45,942 nucleotides of DNA from the NCBI GenBank assembly GCA_903929475.1, contig CAIYUV010000217.1:1-45942 (forward strand), in the 5' to 3' direction. Positions 1 through 45,942 of this stretch are shown piece by piece. Source of the DNA: an uncultured Spartobacteria bacterium. Its GTDB lineage: Bacteria; Verrucomicrobiota; Verrucomicrobiia; Chthoniobacterales; Chthoniobacteraceae. Made by a program: the position numbers and the translations under genes. Each line of letters opens with the position of its first letter. Position 1 is the stretch's first letter. The notes beneath the pieces are model-generated. The model was not told where the DNA came from and did no database searches. It worked only from the letters and a program-made list of their open reading frames with translations.

Positions 1-3000
1 AACATACTTTCTCTGCTGGCGACGTATGAAGATCCCGCCAGAACTTCCGGGCGCATGGCTGGCATGACGTTGGTCGGCATCCTCGTGATATGGGGGACGT
101 GGAAATGTGCGGTGCTGATGCGACGGAGCACGACGAGCGCATTGTGCGTTGCTCCGTTGTTCTTTTTCTCATTGAGCTGCGTAATTACCGGAGCGCTTGT
201 CATGTTGCAGGGCCATGTCGGCTTTCTCGCAATAACCATCACGCAGGCTGCCTGCTGTCTGCTTTTGCTCGTGGGGGTCATCCTCGGGATTGTTGGACTA
301 TGTCTCTACAATAAAGGACGTTTCGTTCAGGGTAGAAAGCAGGCCGGATGGGGGATCGTATTGGGAACTGGATCGCTGGTAATGCGGGCAATCATGTTGT
401 TTCAATTTTTCACAAGCCCCGCAGCAGCCCCATTTCTGGCAGAGAAAAATGAAGCTCCACAAAACGCATCGGGTTTACAGGTTGTCGAGCTTGAAGAAGC
501 CAACTGCAAAGTGACGATCCCATCGGACAATTGGACACAGATAAAGGATCCAAAGTCCATCAACCCCGCCGCCACGCTCATCCTACGTAAAACACAACCT
601 CAAATGCTTGCGATTTTTATAGCAGAACCCCTCGCTATGAAAACAGAGTCGCTGGCTTCGTTGGTGAAAGCGAACATGGAGGCATCCAGAAAAGATGCCG
701 TATTTTCGAAGGAGAAAAAGGAGGTTCTGAACGGGAGCAGCTGGATGTATTTTAACGCGCATATTAAGCCCGCGTGGCCGCGTCCTGCAGAAACAATACA
801 TTGTTGGGTTACATCCCTGTCAGGACATTCTTATCAATGGATTATCTCGAGTCTGACAAAGGACAGTGACGAGGCACTACGGGCAGGAACTGAGATCGTT
901 TCCAAGTTTGGTATCCTGCATGAAAACAATTCAGCCAGTGTCACCGCTGATCTCGTGGATGCCCGCTTCGAGACTGATGGCTTTAAGACAAAGCTCACCA
1001 AGGAAGGATGGCTCGTGTGGAAAAATTCTGAGGCAGTCGCCGGGGCCTCTGCTTTTTCTGCGATGCATCCAAGTGCGTCCTTCCTGCTCGCCGACACGGC
1101 ACAACTCTGGAGCAAGGACATTGATCTGGATGACATCGGGAAATGCTTCTTTGCAAATTACGATGTGTTGCAGGGAAAATATGAAGAGGTGAAAAAGGAG
1201 AAGACCACCGTGCGCGGAGCAGACGATGCAGTTGCATTTTCACACACATGCGAGGTTTTGGGTAAGAACTACATTTATAAGGGAGTCGTTGCGCGATCGG
1301 GGTCTTGTGCATTTTTTGCGTTAAGTTGGCGCATAAACAATGGTGGCAACGACACAGGACCTCTCACATCCGCTTTGGGAACAATTGAACTCCCGCAGAA
1401 TCAGGAGACGCTCCCCGCACCAAGAGCGGACGGGTTGGCAAAAAAACGCTCACTGTTTTTGCACGAACTTGGCCTTCACTACTCGGAGCGTGCCGACTGG
1501 CCCAAAGCTCTCGAAGCCTTCAGGCTGTCCTACAAAATATCTCAATACAACGACCTCACACTCCAAAGCATCGTGGTCTCACTCAAGGAAACAGGGGATA
1601 TTCAGGGCGCGAAGGAAGTGCTGGAAAAATACAGCGACCACGTGAAGCAAAAACCCGACCTCCGCGTGTCGCTCGCGGGAGTGAAGCTGACATTGGGGGA
1701 TAAAACAGGCGCCATGGCCGACTTTGAAAGTGCATTCAAGGACGGGTGCAGAAAAGAGGACGCCCTGCTCCAATATCTCACCCTGCTCGTTGACGAAAAA
1801 AAGACCGACGACGCAGAGAAAACAGTTGGGGCGTTTTTAGAAAAGGCCTCAAGCCCCAAGGTCCGCCGCTGGCAGGCCGAAGTTTATGCAGCCGGCAGCA
1901 AGGCGAAACGCGCGATGGAAATCTACGAAGACATCTTGGCCAAGCCTCCCTTTGATCCACTCGCTGCATACGGTCTGGGTGAGACCGCCAATGAAGAAGG
2001 AGAATATGACCGCGCATCGGCGGCAGTGGCGAGCTTGTTGAAGGCAGGAAATGACACAGCCAGAACCCGAATGATCGAAGGCTGGAGTCATTTCGGTAAA
2101 AAATCATGGTTGGATGCAAAGGTCGCTTTTGAAAAAGCACGCAAACTCGCACCCGATGATGCCAACGTGACCACGGCACTCACCCGTGTCTCGGCAATGT
2201 TGGGCGAAGGCAACAACTCCCTCGTGAAAACACCCATCGAGCCCGTCCCCCTTCCCGCCACTCTCACAGAGGCACTGGAAAACATTGAGAAGAATGCCAA
2301 ACCACAGACTGGATCCTCTGCCTATTATCTCAGCCGGGTGAGTGCGTTTTATTTCGAGCCCGGGAAGCGAACTAAATCCACCATCCGTCGCCGAGCGCGA
2401 ATCCTCGACCGCAATGGTGTGAATGACTTCAGCACACTCGTCTTTCGTTTTGATCCGCTTTCAGAACACATCTACGTGAACAAAGTGACCGTCGCCGACG
2501 AAAACGGGAAGATGATCAGCGAGGGAAAACCAGACGAACAATATGTGGTCGATCTTTCCGCAGAAGCATCTGAGGCGACTCACGACAAGGTGCTCCGCGT
2601 CGTCGTTCCGGGGCTCAAGGTGGGATGCACAGTGGAAATTGTTGTCACAAAGGAGGGGCAGACAGCCGAGAAGGAGTTTTATTTCGAGACATGCACCTGC
2701 GCATCGTTCATCCCATCGCTGGCAGAGGCAGTGGTGATCAAAGGAGACGTATCTAAAATCCGTGCTGTCGCTTCAGAGTCGATGCAAAGTCTGGCAAAAG
2801 TCACCGAGGATAAAAATACCCGCGTATGGATCCTGAAAGAACCGCCAGTTTGGAAATACGAAAGCTATCTCCCCACGGCTGAGGACTACCTACCAATTCT
2901 TCGCATCGGCCCCGTCAAATCGGACTGGGCACAGGAAGGACGCGACTACCTCAAACAGATCGATTCACTGTTGAAGCCTGATTCCAAAACCCGTGCGATC

Positions 3001-4089
3001 GCTGCTGAAATCGTAGGCAAATTGAAGAGCGAAGAAGAAAAGATCCGCGCACTCACCGCATACGTGCAGAAAAACATCACCTACCAGGCGATTGAATTTG
3101 GCCGTCGGGCCCGCATCCCCAAGTCCGCCGAGCGAGTGATCACAAGCCGCTATGGCGACTGCAAAGATCAAGCCCTCCTGCTCTACCAACTGCTCAAAGC
3201 AGTAGATATTCAAGCCCATCTCGCTCTGGTGAATACCAGCAGCAACGTAGAGCCCCAGTTGCCCTCACTGGATCAGTTCAACCACATGATCGTCCGAGTG
3301 CCGGGGATGAAAGCCGGATTTCTGGATGCCACCAATGCCTCGCTCCCCGCCTGCAAACTCCCGCCAGAACTCTTCCACCACCGAGCACTCGTCCTCGATC
3401 CCGCAAAACCCCATCTCGAAGAACTCCCAGAAAGAACTTTATTTCCCTCGGAGAGCATTTCCAGCGAGCGCGAAGTCGTCTTTGATGCAAACGGCACAGC
3501 GACCGTAAAGGAAAAACTCCGCATCAACGGCTACACCGCATCCGTCTGGCGAAACTGGGCCGCATCTGTGCAGCCCTCAGAGCGAACCTCCTCCATCCAG
3601 CAAATGCACAACAACAGCCGCTGGCGGGTCGAAGATTTCGCAGCCGAAGGCCTCGACGAAAACGCAGACGAACTCGTCTTTAACCTCCGCTATTCGCTTC
3701 CGCCTGCCGCCTCAGAGGATTCCGCCAAACTCACGAACGTATCGGTGCCATCCGTATGGGAGTCGGAATATCTGGACGCTCCTTTTCTTAAAGAGCGTCG
3801 CTTCCCGATGGAATTCATCCATCCAGTTCACATACAAAGCTCCACCACCATCAAACTGCCCCGTCAGCCTTCTGAAACTACCCTCAAGTCATTTGCTCGA
3901 ACTGGGGATTCAGAGTTTGGGAAATGGAAACTCACAGCGCAGGCCCTGACCGACAGTGGAAAACAGATCAAAATCTCGTTTGACTTCCAGTCACTCGGCG
4001 GAAACTACCCAGCCGCCCGCTATACCGATTGGCAATCATCGCGCGGAAAAGTCATGGAAGCACTCCGCCAGAAACTGAAGCTGGATTAG
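1..4089 (+). CDS. Membrane-anchored TPR / DUF3857-type transglutaminase-like protein (5' end outside window)
   Basis: The frame is open from base 1 to the stop at 4089. The first ATG is at 55, but the 18 codons before it contain no stop and read like the lead-in to the first membrane helix, so the true start is probably upstream of the window. Numbering from the ATG at 55, four hydrophobic segments lie at about 3-21, 30-51, 58-85 and 98-119. A soluble domain follows at about 145-300 and TPR-like helices at about 460-720. A DUF3857-like beta region at about 770-960 leads into a transglutaminase-like domain with a complete candidate triad: C1036 in GDCKD, H1077 in FNHMIV and D1091 in LDAT. DUF3857 plus transglutaminase proteins are common in Bacteroidetes and PVC bacteria, but their substrates are largely unknown. 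The domain call is firm; the role is not. Confidence 0.85.
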   Translation, partial: NILSLLATYEDPARTSGRMAGMTLVGILVIWGTWKCAVLMRRSTTSALCVAPLFFFSLSCVITGALVMLQGHVGFLAITITQAACCLLLLVGVILGIVGLCLYNKGRFVQGRKQAGWGIVLGTGSLVMRAIMLFQFFTSPAAAPFLAEKNEAPQNASGLQVVELEEANCKVTIPSDNWTQIKDPKSINPAATLILRKTQPQMLAIFIAEPLAMKTESLASLVKANMEASRKDAVFSKEKKEVLNGSSWMYFNAHIKPAWPRPAETIHCWVTSLSGHSYQWIISSLTKDSDEALRAGTEIVSKFGILHENNSASVTADLVDARFETDGFKTKLTKEGWLVWKNSEAVAGASAFSAMHPSASFLLADTAQLWSKDIDLDDIGKCFFANYDVLQGKYEEVKKEKTTVRGADDAVAFSHTCEVLGKNYIYKGVVARSGSCAFFALSWRINNGGNDTGPLTSALGTIELPQNQETLPAPRADGLAKKRSLFLHELGLHYSERADWPKALEAFRLSYKISQYNDLTLQSIVVSLKETGDIQGAKEVLEKYSDHVKQKPDLRVSLAGVKLTLGDKTGAMADFESAFKDGCRKEDALLQYLTLLVDEKKTDDAEKTVGAFLEKASSPKVRRWQAEVYAAGSKAKRAMEIYEDILAKPPFDPLAAYGLGETANEEGEYDRASAAVASLLKAGNDTARTRMIEGWSHFGKKSWLDAKVAFEKARKLAPDDANVTTALTRVSAMLGEGNNSLVKTPIEPVPLPATLTEALENIEKNAKPQTGSSAYYLSRVSAFYFEPGKRTKSTIRRRARILDRNGVNDFSTLVFRFDPLSEHIYVNKVTVADENGKMISEGKPDEQYVVDLSAEASEATHDKVLRVVVPGLKVGCTVEIVVTKEGQTAEKEFYFETCTCASFIPSLAEAVVIKGDVSKIRAVASESMQSLAKVTEDKNTRVWILKEPPVWKYESYLPTAEDYLPILRIGPVKSDWAQEGRDYLKQIDSLLKPDSKTRAIAAEIVGKLKSEEEKIRALTAYVQKNITYQAIEFGRRARIPKSAERVITSRYGDCKDQALLLYQLLKAVDIQAHLALVNTSSNVEPQLPSLDQFNHMIVRVPGMKAGFLDATNASLPACKLPPELFHHRALVLDPAKPHLEELPERTLFPSESISSEREVVFDANGTATVKEKLRINGYTASVWRNWAASVQPSERTSSIQQMHNNSRWRVEDFAAEGLDENADELVFNLRYSLPPAASEDSAKLTNVSVPSVWESEYLDAPFLKERRFPMEFIHPVHIQSSTTIKLPRQPSETTLKSFARTGDSEFGKWKLTAQALTDSGKQIKISFDFQSLGGNYPAARYTDWQSSRGKVMEALRQKLKLD

Positions 4090-4125
4090 AGCACCGATAG
4101 TCATTATGCACTTTCCCTCGCGTAG

Positions 4126-4362
4126 ATGGCATCTGCGAACACGCCCCTCAGCATCGAAGACCCCATCCCCCGCAGCTACCTCGGCCAGATGCTCTGGCCC
4201 TTCCGCCGGAGAAAAGCGACGCCAACAGACATGCAGCCGAATACAAAGGAGCAGAGTAGTGACGCTGTGGATTTAACAGACATCCCTGTTGACCGGGGCG
4301 GACTCATCCCTATTGTCGCCCACCCGCAAAAAGCACATGGCTCAGCAAAATCAACGACCTAA
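4126..4362 (+). CDS. Possible small hypothetical protein overlapping the ftsH start
   Basis: This is a 78-codon frame with an ATG at 4126, 36 bp after the previous stop. It overlaps the first 26 bases of ftsH in another frame. The peptide is polar with a basic patch (PFRRRK, about residues 25-30) and has no signal peptide, membrane segment or domain I recognise. It fills the only sizeable gap in this part of the block, which is the main argument for it. It could equally be ftsH leader sequence with a chance open frame. Confidence 0.3.
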
Positions 4363-6367
4363 CCGCGAACGCGAACCAAATGGCAGTGGTGCGCAAGAAC
4401 CGAACTTCAACTGGAGGGGACTGCTTCTTTTCGCAGCGGCTGTCGCGCTCATCGGTGGGGCGTTCTATTTTAAAAATCCGATGGGCAACCCGGAGGAAAT
4501 GACGCTCTCGAACTTCATCAAGCTCGCAAAAGACGGGCGTGTGGTGAAGGACTCGACCATGGTGGTTGTGGATCACGGGAGCCCTGTGGATTACATCAAA
4601 TCCAAGGTGCTGGATGTTGCCGGTGCAGCGCCTGAGACTGCGCGCCCGGTGCGGGTGATGGTGAATCTCGAATACAACCGCACGCTCGAAAAAGACCTTC
4701 ATGAGGCGGGCATCGAGGTGCCGATTAAAGCCGACAACAGCAATGCAGTCGTGGGGATGCTGCTCAATTTCCTGCCCATCGCTTTCATCCTGCTGCTGCT
4801 GTATTTCTTCTTCCGCCAGCAACTGCGCATGGCCGGAAAAGGCGCGATGAATTTCGGCAAGAGCAAGGCGCGGATGCTGGCGCGCGACAAAAACAAGGTG
4901 ACGTTCAAGGACGTGGCGGGCGTCGAGGAGGCGAAGGAGGAAGTGCAGGAGATTGTGGAGTTCCTCAAAGACCCGAAGCGTTTTCAAAAGCTCGGCGGTC
5001 GCATCCCGAAGGGCGTGCTCATGGTCGGCTCGCCTGGCACCGGCAAGACGCTGCTCGCCCGCGCCATCGCAGGCGAGGCGGATGTGCCGTTCTTCTCGAT
5101 CAGCGGATCGGATTTCGTGGAGATGTTCGTGGGCGTCGGCGCAAGCCGCGTGCGCGATATGTTTGAGCAGGGAAAGAAGAGCGCTCCCTGCCTGATTTTC
5201 ATTGATGAAATTGACGCTGTGGGCCGCCATCGCGGTCACGGCATGGGCGGTGGTCACGATGAGCGCGAACAGACGCTGAATGCGTTGCTCGTGGAGATGG
5301 ACGGATTCGACACGCAGGATGGTGTCATCATCATCGCCGCAACGAATCGCCCAGACGTGCTCGATCCCGCTCTGCTGCGCCCCGGTCGTTTCGACCGGCA
5401 GGTGACGGTGTCATTGCCCGACGTGAAGGGCCGCGAGGAAATTTTGAAAGTTCACGCGAAGAAGGTGAAAATGTCGGAGGATGTGAACCTCGCCGTCACT
5501 GCGCGCGGCACGCCTGGCTACAGCGGTGCAGAACTTGCCAACGTCATCAACGAAGCCGCGCTCGCTGCCGCACGACGCGGCGCGAAATCCATCATCCAAT
5601 CCGACCTCGAAGAAGCGCGCGACAAAGTGCGCTGGGGAAAAGAGCGACGCTCGCTCGCGATGTCGGACAAGGAAAAGGAAAACACCGCCTACCACGAGGC
5701 CGGTCACGCACTGCTCGGCTGCCTGATGGAGCACACCGATCCTTTGCACAAAGTCACCATCATCCCGCGCGGCCCTTCGCTCGGCTCGACGATGTATCTG
5801 CCGACCGAGGACAAATACACTCACCGCAAAAACGAACTGCTGGATCGCCTCGTAATGATCATGGGCGGGCGCGTCGCGGAGGAATTGATTTTTGGCGACG
5901 TGACCAACGGCGCACGCGGCGACATCGGCCAGGCAACCGCGATCGCCCGCAAGATGGTCTGCGAATGGGGCATGAGCGAGAAGCTCGGCATGGTGGATTA
6001 CAGCGAAGGCGAGGAGCACGTTTTCCTCGCACGCGATATCACACGCAACCGCAGCTTCAGCGAAGTCACCGCGCAGGAGATTGACCGCGAAGTGAAGAAG
6101 CTCAGCGACGACGCCTACGCCCGCGCGAAACACCTTATCACTTCTAACCGAGACAAACTCGAAATCATCGCCAAGGCGCTGCTCGAATTTGAAACCCTCG
6201 ACGGCGATCAAGTTCAGGACATCGTGAAGACCGGCGGCATGAGCAAACCGCCCGCACTGCCGCCGAGCAGTGCCGCGAAAAAGGAAGAAAAGGCGGAAGC
6301 GACAAAGCCAACTCCCACGACGCCGACGCTTGATTTTCCGGGCGGCCTTAGCGGGGCACCCGCGTAG
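4337..6367 (+). CDS. ftsH: ATP-dependent zinc metalloprotease FtsH
   Basis: A 676-residue membrane-bound AAA+ protease that extracts and degrades membrane and regulatory proteins as a hexamer. Two membrane segments lie at about 28-46 and 138-158, flanking the periplasmic domain. Walker A is GSPGTGKT at 231-238 (most FtsH have P at the second position). Walker B is LIFIDE at 286-291, the second region of homology [10 protein letters not shown] starts at 335, and the zinc motif HEAGH is at 453-457. The tail is rich in Pro, Ala and Lys, a likely disordered end. I chose the ATG at 4337. An in-frame TTG at 4289 would add 16 unlike residues. There is no clear ribosome binding site. argC follows after 42 bp. 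Confidence 0.97.
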
Positions 6368-6409
6368 CGCAGGCTTGCGTGCACACACCTCATCGCGCCT
6401 AGATGGGGC

Positions 6410-7447
6410 ATGAACATGGAGAAAGTCGTCATCGTCGGTGCGAGTGGTTACTCGGGTGAAGAACTCGTCCGCCTGCTCTCGCGGCATCCGAACGTCGAAC
6501 TAGTCGCTGTTACTTCGCGTCAGGCTGCGGGGCAAACGCTTGCAAGCGTGTATCCGCGTTTTGCAGGAACGCGCTACGCGGATTTGAAATTCATTGATTC
6601 CACTGTGCCCGCGATCCTCGCGACCGGCGCGAAGATCGTTTTCCTCGCGTTGCCACACGGCGTCGCTTCGGAGTTTGCACTACCGCTCATCAAGGCCGGG
6701 CTGCGTGTGCTTGATTTGAGCGCCGACTTCCGCATCAAAGACCTCGCGACCTACGCGGAGTTCTACGGCGAGCAGCATCACGCACCCGAGCTTGCAGCGA
6801 TGTCCGTTTATGGACTGCCAGAGCTTTACCGTGAAAAAATCCGCGGTGCACAACTCATCGCGTGCCCCGGCTGCTACCCCACGAGCATCCTCGTCCCGCT
6901 CGTCCCGCTGCTCCGCCGACACCTCATCAAGCCCGCGAGCATTTGTGTTTTCAGCATGAGCGGAGTCAGCGGAGCCGGTCGCACCGTGAAGGCGGATTAC
7001 CTTTTCGCCGAGTGCAATGAAAGCGTGCGTGCCTACAGCGTGCCCAAGCACAGGCATATCGCCGAGATCGAGCAGGAGCTTTCCATCGCGTCAGGCTCAA
7101 CAGTGATCATCAACTTCACGCCGCACCTCATCCCCGTGAATCGCGGCATCCACACCACCATCTACGCCGCGCCTGCCGAAGGTGCCGAGCCGTTCCATTT
7201 CACCAACGCCTACGCCGAGGACTACGCTGGCGCGAAATTTGTAAGGGTGCTTGGCGACAATGGAATCCTGCCTGACACAAAGAACGTCGTCGGCACGAAC
7301 TTCGTGGACATCGCATGGCGACACGACTCGCGCACCGGTCGCATCGTCCTATTGAGTGCCGAAGACAACCTCGTGAAAGGCGCAGCCGGTCAGGCCGTGC
7401 AATGCCTCAACATCCTCTGCGGCTGGCCCGAGGAGACGGCGCTGTAG
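6410..7447 (+). CDS. argC: N-acetyl-gamma-glutamyl-phosphate reductase (type 1)
   Basis: A 345-residue NADPH-dependent enzyme for the third step of arginine biosynthesis, reducing N-acetylglutamyl phosphate to the semialdehyde. The N-terminal nucleotide-binding motif GASGYSGEEL is at about 10-19. The catalytic cysteine is C155 in CPGCYPTS, and the SGVSGAGR segment typical of ArgC follows at about 185. Length is normal for the long type. A second ATG two codons in (MEKVV) is an equally good start. No other arginine gene is nearby, so the pathway is dispersed here. The next gene begins 9 bp downstream, suggesting co-transcription. Confidence 0.96.
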   Translation: MNMEKVVIVGASGYSGEELVRLLSRHPNVELVAVTSRQAAGQTLASVYPRFAGTRYADLKFIDSTVPAILATGAKIVFLALPHGVASEFALPLIKAGLRVLDLSADFRIKDLATYAEFYGEQHHAPELAAMSVYGLPELYREKIRGAQLIACPGCYPTSILVPLVPLLRRHLIKPASICVFSMSGVSGAGRTVKADYLFAECNESVRAYSVPKHRHIAEIEQELSIASGSTVIINFTPHLIPVNRGIHTTIYAAPAEGAEPFHFTNAYAEDYAGAKFVRVLGDNGILPDTKNVVGTNFVDIAWRHDSRTGRIVLLSAEDNLVKGAAGQAVQCLNILCGWPEETAL

Positions 7448-7456
7448 GGTGTAATT

Positions 7457-8653
7457 TTGAGCACGACTAAACACATCGCCATCATCGGAGGCGGGCCTGC
7501 CGGGTTGCGTGCTGCGGAAGTCGCGGTGCAGGCCGGGGCTGATGTGACACTCTATGATGCGAAGCGCTCGGTGGGACGGAAATTTCTCGTGGCTGGAAAA
7601 AGCGGACTGAATCTCACGAACGATGCGGCGCTGGATCTTTTTGCGAGCCAATACTCCGGCGATGCGATGCCCGGGAATTTTTGGCGCGAGTGCCTTTCGT
7701 ATTTTGACAACGACGCGATGCGTGCGTGGGCAGCGGAGCTTGGAGTGGAGACGTTCGTTTCTTCGAGCGGTAAAGTTTTTCCTGCCATGATGAAGGCTGC
7801 ACCGCTACTGCGCCGATGGGTGGAGCGACTGCGCGGCCTTGGGGTGAAATTTGCGATGAACCATCGCTGGGCCGGACTCGATCATGAAACTCCGATGCGA
7901 ATTCTTTTCCAAAATCAGGAACCGGTTTATTGCGATGCGCTGATTCTCGCGCTCGGCGGTGGTTCGTGGCCGGAGACGGGATCAGACGGAAGCTGGGTGA
8001 GTATTTTAGAAAAACTCGGTATCGCGATCCGTCCTCTGCGCTCTGCGAACTGCGGCTGGGAGTGCGCGTGGACGCCGGAGACGATGGAGATTGTGCAGGG
8101 GCAGCCTCTACATAATCTCCACGTGCGGGCAGGAGACTCACTGGCAATCGGCGAGGTGATGCTCACGCGCTACGGCATCCAAGGCACATTGATGTATGCG
8201 CTTGGTCGCGCGCTGCGGGCGATGGAGAAACCCGAGGTGCGGGTGGATTTCAAACCCACATTCAATACAGAGCAGCTCGTGCGAAAAATGGAATCAGTCC
8301 GCCGCAACTTCCTACAGGAAGCACAGACGAGATGGAAACTCACGCCTGCTGCCTGTGCGATCCTCGCGCAGTTTCACGGGCCATTTGATTCTACCGAGAC
8401 GCTGACGAGAGCTGTGAAGGATACCAGTATCCCGCTCACAGGCCCGCGCCCGCTTGCCGAAGCGATCTCGACTTCTGGCGGTGTGTGCTGGAGCGAATTG
8501 GATCGCGAATTGATGCTCCAGAAACTGCCCGGCGTGTATTGCGCGGGCGAAATGGTGGACTGGGAGGCACCCACTGGCGGCTACCTCCTCCAAGGATGTT
8601 TCGCCACCGGAACACGAGCGGGTTTGGGTGCGGCAAAGCGCGTAGCCGGGTAA
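7457..8653 (+). CDS. BaiN/HI0933-like NAD(P)/FAD-dependent oxidoreductase
   Basis: A 398-residue flavoprotein of the HI0933/YhiN superfamily, closest in feel to the TIGR03862 subgroup. The FAD-binding Rossmann motif IGGGPAG lies near residue 10, and the family signature [16 protein letters not shown] at about 39-54. A second conserved stretch, [18 protein letters not shown], lies near the C-terminus. The start is a TTG at 7457, the only start that keeps the FAD motif, 9 bp after argC. The biochemical role of most members is unknown; some relatives act on bile-acid intermediates, but nothing here suggests that substrate. Confidence 0.9.
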
Positions 8654-8716
8654 GTATCGCTCTGTTTTTTCGCTTGGCTATCGTCCCCCGTCTTCTCATC
8701 TACTTTCCAACACTCG

Positions 8717-9685
8717 ATGGCCTTCACTTCCGACGAAGCCTTTTCCCTTTTACAAAATGCACAGGCGAACGACCGCCTCGCTCACGCCTATCTACTCAGC
8801 GGGCCCGATGGCAGCGGCACGCGTGAACTCGCCGCACGCCTCACAAGCTTGATCATCAGCGCAGATGGCGATGCGATGAAGCACCCGGATGTCCACATCG
8901 CCGAGCCGGAATCCAAGTCGCGCAGGATCGTCATTGAGCAAATCCGCGAAATGGAAAAACAACTCCAGATGCGCTCGATGTTCGGCGGGCGGAAAGTCGG
9001 TCTCATCATGGATGCGGATCGTTTGCAGGAGCAGGCGGCGAACGCCTTTCTCAAGACGCTCGAAGAGCCTCCGCGCAATTCCCATCTCATCCTCGTCACC
9101 TCGCTGCCCGATCAGCTTCTCGAAACAATCCTCTCCCGCTGTATCGAAATTCAGCTTCGTCCAACCGAGCGCCGCGAGCCCACTGCACGCCAGCAACGGA
9201 TGCTGGAAATACTGCGCTCCTTCGCGAAAATCCCAAAGCCTGATTTTGCGCAGACGTTTTGCCTCGTGCGCGATTTTCAGTCGCTCCTCGCCGAGGCAAA
9301 GGAGGAAATCACCGACGCCAACGAAGCACATCAGAAGACCGAGGAGAAACACTACAAACAGACGAGCGACGTGTCGCACCAGTGGCTGGAGGATCGCGAG
9401 GATTACTTCAAGGCGCTCACAGAAGCGCGCTACCGCAATGAGCGCACCGCACTCATCGAAACCATCGAACAATGGTGGGGCGATGTCCTCCGCCAGCAGC
9501 ACAACGCTGCCCATCTGGATCACCCTAGTTTCGTGACCGACACGGCAACACTCGCCAATCGGATACCCACGCCGCAAGTGCTTCGACGCAGCGATGCCAT
9601 TGCCGGCTTGCGCGAAAATTTCAACCGCAACGTCAACGAACCTCTTGCCATCGAGGTCGCATTCCTCGAAGCCTTCGCCGCATGA
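8717..9685 (+). CDS. holB: DNA polymerase III delta-prime subunit (clamp loader), divergent
   Basis: A 322-residue protein of the clamp-loader AAA+ family. Conserved stretches include AHAYLLSGP near 22, the sensor region DADRLQEQAANAFLKTLEEP at about 97-116, and the SRC motif (LSRCIEIQL) near 141. The P-loop is degenerate: GPDGSGTR has no lysine at the canonical position. The zinc-binding cysteine cluster usual between P-loop and sensor is absent. Delta-prime subunits are generally not ATPases, so this fits HolB better than DnaX. The middle (about 190-240) is Glu/Lys-rich and probably helical. Its stop overlaps the next start (ATGA, 9682-9685). Confidence 0.88.
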   Translation: MAFTSDEAFSLLQNAQANDRLAHAYLLSGPDGSGTRELAARLTSLIISADGDAMKHPDVHIAEPESKSRRIVIEQIREMEKQLQMRSMFGGRKVGLIMDADRLQEQAANAFLKTLEEPPRNSHLILVTSLPDQLLETILSRCIEIQLRPTERREPTARQQRMLEILRSFAKIPKPDFAQTFCLVRDFQSLLAEAKEEITDANEAHQKTEEKHYKQTSDVSHQWLEDREDYFKALTEARYRNERTALIETIEQWWGDVLRQQHNAAHLDHPSFVTDTATLANRIPTPQVLRRSDAIAGLRENFNRNVNEPLAIEVAFLEAFAA

Positions 9686-10116
9686 CCCTTGCACAATCTG
9701 GCGACTATATTTTGTTTGGTGCAGCCATGTTTTTCGCCGTTGGCGTGCCCTGTGTAGGGCTGATTTTCAGTGTTGTTGCGATTCAAAAGAAGGGACTCAA
9801 TCGGAAATGCGCACTCAGCACACTGCTGTTTTTTACCGCCTTGCTGATCGAGTGCGTCACTTGGACAATTTCAAACATGGGTGACATTCCGCCCAAAGTG
9901 GAAATCGGCATCATGCTCGGCTCGGCTGGCATCCACACCCTCAGCGCTATTTTCGCAATCATAGGCGTCGCAGAAATGCGCACAAGACGCAGATGGTCCC
10001 ACGGCCTCAAGCGCGGCATCTGGGGATTCTGGCTGAATATCGCGATGCTGGTTGTGTTTGCGCTGTGGTTTTACGCGCACGTCAGCAAAAAGTTTTACGA
10101 CACCATTTTTAAATAG
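9682..10116 (+). CDS. Small four-helix membrane protein, unknown function
   Basis: A 144-residue hydrophobic protein whose ATG overlaps the holB stop by four bases, so the two are probably translationally coupled. About four membrane helices are visible, at roughly 8-34, 45-65, 75-95 and 115-135, with basic loops between them (for example RTRRRW before the last helix). I recognise no domain. The 3' end overlaps the end of the convergent minus-strand gene by 8 bp (10109-10116). Confidence 0.75.
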   Translation: MTLAQSGDYILFGAAMFFAVGVPCVGLIFSVVAIQKKGLNRKCALSTLLFFTALLIECVTWTISNMGDIPPKVEIGIMLGSAGIHTLSAIFAIIGVAEMRTRRRWSHGLKRGIWGFWLNIAMLVVFALWFYAHVSKKFYDTIFK

Positions 10117-10396
10117 CCGCCTCGTTCCCAGTCTCCTCCCATGAGCCTCCGCGATCGAGAATCATCTTCTCCACCGCTGCCACGTCTTCGTAGGCGAGAT
10201 GCTTCCGCTGGTATTTGTTCCAAAGCACACGACGGAGTTCGATGAGGTCCGACAGTTCCGGTTCCTCGTAATAGGTCCACCGTTCGTCATGCTTCAGCTT
10301 TGCTTGGATACGCCACTTCGCGCCGAATTTCTCCGCGCGAACTTCTCGTTTTTCCCCATCTTCAGTATTGTGTTTCCAGACGTGAGTATTGCGCAT
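10109..10396 (-). CDS. Small conserved-looking hypothetical protein (95 aa)
   Basis: A minus-strand reading frame starting at the ATG at 10394-10396 and ending with TAA at 10109. The product is a soluble, charged 95-residue protein. It has an N-terminal beta-like half (KREVRAEKFGAKWRIQAKL) and a C-terminal helical half (LIELRRVLWNKYQRKHLAYEDV). Its balanced, non-repetitive composition differs from the Arg/Ser-rich shadow frames seen elsewhere. It also fills a 278-bp gap between two plus-strand genes. I do not recognise the family. Its start codon shares the CATG at 10394-10397 with the divergent CPBP gene. Confidence 0.7.
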   Translation of the reverse strand: MRNTHVWKHNTEDGEKREVRAEKFGAKWRIQAKLKHDERWTYYEEPELSDLIELRRVLWNKYQRKHLAYEDVAAVEKMILDRGGSWEETGNEAAI

Positions 10397-11375
10397 GATC
10401 GTTCGACCTGCACAATGCGACGCCTTGAACGCACCCGGCAAGATCGTCCTTTATTTCATCGCCGTCTTTTTTCTCGGCGCACTCCTCGCTCCTCCACTCT
10501 TCTGGGGAGTGGAGAAATTGCGTCCTGCCGCCGAAAGGCACGACTGGCTGAGCTACCAGAATGAAAAGGACGGCTCGTGCGAGGCAAAGGGAGTGTGCGC
10601 ATTTCTGGACGCCGACTTCGCTAAAGTCTCCAATCGCGCCATTCTCCTCTCCGCTGTTTTTCTCCTTTGGCCATTGTTCAGAGTGCTTCGCATCCACAGC
10701 GTCGCAGAGCTTGGCTTGCAAAAAAACCCCCATCGCTGGCGCGACTTCGCCGTCGGCAGCGGAGTCTCTATCGCTGTAATGACCGTGCTGGCTCTCATTC
10801 TCTTGAAGCTCGATATTTACAAAATGAAAGCTCCCACGCCATGGAGCGGGTTAATTGGCATCGCGGCCAAGGGTGTCACCATTGGCATTGTGGAGGAATG
10901 GATGTTTCGCGGCGCAATTCTCGGATCATTCCGACGTGCGATGAGCGACCACGCCGCGCTCGCATGTGTCTCCGCGCTTTTTTCGATTCTCCATTTCATC
11001 AACCCTCCGCACACAGTGATTCAAAATGTCGGCTGGCTCAGCGGCTTTAACTTACTGCCGCATCGCTTTGAGAATTTCGCCAACCCGCTGCTCGTGCTTG
11101 GCGGCTTCACGACGCTGTTTTGTTTCGGATGGGTCTGCGGCTGGGCGGCGATCCGCACACGCGGACTCGCGCTTGGCATCGGTTTTCATGCTGGCATGGT
11201 GCTCGGAAAATTCGGATTCAACCGCCTTACAAAACGATCCAGGGACAGTCGTGATCTGCTCCCGTGGTTGGGGCAGGACATGACCGTCGGTCTCGTCGGA
11301 GTCGGCGTTGTCCTTCTCGTCGGTTTGCTGCTCTGGCTCTGGCTAAAAAAGACATGTCGTTCATCCAAGGCATAG
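10395..11375 (+). CDS. CPBP family intramembrane glutamic endopeptidase
   Basis: A 326-residue polytopic protein of the CPBP/Abi (CAAX protease, PF02517) family. The first catalytic motif is EEWMFRG at about 167-173, with E167, E168 and R172. The second is FSILHF with its histidine near residue 198. Hydrophobic helices occur from about 17 to the C-terminus, and the last helix ends in a Lys-rich tail. The ATG at 10395 is preferred over the in-frame TTG at 10389. Bacterial CPBP proteins have been linked to membrane-protein processing, bacteriocin immunity and phage defence; none of these is indicated here. The end overlaps the comF start by 22 bp. Confidence 0.85.
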   Translation: MIVRPAQCDALNAPGKIVLYFIAVFFLGALLAPPLFWGVEKLRPAAERHDWLSYQNEKDGSCEAKGVCAFLDADFAKVSNRAILLSAVFLLWPLFRVLRIHSVAELGLQKNPHRWRDFAVGSGVSIAVMTVLALILLKLDIYKMKAPTPWSGLIGIAAKGVTIGIVEEWMFRGAILGSFRRAMSDHAALACVSALFSILHFINPPHTVIQNVGWLSGFNLLPHRFENFANPLLVLGGFTTLFCFGWVCGWAAIRTRGLALGIGFHAGMVLGKFGFNRLTKRSRDSRDLLPWLGQDMTVGLVGVGVVLLVGLLLWLWLKKTCRSSKA

Positions 11376-12085
11376 GCCGTCTGTGGCGCGCAACGGGCAC
11401 GCTTTGCTTCCCGCCGCACTGTGCCGGCTGTCGCGCCGACACTTCGCGCGGCATCCATGTTTGTGAGCAGTGCACGGAAACCGCCGAGCGCCTCGTAGCG
11501 CCCTATTGCCAGCGATGCTCCAGCCCTTTCGACGGTGCGATTACCGATGCATTCACCTGCGCCAACTGCGCGGATCGCGATGTGCATTTTGAATGTGCCG
11601 TCGCGCCATATCGGAGTCGCGGTATCGTCCGCGAGTGCATCCACGCATTTAAATACAACAAAGCTCTCCACCTCCGCATCCAGCTAGCTGGATGGCTCTC
11701 GGAATCCCTCACCGATCCGCGCATCGCCTCACGTCTTGCCGACGCTTTTATCCCCGTCCCGCTTCATCACGTCCGTTTCCGAGAGCGCGAATTTAATCAA
11801 GCGGAGGAGCTCGCCCGCCTGCTCTCCAAACAGACCGGGACTCCCATGTGGAATGCCCTCAAGCGCATTCGCTACACCACCACGCAGACAAAATTGGACC
11901 GCTCTGAGCGAATGGAAAACTTGCACGGAGCCTTCCGGGTGCGACACAATGGCCGCGTGAAAGGTCGCCACCTCATCCTTGTGGACGATGTCTTCACCAC
12001 GGGTAGCACCGTGGAGGAGTGCAGCCGCGTGCTCATGCGCGCAGGCGCGGCCACCGTTCGTGTCATCACCGTCGCGCGCGGCTAA
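11354..12085 (+). CDS. comF: ComF family phosphoribosyltransferase-like protein
   Basis: A 243-residue ComF/GntX-type protein. The N-terminus has paired cysteines typical of the double zinc ribbon: C23/C26, C37/C40, C52/C55 and C69/C72. The C-terminal half is a type I phosphoribosyltransferase domain with the PRPP loop LVDDVFTTGST near 215. ComF is needed for DNA uptake in naturally competent bacteria, but homologues are also widespread in species not known to be competent. The ATG at 11354 starts directly before the first conserved residues. It overlaps the CPBP gene end by 22 bp, so the two are probably co-expressed. Confidence 0.9.
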   Translation: MSFIQGIGRLWRATGTLCFPPHCAGCRADTSRGIHVCEQCTETAERLVAPYCQRCSSPFDGAITDAFTCANCADRDVHFECAVAPYRSRGIVRECIHAFKYNKALHLRIQLAGWLSESLTDPRIASRLADAFIPVPLHHVRFREREFNQAEELARLLSKQTGTPMWNALKRIRYTTTQTKLDRSERMENLHGAFRVRHNGRVKGRHLILVDDVFTTGSTVEECSRVLMRAGAATVRVITVARG

Positions 12086-12160
12086 AAACAAACAACCACC
12101 AATGACTCATCAACAAGGCAACCCGACAGCAATTTCGAAAACCGCTGCCTGCTAACTCAA

Positions 12161-13024
12161 ATGAGCGATAAAGACATGGGAATCTTCAGCAAACCCGTAT
12201 TCACCTCCGAAAAGAAACGCGAACTCCCAACGGGGCTCTGGACCAAGTGCCCGGGCTGCGAGGAGATCATTCACAACCTCGAAATCGAGCGGAACACGCG
12301 CATCTGCCCAAAGTGCGAATACCACTTCACACTCAGCGCCGCCGAGCGAATCGAACTCATCATTGATGAGGGAACCTTCGTTGAACACGACGCCAATCTC
12401 ACATCGGTGGACACATTGAAATTCACCGGGCAGGCGAGCTACACCGACCGTCTGAAAAAATATCAAAAGGCGACCGGATTGAAGGACGCCGTCATCACCG
12501 GCCTCGGCGACATCGAAGGACAGAAAGTCAGCATCGCCGTGATGGACTTCGCATTTCTCGCCGCAACGATGGGCAGCGTCGTCGGTGAAAAAATCACGCG
12601 AGCCATCGAGCGCGCCACGGCAGAACGGATTCCCGTCATCATCATCAGTGCCAGCGGTGGCGCCCGGATGTATGAAGGAATGCTCTCGCTCATGCAGATG
12701 GCCAAAACCTGCGGGGCACTCGCACGCCACGGCGACGCAAAGCTCCCCTACATCTCCGTGCTCACCAATCCCACCACCGCAGGCGTGATGGCCAGCTACG
12801 CCAGCGTCGGCGACATCATCATCGCCGAGCCTAAGTGCATGATCGGTTTCGCAGGCCCGCGTGTCATTCGAGAAACCACACACCAGGAACTCCCGCCAAA
12901 TTTCCAGACCGCTGAATTCTGCATGGAGCACGGACTGCTCGATAAAATCGTCCATCGCAAAAAAATGAAGGAAACGCTCGCGGGGATGTTGAGCTACCTG
13001 AGTCCGGACAAGACGGGCAAATGA
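12161..13024 (+). CDS. accD: Acetyl-CoA carboxylase carboxyltransferase subunit beta
   Basis: A 287-residue subunit that, with AccA, transfers the carboxyl group from biotin to acetyl-CoA in the first step of fatty acid synthesis. The N-terminal zinc ribbon uses C30, C33, C49 and C52. The crotonase-fold core includes ISASGGARMYEG near 167 and the PTTAGVMASYASVGD stretch. It ends normally with a LAGMLSYLSP-like helix. A second in-frame ATG at 12176 (MGIFSKP) matches the start of many homologues and is an alternative. folC lies 34 bp downstream; accD-folC is a common gene pair in bacteria. Confidence 0.97.
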   Translation: MSDKDMGIFSKPVFTSEKKRELPTGLWTKCPGCEEIIHNLEIERNTRICPKCEYHFTLSAAERIELIIDEGTFVEHDANLTSVDTLKFTGQASYTDRLKKYQKATGLKDAVITGLGDIEGQKVSIAVMDFAFLAATMGSVVGEKITRAIERATAERIPVIIISASGGARMYEGMLSLMQMAKTCGALARHGDAKLPYISVLTNPTTAGVMASYASVGDIIIAEPKCMIGFAGPRVIRETTHQELPPNFQTAEFCMEHGLLDKIVHRKKMKETLAGMLSYLSPDKTGK

Positions 13025-13058
13025 CGAGAGCATTTCACCAGCCGTCAGTCGGTAGGCG

Positions 13059-14276
13059 ATGACTTACCAGGAGTCACTCGACTGGCTCTACAGTCTCCAA
13101 GTCCACGGCATTCAACTCGGACTGGAAAATATGCGCCGCCTTTGCGCCGCGCTCGGCATCGAGACAGAGTGCGGAGAAAAGCGGAAATTCATCCACGTAG
13201 CCGGCACCAACGGCAAAGGCTCCGTCTGCGCCATGCTCGCCGCAATTTTGTGCGCGGAGGGGAAACGCACCGGCCTCTACACCTCGCCGCATCTCATTCA
13301 TTTCCGCGAGCGAATCCGCCTCGGCGCAAACTGTATTCCCGACGAACACGTCGCCGAGGGACTCACGGAAATCCGCCGCTTCATCGAAAACTGGGACCAC
13401 TCCCCCACTTTCTTTGAAGTCACCACCGCCCTCGCCCTTGCATGGTTTCAGCGTCAGCGCGCCGAGTGGATCATTTTGGAAACCGGACTCGGCGGACGGC
13501 TCGACGCAACCAACGTCATCACACCCCTCGTCTCAGTCATCACTCCCATCGGGCTGGATCATACACAGCACCTCGGCCCTACACTCGCCCACGTGGCGCG
13601 CGAAAAAGCAGGCATCATCAAACGCCTCGTCCCCGTCCTCTCCGCGCCGCAGCAGGACGAAGCGGTTCACGTCCTTCGCGACGCAGCCAGCGAAATGGGC
13701 GCAACATTAAAATTCATCACCAGCCCCGTCGCCGAAAGCTGGCAGTTTGCACTCACAGGCACCCACCAGCGATGGAACGCCGCCCTTGCCTTCGCTGCAC
13801 TCGTGGCCGCAGGGCTGCGCCCGAATCCACGCACCGTCGCGCAGGCTCTCGCCAATACTGAATGGCCGGGACGCTTCCAGCGCATCGGCGAACGACTCAT
13901 CCTCGACGGCGCGCACAATCCCGCAGCCGCCGTGCAACTCGTTGCGACTTGGCGCGAGCAATTCGGCGACAAGCGCGCCACGCTCATCCTCGGAATCCTC
14001 GCTGACAAAGACGTGCCCGGCACCATCCAGCCGTTGCTCTCCATCGCAGCGCGTGTCTATTGCGTGCCGGTAAAAAATCCGCGCAGCCTCGCAGCCGCGA
14101 CGCTGTCCGAGCAGGTCGCCAGACTTTCCCCGGAAACCGTCTGCACCGTTTTCGCCGATGCCGCCGCGGCCATCGCTGCTACTGAACAACACAACGAACC
14201 CGTCCTCGTCGCCGGCTCGCTTTTCCTCATCGGCGAAATTCTTTCTCCCGACGCGCAAGAAACGAGCGCGCAATAA
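13059..14276 (+). CDS. folC: Bifunctional folylpolyglutamate synthase / dihydrofolate synthase
   Basis: A 405-residue Mur-ligase-family enzyme that adds glutamate to dihydropteroate or folates in the cytoplasm. The P-loop GTNGKGSV is at 49-56. The ILETGLGGRLDATN signature is at about 138-151, and GLDHTQHLGPT with its metal-binding histidine follows near 165. The C-terminal Mur-ligase domain contains LDGAHNPAA near 283. Length is typical. It follows accD by 34 bp and precedes an aminotransferase by 18 bp, in one orientation. Confidence 0.96.
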   Translation: MTYQESLDWLYSLQVHGIQLGLENMRRLCAALGIETECGEKRKFIHVAGTNGKGSVCAMLAAILCAEGKRTGLYTSPHLIHFRERIRLGANCIPDEHVAEGLTEIRRFIENWDHSPTFFEVTTALALAWFQRQRAEWIILETGLGGRLDATNVITPLVSVITPIGLDHTQHLGPTLAHVAREKAGIIKRLVPVLSAPQQDEAVHVLRDAASEMGATLKFITSPVAESWQFALTGTHQRWNAALAFAALVAAGLRPNPRTVAQALANTEWPGRFQRIGERLILDGAHNPAAAVQLVATWREQFGDKRATLILGILADKDVPGTIQPLLSIAARVYCVPVKNPRSLAAATLSEQVARLSPETVCTVFADAAAAIAATEQHNEPVLVAGSLFLIGEILSPDAQETSAQ

Positions 14277-14294
14277 CTCATCCCTATTTAACGC

Positions 14295-15452
14295 ATGACT
14301 GAACCCTACACATTTCACGCCGCAGGACGCCTCGTGGATTTCATGCGACAGGCCAGCGAGCCGGGCCTCATCAATCTCGCCGCAGGCATCCCGTCGCCCG
14401 AGTCGCTGCCATCGCGGGAGCTTGCTACCGCTTTTCAAAAAGCGTTTGCCGACGATGGCGACAACCTTTTTGCCTACCATCATCCCGATGGAGATCATCG
14501 TCTGCGGGAATTGCTCGCAGAGCGAATGACGCGCAACAGCGCCAGCGTGCAGGCAAAGGACATCCTCACCGTCACCGGCTGCCAGCAGGCGCTTCAGCTC
14601 ATGCTCAGCGTGCTGATAAAACCCGGTGACATCGTCGCGTGTCAGGTGCCGATTTACTACGCGATGCTCGAACTGATCAGTGCCGCCGGGGCGCGAATCC
14701 TTCCGCTGCCCGAGCGAAACGGCGACGGCATTGATATCGCCGAGACCGTCGCGCTTCTCGAACGCTGGCAGCCCAAATGTCTGTTCGTATGCACCACGCT
14801 CTCGAACCCCACTGGCTCCACGATGCCCGAAGCCAGCCGCGCGCAACTCGTCTCCGAGTGTCGCCGCCTTGGAGTGCGCATTATTGAAGATGACATCTAC
14901 GCGGAACTCGCCGACACCGGCGCACCGAAACCCATGCGATCCTATGACGACGGCACTACGGTCAGCTACGTCACCAGTTTTTCCAAAACTGTTTCGCCCG
15001 GACTGCGCGCGGGCTACTGCGTGCCGGGCACCATTTTCGAACAGGCCGCGACGCTCAAGTGCCAGCAGGACATGCACAGCTCCGTCGTCAGCGAATCGAT
15101 CCTCCGTGCATTCATCGAAGCGGGTGAACTCGATCCGCACCTCGCACGCATCCGCGAGCGCAATTTTCGCCGCCGTAAAATCGCGACAAACACCATCACA
15201 AAAGCATTTCCCGACGGTTCAAAAATCTGGCCCGTCAAAGGCGGCTATATGCTGTGGGTGGAATTGCCATCGCTCGTGGACATGGCCAGCATCCGTGACT
15301 CGGCGCGAAAAGAAGGCGTCGTCTTCGCGGGAGGCCGCGTCTTTTTTCCCGACGAGCCGGACGCGAGCTATCTGCGCTTGAACACTGCAAAGGCGAACGA
15401 AATTGAACTTGTGCGCGGTCTCGAAATACTCGGCGCGGCGTGCGGCGCGTAA
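14295..15452 (+). CDS. PLP-dependent class I/II aminotransferase (2-aminoadipate aminotransferase-like)
   Basis: A 385-residue fold-type I aminotransferase. The PLP lysine is K231 in SFSKTVSPGLRAGYC, a form typical of MocR-type aminotransferase domains and LysN-like enzymes. The cofactor loop (TGCQQALQL, about 95-103), the Asn/Pro region TLSNPTG near 172 and the DDIYAEL motif near 200 are all present. There is no N-terminal GntR DNA-binding domain, so it is an enzyme and not a MocR regulator. The substrate cannot be told from sequence alone. Starts 18 bp after folC. Confidence 0.92.
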   Translation: MTEPYTFHAAGRLVDFMRQASEPGLINLAAGIPSPESLPSRELATAFQKAFADDGDNLFAYHHPDGDHRLRELLAERMTRNSASVQAKDILTVTGCQQALQLMLSVLIKPGDIVACQVPIYYAMLELISAAGARILPLPERNGDGIDIAETVALLERWQPKCLFVCTTLSNPTGSTMPEASRAQLVSECRRLGVRIIEDDIYAELADTGAPKPMRSYDDGTTVSYVTSFSKTVSPGLRAGYCVPGTIFEQAATLKCQQDMHSSVVSESILRAFIEAGELDPHLARIRERNFRRRKIATNTITKAFPDGSKIWPVKGGYMLWVELPSLVDMASIRDSARKEGVVFAGGRVFFPDEPDASYLRLNTAKANEIELVRGLEILGAACGA

Positions 15453-15574
15453 AATTCGTTGCGAAAAATGCTCGACTCTCTTCGCGCTGATTTGGTCAAT
15501 CCACGCGACAGCCGCCGCAAACACTGCGAAGTTCGCTTTGTTCGAGCGCGGATAACTTCAAACCGATTCACACC

Positions 15575-15667
15575 ATGGCCAAAGGCAACAACAGTCACCG
15601 CAAAGAAGTCAAAAAGCCCAAGAAGGAAAAACCAAAAGCCGCGCCTCCCGGACGCCCGCGCCAGTAA
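15575..15667 (+). CDS. Thirty-residue basic peptide (MAKGNNSHRKE...)
   Basis: A very short frame in the 288-bp gap between the aminotransferase and the ThuA gene. It encodes 30 residues: a MAKGNN start, a Lys-rich middle (KEVKKPKKEKPK) and a Pro-rich end (APPGRPRQ). I recall very short proteins with this MAKGNN...KKPKK pattern in many bacterial genomes, which is why I list it; that is memory and not a search result. There is no signal peptide or metal motif. The basic composition would suit nucleic-acid binding, but this is a guess. Confidence 0.6.
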   Translation: MAKGNNSHRKEVKKPKKEKPKAAPPGRPRQ

Positions 15668-15740
15668 TCGCACTCGGGCGCGCTGAATTCCCCTCACAAT
15701 CTTCTTTTCACATGGCCGTGGATTTCTACGGTCACGATTT

Positions 15741-16667
15741 ATGCTGAAAAAATTCGCCCTCTCCGTCTGCGCCATCACCCTTCTGCTCGCTCCGCATGGT
15801 TCCGCTGCGGATGCGACGCCGAAGAAAATCCTCTTCTTCACCAAGTCGAGCGGCTTTGAGCACTCCGTCATTACGTGGAAAAACGGCAGGCCGAGCCACG
15901 CGGAGAAAGTGCTGACGGAACTCGGCACGAAGAACGGCTGGGAGTTCACATTCTCCAAGGACGGATCGAAATTCGGTAAAGACTACCTAGGTCAATTCGA
16001 CGCTGTCTTTTTCTACACCACGGGCGACCTCTGCACGCCCGGCAATGACAAGGAACCGCCGATGACACCGGAGGGAAAGCAGGCACTTTTTGACTACGTG
16101 CGCGCCGGCCACGGCTTCCTCGGCACGCACTCGGCGAGCGATACTTTTCACACGGACAACGAGGACAAAAAGGGGCCCGAGCGCTACCTCAACCACGGCG
16201 AGAAGGCCGACCCCTACGTGCGTTTCCTTGGCGGTGAATTCATCAAACACGACTCTCAGCAGGTCGCGAAAAACACGGTGCCCGATCCGAAATTTCCCGG
16301 CTTCGAAAAAGTCGGCGCGGAATACAGCCTCATGGAAGAATGGTATTCGCTGAAGGACTTCAACCCCGACATCCACGTGCTCAGCGTCATTGATGCACCG
16401 GCGATGAAAGGCCCCGATTACGTGCGCCCGCCCTATCCGACGACATGGGCACGCAAGGAAGGACAAGGCCGCGTGTGGTTCACCGCGATGGGACACCGCG
16501 AGGAAACTTGGACGAACCCCATGTTTCAGGACATCCTCACCGGCGGCATCAAATGGGCGCTCGGCGAGGTGAAAGCGGAGGTGCCACCGAACCTGAAAGA
16601 GACTGCACCGGAGGCGATGACCAATCCCGCATTTCGCGGCAAGCCCGCAGAGCAAGCGCCGAAATAA
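15741..16667 (+). CDS. Secreted ThuA domain-containing protein
   Basis: A 308-residue protein with a standard Sec signal peptide (basic start, hydrophobic core to about residue 18, likely cleavage after GSAA near 24). A ThuA-like domain (PF06283) follows: KILFFTKSSGFEH at about 30, YTTGDLC near 93, the glycine-rich HGFLGTHSASDTF near 129, and GRVWFTAMGHREETW near 245. ThuA domains resemble class I glutamine amidotransferases. In PVC bacteria they commonly occur with secreted dehydrogenases in sugar breakdown, but the reaction is mostly uncharacterised. The gene ends only 6 bp from the convergent htrA end, and I see no terminator between them. Confidence 0.9.
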   Translation: MLKKFALSVCAITLLLAPHGSAADATPKKILFFTKSSGFEHSVITWKNGRPSHAEKVLTELGTKNGWEFTFSKDGSKFGKDYLGQFDAVFFYTTGDLCTPGNDKEPPMTPEGKQALFDYVRAGHGFLGTHSASDTFHTDNEDKKGPERYLNHGEKADPYVRFLGGEFIKHDSQQVAKNTVPDPKFPGFEKVGAEYSLMEEWYSLKDFNPDIHVLSVIDAPAMKGPDYVRPPYPTTWARKEGQGRVWFTAMGHREETWTNPMFQDILTGGIKWALGEVKAEVPPNLKETAPEAMTNPAFRGKPAEQAPK

Positions 16668-16673
16668 CGCGGC

Positions 16674-18188
16674 TCAGTTCTCTTTCTTCTCCTCGATCAC
16701 CACGAAGCGCGTTGCGCCGTGGCTGTTCACGCGGATGCGCACGCTGGTTTTGTGCTTCACTTCCTCGCTCAACTTCACAGCGGCGTCTGAGTCCTTCACG
16801 GGTTTGCCGTCAATTTCCACGACCACGTCGCCCACTTTCACATCGGTTTCAGCAGTCGCGGAGTCGGGATTGATCGCCGTGATGATTGCGCCCTTCACAT
16901 CCTCCGGGATTCCGAATTGCTTCCGCATCTCCGGCTTGATGTCGCCCACCGTCACGCCATCGAGAACGTCCGGCGCTTTGTCATCCAGCTTTTGAGGCTC
17001 CAAAGGGGCTCCATTTTTAGCAAAAGTCCCGGGCCTCTCCGCAAGCGTGAGCGTCAGGCGCTTCTCTTCGCCGTTACGGAAAATTTTCAGATCCACCTTC
17101 GTGCCCGGCGCCATGTTGGCGATGGTGTTGCGGAACTCCGCGATGGCCGTCGCTTTCTGGCCGTTAAACTCCACGATCACATCGCCGCTTTTCACTCCGC
17201 CCTTTTCCGCGCCACCGCCCGGCACGACTTCCGCAACGAGAATGCCCTCCTTGCCCGGCGCCTTGAATTCCTTCGCCAGCTTCTCATCGAGTTCCTGCAT
17301 CTGGATGCCGAGGAAGCCGCGCTGCACCTTGCCAAATTTAATCAAACTCTCCATCGCCGTGCGCGCTTGATTCGCCGGAACCGAAAAACCGATTCCCATG
17401 TTTCCGCCGCTGCGCGAATAAATCGCCGTGTTGATTCCGACGAGCCGTCCCTCCGTGTCCACCAGCGCGCCGCCCGAGTTGCCGGGGTTAATCGAAGCAT
17501 CCGTCTGGATGAAATTCCCGAACTCCGAAATTCCCGTCTCATTGCGACCGAGCGCCGACACGATTCCCTGCGTCACGCTCTGGCGCAGCGCAAACGGCGC
17601 ACCAATCGCCAGCACCTTGTCCCCCACTTTGATCTTCTCGCTGTCCGCAAAAGTAATCGCCTTCAGATCCTTCGCCTCCACTTTAATCACCGCGATGTCG
17701 CTGCCGGGATCCGTGCCGATGCGCTTCGCCTTAAACTCCGTCTTCCCATCCGCCAGCGTCACTACCAACTCATCCGCCTGCTCCACTACGTGGTTGTTCG
17801 TGAGGATATAGCCGTCCGCGCTTACGATGACCCCGCTGCCCATCCCCACCGGCACCGTCTTCTTGCGCCCCGGCTTTCCATCGTTCTTCTTTGCCGAGCC
17901 GTCGTCCTCCGGGATGCCGAAGAAGCGGCGGAAAAACGGATCATCCGAAAACGGATTCTGCTGCTGCCCGCGAGCGCCGAGGAGCACCTGCTTGTTCACG
18001 GAAATCGTCACCACGCTCGGCGCCACCTTGTCCACGATTGGCGCATAGCTGTTGTCCGCATTCCGCACCAGCGCCTTGTCGTCCACCTTGATCTCCGGGA
18101 ACTTGTTTTCTGCAAAAGCCCCGGCGGCAAAAGCGAGCGGTGCAAACAGTGCGATGGCAAACGTGCGAGTGAGGATGTGTGTATTCAT
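16674..18188 (-). CDS. degP: Periplasmic serine protease, Do/DegP/HtrA family
   Basis: A 504-residue envelope-stress protease/chaperone. An N-terminal signal peptide ends near residue 26 (AGAFA). The trypsin-like domain carries the full catalytic triad: H133 (TNNHVV), D164 (SDIAV) and S238 (GNSGGA). Two PDZ domains follow, the first at about 275-370 (GFLGIQMQEL onward) and the second at about 405-500. An LA-loop insert rich in Gly, Lys and Arg lies at about 91-115. I chose the ATG at 18188, where the signal peptide begins, and not the in-frame upstream codon at 18215. A long upstream region (18189-18527) could hold its promoter. Confidence 0.95.
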   Translation of the reverse strand: MNTHILTRTFAIALFAPLAFAAGAFAENKFPEIKVDDKALVRNADNSYAPIVDKVAPSVVTISVNKQVLLGARGQQQNPFSDDPFFRRFFGIPEDDGSAKKNDGKPGRKKTVPVGMGSGVIVSADGYILTNNHVVEQADELVVTLADGKTEFKAKRIGTDPGSDIAVIKVEAKDLKAITFADSEKIKVGDKVLAIGAPFALRQSVTQGIVSALGRNETGISEFGNFIQTDASINPGNSGGALVDTEGRLVGINTAIYSRSGGNMGIGFSVPANQARTAMESLIKFGKVQRGFLGIQMQELDEKLAKEFKAPGKEGILVAEVVPGGGAEKGGVKSGDVIVEFNGQKATAIAEFRNTIANMAPGTKVDLKIFRNGEEKRLTLTLAERPGTFAKNGAPLEPQKLDDKAPDVLDGVTVGDIKPEMRKQFGIPEDVKGAIITAINPDSATAETDVKVGDVVVEIDGKPVKDSDAAVKLSEEVKHKTSVRIRVNSHGATRFVVIEEKKEN

Positions 18189-18527
18189 AAAGTGAGTGGT
18201 TTTTGTGACAAACAAAGCCGCACTCCGTTCAATGTCAGATTCCCGCCCAAACGCACGCGCTTAAAACAGCCCTCACTCGAATTGTAATAGACCGCCTGAG
18301 GGGTGAATGGCGGCGATGTTCGCTTCGCAGCCTCATGCGTTCCTGTTTTTAACAGCCTTTTCATTTGCACACGCGACGGGGGCGTGAAAATTGACGCCAT
18401 GAATACACAGCCATATTCATCGAGGCCCCGCTGGGGCAGGCTTTGGCGCTGAGGAAGTGACAGCTTCATCGGCGGAGGCGGGAGCTTGGGGCTGGGAGGC
18501 GGGTTTCCCGGTGGAAAATACGGGCGC
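18189..18527. other. Intergenic region upstream of degP, no gene seen
   Basis: About 340 bp between the degP start and the first 21-bp array cassette. I see no convincing coding frame, RNA gene or hairpin terminator. Because degP is read leftwards from 18188, its promoter should lie here, but I could not assign -35 and -10 elements with any certainty. Confidence 0.4.
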
Positions 18528-18791
18528 TTCAGAGAAAATGGCAGGTTTCTCCCTGTTTTCCGCAGTTGCATCGCTGTCTTCCGCAATTGCGTCGCTGTCT
18601 TCCGCAATTGCGTCGGTGTCTTCCGCAATTGCGTCGCTGTCTTCCGCAGTTGCGTCGGTGTCTTCCGCAGTTGCGTCGGTGTCTTCCGCAGTTGCGTCGG
18701 TGTCTTCCGCAGTTGCGTCCGAGGCGGAGACAAGTCCCTCCCGACGGAGGGAGATGATGGCTTTTTGCGAAACGAGCGCTTTGCGCCGGTG
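18528..18791 (-). repeat. Array cassette 1: eight 21-bp tandem repeats with flanks shared with cassette 2
   Basis: Eight contiguous 21-bp units fill 18556-18723. Units 2-4 contain the perfect palindrome CGCAATTGCG; the other five carry a one-base change (CGCAGTTGCG). The last unit diverges at its end. Inside the array the only other regular variation is G/C at one position. The unit has no stop codon in any of six frames, so long open frames on both strands here are not evidence of coding. Flanks 18760-18791 and 18528-18558, read on the minus strand, resemble the flanks of the array at 45514-45702. The minus strand is given as the orientation that matches cassette 2. The FN3-like gene starts 65 bp beyond the cassette on the other strand. 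Confidence 0.85.
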
Positions 18792-18855
18792 GGGGCTGGG
18801 TTTCCCGGCTCCCTGCGGCCCCTTCGAGAAAAACAAAACATAAACACACAAACAC

Positions 18856-19497
18856 ATGAGCATACACACACCACAATTGAGGGTCTCCCTTGCGTTCGCA
18901 GAGGGGACCGATTTCACCGTCGAGAAGCTCGCAGGAGTGCTTCTCGTCTCACTGTATGGGAACGTCAATTACCCCTCGCCACCCTTCGCCAGCACTGTGC
19001 TGGATACCGCGCGCACTGAATTCCTGGATGCGATAGACCTCGCGGATAATGGCGGCAAGGCGGCCACGGCGGAAAAGGACAGCAAACGGGAGGCGCTCCT
19101 CGTATTGCTCCGTCAGCTAGCCGCCTATGTGCAGACGGCCTGCGGCAACGACATGGCCAAGCTGCTTTCCAGCGGCTTCAACGCCGTGAGCACCAACAAC
19201 GCGCAGTCGCCGCTGGCGACGCCGGTCATCAAAACCATCAAGCCCGGCATGAGCGGACAGTTGCTCGTGACGGTGACGGCGGTGAAAAACAGGAAGACCT
19301 TCGAGTCGCGCATCGCCCTCATCGGCGCCGGTGGTGTGCCCGGTCCGTGGCAGGACAACGGCCTTTTCAGCAACTCGCGCGCAATCCCATTCGATGGTCT
19401 CACGCCCGGCTCGACGCATATGGTGCAAGTCCGCGCCGTCGGCGGCAGCACCGGCCACAGCGATTGGAGCGACCCCGTGAGCCACATGGCCATGTGA
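18856..19497 (+). CDS. Small FN3-like domain protein next to the 21-bp array
   Basis: A 213-residue soluble protein with no signal peptide. The N-terminal half (about 1-110) is predicted helical and includes LLVSLYGNVNYPSPP near 29. The C-terminal half (about 118-213) looks like one fibronectin type III domain, with VKNRKTFESRIALIG, the FDGLTPGSTHMVQVRAVG strand pair and the closing WSDPVSHMAM. I recall proteins of this build (GN-a-N-F/Y-P-[TS]-P near the start, FN3 at the end) occurring repeatedly in Verrucomicrobia; function unknown. It starts 65 bp from array cassette 1 and is read away from it. A hairpin with a T-rich tail follows the stop. Confidence 0.8.
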   Translation: MSIHTPQLRVSLAFAEGTDFTVEKLAGVLLVSLYGNVNYPSPPFASTVLDTARTEFLDAIDLADNGGKAATAEKDSKREALLVLLRQLAAYVQTACGNDMAKLLSSGFNAVSTNNAQSPLATPVIKTIKPGMSGQLLVTVTAVKNRKTFESRIALIGAGGVPGPWQDNGLFSNSRAIPFDGLTPGSTHMVQVRAVGGSTGHSDWSDPVSHMAM

Positions 19498-19543
19498 GCA
19501 GCGGAGGCAATTTCCTCCACGCACCAAGCGCCCGCATTTCACC

Positions 19544-19578
19544 AAGCCGCACGGCCCGCGCTGTGCGGCTTTGGTTTT
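19544..19578 (+). terminator. Hairpin with T-rich tail after the FN3-like gene
   Basis: A 9-bp perfect stem (AAGCCGCAC paired with GTGCGGCTT) with a 10-base loop, followed by TGGTTTTT. It lies 47 bp after the stop of the FN3-like gene and before the convergent PEP-hydrolase-family gene. This looks like a rho-independent terminator for the plus-strand transcript, though the T run is interrupted. Confidence 0.6.
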
Positions 19579-19638
19579 TGGCAATGGGTGGAGGCCGCAG
19601 GCTGCGAGGGGAGTTTCGCCTCCGGCGAAATGGCTGCC

Positions 19639-20526
19639 CTATTTTTTCTTCGCGAGCTTTTTGGCGGCGGGGGCTTTGAGTTTTTTGAATTCGCGGGTGA
19701 GGTTGGTGAGGGATTCTTCGATGCCCATGCGCTCGAGGCTGGTGGCTCCGACGAAGCCGACGGCGTCGGTGGCTTGCATGACGCGGTTGGCGTCCTGCGG
19801 GGTGTTGATGGGGCCGCCGTGGCAGAGGAAGAAGATGTCTTTGCGGACGCGGGTGGCGGCATCAATGATCTCCTGCGTGCGCTGGATGGTGTGATCCCAC
19901 GAGACGACGGCCTTTTTTACGCCGATACTGCCGCCGACGGTGGTGCCGACGTGGGCGATGATGGCGTCGGCCCCGGCTTTGGCCATTTCGACGGCTTCTT
20001 CGGGGGAGCCGACATAGACGATGGAGAAGAGGTCCATGCGGCGTGCGAGTGCAACCATTTCAAATTCTTTCTTCACGCTCATTCCGGTTTCTTCGAGGAC
20101 GCCGCGGAAGTGTCCGTCCACGATGGTGTGGGTGGGGAAGTTGTTGACGCCGCTGAAGCCCATTTCTTTCACCTTGCCGAGCCAGTGCCACATGCGGCGG
20201 CGGGGGTCGGTGGCGTGGACGCCGCAGATGACGGGGCATTCTTCGACGACGGGGAGGACTTCGTATTCGCCGATCTCCATGGCGATGGCGTTGGCGTCGC
20301 CGTAGGCCATCATGCCGCAGGTGGAGCCGTGGCCCATCATGCGAAAGCGTCCGCTATTATAGATGATGATGAGGTCTGCGCCGCCGCGCTCGATGAATTT
20401 GGCGGAGATGCCGGTGCCTGCGCCGCCAGCGATAATGGCGTCGCCTTTTTTGATGGTGCTCATCAAGCGGTCACGAACTTCTTTGCGGGTGTATGGGTTT
20501 CCTTTTCCGGTCCAGGGATTGGGCAT
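19639..20526 (-). CDS. Phosphoenolpyruvate hydrolase family (TIM-barrel) protein
   Basis: A 295-residue TIM-barrel protein resembling PF09370 (PEP-hydrolase-like). Characteristic segments are AGGAGTGISAKF near 33, ADLIIIYNSGRFRM near 49, VICGVHATDP near 98, FSGVNNFPTH near 122 and the late barrel segment FFLCHGGPI near 240. A Lys/Ala-rich tail ends the protein (KKLAKKK). I chose the ATG at 20526, since the open frame further upstream is unlike the family. Members are annotated as possible signalling or PEP-hydrolysing proteins, with little biochemistry. It is divergent from the GH57 gene with 121 bp between the starts. Confidence 0.85.
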   Translation of the reverse strand: MPNPWTGKGNPYTRKEVRDRLMSTIKKGDAIIAGGAGTGISAKFIERGGADLIIIYNSGRFRMMGHGSTCGMMAYGDANAIAMEIGEYEVLPVVEECPVICGVHATDPRRRMWHWLGKVKEMGFSGVNNFPTHTIVDGHFRGVLEETGMSVKKEFEMVALARRMDLFSIVYVGSPEEAVEMAKAGADAIIAHVGTTVGGSIGVKKAVVSWDHTIQRTQEIIDAATRVRKDIFFLCHGGPINTPQDANRVMQATDAVGFVGATSLERMGIEESLTNLTREFKKLKAPAAKKLAKKK

Positions 20527-20647
20527 GGTGTGTGTTGTGTGGTTAAATTGAAGGGCGCGGAAATTAGCGGCGCGATGGTGAAATGGAAGTGTGAAGATTG
20601 CAGTGCGCGCTTGCGGGTGCGCGGGTTTTCCGTTTAGCACGCTGCGC

Positions 20648-22774
20648 ATGGCGAATGTTGTTTTTGTGTGGCACATGCACCAGCCGTATTACGTGAATCC
20701 CGCGTCGAGGCTGGCGATGATGCCGTGGGTGCGGTTGCACGCGGTGAAGGGCTATCTCGACATGGTGAGCGTGCTCGCGGATTTCCCGGACGTGCGGGTG
20801 AATTTCAATCTCACGCCGGTGTTGATGCTGCAAATCGAGGAGTTGGTGCACGGCGAGGTGAAGGACTTGTGGCTGGAGTGGTCGCGCAAGCCTGCGGCGG
20901 AGTTGGATGAAAATGAGCGGCTGGCGATTCTGGAGCACTTCTTCAAAATCCATCACGAGAATCTGCTGCGTCCGTATCCGCGCTATGCGGAGCTGCTCGG
21001 CAAGCGCGGGCCGGGGTTTTACCGGGAGAAGGCGCGGGCGGAACTGGCAATGTGGAGCGCGGAGGATTTCCGGGATTTGCAGACGTGGTTCAATCTCGCG
21101 TGGTGCGGCTTCACGGCGGAGAAACTTTTTCCCGAACTCACGGAACTGAAACGCAAGGGCCGGCATTTCACCGAGCAGGAAAAATTGCGCGTGCTGGACA
21201 TCCACATGGAAATCCTCGCTCGCATCGCGCCGCTCTACGCCGCTGCCGAGGAACGCGGGCAGGCGGAGCTGATGACGACGCCGTTTTTTCACCCCATCCT
21301 GCCGCTCGTGTATGACACGGAGTTTGCGGAGCGCTGCATGCCTGGACGCGCGAGGCCGAAACGTTTTCACTGGCCGCAGGATGCGCTCGCACAACTCAAG
21401 CTGGCGATGGAGCAGCACACGCGGATGTTTGGCCGTGCACCGCGCGGATTGTGGCCGAGCGAAGGGAGCATCGCGCCGGAACTGGTGCCGCTGATGCGCG
21501 AGGCGGGCATCGAGTATTTCTGCTCGGATGAGGAGAATCTTTTCAACTCGCTGCGTCGTTCGGGCGAACATGCGGATCATCTGGAACTTTTCCAAGGCTG
21601 GCGCGTGGAGTATGGTGGCGCGTCGGTGAACGCGATTTTCCGCGAGAAGCCGCTGAGCGATTTCATCGGCTTCATGGCGTGGCGCAATGAGGCACACCAG
21701 GCTGCGGGGCATTTGCTCACGCACTTCCGCCACATCTGCGACCAGCTCGGTCGCGATAACGAACTCATCCCTATCATCCTCGACGGCGAGAATTGTTGGG
21801 AGAACTTCCGCGATGGCGGCGAAGCGTTTTTGCGCGAACTGTATGCGGGGCTTCAAGCGGAGAAACGGCTGAAAAGCTGCACGGTGGAGGATTACCTGCG
21901 CCGCTGCCCGCCACGCCGAACGATCACGACGCTGCACAGCGGTTCGTGGATTCGGAGCGACTTCGACATCTGGATCGGCGACGAGGAAGAAAACCGTGCA
22001 TGGGATCTCCTCGGCACGACGCGCAATTTTCTCGAAGCCAAACTCCCCACACTCACGCCGCCGCAGCAACAGGCGGCCTTGCGCGAAATCTACGCCGCTG
22101 AAGGGAGCGACTGGTTCTGGTGGTATGGGCCGGATTTCACCACGGAGTGCGATGTGTTGTTCGACGACCTTTTCCGCCTGCACTTAAAGAACGTCTATTC
22201 GCTCTGCGGCGAAATCGCGCCTGCGGAATTGGATCGCCCGATCATCGGCACGGAAAACACCGCGCTCTACACGCGCCCGCGCCGTTCGCTCTCGCCGCAC
22301 GTGAATGGAAATGCAGCGTATTTTTACAAATGGGCGGGCGCGGGATGCTACGTCGCAGGCAGCGAACAGGGAGCAATGTTCCGCGATGATCGTTTTGTGC
22401 GCGCTGTGTTTTTCGCGTGCGACACGGAGCGGCTTTATCTCCGCTGCGATCTGCGGCGGTGGGGGCGTTTTCAAATCGTCATCGTCTTTCACCAGCCCGC
22501 GGGCGTGCTTGTGTTGTGCCCACCCATCGCGCGCGGGCACACAGGTGTGCTGACTGTGCGCAATTCGATCGGGGAAAGAGAAGCTGGAGAGTTCGCAGCC
22601 GATGAAGTCATCGAACTAAGCATCCCCTTCTCCGACCTCGGTGCGAAAGACGCGGTGCAATTTCAGGTAAAAATCCTCCACGACGGCATCGAGCGCGAAT
22701 GCTACCCGGAAAGCGCGCCCATCGAACTGGCCATCCCCAATGCAGACACTGCGCTGGCGCAGTGGGTTGTTTGA
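20648..22774 (+). CDS. Glycoside hydrolase family 57 protein
   Basis: A 708-residue protein. The N-terminal GH57 barrel begins with the family's HQP region (VWHMHQPYY, residues 7-15). The equivalent of the second conserved region is GLWPSEGSIAPEL near 276. The nucleophile region is probably YFCSDEENLF near 297, and the DGENCW stretch near 397 fits the later region that supplies the acid/base aspartate. GH57 enzymes act on alpha-glucans as amylases, branching enzymes or 4-alpha-glucanotransferases; the exact activity is not clear. The C-terminal ~190 residues look like a beta-rich accessory domain. There is no signal peptide, so it probably acts on cytoplasmic glycogen or maltodextrin. The ATG at 20648 directly precedes the conserved core. 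Confidence 0.9.
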   Translation: MANVVFVWHMHQPYYVNPASRLAMMPWVRLHAVKGYLDMVSVLADFPDVRVNFNLTPVLMLQIEELVHGEVKDLWLEWSRKPAAELDENERLAILEHFFKIHHENLLRPYPRYAELLGKRGPGFYREKARAELAMWSAEDFRDLQTWFNLAWCGFTAEKLFPELTELKRKGRHFTEQEKLRVLDIHMEILARIAPLYAAAEERGQAELMTTPFFHPILPLVYDTEFAERCMPGRARPKRFHWPQDALAQLKLAMEQHTRMFGRAPRGLWPSEGSIAPELVPLMREAGIEYFCSDEENLFNSLRRSGEHADHLELFQGWRVEYGGASVNAIFREKPLSDFIGFMAWRNEAHQAAGHLLTHFRHICDQLGRDNELIPIILDGENCWENFRDGGEAFLRELYAGLQAEKRLKSCTVEDYLRRCPPRRTITTLHSGSWIRSDFDIWIGDEEENRAWDLLGTTRNFLEAKLPTLTPPQQQAALREIYAAEGSDWFWWYGPDFTTECDVLFDDLFRLHLKNVYSLCGEIAPAELDRPIIGTENTALYTRPRRSLSPHVNGNAAYFYKWAGAGCYVAGSEQGAMFRDDRFVRAVFFACDTERLYLRCDLRRWGRFQIVIVFHQPAGVLVLCPPIARGHTGVLTVRNSIGEREAGEFAADEVIELSIPFSDLGAKDAVQFQVKILHDGIERECYPESAPIELAIPNADTALAQWVV

Positions 22775-22818
22775 CAGGAATACTTGCAGCCCGCCGCGCG
22801 GCACGCTACGCCCGCAAA

Positions 22819-24162
22819 ATGACTTCACCACTCCGCACCCGCCGTTCCTTTCTCACCGAACTCGCCGCCGGCATCGCCATCGCCCCGTGGGTGACACGTG
22901 GACTGCTCGCGCAATCGCCAAACTCCGTCGTCAATCACGCCACCTTCGGCTGCGGCGGGCAGGCATGGTCGGACATCACTTCCATCGCTTCGCACAAGGC
23001 GGTGAAGGTCGTCGCCGGATGTGACGTGGATGAAAAGCGCACGCACGAATTCCGTAAAAAATTTCCCGACGCACGTGTGTATTCCGATTTCCGCGAGCTG
23101 CTGGAAAAGGAGAAGGATTTGCAGAGCGTGAACGTCTCCACGCCCGACCACATGCACGCGCCCATCGGCGTCACCGCGCTGAATCGCGGCCTCCACGTCT
23201 ATGGCGAGAAGCCGCTCGCGCACGAGGTGTATGAAGTTCGCCGGATGACCGAGATTGCGCGGGAGAAAAAACTCATCACGCAGATGGGCATCCAGATTCA
23301 CAGCGACAGCGAATACCGCACGGCGTGCAAAGTGATTCAGGACGGCGTCATCGGCAAAGTGCGCGAGGTTCACACATGGAGCAGCAAGAAATGGGGCGAC
23401 AACGGCAAGATGCCTGATCGGAAGGATGCGGTGCCGGAGGGTTTGAATTGGGACGAGTGGATTGGCGTATGCGCGGAGCGTCCATACATCGGCGGCGAGT
23501 GGTATCACCCGAGCAACTGGCGTAAGCGTCTGGATTTCGGCACCGGCACTTTCGGTGACATGGGCTGCCACATTTACGATCCTGTCTTCAAAGCGCTCGC
23601 GCTCACCGCGCCGCTAAGCGTCCGCAACGATGGTGCCGCGCCAAGCGAGCACTCGTGGGCCACGGATGCGACGGTGGATTACATTTTTCCCGGCACTGCT
23701 TTCACCGAAGGAAAAACCGTCCGCGTCGTGTGGTATGACGGCGACCAGCGTCCGCCGCAGGAAATCCAGGACGCCGCCGGAATCGTGAAGGGAGACAAGG
23801 CCAAGGGACTCCCAAGTCAGGGCAGCATCTTCCTCGGCACCGATGGCGTGATGATTCTCCCGCACGTTTCGCAGCCGCGTCTCGGAGGTGCAGCCGAGGG
23901 CAAGGCCATCGAGAAAGTGAAAGGCGACAACCACTGGCACCAATTCATCGAGGCGGTGATCGGCAATCGCAAAAACGGCGACGCCAACTGGGACTACGCC
24001 GGCCCGCTCACCGAGGCGATCCTGCTCGGTTGCGTCGCCACGCGCTTCCCGAAGCAGACGCTCGACTGGGACGCCGCCGCGCTGAAGTTCACGAAGGTGG
24101 ATGCCGCCAACCAATTCGTGAAGCGCGCCTACCGCAAAGGCTACGAAGTGGCGGGGCTGTAA
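22819..24162 (+). CDS. Tat-exported Gfo/Idh/MocA family oxidoreductase
   Basis: A 447-residue NAD(P)-dependent dehydrogenase-like protein. The N-terminus carries a twin-arginine signal (TRRSFLTELAAG, RR at 8-9) with likely cleavage after GLLAQ near 34. The Rossmann motif is degenerate (FGCGGQAWSD, about 43-52). The hallmark EKPLA follows near 134, then a C-terminal alpha/beta domain with FGDMGCHIYDP near 247. Secreted oxidoreductases of this family are abundant in Planctomycetes and Verrucomicrobia and are often linked to sugar-derivative breakdown; the substrate here is unknown. I chose the ATG at 22819, 44 bp after the GH57 stop. Confidence 0.92.
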   Translation: MTSPLRTRRSFLTELAAGIAIAPWVTRGLLAQSPNSVVNHATFGCGGQAWSDITSIASHKAVKVVAGCDVDEKRTHEFRKKFPDARVYSDFRELLEKEKDLQSVNVSTPDHMHAPIGVTALNRGLHVYGEKPLAHEVYEVRRMTEIAREKKLITQMGIQIHSDSEYRTACKVIQDGVIGKVREVHTWSSKKWGDNGKMPDRKDAVPEGLNWDEWIGVCAERPYIGGEWYHPSNWRKRLDFGTGTFGDMGCHIYDPVFKALALTAPLSVRNDGAAPSEHSWATDATVDYIFPGTAFTEGKTVRVVWYDGDQRPPQEIQDAAGIVKGDKAKGLPSQGSIFLGTDGVMILPHVSQPRLGGAAEGKAIEKVKGDNHWHQFIEAVIGNRKNGDANWDYAGPLTEAILLGCVATRFPKQTLDWDAAALKFTKVDAANQFVKRAYRKGYEVAGL

Positions 24163-24256
24163 ACTCCGGCACATATCAGAGAGGCGCGCTTGCCAAGGGC
24201 GGATGCGTCGCCGATAGTCCGTCCCCATTTTCTAAACAACCAACACAAACAACAAT

Positions 24257-24883
24257 ATGGCACACGAACTACCCGCACTTCCTTACGCAACAAACGCCCT
24301 CGAGCCGCACATTGATACGCGCACGATGGAAATCCACCACGGCAAGCATCACGCGGCCTACGTGACGAATCTCAACAAAGCGCTGGAGAGCGCGCCCGAT
24401 CTCGCTGCGAAGAGCATTGACGATCTCGTGAAGAACATCGGCTCCGTGCCGGAGGCGATCCGCACTGCAGTGCGCAACAACGGCGGCGGACACTGGAACC
24501 ATTCCTTTTTCTGGAAGCTCATGAAGGCCGGTGCCGAGGGCAAGCCGGTGGGCAAGCTCGCGGATGCCATCACGCTGGCATTCGGAAGCTTCGAGGCGTT
24601 TCAGGAAAAATTCGCGGCGGCTGCGGCGACGCGCTTCGGCAGCGGCTGGGCGTGGCTCTGCGTGAAGGATGGCAAGCTCGCGATTTGCTCGACGGCAAAT
24701 CAGGACAATCCGCTCATGGGTGAGGCGGTCGGCGGCTGTGGCGGCACGCCGGTTCTCGGCCTCGATGTGTGGGAGCACGCTTACTATCTCAACTACCAAA
24801 ACCGCCGCCCCGACTACGTGAAAGCGTGGTGGGCCGTGGTGAACTGGGCGCAGGCCGAGGCAAACTTCGCCGCAGCCAGATAA
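24257..24883 (+). CDS. sodA: Superoxide dismutase, Mn-type
   Basis: A 208-residue Fe/Mn-family superoxide dismutase. The four metal ligands are H27, H82, D170 and H174, the last two in DVWEHAYY. The segments [11 protein letters not shown] at 76-86 and ANQDNP (Gln149) match Mn enzymes better than Fe enzymes, which usually place the active-site Gln in the first of these. Metal choice cannot be proved from sequence. There is no signal peptide, so the enzyme is cytoplasmic. A strong terminator follows at 24905-24940, so this looks like an independently ended transcript. Confidence 0.95.
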
Positions 24884-24904
24884 GCAGACGCCCGTAGTGC
24901 TTTC

Positions 24905-24940
24905 AAAGGCCCGGCTCTTTCACGGAGCCGGGCTTTTTTT
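24905..24940 (+). terminator. Rho-independent terminator after sodA
   Basis: A 9-bp perfect GC-rich stem (GCCCGGCTC with GAGCCGGGC), a 7-base loop and seven T residues directly after the stem. It starts 22 bp after the sodA stop. This is the clearest intrinsic terminator in the window. The AAA before the stem could extend it into the T run, which may allow weak action in the other direction. Confidence 0.92.
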
Positions 24941-25063
24941 GGCATCCGCTGCGGATGACGAAGATGTGAGGCCGCGATTTTCGTGTGGATATTGAAATCG
25001 CTGTGGACAATTTTCTCAGGCGTCTCTAACACAGCGTTCCTTTCGCATTCCCACCTTTTTCGT

Positions 25064-26377
25064 ATGCCACGTTTTGAATATATCGCTCTGGATGCCCGCG
25101 GTGCCGAATCCCGCGGCATCATCGAGGCCACCGATCAGAATGAAGTCGTCTCCCAACTCAGAGGCTCGGGATATTTTCCCACGAGCGTCGAGGTCGAAGG
25201 AATGGGCTCGAAGCAGGGTAAAAAAGCAAAAACGGTAAAAACAATCGCGCCTTCAACCATGGGCGAAAAAAAGGGGATCGTCCTTTTTCAGCGCACAAAG
25301 GTGAAGAGCAAGACGCTGATGATTTTCACGCGCCAGCTCGCAACACTCATTGATGCCGGCCTGCCGCTTCTCAAGGGTCTCGCGGTGCTCGCCAAGCAGG
25401 AGCGGGATCCCGTTTTGAAAAATGCGATCAACAGCATGGCGGATTCGGTCCAGGGCGGCAGCACGTTCAGCGAATCCATGGGGCAGCACCCAAAAATTTT
25501 CAACCGCCTCTACGTCTCGATGGTAAAGGCGGGCGAGATCGGCGGCGTGCTCGAACTGGTGCTCACCCGTCTCGCCGAGTTTCAGGAAAAAGCGCAGAAG
25601 ATTAAGAACAAGGTGAAGTCGGCGATGACCTATCCCGTCGTGGTGCTCGTCATCGCGATGATCATCACGTTCTTCCTGCTCACGTTCATCGTTCCAAAAT
25701 TCGCCACCATTTTCACGGACATGCTCGGCGATGGAGCGAAGCTGCCCGGTCTCACATTGTGGGTGATGGGCGTCAGCAATTTCTTGCAGCACATGTGGTT
25801 TCCACCGCACCTCTGGATCACACTTGCCGGCGTGATCCTCATTTGGGCGGGTTGGTGGGCCCTGAACAACACGGAAGCAGGCAAAAGCGGCTTTGACCGC
25901 TTCAAACTGAAAATGCCGATCTTTGGCGACATCCTGCGCAAAGGGGCAATCTCGCGCTTCTCGCGCACGCTCGGAACACTCGTGACCAGCGGCGTCCCGA
26001 TTTTGCAGGCGCTTAATATCACCAAGGAAACAGCGGGCAACGTCGTGCTCGCCGACGCCATCGCCGGAGTGCATGACGCGGTGAAAGAGGGCGAAAGCAT
26101 CGTCGCACCACTCGAAGCGTGCGGTGTCTTCCCACCGATGGTGATCTCGATGGTGGATGTCGGCGAGGAAACCGGCCAGCTCCCCGAGATGCTACTGAAA
26201 ATCGCGGAGGTTTATGACGACGAAGTGGACAACGCCGTCGAAAGTCTCACCTCGCTGCTTGAGCCCGTGATGATCGTTGTGCTTGCGGTGATCGTGGGCA
26301 CCATCGTCATCGCCCTTTTCCTGCCGCTGATTGAAATCATCAAACGCATGAACGACAAAGGCGGCCCGCAAATCTAA
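25064..26377 (+). CDS. Type II secretion / type IV pilus inner-membrane protein (GspF/PilC family)
   Basis: A 437-residue polytopic platform protein. It begins with the typical PRFEYIALDARG and has two T2SSF repeats, at about 85-208 (FTRQLATLIDAGLPLLKGL) and about 288-410 (FSRTLGTLVTSGVPILQAL). Membrane segments lie at about 188-212, 245-270 and 400-425. The start is the ATG at 25064, not the longer in-frame extension. It is followed after 46 bp by a pseudopilin gene. The ATPase, prepilin peptidase and secretin are not in the window, so they must be elsewhere if this is a complete machine. Confidence 0.93.
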   Translation: MPRFEYIALDARGAESRGIIEATDQNEVVSQLRGSGYFPTSVEVEGMGSKQGKKAKTVKTIAPSTMGEKKGIVLFQRTKVKSKTLMIFTRQLATLIDAGLPLLKGLAVLAKQERDPVLKNAINSMADSVQGGSTFSESMGQHPKIFNRLYVSMVKAGEIGGVLELVLTRLAEFQEKAQKIKNKVKSAMTYPVVVLVIAMIITFFLLTFIVPKFATIFTDMLGDGAKLPGLTLWVMGVSNFLQHMWFPPHLWITLAGVILIWAGWWALNNTEAGKSGFDRFKLKMPIFGDILRKGAISRFSRTLGTLVTSGVPILQALNITKETAGNVVLADAIAGVHDAVKEGESIVAPLEACGVFPPMVISMVDVGEETGQLPEMLLKIAEVYDDEVDNAVESLTSLLEPVMIVVLAVIVGTIVIALFLPLIEIIKRMNDKGGPQI

Positions 26378-26423
26378 GCGAGTTTTCATTCGCACTCCTC
26401 CACCTCGTCGCTAACTTTACACC

Positions 26424-27119
26424 ATGCGAAAGAAGCACTCGGCCTTTACCCTCATCGAAATGGTCACCGTGATGACCATCATCGTCATTCTTGCCGGCCT
26501 CGTCGTGGCTGTCGTTGGCTACGTCAACAGGAAGGCCGCCATGACTCGTGCCTCTAGTGAAATCGAAACCCTGAGGCTTGCATGTCAAAACTACAAAGCC
26601 GACACCGGTGGCTATCCGCAGGACACGAAGGCAGACGGGACGGCGGGTGCCACAGATACACTCAGTCCGAAAAAGCATTTCAATCCTCTGGCCAGTGAAT
26701 ACACGAACGCAGGCAAGTATCTCTATCAACAACTGACCGGCGACAAAACCGGATTATCCGGCGAGCCAGATGGCATTCCAGACGTTGGCGAACAAATCTA
26801 TTTTAAGGACTTTGACCAGCGCATGTTGAAATTGGACAGAGATCCTAGCTCAGGGCAAATCACTCGTGTTTATTATTTCTGGGATCCATTCGGCTATCCC
26901 TACGGCTATTCCACCGCTGCGATGCGCGAGGAGCAAATTTATCAAAATGCCATTAAGGATGGAGTGGCGGGGACAAAGAGAAAGACAGGTGATGACCTGC
27001 CAGGCTTCAACGTCTCAACCTTTGATTTATGGTCAACCGTTGGTGACAAAATCACCTCCTTGCCGGCCTCTGACGCAGATAGACAAGCGGAGCAGAACAA
27101 GTGGTTGAAAAACTGGTGA
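26424..27119 (+). CDS. Type II secretion pseudopilin, GspG-like
   Basis: A 231-residue protein with a class III prepilin leader: MRKKHSA then FTLIEM, where cleavage would expose Phe with Glu at +5. A single hydrophobic helix follows at about 8-32. Downstream are YKADTGGYPQDT near 54 and the aromatic DPFGYPYGYS motif near 155, the counterpart of the DPWGNPY motif of GspG. At 231 residues it is longer than typical GspG (about 140), with an extra central segment at about 75-145. It follows the GspF/PilC gene by 46 bp and probably shares its transcript. Confidence 0.9.
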   Translation: MRKKHSAFTLIEMVTVMTIIVILAGLVVAVVGYVNRKAAMTRASSEIETLRLACQNYKADTGGYPQDTKADGTAGATDTLSPKKHFNPLASEYTNAGKYLYQQLTGDKTGLSGEPDGIPDVGEQIYFKDFDQRMLKLDRDPSSGQITRVYYFWDPFGYPYGYSTAAMREEQIYQNAIKDGVAGTKRKTGDDLPGFNVSTFDLWSTVGDKITSLPASDADRQAEQNKWLKNW

Positions 27120-27142
27120 CGGGCGCGAGTCACTGCGTTTCG

Positions 27143-28339
27143 TCATCCCCCTTCGCTGAGCCGCTTCTTCGGAGCATCGTCAAGCAGTGCGTGTGACTCC
27201 CGCAGGACGGACGGGATATTTTCCGCAAATGGAGAGGCGCCGCAGGCGCGAACGATCTGTGCGTCGTCAAATATCCGCGCCTTCTCGCCGGGAAACCAGT
27301 GCGCACCCGGCCCGCCGAGGAGATTGTAGCGCATCTTCCCCCACTCCACGAGACCGAGGCCGCGTGCGTAGGTGAAAAGGCGCGCGATTTCCTGCACGTT
27401 GATCTGGCCGGGGACATCCACATAGCTGGGCAGTCCAGTCGGCCAGCGGGCGCACCAGTCGCTGCCGAGGACGCGTTCCATTTCCGCCCGCAACCGGGCT
27501 TCGATGGGCGCGGTGATTTCCGTCGCGCGCTCGTAGTGCTCAAGCGCGGCGATGTGTTCATCGAAATCACCGGGACTGGCCGCGCCAATGGAAAGCGTGT
27601 GAATTTCCGGGCGTGCGAGGCACCACAAATCGTTCCACTGGATCGGCGAAAGCGGGGCGCATAATTCGCGGAGACGCTCGGGCGGTGCGTAGAGTTTCCC
27701 GCCTTTGTCGCTCGGCGAAATGATGAAGACGCCCATGTCTCGCGCCTTCGCAGCGAGGACTGCCGGCCAGTTTAGTTCGTTCACGAAATACCAATGGAGA
27801 TTCACGTAATCGAAGCCGTCGCTCTCGACGGCCTTCAAAATGAAGTCCGTCGTCGCGTGCGTGCTGAATCCGACAAAACGACAGCGACCTTCGCGCTGGA
27901 GTTTGCGCGCCTCTTCGAGACAGCCGCCCTTGCGCAGCGACCAGTCGAGAAACTCCGCGTTGTTGATTCCGTGGAGCGAAAGCAAATCCACATGATCCAG
28001 TTTCAGATTCCGCATGGACTGCTCGAACGTCTCGCGAAACTCCTTCGCAGTGGCGCAGGGCGCGACTTTTGTCTGCACGATCATCTTTTCGCGCGGCAGT
28101 CGCGGGAGAATCCATCCGAGTTGCATTTCGCTCGTGCCGTATCCACGTGCGGTTTCGATGTGGTTGATGCCCAGTTCCAGCGCGCGAAGAATTGTGGCTT
28201 CGAGATTCCGCTGTCCTTTTTCCTCGATGACCTCCGGCGCAAGATCATCCCACGACTGCTGATACCGCATCCCTCCGCAGGAAAAGACGGGCATCTGCAA
28301 TTCTGTGCGGCCAAAGCGGCGGTAGCGCATTTTAGTCAT
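27143..28339 (-). CDS. Aldo/keto reductase with a degenerate C-terminal ferredoxin-like segment
   Basis: A 398-residue protein. The (beta/alpha)8 aldo/keto reductase domain occupies about 1-290. Catalytic positions are Tyr in ETARGYGTSE near 57, Lys in VQTKVAP near 82 and His in LLSLHGIN near 113. The position that is usually Asp (DTAxxYG) is Glu here. The C-terminal ~90 residues align by eye with the region that in related reductases carries a 4Fe-4S motif before an INxxEI helix. Here INVQEIARLF is kept, but only one cysteine (WCARWP) remains, so no cluster is likely. I chose the ATG at 28339; a longer in-frame extension to 28669 does not look like the family. It is divergent from the next gene. 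Confidence 0.88.
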   Translation of the reverse strand: MTKMRYRRFGRTELQMPVFSCGGMRYQQSWDDLAPEVIEEKGQRNLEATILRALELGINHIETARGYGTSEMQLGWILPRLPREKMIVQTKVAPCATAKEFRETFEQSMRNLKLDHVDLLSLHGINNAEFLDWSLRKGGCLEEARKLQREGRCRFVGFSTHATTDFILKAVESDGFDYVNLHWYFVNELNWPAVLAAKARDMGVFIISPSDKGGKLYAPPERLRELCAPLSPIQWNDLWCLARPEIHTLSIGAASPGDFDEHIAALEHYERATEITAPIEARLRAEMERVLGSDWCARWPTGLPSYVDVPGQINVQEIARLFTYARGLGLVEWGKMRYNLLGGPGAHWFPGEKARIFDDAQIVRACGASPFAENIPSVLRESHALLDDAPKKRLSEGG

Positions 28340-28388
28340 GCTCTGTTTTGGTTTCGCAACTGGCGTGAGTGCAAGGTAGATCGCGAGC
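28340..28388. promoter_or_regulatory. Short divergent intergenic region
   Basis: Only 49 bp separate the minus-strand aldo/keto reductase start from the plus-strand GTG start at 28389. Promoters for both genes must lie here or within the neighbouring coding sequence. I could not assign -35/-10 boxes. If the second gene starts at the alternative ATG at 28473, the shared region would be 133 bp. Confidence 0.3.
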
Positions 28389-29165
28389 GTGAGCGTATCC
28401 TTCGTCCAATTTTCCAACCACACAAAGTCCGCACTATGTGCTGTGGTTGCGCTCGCAGCGTTATTTTTGACCATGAAACTCACCGCGAATCCCAACGACG
28501 AAGACCGCGTAGCCGCTGCGCGCAAACGGTGCGAGGCACCACTGCGTGCGCGTTTTGAAAAAGCAGGCGCGAAGTATCCGGCTGAGGAAATTTTCTTTCG
28601 TGCGATGAAGCGCGAGGCCGTCGTCGAGCTTTGGGCGAACAGCAGCAAGGGAGGGCAACTGAAACTCATCGCTACATTCGCAGTAACAAGGGGCAGTGGC
28701 GGGCCGGGACCGAAGCGTGTCCAGGGCGACGGTCAGGTTCCCGAGGGATTTTATGAAGTGGATCGTTTCAACCCGATGTCGCTTTTCCATCTCTCGCTCG
28801 GATTAAATTTCCCGAACGCCTCCGACCGTATTCTCAGCAACCACGAACGTCCGGGCGGCGATATTTTCATCCACGGCAATTGCGTGAGCATCGGCTGCCT
28901 GCCGCTCGGTGATGAAGCCATCGAGGAAGTTTTTCTCGCCGCACTCGACAGCCGCACACGCCCGGTGCGCGTCCACATTTTCCCCGCACGAATGGATGCA
29001 CCGGACTGGCCAGCATGGCGCGACGAGCAGACGAGGCGGAAACCCGCGCTCGCACCATTTTGGGAACAACTCGCACGCGGCTGGGAGTTGTTTGAAAAAG
29101 ATCATCGTCCACCCGTTGTCAGCGTGAGCAAAGACGGTTCCTACAATTGCTCCAGCGGGCGCTGA
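28389..29165 (+). CDS. YafK/DpaA-like L,D-transpeptidase-fold protein
   Basis: A 258-residue exported protein with a YkuD-type domain. The active-site segment is IHGNCVSIGCLPLG near 160-173, which matches the YafK/DpaA subgroup more than classical L,D-transpeptidases. The Cys in SIGC is the expected nucleophile and the HG histidine its partner. Upstream sequence G-DGQVPEGFYEVDRFNP also fits the family. In E. coli the YafK homologue (DpaA) releases Braun lipoprotein from peptidoglycan; a cell-wall role is likely here, but the target is unknown. The GTG start at 28389 adds a hydrophobic segment (SALCAVVALAALFL, about 14-27) that would export it; starting at ATG 28473 would lose this. Confidence 0.86.
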   Translation: MSVSFVQFSNHTKSALCAVVALAALFLTMKLTANPNDEDRVAAARKRCEAPLRARFEKAGAKYPAEEIFFRAMKREAVVELWANSSKGGQLKLIATFAVTRGSGGPGPKRVQGDGQVPEGFYEVDRFNPMSLFHLSLGLNFPNASDRILSNHERPGGDIFIHGNCVSIGCLPLGDEAIEEVFLAALDSRTRPVRVHIFPARMDAPDWPAWRDEQTRRKPALAPFWEQLARGWELFEKDHRPPVVSVSKDGSYNCSSGR

Positions 29166-29207
29166 CGAAGCTGGCGCGACGCTCGCCACATAGGGTAGTG
29201 CTGTGCG

Positions 29208-31052
29208 ATGCGCTACATCCTCTCGCTCCTCTTTCTCGCGTTCACGCTGCACGCGGCGGAGAAACCAAACATCATTTTTGTTTTCGCCGACGACCTCGGC
29301 ATCAACGACCTCGCCTGTTACGGGCGCAAGGATCACCACACGCCAAACCTCGACAAACTCGCCGCCGAGGGGATGCGCTTCACGTGTGCCTATTGCGCGC
29401 AGTCCATCTGCTCGCCGTCGCGTGCGGCAGTGATGACTGGCAAACATCCCGCGCGTCTTCACCTCACTACATTCCTGCCGGGTCGGCCCGATGCTCCTTC
29501 GCAAAAGCTGCTGCATCCGCGCATCGAGGGACAACTCCCGCTGGAGGAAGTCACCATCGCCGAACTGCTGCACGATGCAGGTTACGCCACGGGAATGTTT
29601 GGGAAGTGGCACCTCGGCGGAAATGGTTTTGGGCCAAAGGAGCAGGGTTTTGATACCGTTGTAATGCCGCAGATGAACACGAAGCCGGGCGCTGACGAAG
29701 GCGGCAAAGGCGAATACGAAATCACGGCGGCTGCGGAGAAATTCATTGAGGAAAACAAAGCACGCCCGTTTTTCTGCTACGTGCCGCACAACACACCGCA
29801 CATTCCGCTCGGTGCGAAAGCCGACCTGACGGCGAAGAACAAAGACGCCTTCAACCCCACGTATGCAGCGATGATTGAAACGCTAGACGACTGCGTGGGA
29901 CGGCTCATGCAGAAAGTCGAATCGCTCGGCCTCAGCGAACGCACACTCTTCGTTTTCACCAGCGACAACGGAGGACTTCACATCCTCGAAGCGCCCGGCA
30001 CTCCCGCGACACACAACTCCCCTTTCCGCGCAGGCAAAGGGTTCCTCTACGAAGGCGGATTGCGCGAACCGCTCATCGTCCGCTGGCCCGGCGTGACAAA
30101 GGCGGGCGGTGTTTGTGAGACGCCCGTCGTGCTCACAGACCTCATGCCGACATTTATGGATGCTGCGGGCATTGATCCCGGCAAGACTACCGGCCCGCTT
30201 GATGGCGCATCGCTCACCAAGCTGCTACGCGGCGAAAATCAGCGCGCCCGCACGATGTTCTGGCATTTTCCGCATTACACAAACCAAGGCAGCAGGCCTG
30301 CGGGAGCGATGCGCGAGGGCGATTTGAAAATGATCGAAGACTATGAGACAGGGCGCGCCCAGTTGTTCGATTTGTCGAAGGACGCAGGCGAGACGAACAA
30401 CCTCGCCGCGCAAGAGCCGGAGCGCGTCGCTGCGATGCAAGGAAAACTCAAGGCGTGGCGCGCGAGCGTCGGCGCGCAGGAGATGGAGCCGAACCCCGAC
30501 TTTAATCCCGCTCTCCACAAAACACTCTACGAGGACATGGATTCGTCACTTTTAAAACCCGATGCTACCGCCGCGCTCACCGCAGCGAAATGGAACGAGT
30601 GGCGCACGGCGATGAACAGCGTCACGGATGGACACAAGCCACGTTTGACTCCCACGAGCGGCGATATCCGCCTCCACGCAAAGGACGCGCACGTTCACGC
30701 AAAGACAATGCGCTACGAAGATCCGCCATTCAAAAACGTCCTCGGCTTTTGGGTGAAGGCGGAGGATTGGGCGGATTGGGAATTCGACGTGAAGACGTCC
30801 GGGAAATACGAAGTGGAAATCCAGCAGGGCTGCGGCAAAGGCAGCGGCGGCGCGGAGGTCGCCGTGGAGATCGGCGGCTCCACACTGAAGTTCATCGTGC
30901 AGGACACAGGGCACTTTCAAAACATGATCCAGCGCACCATCGGCGTCGTCGAGCTACCGGCCGGAAAAGCCACGCTCGCTGTGAAACCGCAGACAAAACC
31001 CGGCGCTGCGGTGATGGATCTGCGACGAGTCGTTCTACGTCCGGTGCAGTAG
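29208..31052 (+). CDS. Secreted sulfatase with extra C-terminal beta domain
   Basis: A 614-residue arylsulfatase-family enzyme. A short signal peptide ends near residue 17 (LHAAEK). The metal-binding pair D28-D29 is in VFADDLG. The formylglycine motif CSPSR starts at C68 and is of the Cys type, so it needs an FGE-like maturase not seen here. GMFGKWHLGG near 127 and FTSDNGG near 248 complete the active site. After the sulfatase domain (to about 440), residues about 490-614 look like a separate beta-sandwich module (DWEFDVKTSGKYEVEIQQGCG), similar in style to carbohydrate-binding or adhesion modules. This suggests it acts on sulfated polysaccharide outside the cytoplasm. Confidence 0.93.
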   Translation: MRYILSLLFLAFTLHAAEKPNIIFVFADDLGINDLACYGRKDHHTPNLDKLAAEGMRFTCAYCAQSICSPSRAAVMTGKHPARLHLTTFLPGRPDAPSQKLLHPRIEGQLPLEEVTIAELLHDAGYATGMFGKWHLGGNGFGPKEQGFDTVVMPQMNTKPGADEGGKGEYEITAAAEKFIEENKARPFFCYVPHNTPHIPLGAKADLTAKNKDAFNPTYAAMIETLDDCVGRLMQKVESLGLSERTLFVFTSDNGGLHILEAPGTPATHNSPFRAGKGFLYEGGLREPLIVRWPGVTKAGGVCETPVVLTDLMPTFMDAAGIDPGKTTGPLDGASLTKLLRGENQRARTMFWHFPHYTNQGSRPAGAMREGDLKMIEDYETGRAQLFDLSKDAGETNNLAAQEPERVAAMQGKLKAWRASVGAQEMEPNPDFNPALHKTLYEDMDSSLLKPDATAALTAAKWNEWRTAMNSVTDGHKPRLTPTSGDIRLHAKDAHVHAKTMRYEDPPFKNVLGFWVKAEDWADWEFDVKTSGKYEVEIQQGCGKGSGGAEVAVEIGGSTLKFIVQDTGHFQNMIQRTIGVVELPAGKATLAVKPQTKPGAAVMDLRRVVLRPVQ

Positions 31053-31118
31053 CGGCTTCGCGCTTTATCCAGCAACCGCGCTGGAAAATTGCGGCGTCCT
31101 GCGCCATGCTCTGCACAC

Positions 31119-32624
31119 ATGAAACGCGTCTTCGGCCTCGAAACGGAATATGGCATCACGGTGGACGGCATGACCGACGTGGACGTGGTGCGTGAGAGCA
31201 TCGCCATCGTGCGCAGCTACACCGAGCACGGCGCGCACATGAAATGGGACTACGCCGGCGAAGACCCGCACAACGACGCGCGCGGTTTTCGCGCCGAGGA
31301 GTTACGACAGGACACCGACGAAGCCGCCTTCTACGAACTCGACAAGCACCGCAACCTCACCTTTACCGAAATCAAAAGCGACCTCGTGCTGTCGAACGGC
31401 GCGCGCTTTTACAACGACCACGCGCACCCCGAATACTCCACCCCGGAATGCGCAACCCTCCGCGACATCGTCGCGCAGGACAAAGCCGGTGAACGCATCC
31501 TCGAAGAGTGCATGAAACGCCGCAACGGCAAGCTTACAGCCGGACAGACGTGCCGCCTGTATAAAAACAACACCGATTTCCAAGGACACAGCTACGGCTG
31601 CCACGACAATTTCCTCATGCGCCGCGACGTGCCGTGGGAGCGCCTCGTGCGCGACATCGTGCCCTTCCTCGTCACGCGCCAGCTTTTCGCGGGCGCAGGA
31701 AAAATGGGCGTCGAGGGCGAGGATGAACGTGCGCAGCCCGGCGTCTTTCAACTCGCGCAGCGCAGCGATTTCTTCGAAGTGCTCGCAAGCATAGACACGA
31801 TGAACCGCCGCCCCATCGTGAACACGCGAGACGAACCGCACGCCGACACCGCGCTCTACCGCCGCTTCCACATCATCGCGGGCGACGCCAATATGTCCGA
31901 GTGGGCAACCGCTATGAAAATCGGCACAACCGCGCTCGCGCTCGAACTCATCGAATGCGGCCACGCACCCAGACTCTCCCTCGCAGATCCCATCGCCGCC
32001 ACGCGCATCATCAGTCGCGATCCTTCGTGGAAATGGATCATCCCCGCCGAAAGCGGCGCACGCATCAGCGCGCTCGACATCCAGCGCGAATGGCTCGTCG
32101 CCGCGCAGCAGCACTGCGAGCGGGACGCCGACACAGAATGGATTCTCACCGAGTGGAACAACGTCCTCGCCGATCTCGCCGCCGATCCACTCAGCACGCG
32201 CGACCGCACCGACTGGGCCGCCAAGCGATATCTGCTCGACACGTTCCGACAGGCCGAGAGCATCGAGTGGAGTAACCCGTGGCTGCAATCGCTCGATCTC
32301 GCTTACCACGACATTTCGCTGGATCGCGGACTCTACTACGAGCTCGTCCGCGCTGGCGAAATGCGCCGCGTCGTCAGCGAGGACGACATCCACCACGCAC
32401 TGTTCCATCCGCCCGAGGGCACGCGTGCATTTTTCCGTGGGCGCGCAGTTGCGCGGTTTGATCGCGACATCGCCACGTTGCAATGGGACTGCATCCATTT
32501 CGGCAGCGATGGCAGCACATTTAGCATCGAATTCCCCCACCCTGCCTTCCACGCCGATCTCGACCGGCTGAACTCACTGATTCAAACCGCACGCAATGTC
32601 GGTGAGCTAAAACGATCTCCCTAA
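31119..32624 (+). CDS. dop: Dop-like depupylase / PafA-Dop family enzyme
   Basis: A 501-residue protein of the Pup ligase/deamidase family, a carboxylate-amine ligase fold. The ATP/metal motif GLETEYGIT is at 6-14 with E8 and E10. MKWDYAGEDPHNDARGF at 41-57 resembles Dop more than PafA. LSNGARFYNDHAHPEYS at 91-107 carries D100, which aligns with the catalytic Asp of Dop. The fold continues with HSYGCHDNF near 165, where an Asn-rich segment is usual. Dop removes Pup from substrates and deamidates Pup-Gln. No pup, UBact-like, proteasome subunit or Mpa/ARC gene is adjacent. The ATG at 31119 directly precedes the conserved core. PafA remains possible but less likely. Confidence 0.88.
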   Translation: MKRVFGLETEYGITVDGMTDVDVVRESIAIVRSYTEHGAHMKWDYAGEDPHNDARGFRAEELRQDTDEAAFYELDKHRNLTFTEIKSDLVLSNGARFYNDHAHPEYSTPECATLRDIVAQDKAGERILEECMKRRNGKLTAGQTCRLYKNNTDFQGHSYGCHDNFLMRRDVPWERLVRDIVPFLVTRQLFAGAGKMGVEGEDERAQPGVFQLAQRSDFFEVLASIDTMNRRPIVNTRDEPHADTALYRRFHIIAGDANMSEWATAMKIGTTALALELIECGHAPRLSLADPIAATRIISRDPSWKWIIPAESGARISALDIQREWLVAAQQHCERDADTEWILTEWNNVLADLAADPLSTRDRTDWAAKRYLLDTFRQAESIEWSNPWLQSLDLAYHDISLDRGLYYELVRAGEMRRVVSEDDIHHALFHPPEGTRAFFRGRAVARFDRDIATLQWDCIHFGSDGSTFSIEFPHPAFHADLDRLNSLIQTARNVGELKRSP

Positions 32625-32663
32625 GTTTGCGAAAAAATGTGATCTTTCGTTTGCTCCTTGTTC

Positions 32664-33512
32664 TTACTTGAGCTTCGCCTTTGCGGTCTCGACGGTGGTG
32701 GTTGCTTTCGCGATGTCGGGCTTGATGTCTTGCACGAGCTTGTCCGCAGCAGCGTATTCGGGCGTGCCTTGCTTGAGCTTGGCACGCGCTTCACGACGCT
32801 TGGCGATCTCTGCGTTGAGCGCATCGAGTTTCTTCTGCGCTTCGGCGATCTCCGCCTCGGCCGCTTTGTTTTCCGGTTTCGGCGCAGCGGGAGCCGCATC
32901 AGGCTTCTTTTCCTCCACCTTCGCTATGACCTTTGCGAGTTCCTCGGCACTGACGCCCTTCACAATGTTCAATTTGGGTAACGCTGACTTGAGCGCGGCA
33001 ATTCCAGCGTCGGTAACTTTGGTTTCAAAAACGTAGAGCGATTTGAGATTCGTGAGTCCGCTGAGTTGGGAAAGTCCCGCATCGGTAACAGCGGTGCCGT
33101 AGATGTTAAGATAGGTGAGGTTGCCCAGCCCTTTCAAATGTGCGAGGCCTGCATCGGTGATGGGCGATTTTTCGAGATGGAGCACATGCAGGTTTTTCAG
33201 CCCGGCGATCTGCGCGAGGTCGGCGTCTGCGAGTTGCACGTCGGCGAGGTTGAGTTCCTGCGTATTCACCACGTCCTTGATCGCGGTAAAAATTTTCGCG
33301 TCCGGCTTTTCCTTACCGAGACGGACAAGAATCGTCTGCCAGTTGTAACTAGCGGCGACAGGACGCACATCCACGCCGAGCTTGCCCAGTTCCGCGATGG
33401 CCTTGGTCTCCGCATCCGAGGGCGCGGGACCGATGTCGGCCTTGGGTTCATCAGCCAAGGCGCTTGCTGTAAAGGTGGTGGCGATAGCGAGGAGCAGCGT
33501 CCATTTTTTCAT
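32664..33512 (-). CDS. Secreted leucine-rich repeat protein with C-terminal coiled coil
   Basis: A 282-residue protein with a Sec signal peptide (MKKWTLLLAIATTFTASALA, cleavage near 20). About four leucine-rich repeats follow at about 85-185 with the DAGL pattern (ITDAGLAHLKGL, VTDAGLSQLSGL, VTDAGIAALKSA). This is the LRR type common in Planctomycetes and Verrucomicrobia. After an Ala/Pro/Lys linker (about 195-215), residues 216-282 form a probable coiled coil rich in Ala, Lys and Glu. LRR domains bind protein partners; the partner is unknown. It is convergent with dop, 39 bp away. Confidence 0.88.
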   Translation of the reverse strand: MKKWTLLLAIATTFTASALADEPKADIGPAPSDAETKAIAELGKLGVDVRPVAASYNWQTILVRLGKEKPDAKIFTAIKDVVNTQELNLADVQLADADLAQIAGLKNLHVLHLEKSPITDAGLAHLKGLGNLTYLNIYGTAVTDAGLSQLSGLTNLKSLYVFETKVTDAGIAALKSALPKLNIVKGVSAEELAKVIAKVEEKKPDAAPAAPKPENKAAEAEIAEAQKKLDALNAEIAKRREARAKLKQGTPEYAAADKLVQDIKPDIAKATTTVETAKAKLK

Positions 33513-33613
33513 AGAGTGGAAGAGTTAGCCAACGTCTCGCCCGCGTAGCAACGCCAAAGCACCGCACGCGCGGCAGCTTGCCCGCTACCCGCGCATCATG
33601 CAGCGTGGCGCGC

Positions 33614-33967
33614 ATGACCGTGCTCCATCTCGCCGACCAAAAACCTTTCACAACGAAGGACGGCTCCACCATCCGCAGCATCCTCGACCGCAGCATCGCA
33701 CCCGTGGAAAACCAGAGCCTCGCCGAGGCGCAAGTCCCCGCAGGCACGGCGACACAGCGGCATTACCATCGGCGCTCCGAAGAGTTTTATTTCATCCTGG
33801 AAGGCAGCGGTGAAATGGAAATCAATGGCGAGACGCGTCGCGTCGGCAGCGGTGACGCCATCCTCATCCCGCCCGGCGCATGGCACACCATCATCGCACA
33901 CGAAACACTGCGCTTCCTCTGCTGCTGCGCCCCGCCCTACGCGCACGAGGATACTTATTTTGAATGA
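33614..33967 (+). CDS. Cupin domain protein
   Basis: A 117-residue single-domain cupin. The first motif holds the metal ligands in RHYHRRSEEFYFILEG (about 49-64, two His and one Glu); the second is PPGAWHTI near 90 with the third His. A Cys-rich stretch (FLCCCAPPY) near the end is unusual but may simply be structural. No substrate can be inferred. I chose the ATG at 33614, since the 12 residues upstream in frame are unlike a cupin start. Confidence 0.88.
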   Translation: MTVLHLADQKPFTTKDGSTIRSILDRSIAPVENQSLAEAQVPAGTATQRHYHRRSEEFYFILEGSGEMEINGETRRVGSGDAILIPPGAWHTIIAHETLRFLCCCAPPYAHEDTYFE

Positions 33968-34033
33968 GCAACCAAGAAACTCTCCGGCCAGCAATGCCGC
34001 ACCACATTGAGAAAATAATGCGTCCGAACTGAC

Positions 34034-34786
34034 TTACCGCTTTTCCAAGACCACGAGCATTCGTGATGCAAAAAATCTCGGAAAGAATCGCAAGATGCGA
34101 TCCGCCAGACGCACGAAAAACAGAAACGGTTGACGACAAAAATCCGGGCCGCGAAAACCGCCCGTGAGCAGCCATTCCATCGCGGGGAAATATGCGACTT
34201 CCACCACACGCCAGGCTGACAAATCCCATTTGGAATGCTGACTGCCGAAGATACGCCACGCATTTCCTTGCGCGGCATAATATCCTGTATTTTCCAAGGA
34301 AACAGATGCAGCCGGCAGCCATGAGATCGGCTCCTTAAGACCAAGCGGTTCGTGATGAAAAAGACCAAGCGCCAACCGGCCCAGCAGTCCGGCTGCCGGT
34401 TCAAAAATGATCAACCTCCCCTCCGACTTCAAAACGCGTGCGATTTCAGTAAGCGCCGCGCCCGGATATTGGAGATGATGAAAGACATCGAACAGGATGA
34501 CAGCCGCCAGACTCTTGTCCGGAAATGTGAGGGAGTAGACATTCTCGGTCCTATCGAGCCATGGATTTGGAAAAAGATCGCTCGTGATGACTTCTGGAAG
34601 GACATCCTTGACGCTCCCCATTCCCGATCCGCACTCAAGCATTGTCGCGGGATCGAGGTCACACAGGCGCGCTGCGATCTCTTTGTAGAACCCGTGATAT
34701 ACCCGACGCAATCCCGGCTTACGATCCCAATGCCGCCTGTTCTCGTGGATCTCCCTGTTGTGTTGTTCAAGGTCCGTTGGTTGCAA
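34034..34786 (-). CDS. Class I SAM-dependent methyltransferase
   Basis: A 250-residue methyltransferase of the Methyltransf_11 type. Motif I is MLECGSGMGSV near 49. Motif II/IV is AAVILFDVFHHLQYPGAAL near 93, and the post-motif strand is EGRLIIFEP near 125. The C-terminal part (about 135-250) carries several aromatic or hydrophobic segments and might contact a lipid or membrane substrate. It is divergent from the methyltransferase-GT2 gene, with 189 bp between them. In context it may modify a glycan or polyprenyl intermediate. The substrate is unknown. Confidence 0.87.
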   Translation of the reverse strand: MQPTDLEQHNREIHENRRHWDRKPGLRRVYHGFYKEIAARLCDLDPATMLECGSGMGSVKDVLPEVITSDLFPNPWLDRTENVYSLTFPDKSLAAVILFDVFHHLQYPGAALTEIARVLKSEGRLIIFEPAAGLLGRLALGLFHHEPLGLKEPISWLPAASVSLENTGYYAAQGNAWRIFGSQHSKWDLSAWRVVEVAYFPAMEWLLTGGFRGPDFCRQPFLFFVRLADRILRFFPRFFASRMLVVLEKR

Positions 34787-34975
34787 GTGGATGAGCGGCG
34801 ATAGTTGATTGAAGCAAAAACTGGAACGTCGGTTTCAAATGCGATGGCGCTGCACTGATGTCCAGAGGAAACCCGATCCAGCAGGCGAACCCAATTTACT
34901 TGTTAATTCAGGGGAATCCTCATCTAAAGAAACTTTTCTCCGCTGCACCAAGGTGATGGCGGAAAACGCGATTTC

Positions 34976-35566
34976 ATGAACCAGCCAGACCAACTCCTCC
35001 AAAAGCACATCGAGTCCGTCCGCGACCACTACGACAGGGCCGATTACGTGCAGACAAAAGGGGCGGAATCCTACCGCGCGATACTGGCGCATTACTTTAA
35101 TCTGCTGATTCCCCCAGACGCCAGTGTGCTTGAAATTGGCTGTGGTAGCGGAGGCCTACTCAGCCGACTCCGATGCGGAGAGAAAACCGGCGTGGATGTT
35201 TCGCCGAAGCAAATTGAGCGAGCACGCGAACGGGTGCCCGATGCAAGATTGATTGTATCCTCGGGTGAGGCGCTGGCGGATCTAGGCAAATTTGATGTCA
35301 TCATCATCTCGGACACACTGAATCACGCAGCCGATGTTTCAACTCATGCTACGGCAGGCCCTCCGCTGCGCCACGCCTTCGACAAGGCTCATCCTGAATT
35401 TTTACAATTCTCTTTGGAGGCCGCTTCTTTTTCTAGCCGACATGCTCGGCGTGCGCTCTCGAAATCCCGAGAGCAGCTGGCTCTCCCGCGCCGATGTGGC
35501 AAACCTCCTCAAGCTGGCTGGCTGGAGCGTAATTTCGATGCAGCCGAAGATGCTGTGCCCATTTAA
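34976..35566 (+). pseudogene. N-terminal methyltransferase part of a frameshifted methyltransferase-GT2 fusion
   Basis: Residues 1-120 of this frame are a good SAM-dependent methyltransferase: YVQTKGAESYRAIL near 23, motif I SVLEIGCGSGGLLSRL near 49, and FDVIIISDTLNHAADV near 105. After about base 35336 the frame becomes low-quality Ser/Arg/His-rich sequence and stops at 35566. The missing C-terminal half of the methyltransferase is found one base over, in the reading frame that begins at 35334. Removing one T from the T run at 35337-35339 would join the two as HAADV-QLMLRQAL, which reads naturally. It is therefore either a real frameshift mutation, a programmed slip or a base-calling error. 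Confidence 0.8.
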
Positions 35567-36401
35567 AATTCCACTCATCGAGCGAATCTTCAACGCCGTG
35601 CTCGCACCCCTCTTGTCGCACTTCTGCCTTACGATTTTTGCCCTCGCGCGCCCGGCACCAGTCAAACAAACGGGCGCTGCGGCTCCGTCGGTATCGGTCG
35701 TCGTCCCGGCGCGAAATGAAGCCGGCAATATCGAAGCTGCTGTCAGGCGAACTCCCAACATGGGCGCATGGACTGAGATCATATTTGTCGAGGGCGGATC
35801 CACAGACAACACGTGGGCGGAGATCCAGCGTGTCGCAGCCGCTAACCCCGGGCTTCGGATTAAAACTTTGCAGCAGACGGAGCGCGGAAAAGGCAACGCA
35901 GTCCGCGAGGGATTCGCCGTGGCGGAAGGCGACATCCTGATGATTTTGGACGCCGACCTCACTGTGCCGCCCGAGGAACTCACGAAGTTTTATGACGCTG
36001 TCGCATCGGGCCACTGCGAATTCGCCAATGGCTGCCGTCTTGTTTATCCGATGGAGCGACAGGCCATGCAGTTCCTGAATTTGATCGCCAACAAATTTTT
36101 CGGGATCGCATTTTCCTGGCTGCTCAACCAGCGACTTAAAGACACCTTGTGCGGCACGAAGGTGCTCCATCGCACCGATTATCTTCGCATCGCGGCGAAC
36201 CGAGACTACTTTGGAAACTTTGACCCATTTGGCGACTTTGACCTTCTCTTCGGTGCGAGCAGGCTGAATCTCAAAATCTCCGACGTGCCCATCCGCTATC
36301 GGGACCGGACTTACGGCTCGACGAACATCCAACGATGGAAGCACGGAATGCTTCTGATCAAGATGGTTGCCTTCGCGGCACGAAAGCTAAAATTCGTCTA
36401 G
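35334..36401 (+). CDS. GT2 family glycosyltransferase with the C-terminal part of a methyltransferase
   Basis: A 355-codon frame. Its first ~115 residues are the missing second half of the upstream methyltransferase (STRLILNFYNSLWRP, then LSRADVANLLKLAGWSV). The rest is a GT2 glycosyltransferase: VSVVVPARNEAGNI near 123, FVEGGSTDNTW near 152 and the metal-binding DAD in LMILDADLTVPPEEL near 203. The C-terminal part resembles dolichol-phosphate or polyprenyl-phosphate sugar transferases (YRDRTYGSTNI near 323). The ATG at 35334 is simply the first Met in this frame and is probably not a natural start. The next gene begins 3 bp after the stop. Confidence 0.85.
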   Translation: MFQLMLRQALRCATPSTRLILNFYNSLWRPLLFLADMLGVRSRNPESSWLSRADVANLLKLAGWSVISMQPKMLCPFKIPLIERIFNAVLAPLLSHFCLTIFALARPAPVKQTGAAAPSVSVVVPARNEAGNIEAAVRRTPNMGAWTEIIFVEGGSTDNTWAEIQRVAAANPGLRIKTLQQTERGKGNAVREGFAVAEGDILMILDADLTVPPEELTKFYDAVASGHCEFANGCRLVYPMERQAMQFLNLIANKFFGIAFSWLLNQRLKDTLCGTKVLHRTDYLRIAANRDYFGNFDPFGDFDLLFGASRLNLKISDVPIRYRDRTYGSTNIQRWKHGMLLIKMVAFAARKLKFV

Positions 36402-36404
36402 CGC

Positions 36405-38042
36405 ATGGAAACTTTACTGCGGAGGCTTCGATGCATTGGTCTGCTCCTAATTGTCCCCCTCATCGCGCTGATTGGCATTCGTGATCTCACGGAAAAAAAG
36501 GGCCCGCTCTGGCTTTCGCCGAACTTGGATCCCAGCTACGTTTATTTTCTTAATTCTCTTTTGATCCTGCATGGCCAGCCACCTGCGCACATAGACCATC
36601 CGGGCACGCCGGTGCAGCTCATCGGAGCGGCGGTTTTGCGTTCCAAACATCCGGAGCCCGTCAAAAAGATCACGCTCAATGCGCTGAAGAACCCGGAGTC
36701 CTACTTAAACGAAATCCATCACACCCTGCGGAACATGATCGTTGTGGCGCTCTTCGCAGCAGGAGGGTTGCTCGCATGGAAATTGAACAGCATCCCCGCC
36801 GGCATTCTTTGCCAGGCGACTCCCTTTCTATTTGTGGATTCATGGATGGCTGCGATTCGAGTCACGCCCGAGACTTTGTTTCCCTTCATCGCGATTCTGT
36901 ATTTTGCATTTTTGATCGTAGCGGGGGAAAGGAAGCTGGCAGCGAAAACAACGTGGCCCTGGGCGCTCCTTGCCGGTCTCTTCGCAGGCTTGGGCGTGGC
37001 CAACAAACTGACCTTCCTTCCGCTCCTCGCATTTCTCCCGGCCATCGTGCCCGGTCTGCGAAATTCCCTTGTCTCCTCGGGCTCCTTTTTCCTCGCGCTG
37101 GCGGCTTCGCTGTTTCCCATCTGGCAGAAGCTCTCCGTGTTCTGGACGTGGACAGCCGGTCTGGCCACCCACACGGGACGCCACGGATTCGGAGAAACAG
37201 GCATCATTAATCCCCACACCTACGGCACCAACTTTGTCACGACCTTTGCCGACGCAGCACCACTTGCGCCCATCGTAGTGCTGAGCGTAATCGTCGCCGT
37301 CTGCTGCCTGCGCCATAACCAAACAGACCTGCCTGCGCGCGAGCGTGCATGGCTGCTTTTGAAAATCGTGATTTGCCAGATACTCGGCGTGGCATTTGTC
37401 GCGAAACATCCGGGGCGCGTCTACACAACGCCGCTGCTCTTCTCCGCCTCGCTCAATGCATGGCATGTGTGGGTCATCGTTTTCAAAAACTTGAACTTCA
37501 AATGGCTCCGTGCGGCAACAGCCGCATTCGCAGTCTGCGTGCTCGTTTTCGCCGCATGGGAATTTTCAGTCGCACAACGCGTCTTCGCCCAGCGCACCCA
37601 GATGGAGTTGGCTGACGCGCGACGTATCACCGATGAAGCCGGAGGGCGTCCGATAATTCGCTACTACTCCAGTTCGTCGCCTGAATATGCACTGCAACTT
37701 GCGAACAAATACTCGGGCACCTACTTCGCCGGTCGCTTGGAAGCCACCTATCCCGGCAGCATGTGCTGGGACTTCTTCGTCGGCGGATTCGAGACAGTCG
37801 GAAACACAGCCGTTCCTCCTCCCGATTTATCGAAAGGCCCCGTCTATCTCACCGGAACTCAGCCATTGGAAAACTACACAGTCAAACACGACAGCCTTGT
37901 CCCCGAAGGCACCCAGCTCATCCTGCTCTGGGAATCAAGATACGACGAACCTCATCACCTCATGGCGCAACGGCCCACCTATCTTTACCGGCTGGAATTG
38001 ACCGCTCCAAAAACTCCCGCGCCCGCTACAAATCCGCAGTAA
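36405..38042 (+). CDS. Polytopic membrane protein, probable GT-C-type glycosyltransferase
   Basis: A 545-residue protein with about ten hydrophobic segments between about 10 and 395, then a soluble C-terminal domain of about 145 residues. The first loop contains NLDPSYVYFLNSLLILHG followed by HIDHPGTPVQ, with acidic and His residues as found in the first periplasmic loop of GT-C enzymes. Further loops hold RVTPETLFPF and GLGVANKLTFLP. This resembles ArnT/PMT-style lipid-linked sugar transferases, but I cannot name a family. It starts 3 bp after the GT2 gene, so the GT2 product may load the polyprenyl-phosphate sugar that this protein uses. Confidence 0.8.
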   Translation: METLLRRLRCIGLLLIVPLIALIGIRDLTEKKGPLWLSPNLDPSYVYFLNSLLILHGQPPAHIDHPGTPVQLIGAAVLRSKHPEPVKKITLNALKNPESYLNEIHHTLRNMIVVALFAAGGLLAWKLNSIPAGILCQATPFLFVDSWMAAIRVTPETLFPFIAILYFAFLIVAGERKLAAKTTWPWALLAGLFAGLGVANKLTFLPLLAFLPAIVPGLRNSLVSSGSFFLALAASLFPIWQKLSVFWTWTAGLATHTGRHGFGETGIINPHTYGTNFVTTFADAAPLAPIVVLSVIVAVCCLRHNQTDLPARERAWLLLKIVICQILGVAFVAKHPGRVYTTPLLFSASLNAWHVWVIVFKNLNFKWLRAATAAFAVCVLVFAAWEFSVAQRVFAQRTQMELADARRITDEAGGRPIIRYYSSSSPEYALQLANKYSGTYFAGRLEATYPGSMCWDFFVGGFETVGNTAVPPPDLSKGPVYLTGTQPLENYTVKHDSLVPEGTQLILLWESRYDEPHHLMAQRPTYLYRLELTAPKTPAPATNPQ

Positions 38043-38159
38043 AAACATGCGATTCCCTGTCAGTGACTCGCGATTCTTTTAAAGACAGCGCGGACACACA
38101 TTGAAGCGAGCATCGCTCCCCCGTTTTGACCGTCGAATTTCCCCAGCCCTCCAAATCTT

Positions 38160-38189
38160 TTGCACAAACCCACGAACCTCGCATAGCGT
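38160..38189 (+). promoter_or_regulatory. Weak candidate promoter for tRNA-Leu
   Basis: TTGCAC at 38160-38165 is a fair -35 box. A possible -10 is CATAGC at 38182-38187 (spacer 16), which matches the consensus poorly. The position, about 11 bp upstream of the tRNA, is right. I rate it low because the -10 is weak. Confidence 0.25.
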
Positions 38190-38198
38190 GCGCCCGTG

Positions 38199-38286
38199 GC
38201 CGATGTGGTGAAATGGCAGACACTAGGGACTTAAAATCCCTTGGGGGGTAACCTCCGTGCGGGTTCGAGTCCCGCCATCGGCACCA
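38199..38286 (+). tRNA. tRNA-Leu (anticodon UAA)
   Basis: A complete class II tRNA of 88 bases including an encoded CCA. The acceptor stem GCCGATG pairs with CATCGGC at 38276-38282. The anticodon stem AGGGA/TCCCT encloses the loop CTTAAAA with anticodon TAA at 38232-38234. A long variable arm follows, as expected for leucine, then the T arm CGGGTTCGAGTCCCG. It closely parallels bacterial tRNA-Leu(UAA), which reads UUA and UUG codons. The stop of the giant minus-strand gene lies 17 bp beyond its 3' end. Confidence 0.97.
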
Positions 38287-38303
38287 TTCCTTTCCCACAG
38301 AAC

Positions 38304-41300
38304 TTACAGGATGTGAACGAAGAGTTCCGGTTGTCCGGAGACTTGTTTTGGTGGTTCGGGGAAGACCCAGTTGTGCTCCTTGTCTTTCTGCAAGGTGTCG
38401 TGGTGGATAATCTTTTTGATGCCGCCCGTCGGTGCCCACAGCCCGCCGAGGCCGTCCCAGTTGTGCACGCTCATCGTGCCGATCTTCGCGGATACGAAGC
38501 TGTCGCTGAAAAAGCGCGGGATGGTCTGGCCTTTGGGCACCTTGAGTCCGCTGACTGTGAAGCTTTTGATCGTCGCGGTGGGTGGTCTGGAGGCATCGCC
38601 TGCGTGACGGCTGCTTTGCAATTCGTTCAAAGCGATGCCCGCTCCAAAATCACTATGTTCGCTCGCGCCAAGCGTGAGCTTCGTGATGTCACCAGCGCTT
38701 CGCACGAGGCTGTCTCTCGCCCTGCCTTTCACCGTGATGGCGGCCACTTTTGCCTGAAGATCCAGCGTGGCTGAATCGAGGTCATGCGCCACGGTGATGA
38801 CGCCTGTTGCTCCCGCGACAGACCAGTAGGCGCCCATCAGAGAGCCGCCGACACTTGCGCTGCCCAGCGTCTGCTTTGCGAGTGGATTGGTCAGTTCCAA
38901 ATCCGCGCTCACATCACCGAGGACGCTCACTTTACCCAAGGTAGCCGCACTCAGCGCACCGCTCCACGTTCCAGCTTTCAGCAGACTCAGTGCGCCGACG
39001 AGAGTGAGATTTGCATCCAGCGTTCGTGTGACTTGTATGGATGTCGCTTTCGGTGCCGAAAGTTGACCATTCGTCCATTCCACGGCTTTGAGCAACTTGA
39101 GTGGACTGCCAAAGGTGAGATTGCTCCCAGTCTCGATCTTCTGCGCTGTGAAACTCACACCCTTCACTGCCTGCGCACCACCGAGCGTGATGTCAGCGCC
39201 GTTCTTCAGGTCGTGTAGATTGAGCGCGACAATGGTGTTGTTTGGCAGTGTCAGTCCGGCTCCTGTGAGGTCGAGAGTGCTTGCGGTGAGTTTACCGAGC
39301 GAACCGTTGCCTCCGAGTTCACCGAGCGTCGTCAGCTTGTCGCCGGCGTGGAGCTTCGTGTCGGCTTTCACCGTCACGGTCAGCGCGTCCTTCAGCGACG
39401 TGCCGTCGAGCTGGATCGCGAAGAGATCGGCGGGGGTGAGGTTCGAGTAGTGGCCGCTGCCATCCGGCAGGATGGAGCGGAGCAAATCCACGCGGCCATC
39501 CTTGCCGGTGAGCGCGACGGTGACGAGGTCGCCATTCGCGTCGGTGAAGGTCGCCTTGGTCTGCTTCAGCGCGGGATCGAGCACGATGAGCTGGCCCTGC
39601 ACGCCGAGCGTGAAGGTGTGCTCATCAATGCCGCCGTGGTTGTCATCCACGCGCACCGTCACTGGTGTGGAGGCGAGGTCCGCCGCGTGCGACGGCGTGC
39701 CGCTGAGCGCCCCCGTCGTGGCATGGATGCTCAGCCACGCCGGCCCCGCGAGCAGGCTGTAGTGCGTGCCTCCGACGCCTTCGTCGGTGGAGTTGAGATC
39801 GAAGCTGAACGGCTGCCCGAGCAGCGCGCCCGGCACGGTTTGCGTAGCGAACGTGCCCACCACATCGACCACGTGCAGCGGGAAGGTCTGCGTGGCGTGA
39901 TGGCCTTGATCGTCGTCCACGCGGAGCGTCACGAGGTAGTCGCCAACGCCCGCATTGTCGAACACGCCGCTGAGTGCGCCGGTGCTGGGATCCACGGCGA
40001 GCGTGCCCGCCCCGGCGGTGAGAGACCACGTGAGCACAGGGCCGAGACCGTCGGCATTGCTCGCCGCATCGTAATTGTAAGGCCCGTCCTCCCTCGCCCC
40101 GGTGATTGGCACGGAGTTGATCGCGAGAAAGTGAACCGTCGTCGCCGCGTCCGGCGTGGGCGGAGGGAGTTCGACGTAGCCGACGTTGTCCCGCGCGACG
40201 CTGTAGAAGGAGTAGGCGTGTCCATCCTGCACCGTGTAGCGTGCGGAGGTGGTCGTCGTGTCGTGGAGCCAGAGCGTCGGCGCGCCGCCATTGTCCGACA
40301 CGTAGAGGTCGAAGGCCGCAAGCCCAGAGCCGCCCGCGTCGTCTGCGCCGGTCCACTGCACGAGCAAGTCATCACCGAGCCAGAACCCCGGCATCGCCGT
40401 CACCGCGGAAGTCGGCGCGCCTGCGTCGCCGATGACGGTGCCGTCGAGCGTGCTGTGCCGCGCGTAGATGTGCTGGCTGTTCAAATCCAGCGTCGCGCCC
40501 GCGGGCACCGTGAGTTCATCCACGTAGAGCGCCTCGCTGCCGGTGGTGTTGGCGGCGGCGTTCTGGAGTTGGAGGGTGGCGCCGTTGACCGTGAGCGTGC
40601 GGTAGCTGTAGCCGCCCGCAAACCCCGCATCGGTCCAGCCGAGGTCGCGATCCATCACCTCTACCTGGCGCTGCCCCGGACCATCGAAGCGCACCGCCGG
40701 ATCGCCCGCGGTGCGCACCGCGCCAGTCGTGTCGCCCGTGAGGTCGCCCGCGATCGTGATCAACCCGAGCGCGTCGCCGCTGAGCACACCCGCTCCGGTC
40801 AGCACGACATTGCCCGTGAAGCTCAGCGTGCCGCCGCTCGTCGCGGAAAGTTGGCCGCGATTCGTCGTCGCGCTCTGCACGTAGAGCGTCTCGCCCACCA
40901 CGTCGGCGGTGATCATGCCCGCATTGGTGAGTAGCGGCACGTTCACTACACCGCTGCCGTGGACGAGCTGATCCGCACCGAACGTGAGCCGCTTGCCCGC
41001 CGCGCCGGAGATCATCGGTGTGTGGATGAGTTGCAATTCGCCGTGGCCGTTCAGCGTCACGTCGTCGTTGAGGTAGATGGCGCTGCGACTCGCATCCTGA
41101 TTGTCGGAGAAGAGCTTGATCACGCCGTCGTTGGTAAAGTTGCCGCCGCCGAGATTTAGCCGCACCGGTGCGTAATAGTAGCCAAGCAGGTCGAACTCAC
41201 CTGCCGCGAGATGCATGCTGCCATTGAGCGTGGCGGTGGTGTAGGGCACGCGAAAGAGTCCTGCACCGCTGCCGGTCCACGTCGTGCCGTCCGCGCCAAT

Positions 41301-44300
41301 CGTGCCGGTGAAATCGAAGAGGCTGTTCGGATTGTCCGTCGCCACAAAAGCGCCGCCGGTCACCGTCGTGCCGTCTTGTAAAAGGAGACGCCCGCCGTTC
41401 GCGCGCAATGTGCCATTCGGGTTCGCGATCGTTGGACCGGAGAGGTAGAGCACGTTCGCGCCGCCATCGGCTTCGATCGTGCCGCTGTTCGCATAGCTGC
41501 CGGTGATGATGCCGTAGCCATGCACCTTCTGCCCGGCACCGATGGTCAGCGTCGCGCTGGGCGCGGTCGTGAGCAGCGGGTCGTCGATCAGCTTGAAATC
41601 TCCGCTGCCGTTGAGAGTGGCGTTGCCATCGATCCTGAGCTGCCCGCGGTTGGCATTCTGCCGATCACTAACGAGCTCGATGGTCCCGTCGTTCGTGAAG
41701 GTCGCGCCCGCGGCGAGATCCGCGTAGAGCGGGGAGTAGAAGTCGCCGATGAGCGTGAACTTCCCGGCGGTGAGGTGCATCGCGCCGGCGAGCGTGGTCG
41801 TCGCGTGGAATATCTCGAACGCGCCGGCGCCGGCTGCGGTCCACGTGGTCGCGTCGGCGTTGATGTTCCCGACGAAACGGACGCGACTGCCCGCGTCGTC
41901 GGTCGCGACGAAGTTGCCATCCGTCACCGTGCTGTTCACCAGCTCGACGATACCGCCATCCGCGCGCAGCTCGGCACCGGTGTTCGTGAAGTTGGAACCG
42001 TTGAGTTGCAGTGTGCCCGCGCTCGCATGCATCAGCCCGGTGTTTGTGCCAGTGGCCGTGACGACGAGCGACCGGGCGGCGACATCGCTCGCGATGATGC
42101 CCGCGTTGTCGAGCCCCGGCACATTCACGTAGCCGACACCGTGCAGCACTTGGCCCGCGCCGAGAGTGAGCTTCGTGCCAGCAGCGCCGGAGATCAGCGG
42201 CGTCTCGATGAGCTTGATGTCACCCGTGCCCGCGAAGGTCGTGCTCGCGTTCAAGTGGAGCTGGCCGCGGTTCGCGTCTTGCGAGTCGGAGATGAGTTCA
42301 ATGAGTCCGTCGTTGGTGAAGGTGCCTCCACCCATGTTCAACAACATCGGCGCATAGAAATTTCCGATCAGCGCGAACTTCCCACTCGCCAGATGCACAT
42401 CGCCGTTGAGCGTCGCTGTTGTGTTGGGCACCTGGAATTCACCCGAACCCTGTGCCCTCCACGTCGTGCCGTCGGCATTCACCGTGCCGATGAGAAAGAC
42501 GCGGCTCGCCGCGTTGTCCGTCGCCACGATGTCGCCGCCGGTGATCGTGCTATTTACCAGCGACACATTCGCTCCATCCGCGCAGATCGTTGCGCCAGTG
42601 TTCGCGAGATTTGCACCATCGAAGCGCAGCGTGCCAGCTGTCGCATCCATCAGCTTCGTATTCACGCCAGTGCTGGTGACCGTGAGCGTTTCACCTGCTG
42701 TATCGGCTGTGATCGTGCCTGCGTTGGTGAGAAGCGGCACGTTTACCACGCCGCTACCGTGGACGAGTTGATCCACGCCGATCGTGAGGCGCGTCCCCGC
42801 CGCGCCCGAAATCGACGGCGTGTGGATGAGGTTCAGAGTTCCGTCGCCGGTGAGTGTGACGTTGTTGTTGAGATAGATGGCGCTGCGACCGGGATCCTGA
42901 TTGTCGGAGAAGAGCTTGATCAGCCCGTCGTTCGTGAACGTGCCGCCGCCGAGATTCAGCCGCACTGGTGCGTAGAAGTAACCGAGCACATCGAACTCAC
43001 CCTCTGCAAGGTGCATGATGCCGTTGAGTGTCGCCGTGGTATACGGCACGCGGAAGAGTCCCGCGCCGTGTCCGGTCCACGTGGTGCCATCCACACCGAT
43101 GGTGCCGTTGAAGTCGAACTGGCTCGCCGGATTATCCGTCGCCACGAAATTGCCGCCGGTCACCGTCGTGCCGTGCTGCAAAAGGAGATGCCCGCCATTC
43201 GCGCTCAGCGTGCCATTCGTGTTCACGATCGTCGGCCCGGAAAGGTAGAGCGTCTTCGCACCGGTGTCGGCTTCGATCGTCCCGCTGTTCGCGTAGCTGC
43301 CGGTAATGATGCCGTAGCCATGCACCTTCTGCCCGGCGTCGAGAGTCAGCGTCACGCCGGGCGCCGTGGTGAGCAGCGGATAGCCGATCATCTTCAAATC
43401 GCCGACACCCGCAAACGTGGCGTTCCCTTGAATCGAGAACTGCCCGCGGCTGGCGTCCTGCTCGTCGGACACGAGTTCGATCGTGCCGTTGTTCGTGAAC
43501 GTGCCGCCCGCGTAGTTGAACCGCATCGGTTCGTAGTAGTAGCCGAGCAGCGAAAACTTCCCGCCGGTGAAGGTCACGTCGCCGCTCAAGGTCGCCGTCG
43601 TGTAATAGACTTGGAATTCGCCCGCGCCTGTCGCCTGCCAACTCGCGCCGTCCGCATCGACATTGCCCACGAGCCGGATGCGGCTCGCGGGATTATCCGT
43701 CGCGATCCAGTGCCCGCCGGGCAGCGAGCTGTTCACGACCTGCACGATGCCGCCGTCCGCTTTCACGAAGCCCGCAGTGTTGTCGAACGTCGTGTTCGCG
43801 ATCTGCAACGTGCCCGCACTGGCTTGCAACGTCCCCGAGTTCACGCCGCTCGTCGTGACGAAGAGCGTCTTGCCTGCCACGTCGGCGTCGAAGAGGCCCG
43901 CGTTATCGAGCGACGGCGCGTTCACGTAGCCAAAGCCGTGAACCTTCTGCCCGGTGCTAATTGTCACATCGGCACCCTGTGCAGCATTCAACATCGGGTA
44001 GCCAGTGAGTTGAATATCACCCGTGCCAGCGATCGTCGTCGCCTCGTCGAAATAGAGCTGGCAGCGATTGGCGTCCTGCTCGTCAGAGATAATCTCTATG
44101 CTCCCGTTATTGGTGAGAGAATTCGCCGCCGTAAGGTGCACGTAAGTCGGCGAATAAAAACTGCCAACAATGTCGAGGTGCTCCGCATTACTCAGGCTGT
44201 GAATGTTGATCGAACCCGCCAACGTGATCGTCGCCGTCCCCGGCACGTCGAGCACTACGTTGTATTCGTTGCCCCCGCCATTGTTCGGCACCACGCCGAT

Positions 44301-44525
44301 GTTCCATTTCGATGCGTCGCTCCAGTTTCCATCGCCGCCAAGCCACACCGCTGTGATGAGCGCCGGAGCGATGCGGGATTCGAGCAATTCGATGCAATCA
44401 GCCGCCTGGGCGCGTCGTGTGGACGAATTACCGATACGAGTTCGCTCCTCTTGCCCTCCAACCACCGCCCCCTTCCCTTTCAGCGTTGCCCAACTCGATG
44501 ATTTATTAAGTGAGCGATATTTCAT
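38304..44525 (-). CDS. Giant LEPR-XLL-type repeat protein (2073 aa)
   Basis: A very large probable surface protein. Near the N-terminus is IELLESRIAPA (residues 45-55), a LEPR-XLL-type motif found at the start of big extracellular proteins in PVC bacteria; no classical signal peptide is obvious. Residues about 56-1270 hold six ~200-residue beta-rich repeats in the order A-B-C-A-B-C, each with a VHG-x-G landmark (VHGFGYV, VHGYGII, VHGSGVV). The ABC block is duplicated with an 1800-bp period. About 1350-1530 carry other beta domains, and about 1530-1720 hold two putative Ig/cadherin-like domains (GTLAVDPSTGALSGVF and LSIHATTGALSGTP). The last ~340 residues are again beta-rich with no recognised anchor. 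A role in adhesion or the cell surface is inferred. Confidence 0.9.
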   Translation of the reverse strand: MKYRSLNKSSSWATLKGKGAVVGGQEERTRIGNSSTRRAQAADCIELLESRIAPALITAVWLGGDGNWSDASKWNIGVVPNNGGGNEYNVVLDVPGTATITLAGSINIHSLSNAEHLDIVGSFYSPTYVHLTAANSLTNNGSIEIISDEQDANRCQLYFDEATTIAGTGDIQLTGYPMLNAAQGADVTISTGQKVHGFGYVNAPSLDNAGLFDADVAGKTLFVTTSGVNSGTLQASAGTLQIANTTFDNTAGFVKADGGIVQVVNSSLPGGHWIATDNPASRIRLVGNVDADGASWQATGAGEFQVYYTTATLSGDVTFTGGKFSLLGYYYEPMRFNYAGGTFTNNGTIELVSDEQDASRGQFSIQGNATFAGVGDLKMIGYPLLTTAPGVTLTLDAGQKVHGYGIITGSYANSGTIEADTGAKTLYLSGPTIVNTNGTLSANGGHLLLQHGTTVTGGNFVATDNPASQFDFNGTIGVDGTTWTGHGAGLFRVPYTTATLNGIMHLAEGEFDVLGYFYAPVRLNLGGGTFTNDGLIKLFSDNQDPGRSAIYLNNNVTLTGDGTLNLIHTPSISGAAGTRLTIGVDQLVHGSGVVNVPLLTNAGTITADTAGETLTVTSTGVNTKLMDATAGTLRFDGANLANTGATICADGANVSLVNSTITGGDIVATDNAASRVFLIGTVNADGTTWRAQGSGEFQVPNTTATLNGDVHLASGKFALIGNFYAPMLLNMGGGTFTNDGLIELISDSQDANRGQLHLNASTTFAGTGDIKLIETPLISGAAGTKLTLGAGQVLHGVGYVNVPGLDNAGIIASDVAARSLVVTATGTNTGLMHASAGTLQLNGSNFTNTGAELRADGGIVELVNSTVTDGNFVATDDAGSRVRFVGNINADATTWTAAGAGAFEIFHATTTLAGAMHLTAGKFTLIGDFYSPLYADLAAGATFTNDGTIELVSDRQNANRGQLRIDGNATLNGSGDFKLIDDPLLTTAPSATLTIGAGQKVHGYGIITGSYANSGTIEADGGANVLYLSGPTIANPNGTLRANGGRLLLQDGTTVTGGAFVATDNPNSLFDFTGTIGADGTTWTGSGAGLFRVPYTTATLNGSMHLAAGEFDLLGYYYAPVRLNLGGGNFTNDGVIKLFSDNQDASRSAIYLNDDVTLNGHGELQLIHTPMISGAAGKRLTFGADQLVHGSGVVNVPLLTNAGMITADVVGETLYVQSATTNRGQLSATSGGTLSFTGNVVLTGAGVLSGDALGLITIAGDLTGDTTGAVRTAGDPAVRFDGPGQRQVEVMDRDLGWTDAGFAGGYSYRTLTVNGATLQLQNAAANTTGSEALYVDELTVPAGATLDLNSQHIYARHSTLDGTVIGDAGAPTSAVTAMPGFWLGDDLLVQWTGADDAGGSGLAAFDLYVSDNGGAPTLWLHDTTTTSARYTVQDGHAYSFYSVARDNVGYVELPPPTPDAATTVHFLAINSVPITGAREDGPYNYDAASNADGLGPVLTWSLTAGAGTLAVDPSTGALSGVFDNAGVGDYLVTLRVDDDQGHHATQTFPLHVVDVVGTFATQTVPGALLGQPFSFDLNSTDEGVGGTHYSLLAGPAWLSIHATTGALSGTPSHAADLASTPVTVRVDDNHGGIDEHTFTLGVQGQLIVLDPALKQTKATFTDANGDLVTVALTGKDGRVDLLRSILPDGSGHYSNLTPADLFAIQLDGTSLKDALTVTVKADTKLHAGDKLTTLGELGGNGSLGKLTASTLDLTGAGLTLPNNTIVALNLHDLKNGADITLGGAQAVKGVSFTAQKIETGSNLTFGSPLKLLKAVEWTNGQLSAPKATSIQVTRTLDANLTLVGALSLLKAGTWSGALSAATLGKVSVLGDVSADLELTNPLAKQTLGSASVGGSLMGAYWSVAGATGVITVAHDLDSATLDLQAKVAAITVKGRARDSLVRSAGDITKLTLGASEHSDFGAGIALNELQSSRHAGDASRPPTATIKSFTVSGLKVPKGQTIPRFFSDSFVSAKIGTMSVHNWDGLGGLWAPTGGIKKIIHHDTLQKDKEHNWVFPEPPKQVSGQPELFVHIL
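40949..44000 (-). repeat. Internal 1800-bp (600-residue) tandem duplication in the giant protein gene
   Basis: Landmark sequences recur at a constant spacing. The B-type landmark lies at 41521 and 43321 and the C-type at 40961 and 42761, both exactly 1800 bp apart. The A-type lies at about 42124 and 43921 (1797 bp). Protein identity between the two B-C halves is high by eye, while A, B and C differ more from each other, so a three-unit block was duplicated as a whole. The outer limits are approximate. Confidence 0.8.
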
Positions 44526-44708
44526 AGAATCAAAGTCTGGATCAAACTTCTAATCCCGCTCACCCAGACTTGGCGTCTGATACACATCCCTTGTTCTCGC
44601 AGTAACAATTCAATCAGGCGGACTCCCCCATGCGGGAACGGCTTGGCCTCCCCGAGCAGCCACGAAATGCGCTGCTGCGCGCTGCGAAAACACGCGCACG
44701 CTTGCTTT

Positions 44709-45206
44709 TTACTTATGTGCCTTGTGGCAGGATTTGCAGGTATTCGCGCTGTCGAATTTGTCGGCGGCATCCTTTTCCTTTTTTTCAAGCGCATCCATTG
44801 CCTCCATCAGATCCCCCACCCGCGTATTCCAGTCTGCGAGATCTCCCTTGGGTGGCTTTGTGCCTTTGAGCGTCCTGTAGGATGCGATCAGCTTTTTCGT
44901 TTCGTCCTCCGTCGCTGTGCCGTCCACGACTTTTTGTGCGAGAGTCGGTGTGCCCTTCGGCGCCTTGCAGCAGACCTTCATCACTTTTTCGATGACGTCA
45001 TCACTCTCCCCTCCGCCATGCTCCCCTTTCCTCTGCCTGCCTTCCTTCCATTCGGCGCGATGTCCGTGCTCACGGTCACCATGGTGTTCGTGCTCCCTTT
45101 CCTCCCGCTCTTCGGCGCGTGCAAGCGGCGTCGTGGGATTGAATGCGGTGAAAAGCGCGAGCGTCAGCATCGCGGTGGGAATGATCGTGCAGGCGAGTTT
45201 GTTCAT
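44709..45206 (-). CDS. Small cytochrome c-like protein with C-terminal CxxCH
   Basis: A 165-residue exported protein. The signal peptide spans about 1-31 (basic start, LTLALFTAF core, LARAEE). A His/Glu/Arg-rich segment follows at about 32-66, a possible metal-binding or disordered linker. The remaining ~100 residues are predicted helical, with C79-C80 and a single heme-attachment motif CKSCH at 157-161, five residues from the end. A C-terminal CxxCH after helices is the layout of cytochrome c-prime-like proteins. Electron transfer or gas binding is possible; no partner is nearby. I chose the ATG at 45206, where the signal peptide begins. Confidence 0.82.
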   Translation of the reverse strand: MNKLACTIIPTAMLTLALFTAFNPTTPLARAEEREEREHEHHGDREHGHRAEWKEGRQRKGEHGGGESDDVIEKVMKVCCKAPKGTPTLAQKVVDGTATEDETKKLIASYRTLKGTKPPKGDLADWNTRVGDLMEAMDALEKKEKDAADKFDSANTCKSCHKAHK

Positions 45207-45399
45207 GGCTGAATGGAGGGCTGTGCATTTAGCACGACAGCGCAACTACACAACGCGATTTTTGGTGAGCACAGAACGAAATAACCTGTCCGTCTCGAAT
45301 GGCACAAAATGAAGCCCGTTTCTGGATGCGATTTCAGCAAGCTTCCCGATGACGAACAGCCCTTGTTGCAAGGCATTCTTCCCCCTGCTCAAACTTCAG
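45207..45399. other. Intergenic region between cytochrome gene and array cassette 2
   Basis: About 190 bp upstream of the cytochrome c-like gene. A plus-strand open frame begins at 45309 and runs to 45518, but it simply reads into the cassette flank and stops at the array, and I see no domain in it. The cytochrome promoter should lie here; I could not assign it. Confidence 0.35.
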
Positions 45400-45767
45400 C
45401 ACCGGCACAAAGGGATTTCCTCGCAAAAAGCGGTGATTATTTTCGCAGGGCGCAAACATTCCGCATCCGTGGACGGGCGTTTCCCCGCCCCGCCGATAGC
45501 TCCCCCCGGTTCTCCTAAAACTTTAAATGCTCCGTCTAAAACTTTAAATGCTCCGTCTAAAACTTTAAATGCTCCGCCTAAAACTTTAAATGCTCTGTCT
45601 AAAACTTTAAATGCTCTGTCTAAAACTTTAAATGCTCCGTCTAAAACTTTAGATGCTCCGCCTAAAACTTTAAATGCTCCGTCTAAAACTTTAAATGCCC
45701 CGTCTAAAACTAAGTCCGAGCCGCCGGAAACCGCGTCCAACAGAGAAGAACCCGCCTTTTCCCCTAA
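45400..45767 (+). repeat. Array cassette 2: nine 21-bp tandem repeats with flanks shared with cassette 1
   Basis: Nine full 21-bp units fill 45514-45702, then a partial tenth that diverges after AAAACT. The conserved core is AAAACTTTAAATGC; variation is limited to single C/T or A/G changes. The unit has stops in two of three frames on each strand and is open in one frame per strand, so coding is not favoured. The left flank 45400-45431 matches cassette 1's flank in 25 of 32 positions without gaps, including CACCGGC, CAAAG and TCGCAAAAAGC. The right flank 45738-45767 (AACAGAGAAGAACCCGCC onward) also resembles its counterpart. AT-rich repeats set in GC-rich DNA make the array stand out. Confidence 0.85.
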
Positions 45768-45942
45768 AAAACCCTCCACCCGCCCTGCAAAAACCTCGCG
45801 CAAAGCCACCAAGACGCAAAGACGCCCGCTTTCACCAAAAAGACCATGCCGCACAGGAAAAGGGCGGCAGGACGAAAGCAGCGGAGCCTTCATGACCTTC
45901 AAGTTCTTCATGGTAAAAACCCCCGCGCCCGCACCCGCCTGT
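45768..45942. other. Right-edge intergenic DNA with short dispersed-repeat-like motifs
   Basis: No gene is evident before the window ends. Two short segments resemble simple purine-rich repeats that I associate with PVC intergenic DNA: CCAAGACGCAAAGACGC at 45809-45825, and, on the minus strand at 45887-45914, ACCATGAAGAACTTGAAGG continuing into TCATGAAGG. An open minus-strand frame from 45911 passes through this DNA and cassette 2, but it is repeat sequence, not a recognisable protein. Confidence 0.4.

Follow-up and report, generated by a model that had tools for sequence, protein, structure and literature searches.

Self-complementary 21/22-bp repeat arrays of hypervariable sequence upstream of an FN3 gene family in Verrucomicrobiota: candidates for a helically phased cis element

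A small gene of an uncultured Spartobacteria bacterium is preceded by eight tandem units of 21 bp, some of which carry a 10-bp palindrome. The locus lies in a stretch of 45,942 nucleotides (contig CAIYUV010000217.1), which is here referred to as the window. In the original prediction the spacing of two helical turns was taken to put each palindrome on the same face of the DNA, as in operator arrays, iterons and partition sites. The question raised by this locus is what is actually maintained in such an array, the palindrome, a reading frame, an RNA or the spacing itself, and what it might do for the gene behind it. The features of the locus are compiled in Table 1.

Table 1. Features of the repeat locus and of its second copy in the window
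Feature	Position	Strand	Basis
Dispersed cassette: leader peptide, array, linker, FN3 gene, terminator	18336..19579	+	Shared homology bounds of copies
Short ORF (leader peptide), 17 aa, MNTQPYSSRPRWGRLWR followed by stop	18399..18452	+	Codon differences over seven copies
Array of eight 21-bp units	18553..18720	+	TRF: 18553-18719, period 21, 8.0 copies, 95% match; units read out to 18720
Conserved linker from array to gene; GC-rich hairpin-like stretch and A-rich leader	18721..18855	+	Kept in C174, C289, C55, C112, C138, C200 and G007:C48
FN3 gene P0001, 213 aa: N-terminal helical domain, C-terminal FN3 domain	18856..19497	+	Profile, AlphaFold, Foldseek, dN/dS
Terminator-like hairpin AAGCCGCAC...GTGCGGCTT, T-rich tail	19544..19579	+	Read directly; homology of C174, C55 and C112 stops at hairpin end
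Second cassette array, unit GGAGCATTTAAAGTTTTAGAC, FN3 gene missing after linker	45515..45711	-	TRF; unit and linker as in C55 (has gene) and C216

A 21-bp array with this degree of match between units is far beyond chance, and the predicted array is real. The perfect palindrome CGCAATTGCG was found in units 2-4, i.e. in three of the eight units, and units 5-8 carried CGCAGTTGCG with a single change, both as predicted. Unit 1, however, carried CGCAGTTGCA and was two changes away from CGCAATTGCG, not one. By direct reading neither the unit nor the unit junctions contained TAA, TAG or TGA on either strand, which confirmed that the unit is free of stops in all six frames. The palindrome by itself is weak evidence, since about 2% of random circular 21-mers (21/4^5) should contain a perfect 10-bp palindrome and since comparison with column-permuted units yielded P=0.05 in one test and P=0.8 in another. 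The symmetry of the window's own array is thus weak and at best borderline.

Comparison within the genome (4.5 Mb, 295 contigs) revealed roughly a dozen loci with related arrays, some complete and others partial, most of them on different contigs. Homology between copies begins at ~18335-18360 and stops at ~19578-19602, so that the window array forms the middle part of a cassette of ~1.24 kb. The 17-aa ORF at its start was found at six loci of this genome and at one locus of a second genome (G007), always in array cassettes or remnants thereof. Among these seven copies, pairwise codon differences were 79 synonymous versus 43 nonsynonymous in-frame, compared with 18/92 and 5/102 for the two alternative frames. 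An exact search of named genomes with the leader-peptide DNA gave one match, a Chthoniobacteraceae MAG, which makes the organism a verrucomicrobial relative of this MAG. Contig C172, with the leader-peptide part of the cassette, apparently overlaps the right end of the window.

The array units of the other copies were very different from those of the window, yet all were 21 bp long. The unit was GGAGTTTCCTCCGAGGCGGAC in C174, GTTGTCTCCATGACGCAGACG in C138, C26 and C289, and GTTACGGAAGAGGCTCCCGTA in C200; that of C112 contained GGAACATTCC, and GGAGCATTTAAAGTTTTAGAC was shared by C55, C216 and the second array of the window. C251 carried the unit of the window, without the perfect palindrome: all of its seven units were identical, with CGCAGTTGCG in each and CGCAATTGCG in none. 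A sequence-specific operator array was not supported, as CGCAATTGCG occurs in 3/8 units here and 0/7 there, and the units of other copies are unrelated. A lack of conservation of unit length or palindrome had been named as refuting the original prediction; of the two, the unit length proved to be conserved and this palindrome did not. In C251 (L053) the seven units remain despite a deletion that removed the FN3 gene from between the linker and the terminator region, and in C200 (L061) the array frame has been joined by a deletion to the C-terminal portion of FN3, resulting in one open frame of 248 aa.

The product of the downstream gene, P0001, belongs to the FN3 domain proteins as judged by sequence profile and predicted fold. 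Its profile matched fibronectin chains (E about 3e-16) over profile positions ~110-194, the AlphaFold model had a pLDDT of 87, and a Foldseek search with it retrieved FN3 domains; the single-sequence score against Pfam PF00041 was 15.1, below the gathering threshold of 25. No family in NCBIfam or PADLOC was matched by P0001, and one weak match only was obtained in PHROG. Several copies of the gene are broken or deleted. The dN/dS values of 0.35-0.59 against paralogues and of 0.16-0.25 among close homologues elsewhere indicate that the gene is under purifying selection. An origin from a virus, phage or plasmid was rejected, with neither the protein nor the units matching any phage, plasmid or viral contig.

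Homologues of the FN3 gene are patchily distributed: searches detected them in 34 of 213 genomes of the order and, for a second family of the class, in 32 of 68. The upstream DNA of 123 homologues was taken. In 99 of these the strongest periodicity was 21, 22 or a near multiple at an identity of at least 50%, compared with none in shuffled DNA. With a stricter cut, 21/22-bp arrays were found in 87 of 122 upstream regions versus 9 of 240 control tiles taken elsewhere in genomes with the gene (P=7e-44), an enrichment of ~20-fold among loci that share some descent and are not all independent. The upstream arrays had a median of 15 units (6-25) and were located a median of 232 bp ahead of the start of the homologous gene. 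No downstream array was found at 14 testable loci; where both sides could be tested, the constant spacing of about two turns was seen upstream only. Samples totalling 320 kb from relatives in which no FN3 gene was detected contained no 21/22-bp array (Fisher 0.006 vs 9/240). The surveyed genomes are drafts, and many cassettes end at contig breaks.

Arrays away from FN3 genes occurred about once per 45 kb in genomes with the gene, and arrays persist where the gene has been deleted (C251 and 45515 in the window). Some of the arrays elsewhere, though not all, adjoin genes with similar features, such as a PYRWDSPNLTW leader at L250 and a helical-looking protein at L245. Short tandem arrays with a period of 7 bp were also noticed in some genomes (GATTGCG, CAATCCG, ATTTCAG, ACCAGTC and TTTCAGT at L071, L126, L234, L236 and L251). 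Recurrent neighbouring families look like XRE regulators, tyrosine recombinases and restriction subunits. FN3 loci adjoining genes that, judged by eye, look like integron-type tyrosine recombinases or type I restriction subunits were L160, L155 and L217 as well as L185, L135, L204 and L212. Neither the integron integrase nor the Y1 transposase was retained as a driver of the arrays, as the distribution of neither gene follows them. No earlier description of such arrays was found in Rfam, where a search of the window returned only a tRNA, in NCBIfam, in PADLOC or in the open literature searched. The 21/22-bp arrays upstream of one small Verrucomicrobia protein family are apparently a large, undescribed set.

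Across 94 arrays the period was 21 or 22 bp, with occasional steps of 20-23, and the unit sequence differed at almost every locus; the 22-bp period was mainly found in one family. The predicted two-turn spacing thus held at the family level, where it alone is conserved across arrays of unrelated sequence. Reading frames fared differently. The hint of coding in the original prediction, a frame with synonymous changes, was based on two sites, and the family lacks codon periodicity: variability with a period of three was detected in 3 of 77 arrays at P<0.05. Translation into a coiled-coil peptide is suggested by the frame 18457-18843 of the window, which reads as (V/L)SSA(V/I)AS heptads whose changes are conservative, and by related frames open in several copies. 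Openness was raised on the minus strand too, however, unit 6 of C174 carries an in-frame stop, and 22-bp arrays and steps of 20 or 22 break the frame. Together with the absent codon periodicity this led us to reject heptad-repeat coding, which we regard as highly improbable.

Self-complementarity beyond that of column-permuted units was present in 47 of 94 arrays at P<0.05, and predicted folding was better than that of column-permuted arrays by a z of about -2 on both strands. These permuted arrays replaced an initial hairpin comparison with gene DNA, which was unfair because GC differs. The arms also covary. When columns were redealt among units folding was weakened (mean z -0.88 and -1.34, P=3e-6 and 2e-9), and the same test on arrays already column-permuted gave a z of about 0. 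An earlier pairwise covariation test with a fixed axis and arms of up to 15 found nothing, so the signal depends on longer-range arms, for example between neighbouring units. At the family level part of the operator claim is consequently retained: dyad symmetry is enriched and covarying and the arrays precede a gene, although CGCAATTGCG does not qualify as a specific operator.

Hairpin potential above the null, covarying arms and the order leader peptide - repeats - gene would also be expected of an array acting as RNA. It would lie in a transcript, between leader peptide and FN3 gene, and would either control the mRNA as a row of hairpins or serve as the repeat-RNA partner of the protein, similar to type III toxin-antitoxin systems. 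Tolerance of G-U pairs predicts that the sense strand is then the more stable one, but no strand preference was seen in folding stability (P=0.28), and the other strand had, if anything, the stronger covariation (P=0.012). Furthermore, a clear T-run is missing from the linker hairpin, the array has no match in Rfam, and profile, AlphaFold and Foldseek gave FN3 and helices for P0001 with no RNase fold. Self-complementarity is clear against column-permuted arrays but strand-neutral, and sense-RNA hairpins were therefore rejected; we consider action as RNA unlikely. The lack of a strand preference argues for action as DNA.

A DNA-binding partner is suggested by an XRE-HTH gene, which at 13 loci of one family is located between the array and the FN3 gene. 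This order, a 22-bp array followed by the XRE-HTH gene and the FN3 gene, was seen at L206, L199, L197, L209, L215 and others in the second family (f18). The palindromes in the units and the position of these genes directly past the 22-bp arrays would fit operators for cognate XRE-type repressors whose specificity diverges locus by locus. However, over the 13 loci XRE sequence was not correlated with unit similarity (Mantel r=-0.04, P=0.63), no HTH gene was detected within ~1.6 kb at most of the 21-bp loci, and arms differ among the units of one array. Such operators appear quite improbable.

The main rival to a cis element is a product of mutation with no function. Slippage would expand the units and template switching would mend imperfect arms, leaving arrays that are self-complementary, covarying, strand-neutral and drifting. 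Template switching is known to make and maintain stems and to yield compensatory changes (PMC8794818), in accordance with the arrays lacking strand bias. In line with this, the C251 array is homogeneous despite the deletion of its FN3 gene, and orthologous arrays of G001 and G006 vary by gain and loss of units and by patchy multi-base changes while their genes are 98.9% identical. A purely mutational origin leaves unexplained, however, the strict period of 21/22, the enrichment upstream of one gene family and the absence from the sampled relatives lacking FN3. Overall we judge it possible, but rather doubtful.

The persistence of spacing and self-complementarity through a complete turnover of the sequence suggests that shape or phasing of the DNA counts for more than sequence. 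We therefore favour, tentatively, a helically phased cis element that acts at the DNA level, is read by its shape or symmetry and controls the downstream gene. The array family consists of non-coding rows of ~6-25 self-complementary units with a period of 21-22 bp in the putative promoter or leader region of a gene for a helical bundle with FN3 domain. Each unit may represent a weak dyad or a hairpin-prone site, all on one face of the DNA, and a dimeric or structure-reading protein might occupy the row cooperatively, with the number of units tuning expression of the gene. Against this cis element we counted that a sequence-specific site would hardly be expected to show compensatory changes within one array, that arrays also occur away from FN3 genes or outlive them, and that most 21-bp loci, including the window, have no XRE gene detected nearby. 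Less probably still, these arrays and the helical/FN3 family could constitute a new class of shape-recognized elements, spreading as compact Verrucomicrobiota cassettes and possibly forming a regulatory or conflict (defence/toxin) module. If the reading as a phased cis element is right, about a hundred natural examples upstream of one protein family have kept spacing and symmetry with the sequence free, and it becomes testable whether a regulatory site can be specified by nothing but DNA shape, the propensity to form hairpins and helical phase.

Several known systems share parts of this architecture. In the type III toxin-antitoxin system ToxIN, ToxI repeats of ~36 nt form an RNA and are followed by a terminator and a MazF-like RNase toxin. 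The tandem repeats upstream of a small gene are similar, but the protein here is of the FN3/helical type; with no sense-strand preference, no RNase fold and empty PADLOC and NCBIfam searches, the arrays were not assigned to this system. Plasmid iterons are direct repeats of 17-22 bp at about two-turn spacing that are bound by Rep. The arrays resemble them in repeat type and spacing but are present at many loci per genome, differ in sequence between loci and are tied to the FN3 gene. For the suggested iteron or partition site no support was noticed: inspection by eye showed no Rep or Par gene near the arrays, and the dozen or so loci of this genome lie mostly on separate contigs. REP/BIME palindromes with their Y1 transposases are likewise short and dispersed through the genome, and occur in Verrucomicrobia (PMC3733652). 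REPs, however, share one palindrome per genome and GTAG/CGTC tags, in contrast to the locus-specific units found here, and no Y1 transposase was found in the array-rich genomes G016 and G037; membership was rejected on the units and on the distribution of Y1_Tnp. Dimers of BvgA~P bind at Bordetella promoters every 22 bp, i.e. every two turns, on one face of the DNA and at weakly similar sites (PMC7250471). Those are a few non-identical sites with a known regulator, whereas the arrays described here are tandem and homogeneous and have no known BvgA-type regulator. Both share the spacing of about two turns, the weak sequence similarity and the position upstream of a gene. The strand neutrality, this BvgA-like combination of two-turn spacing with free sequence, and XRE regulators that do not track the units lead us to prefer, tentatively, a phased cis element.
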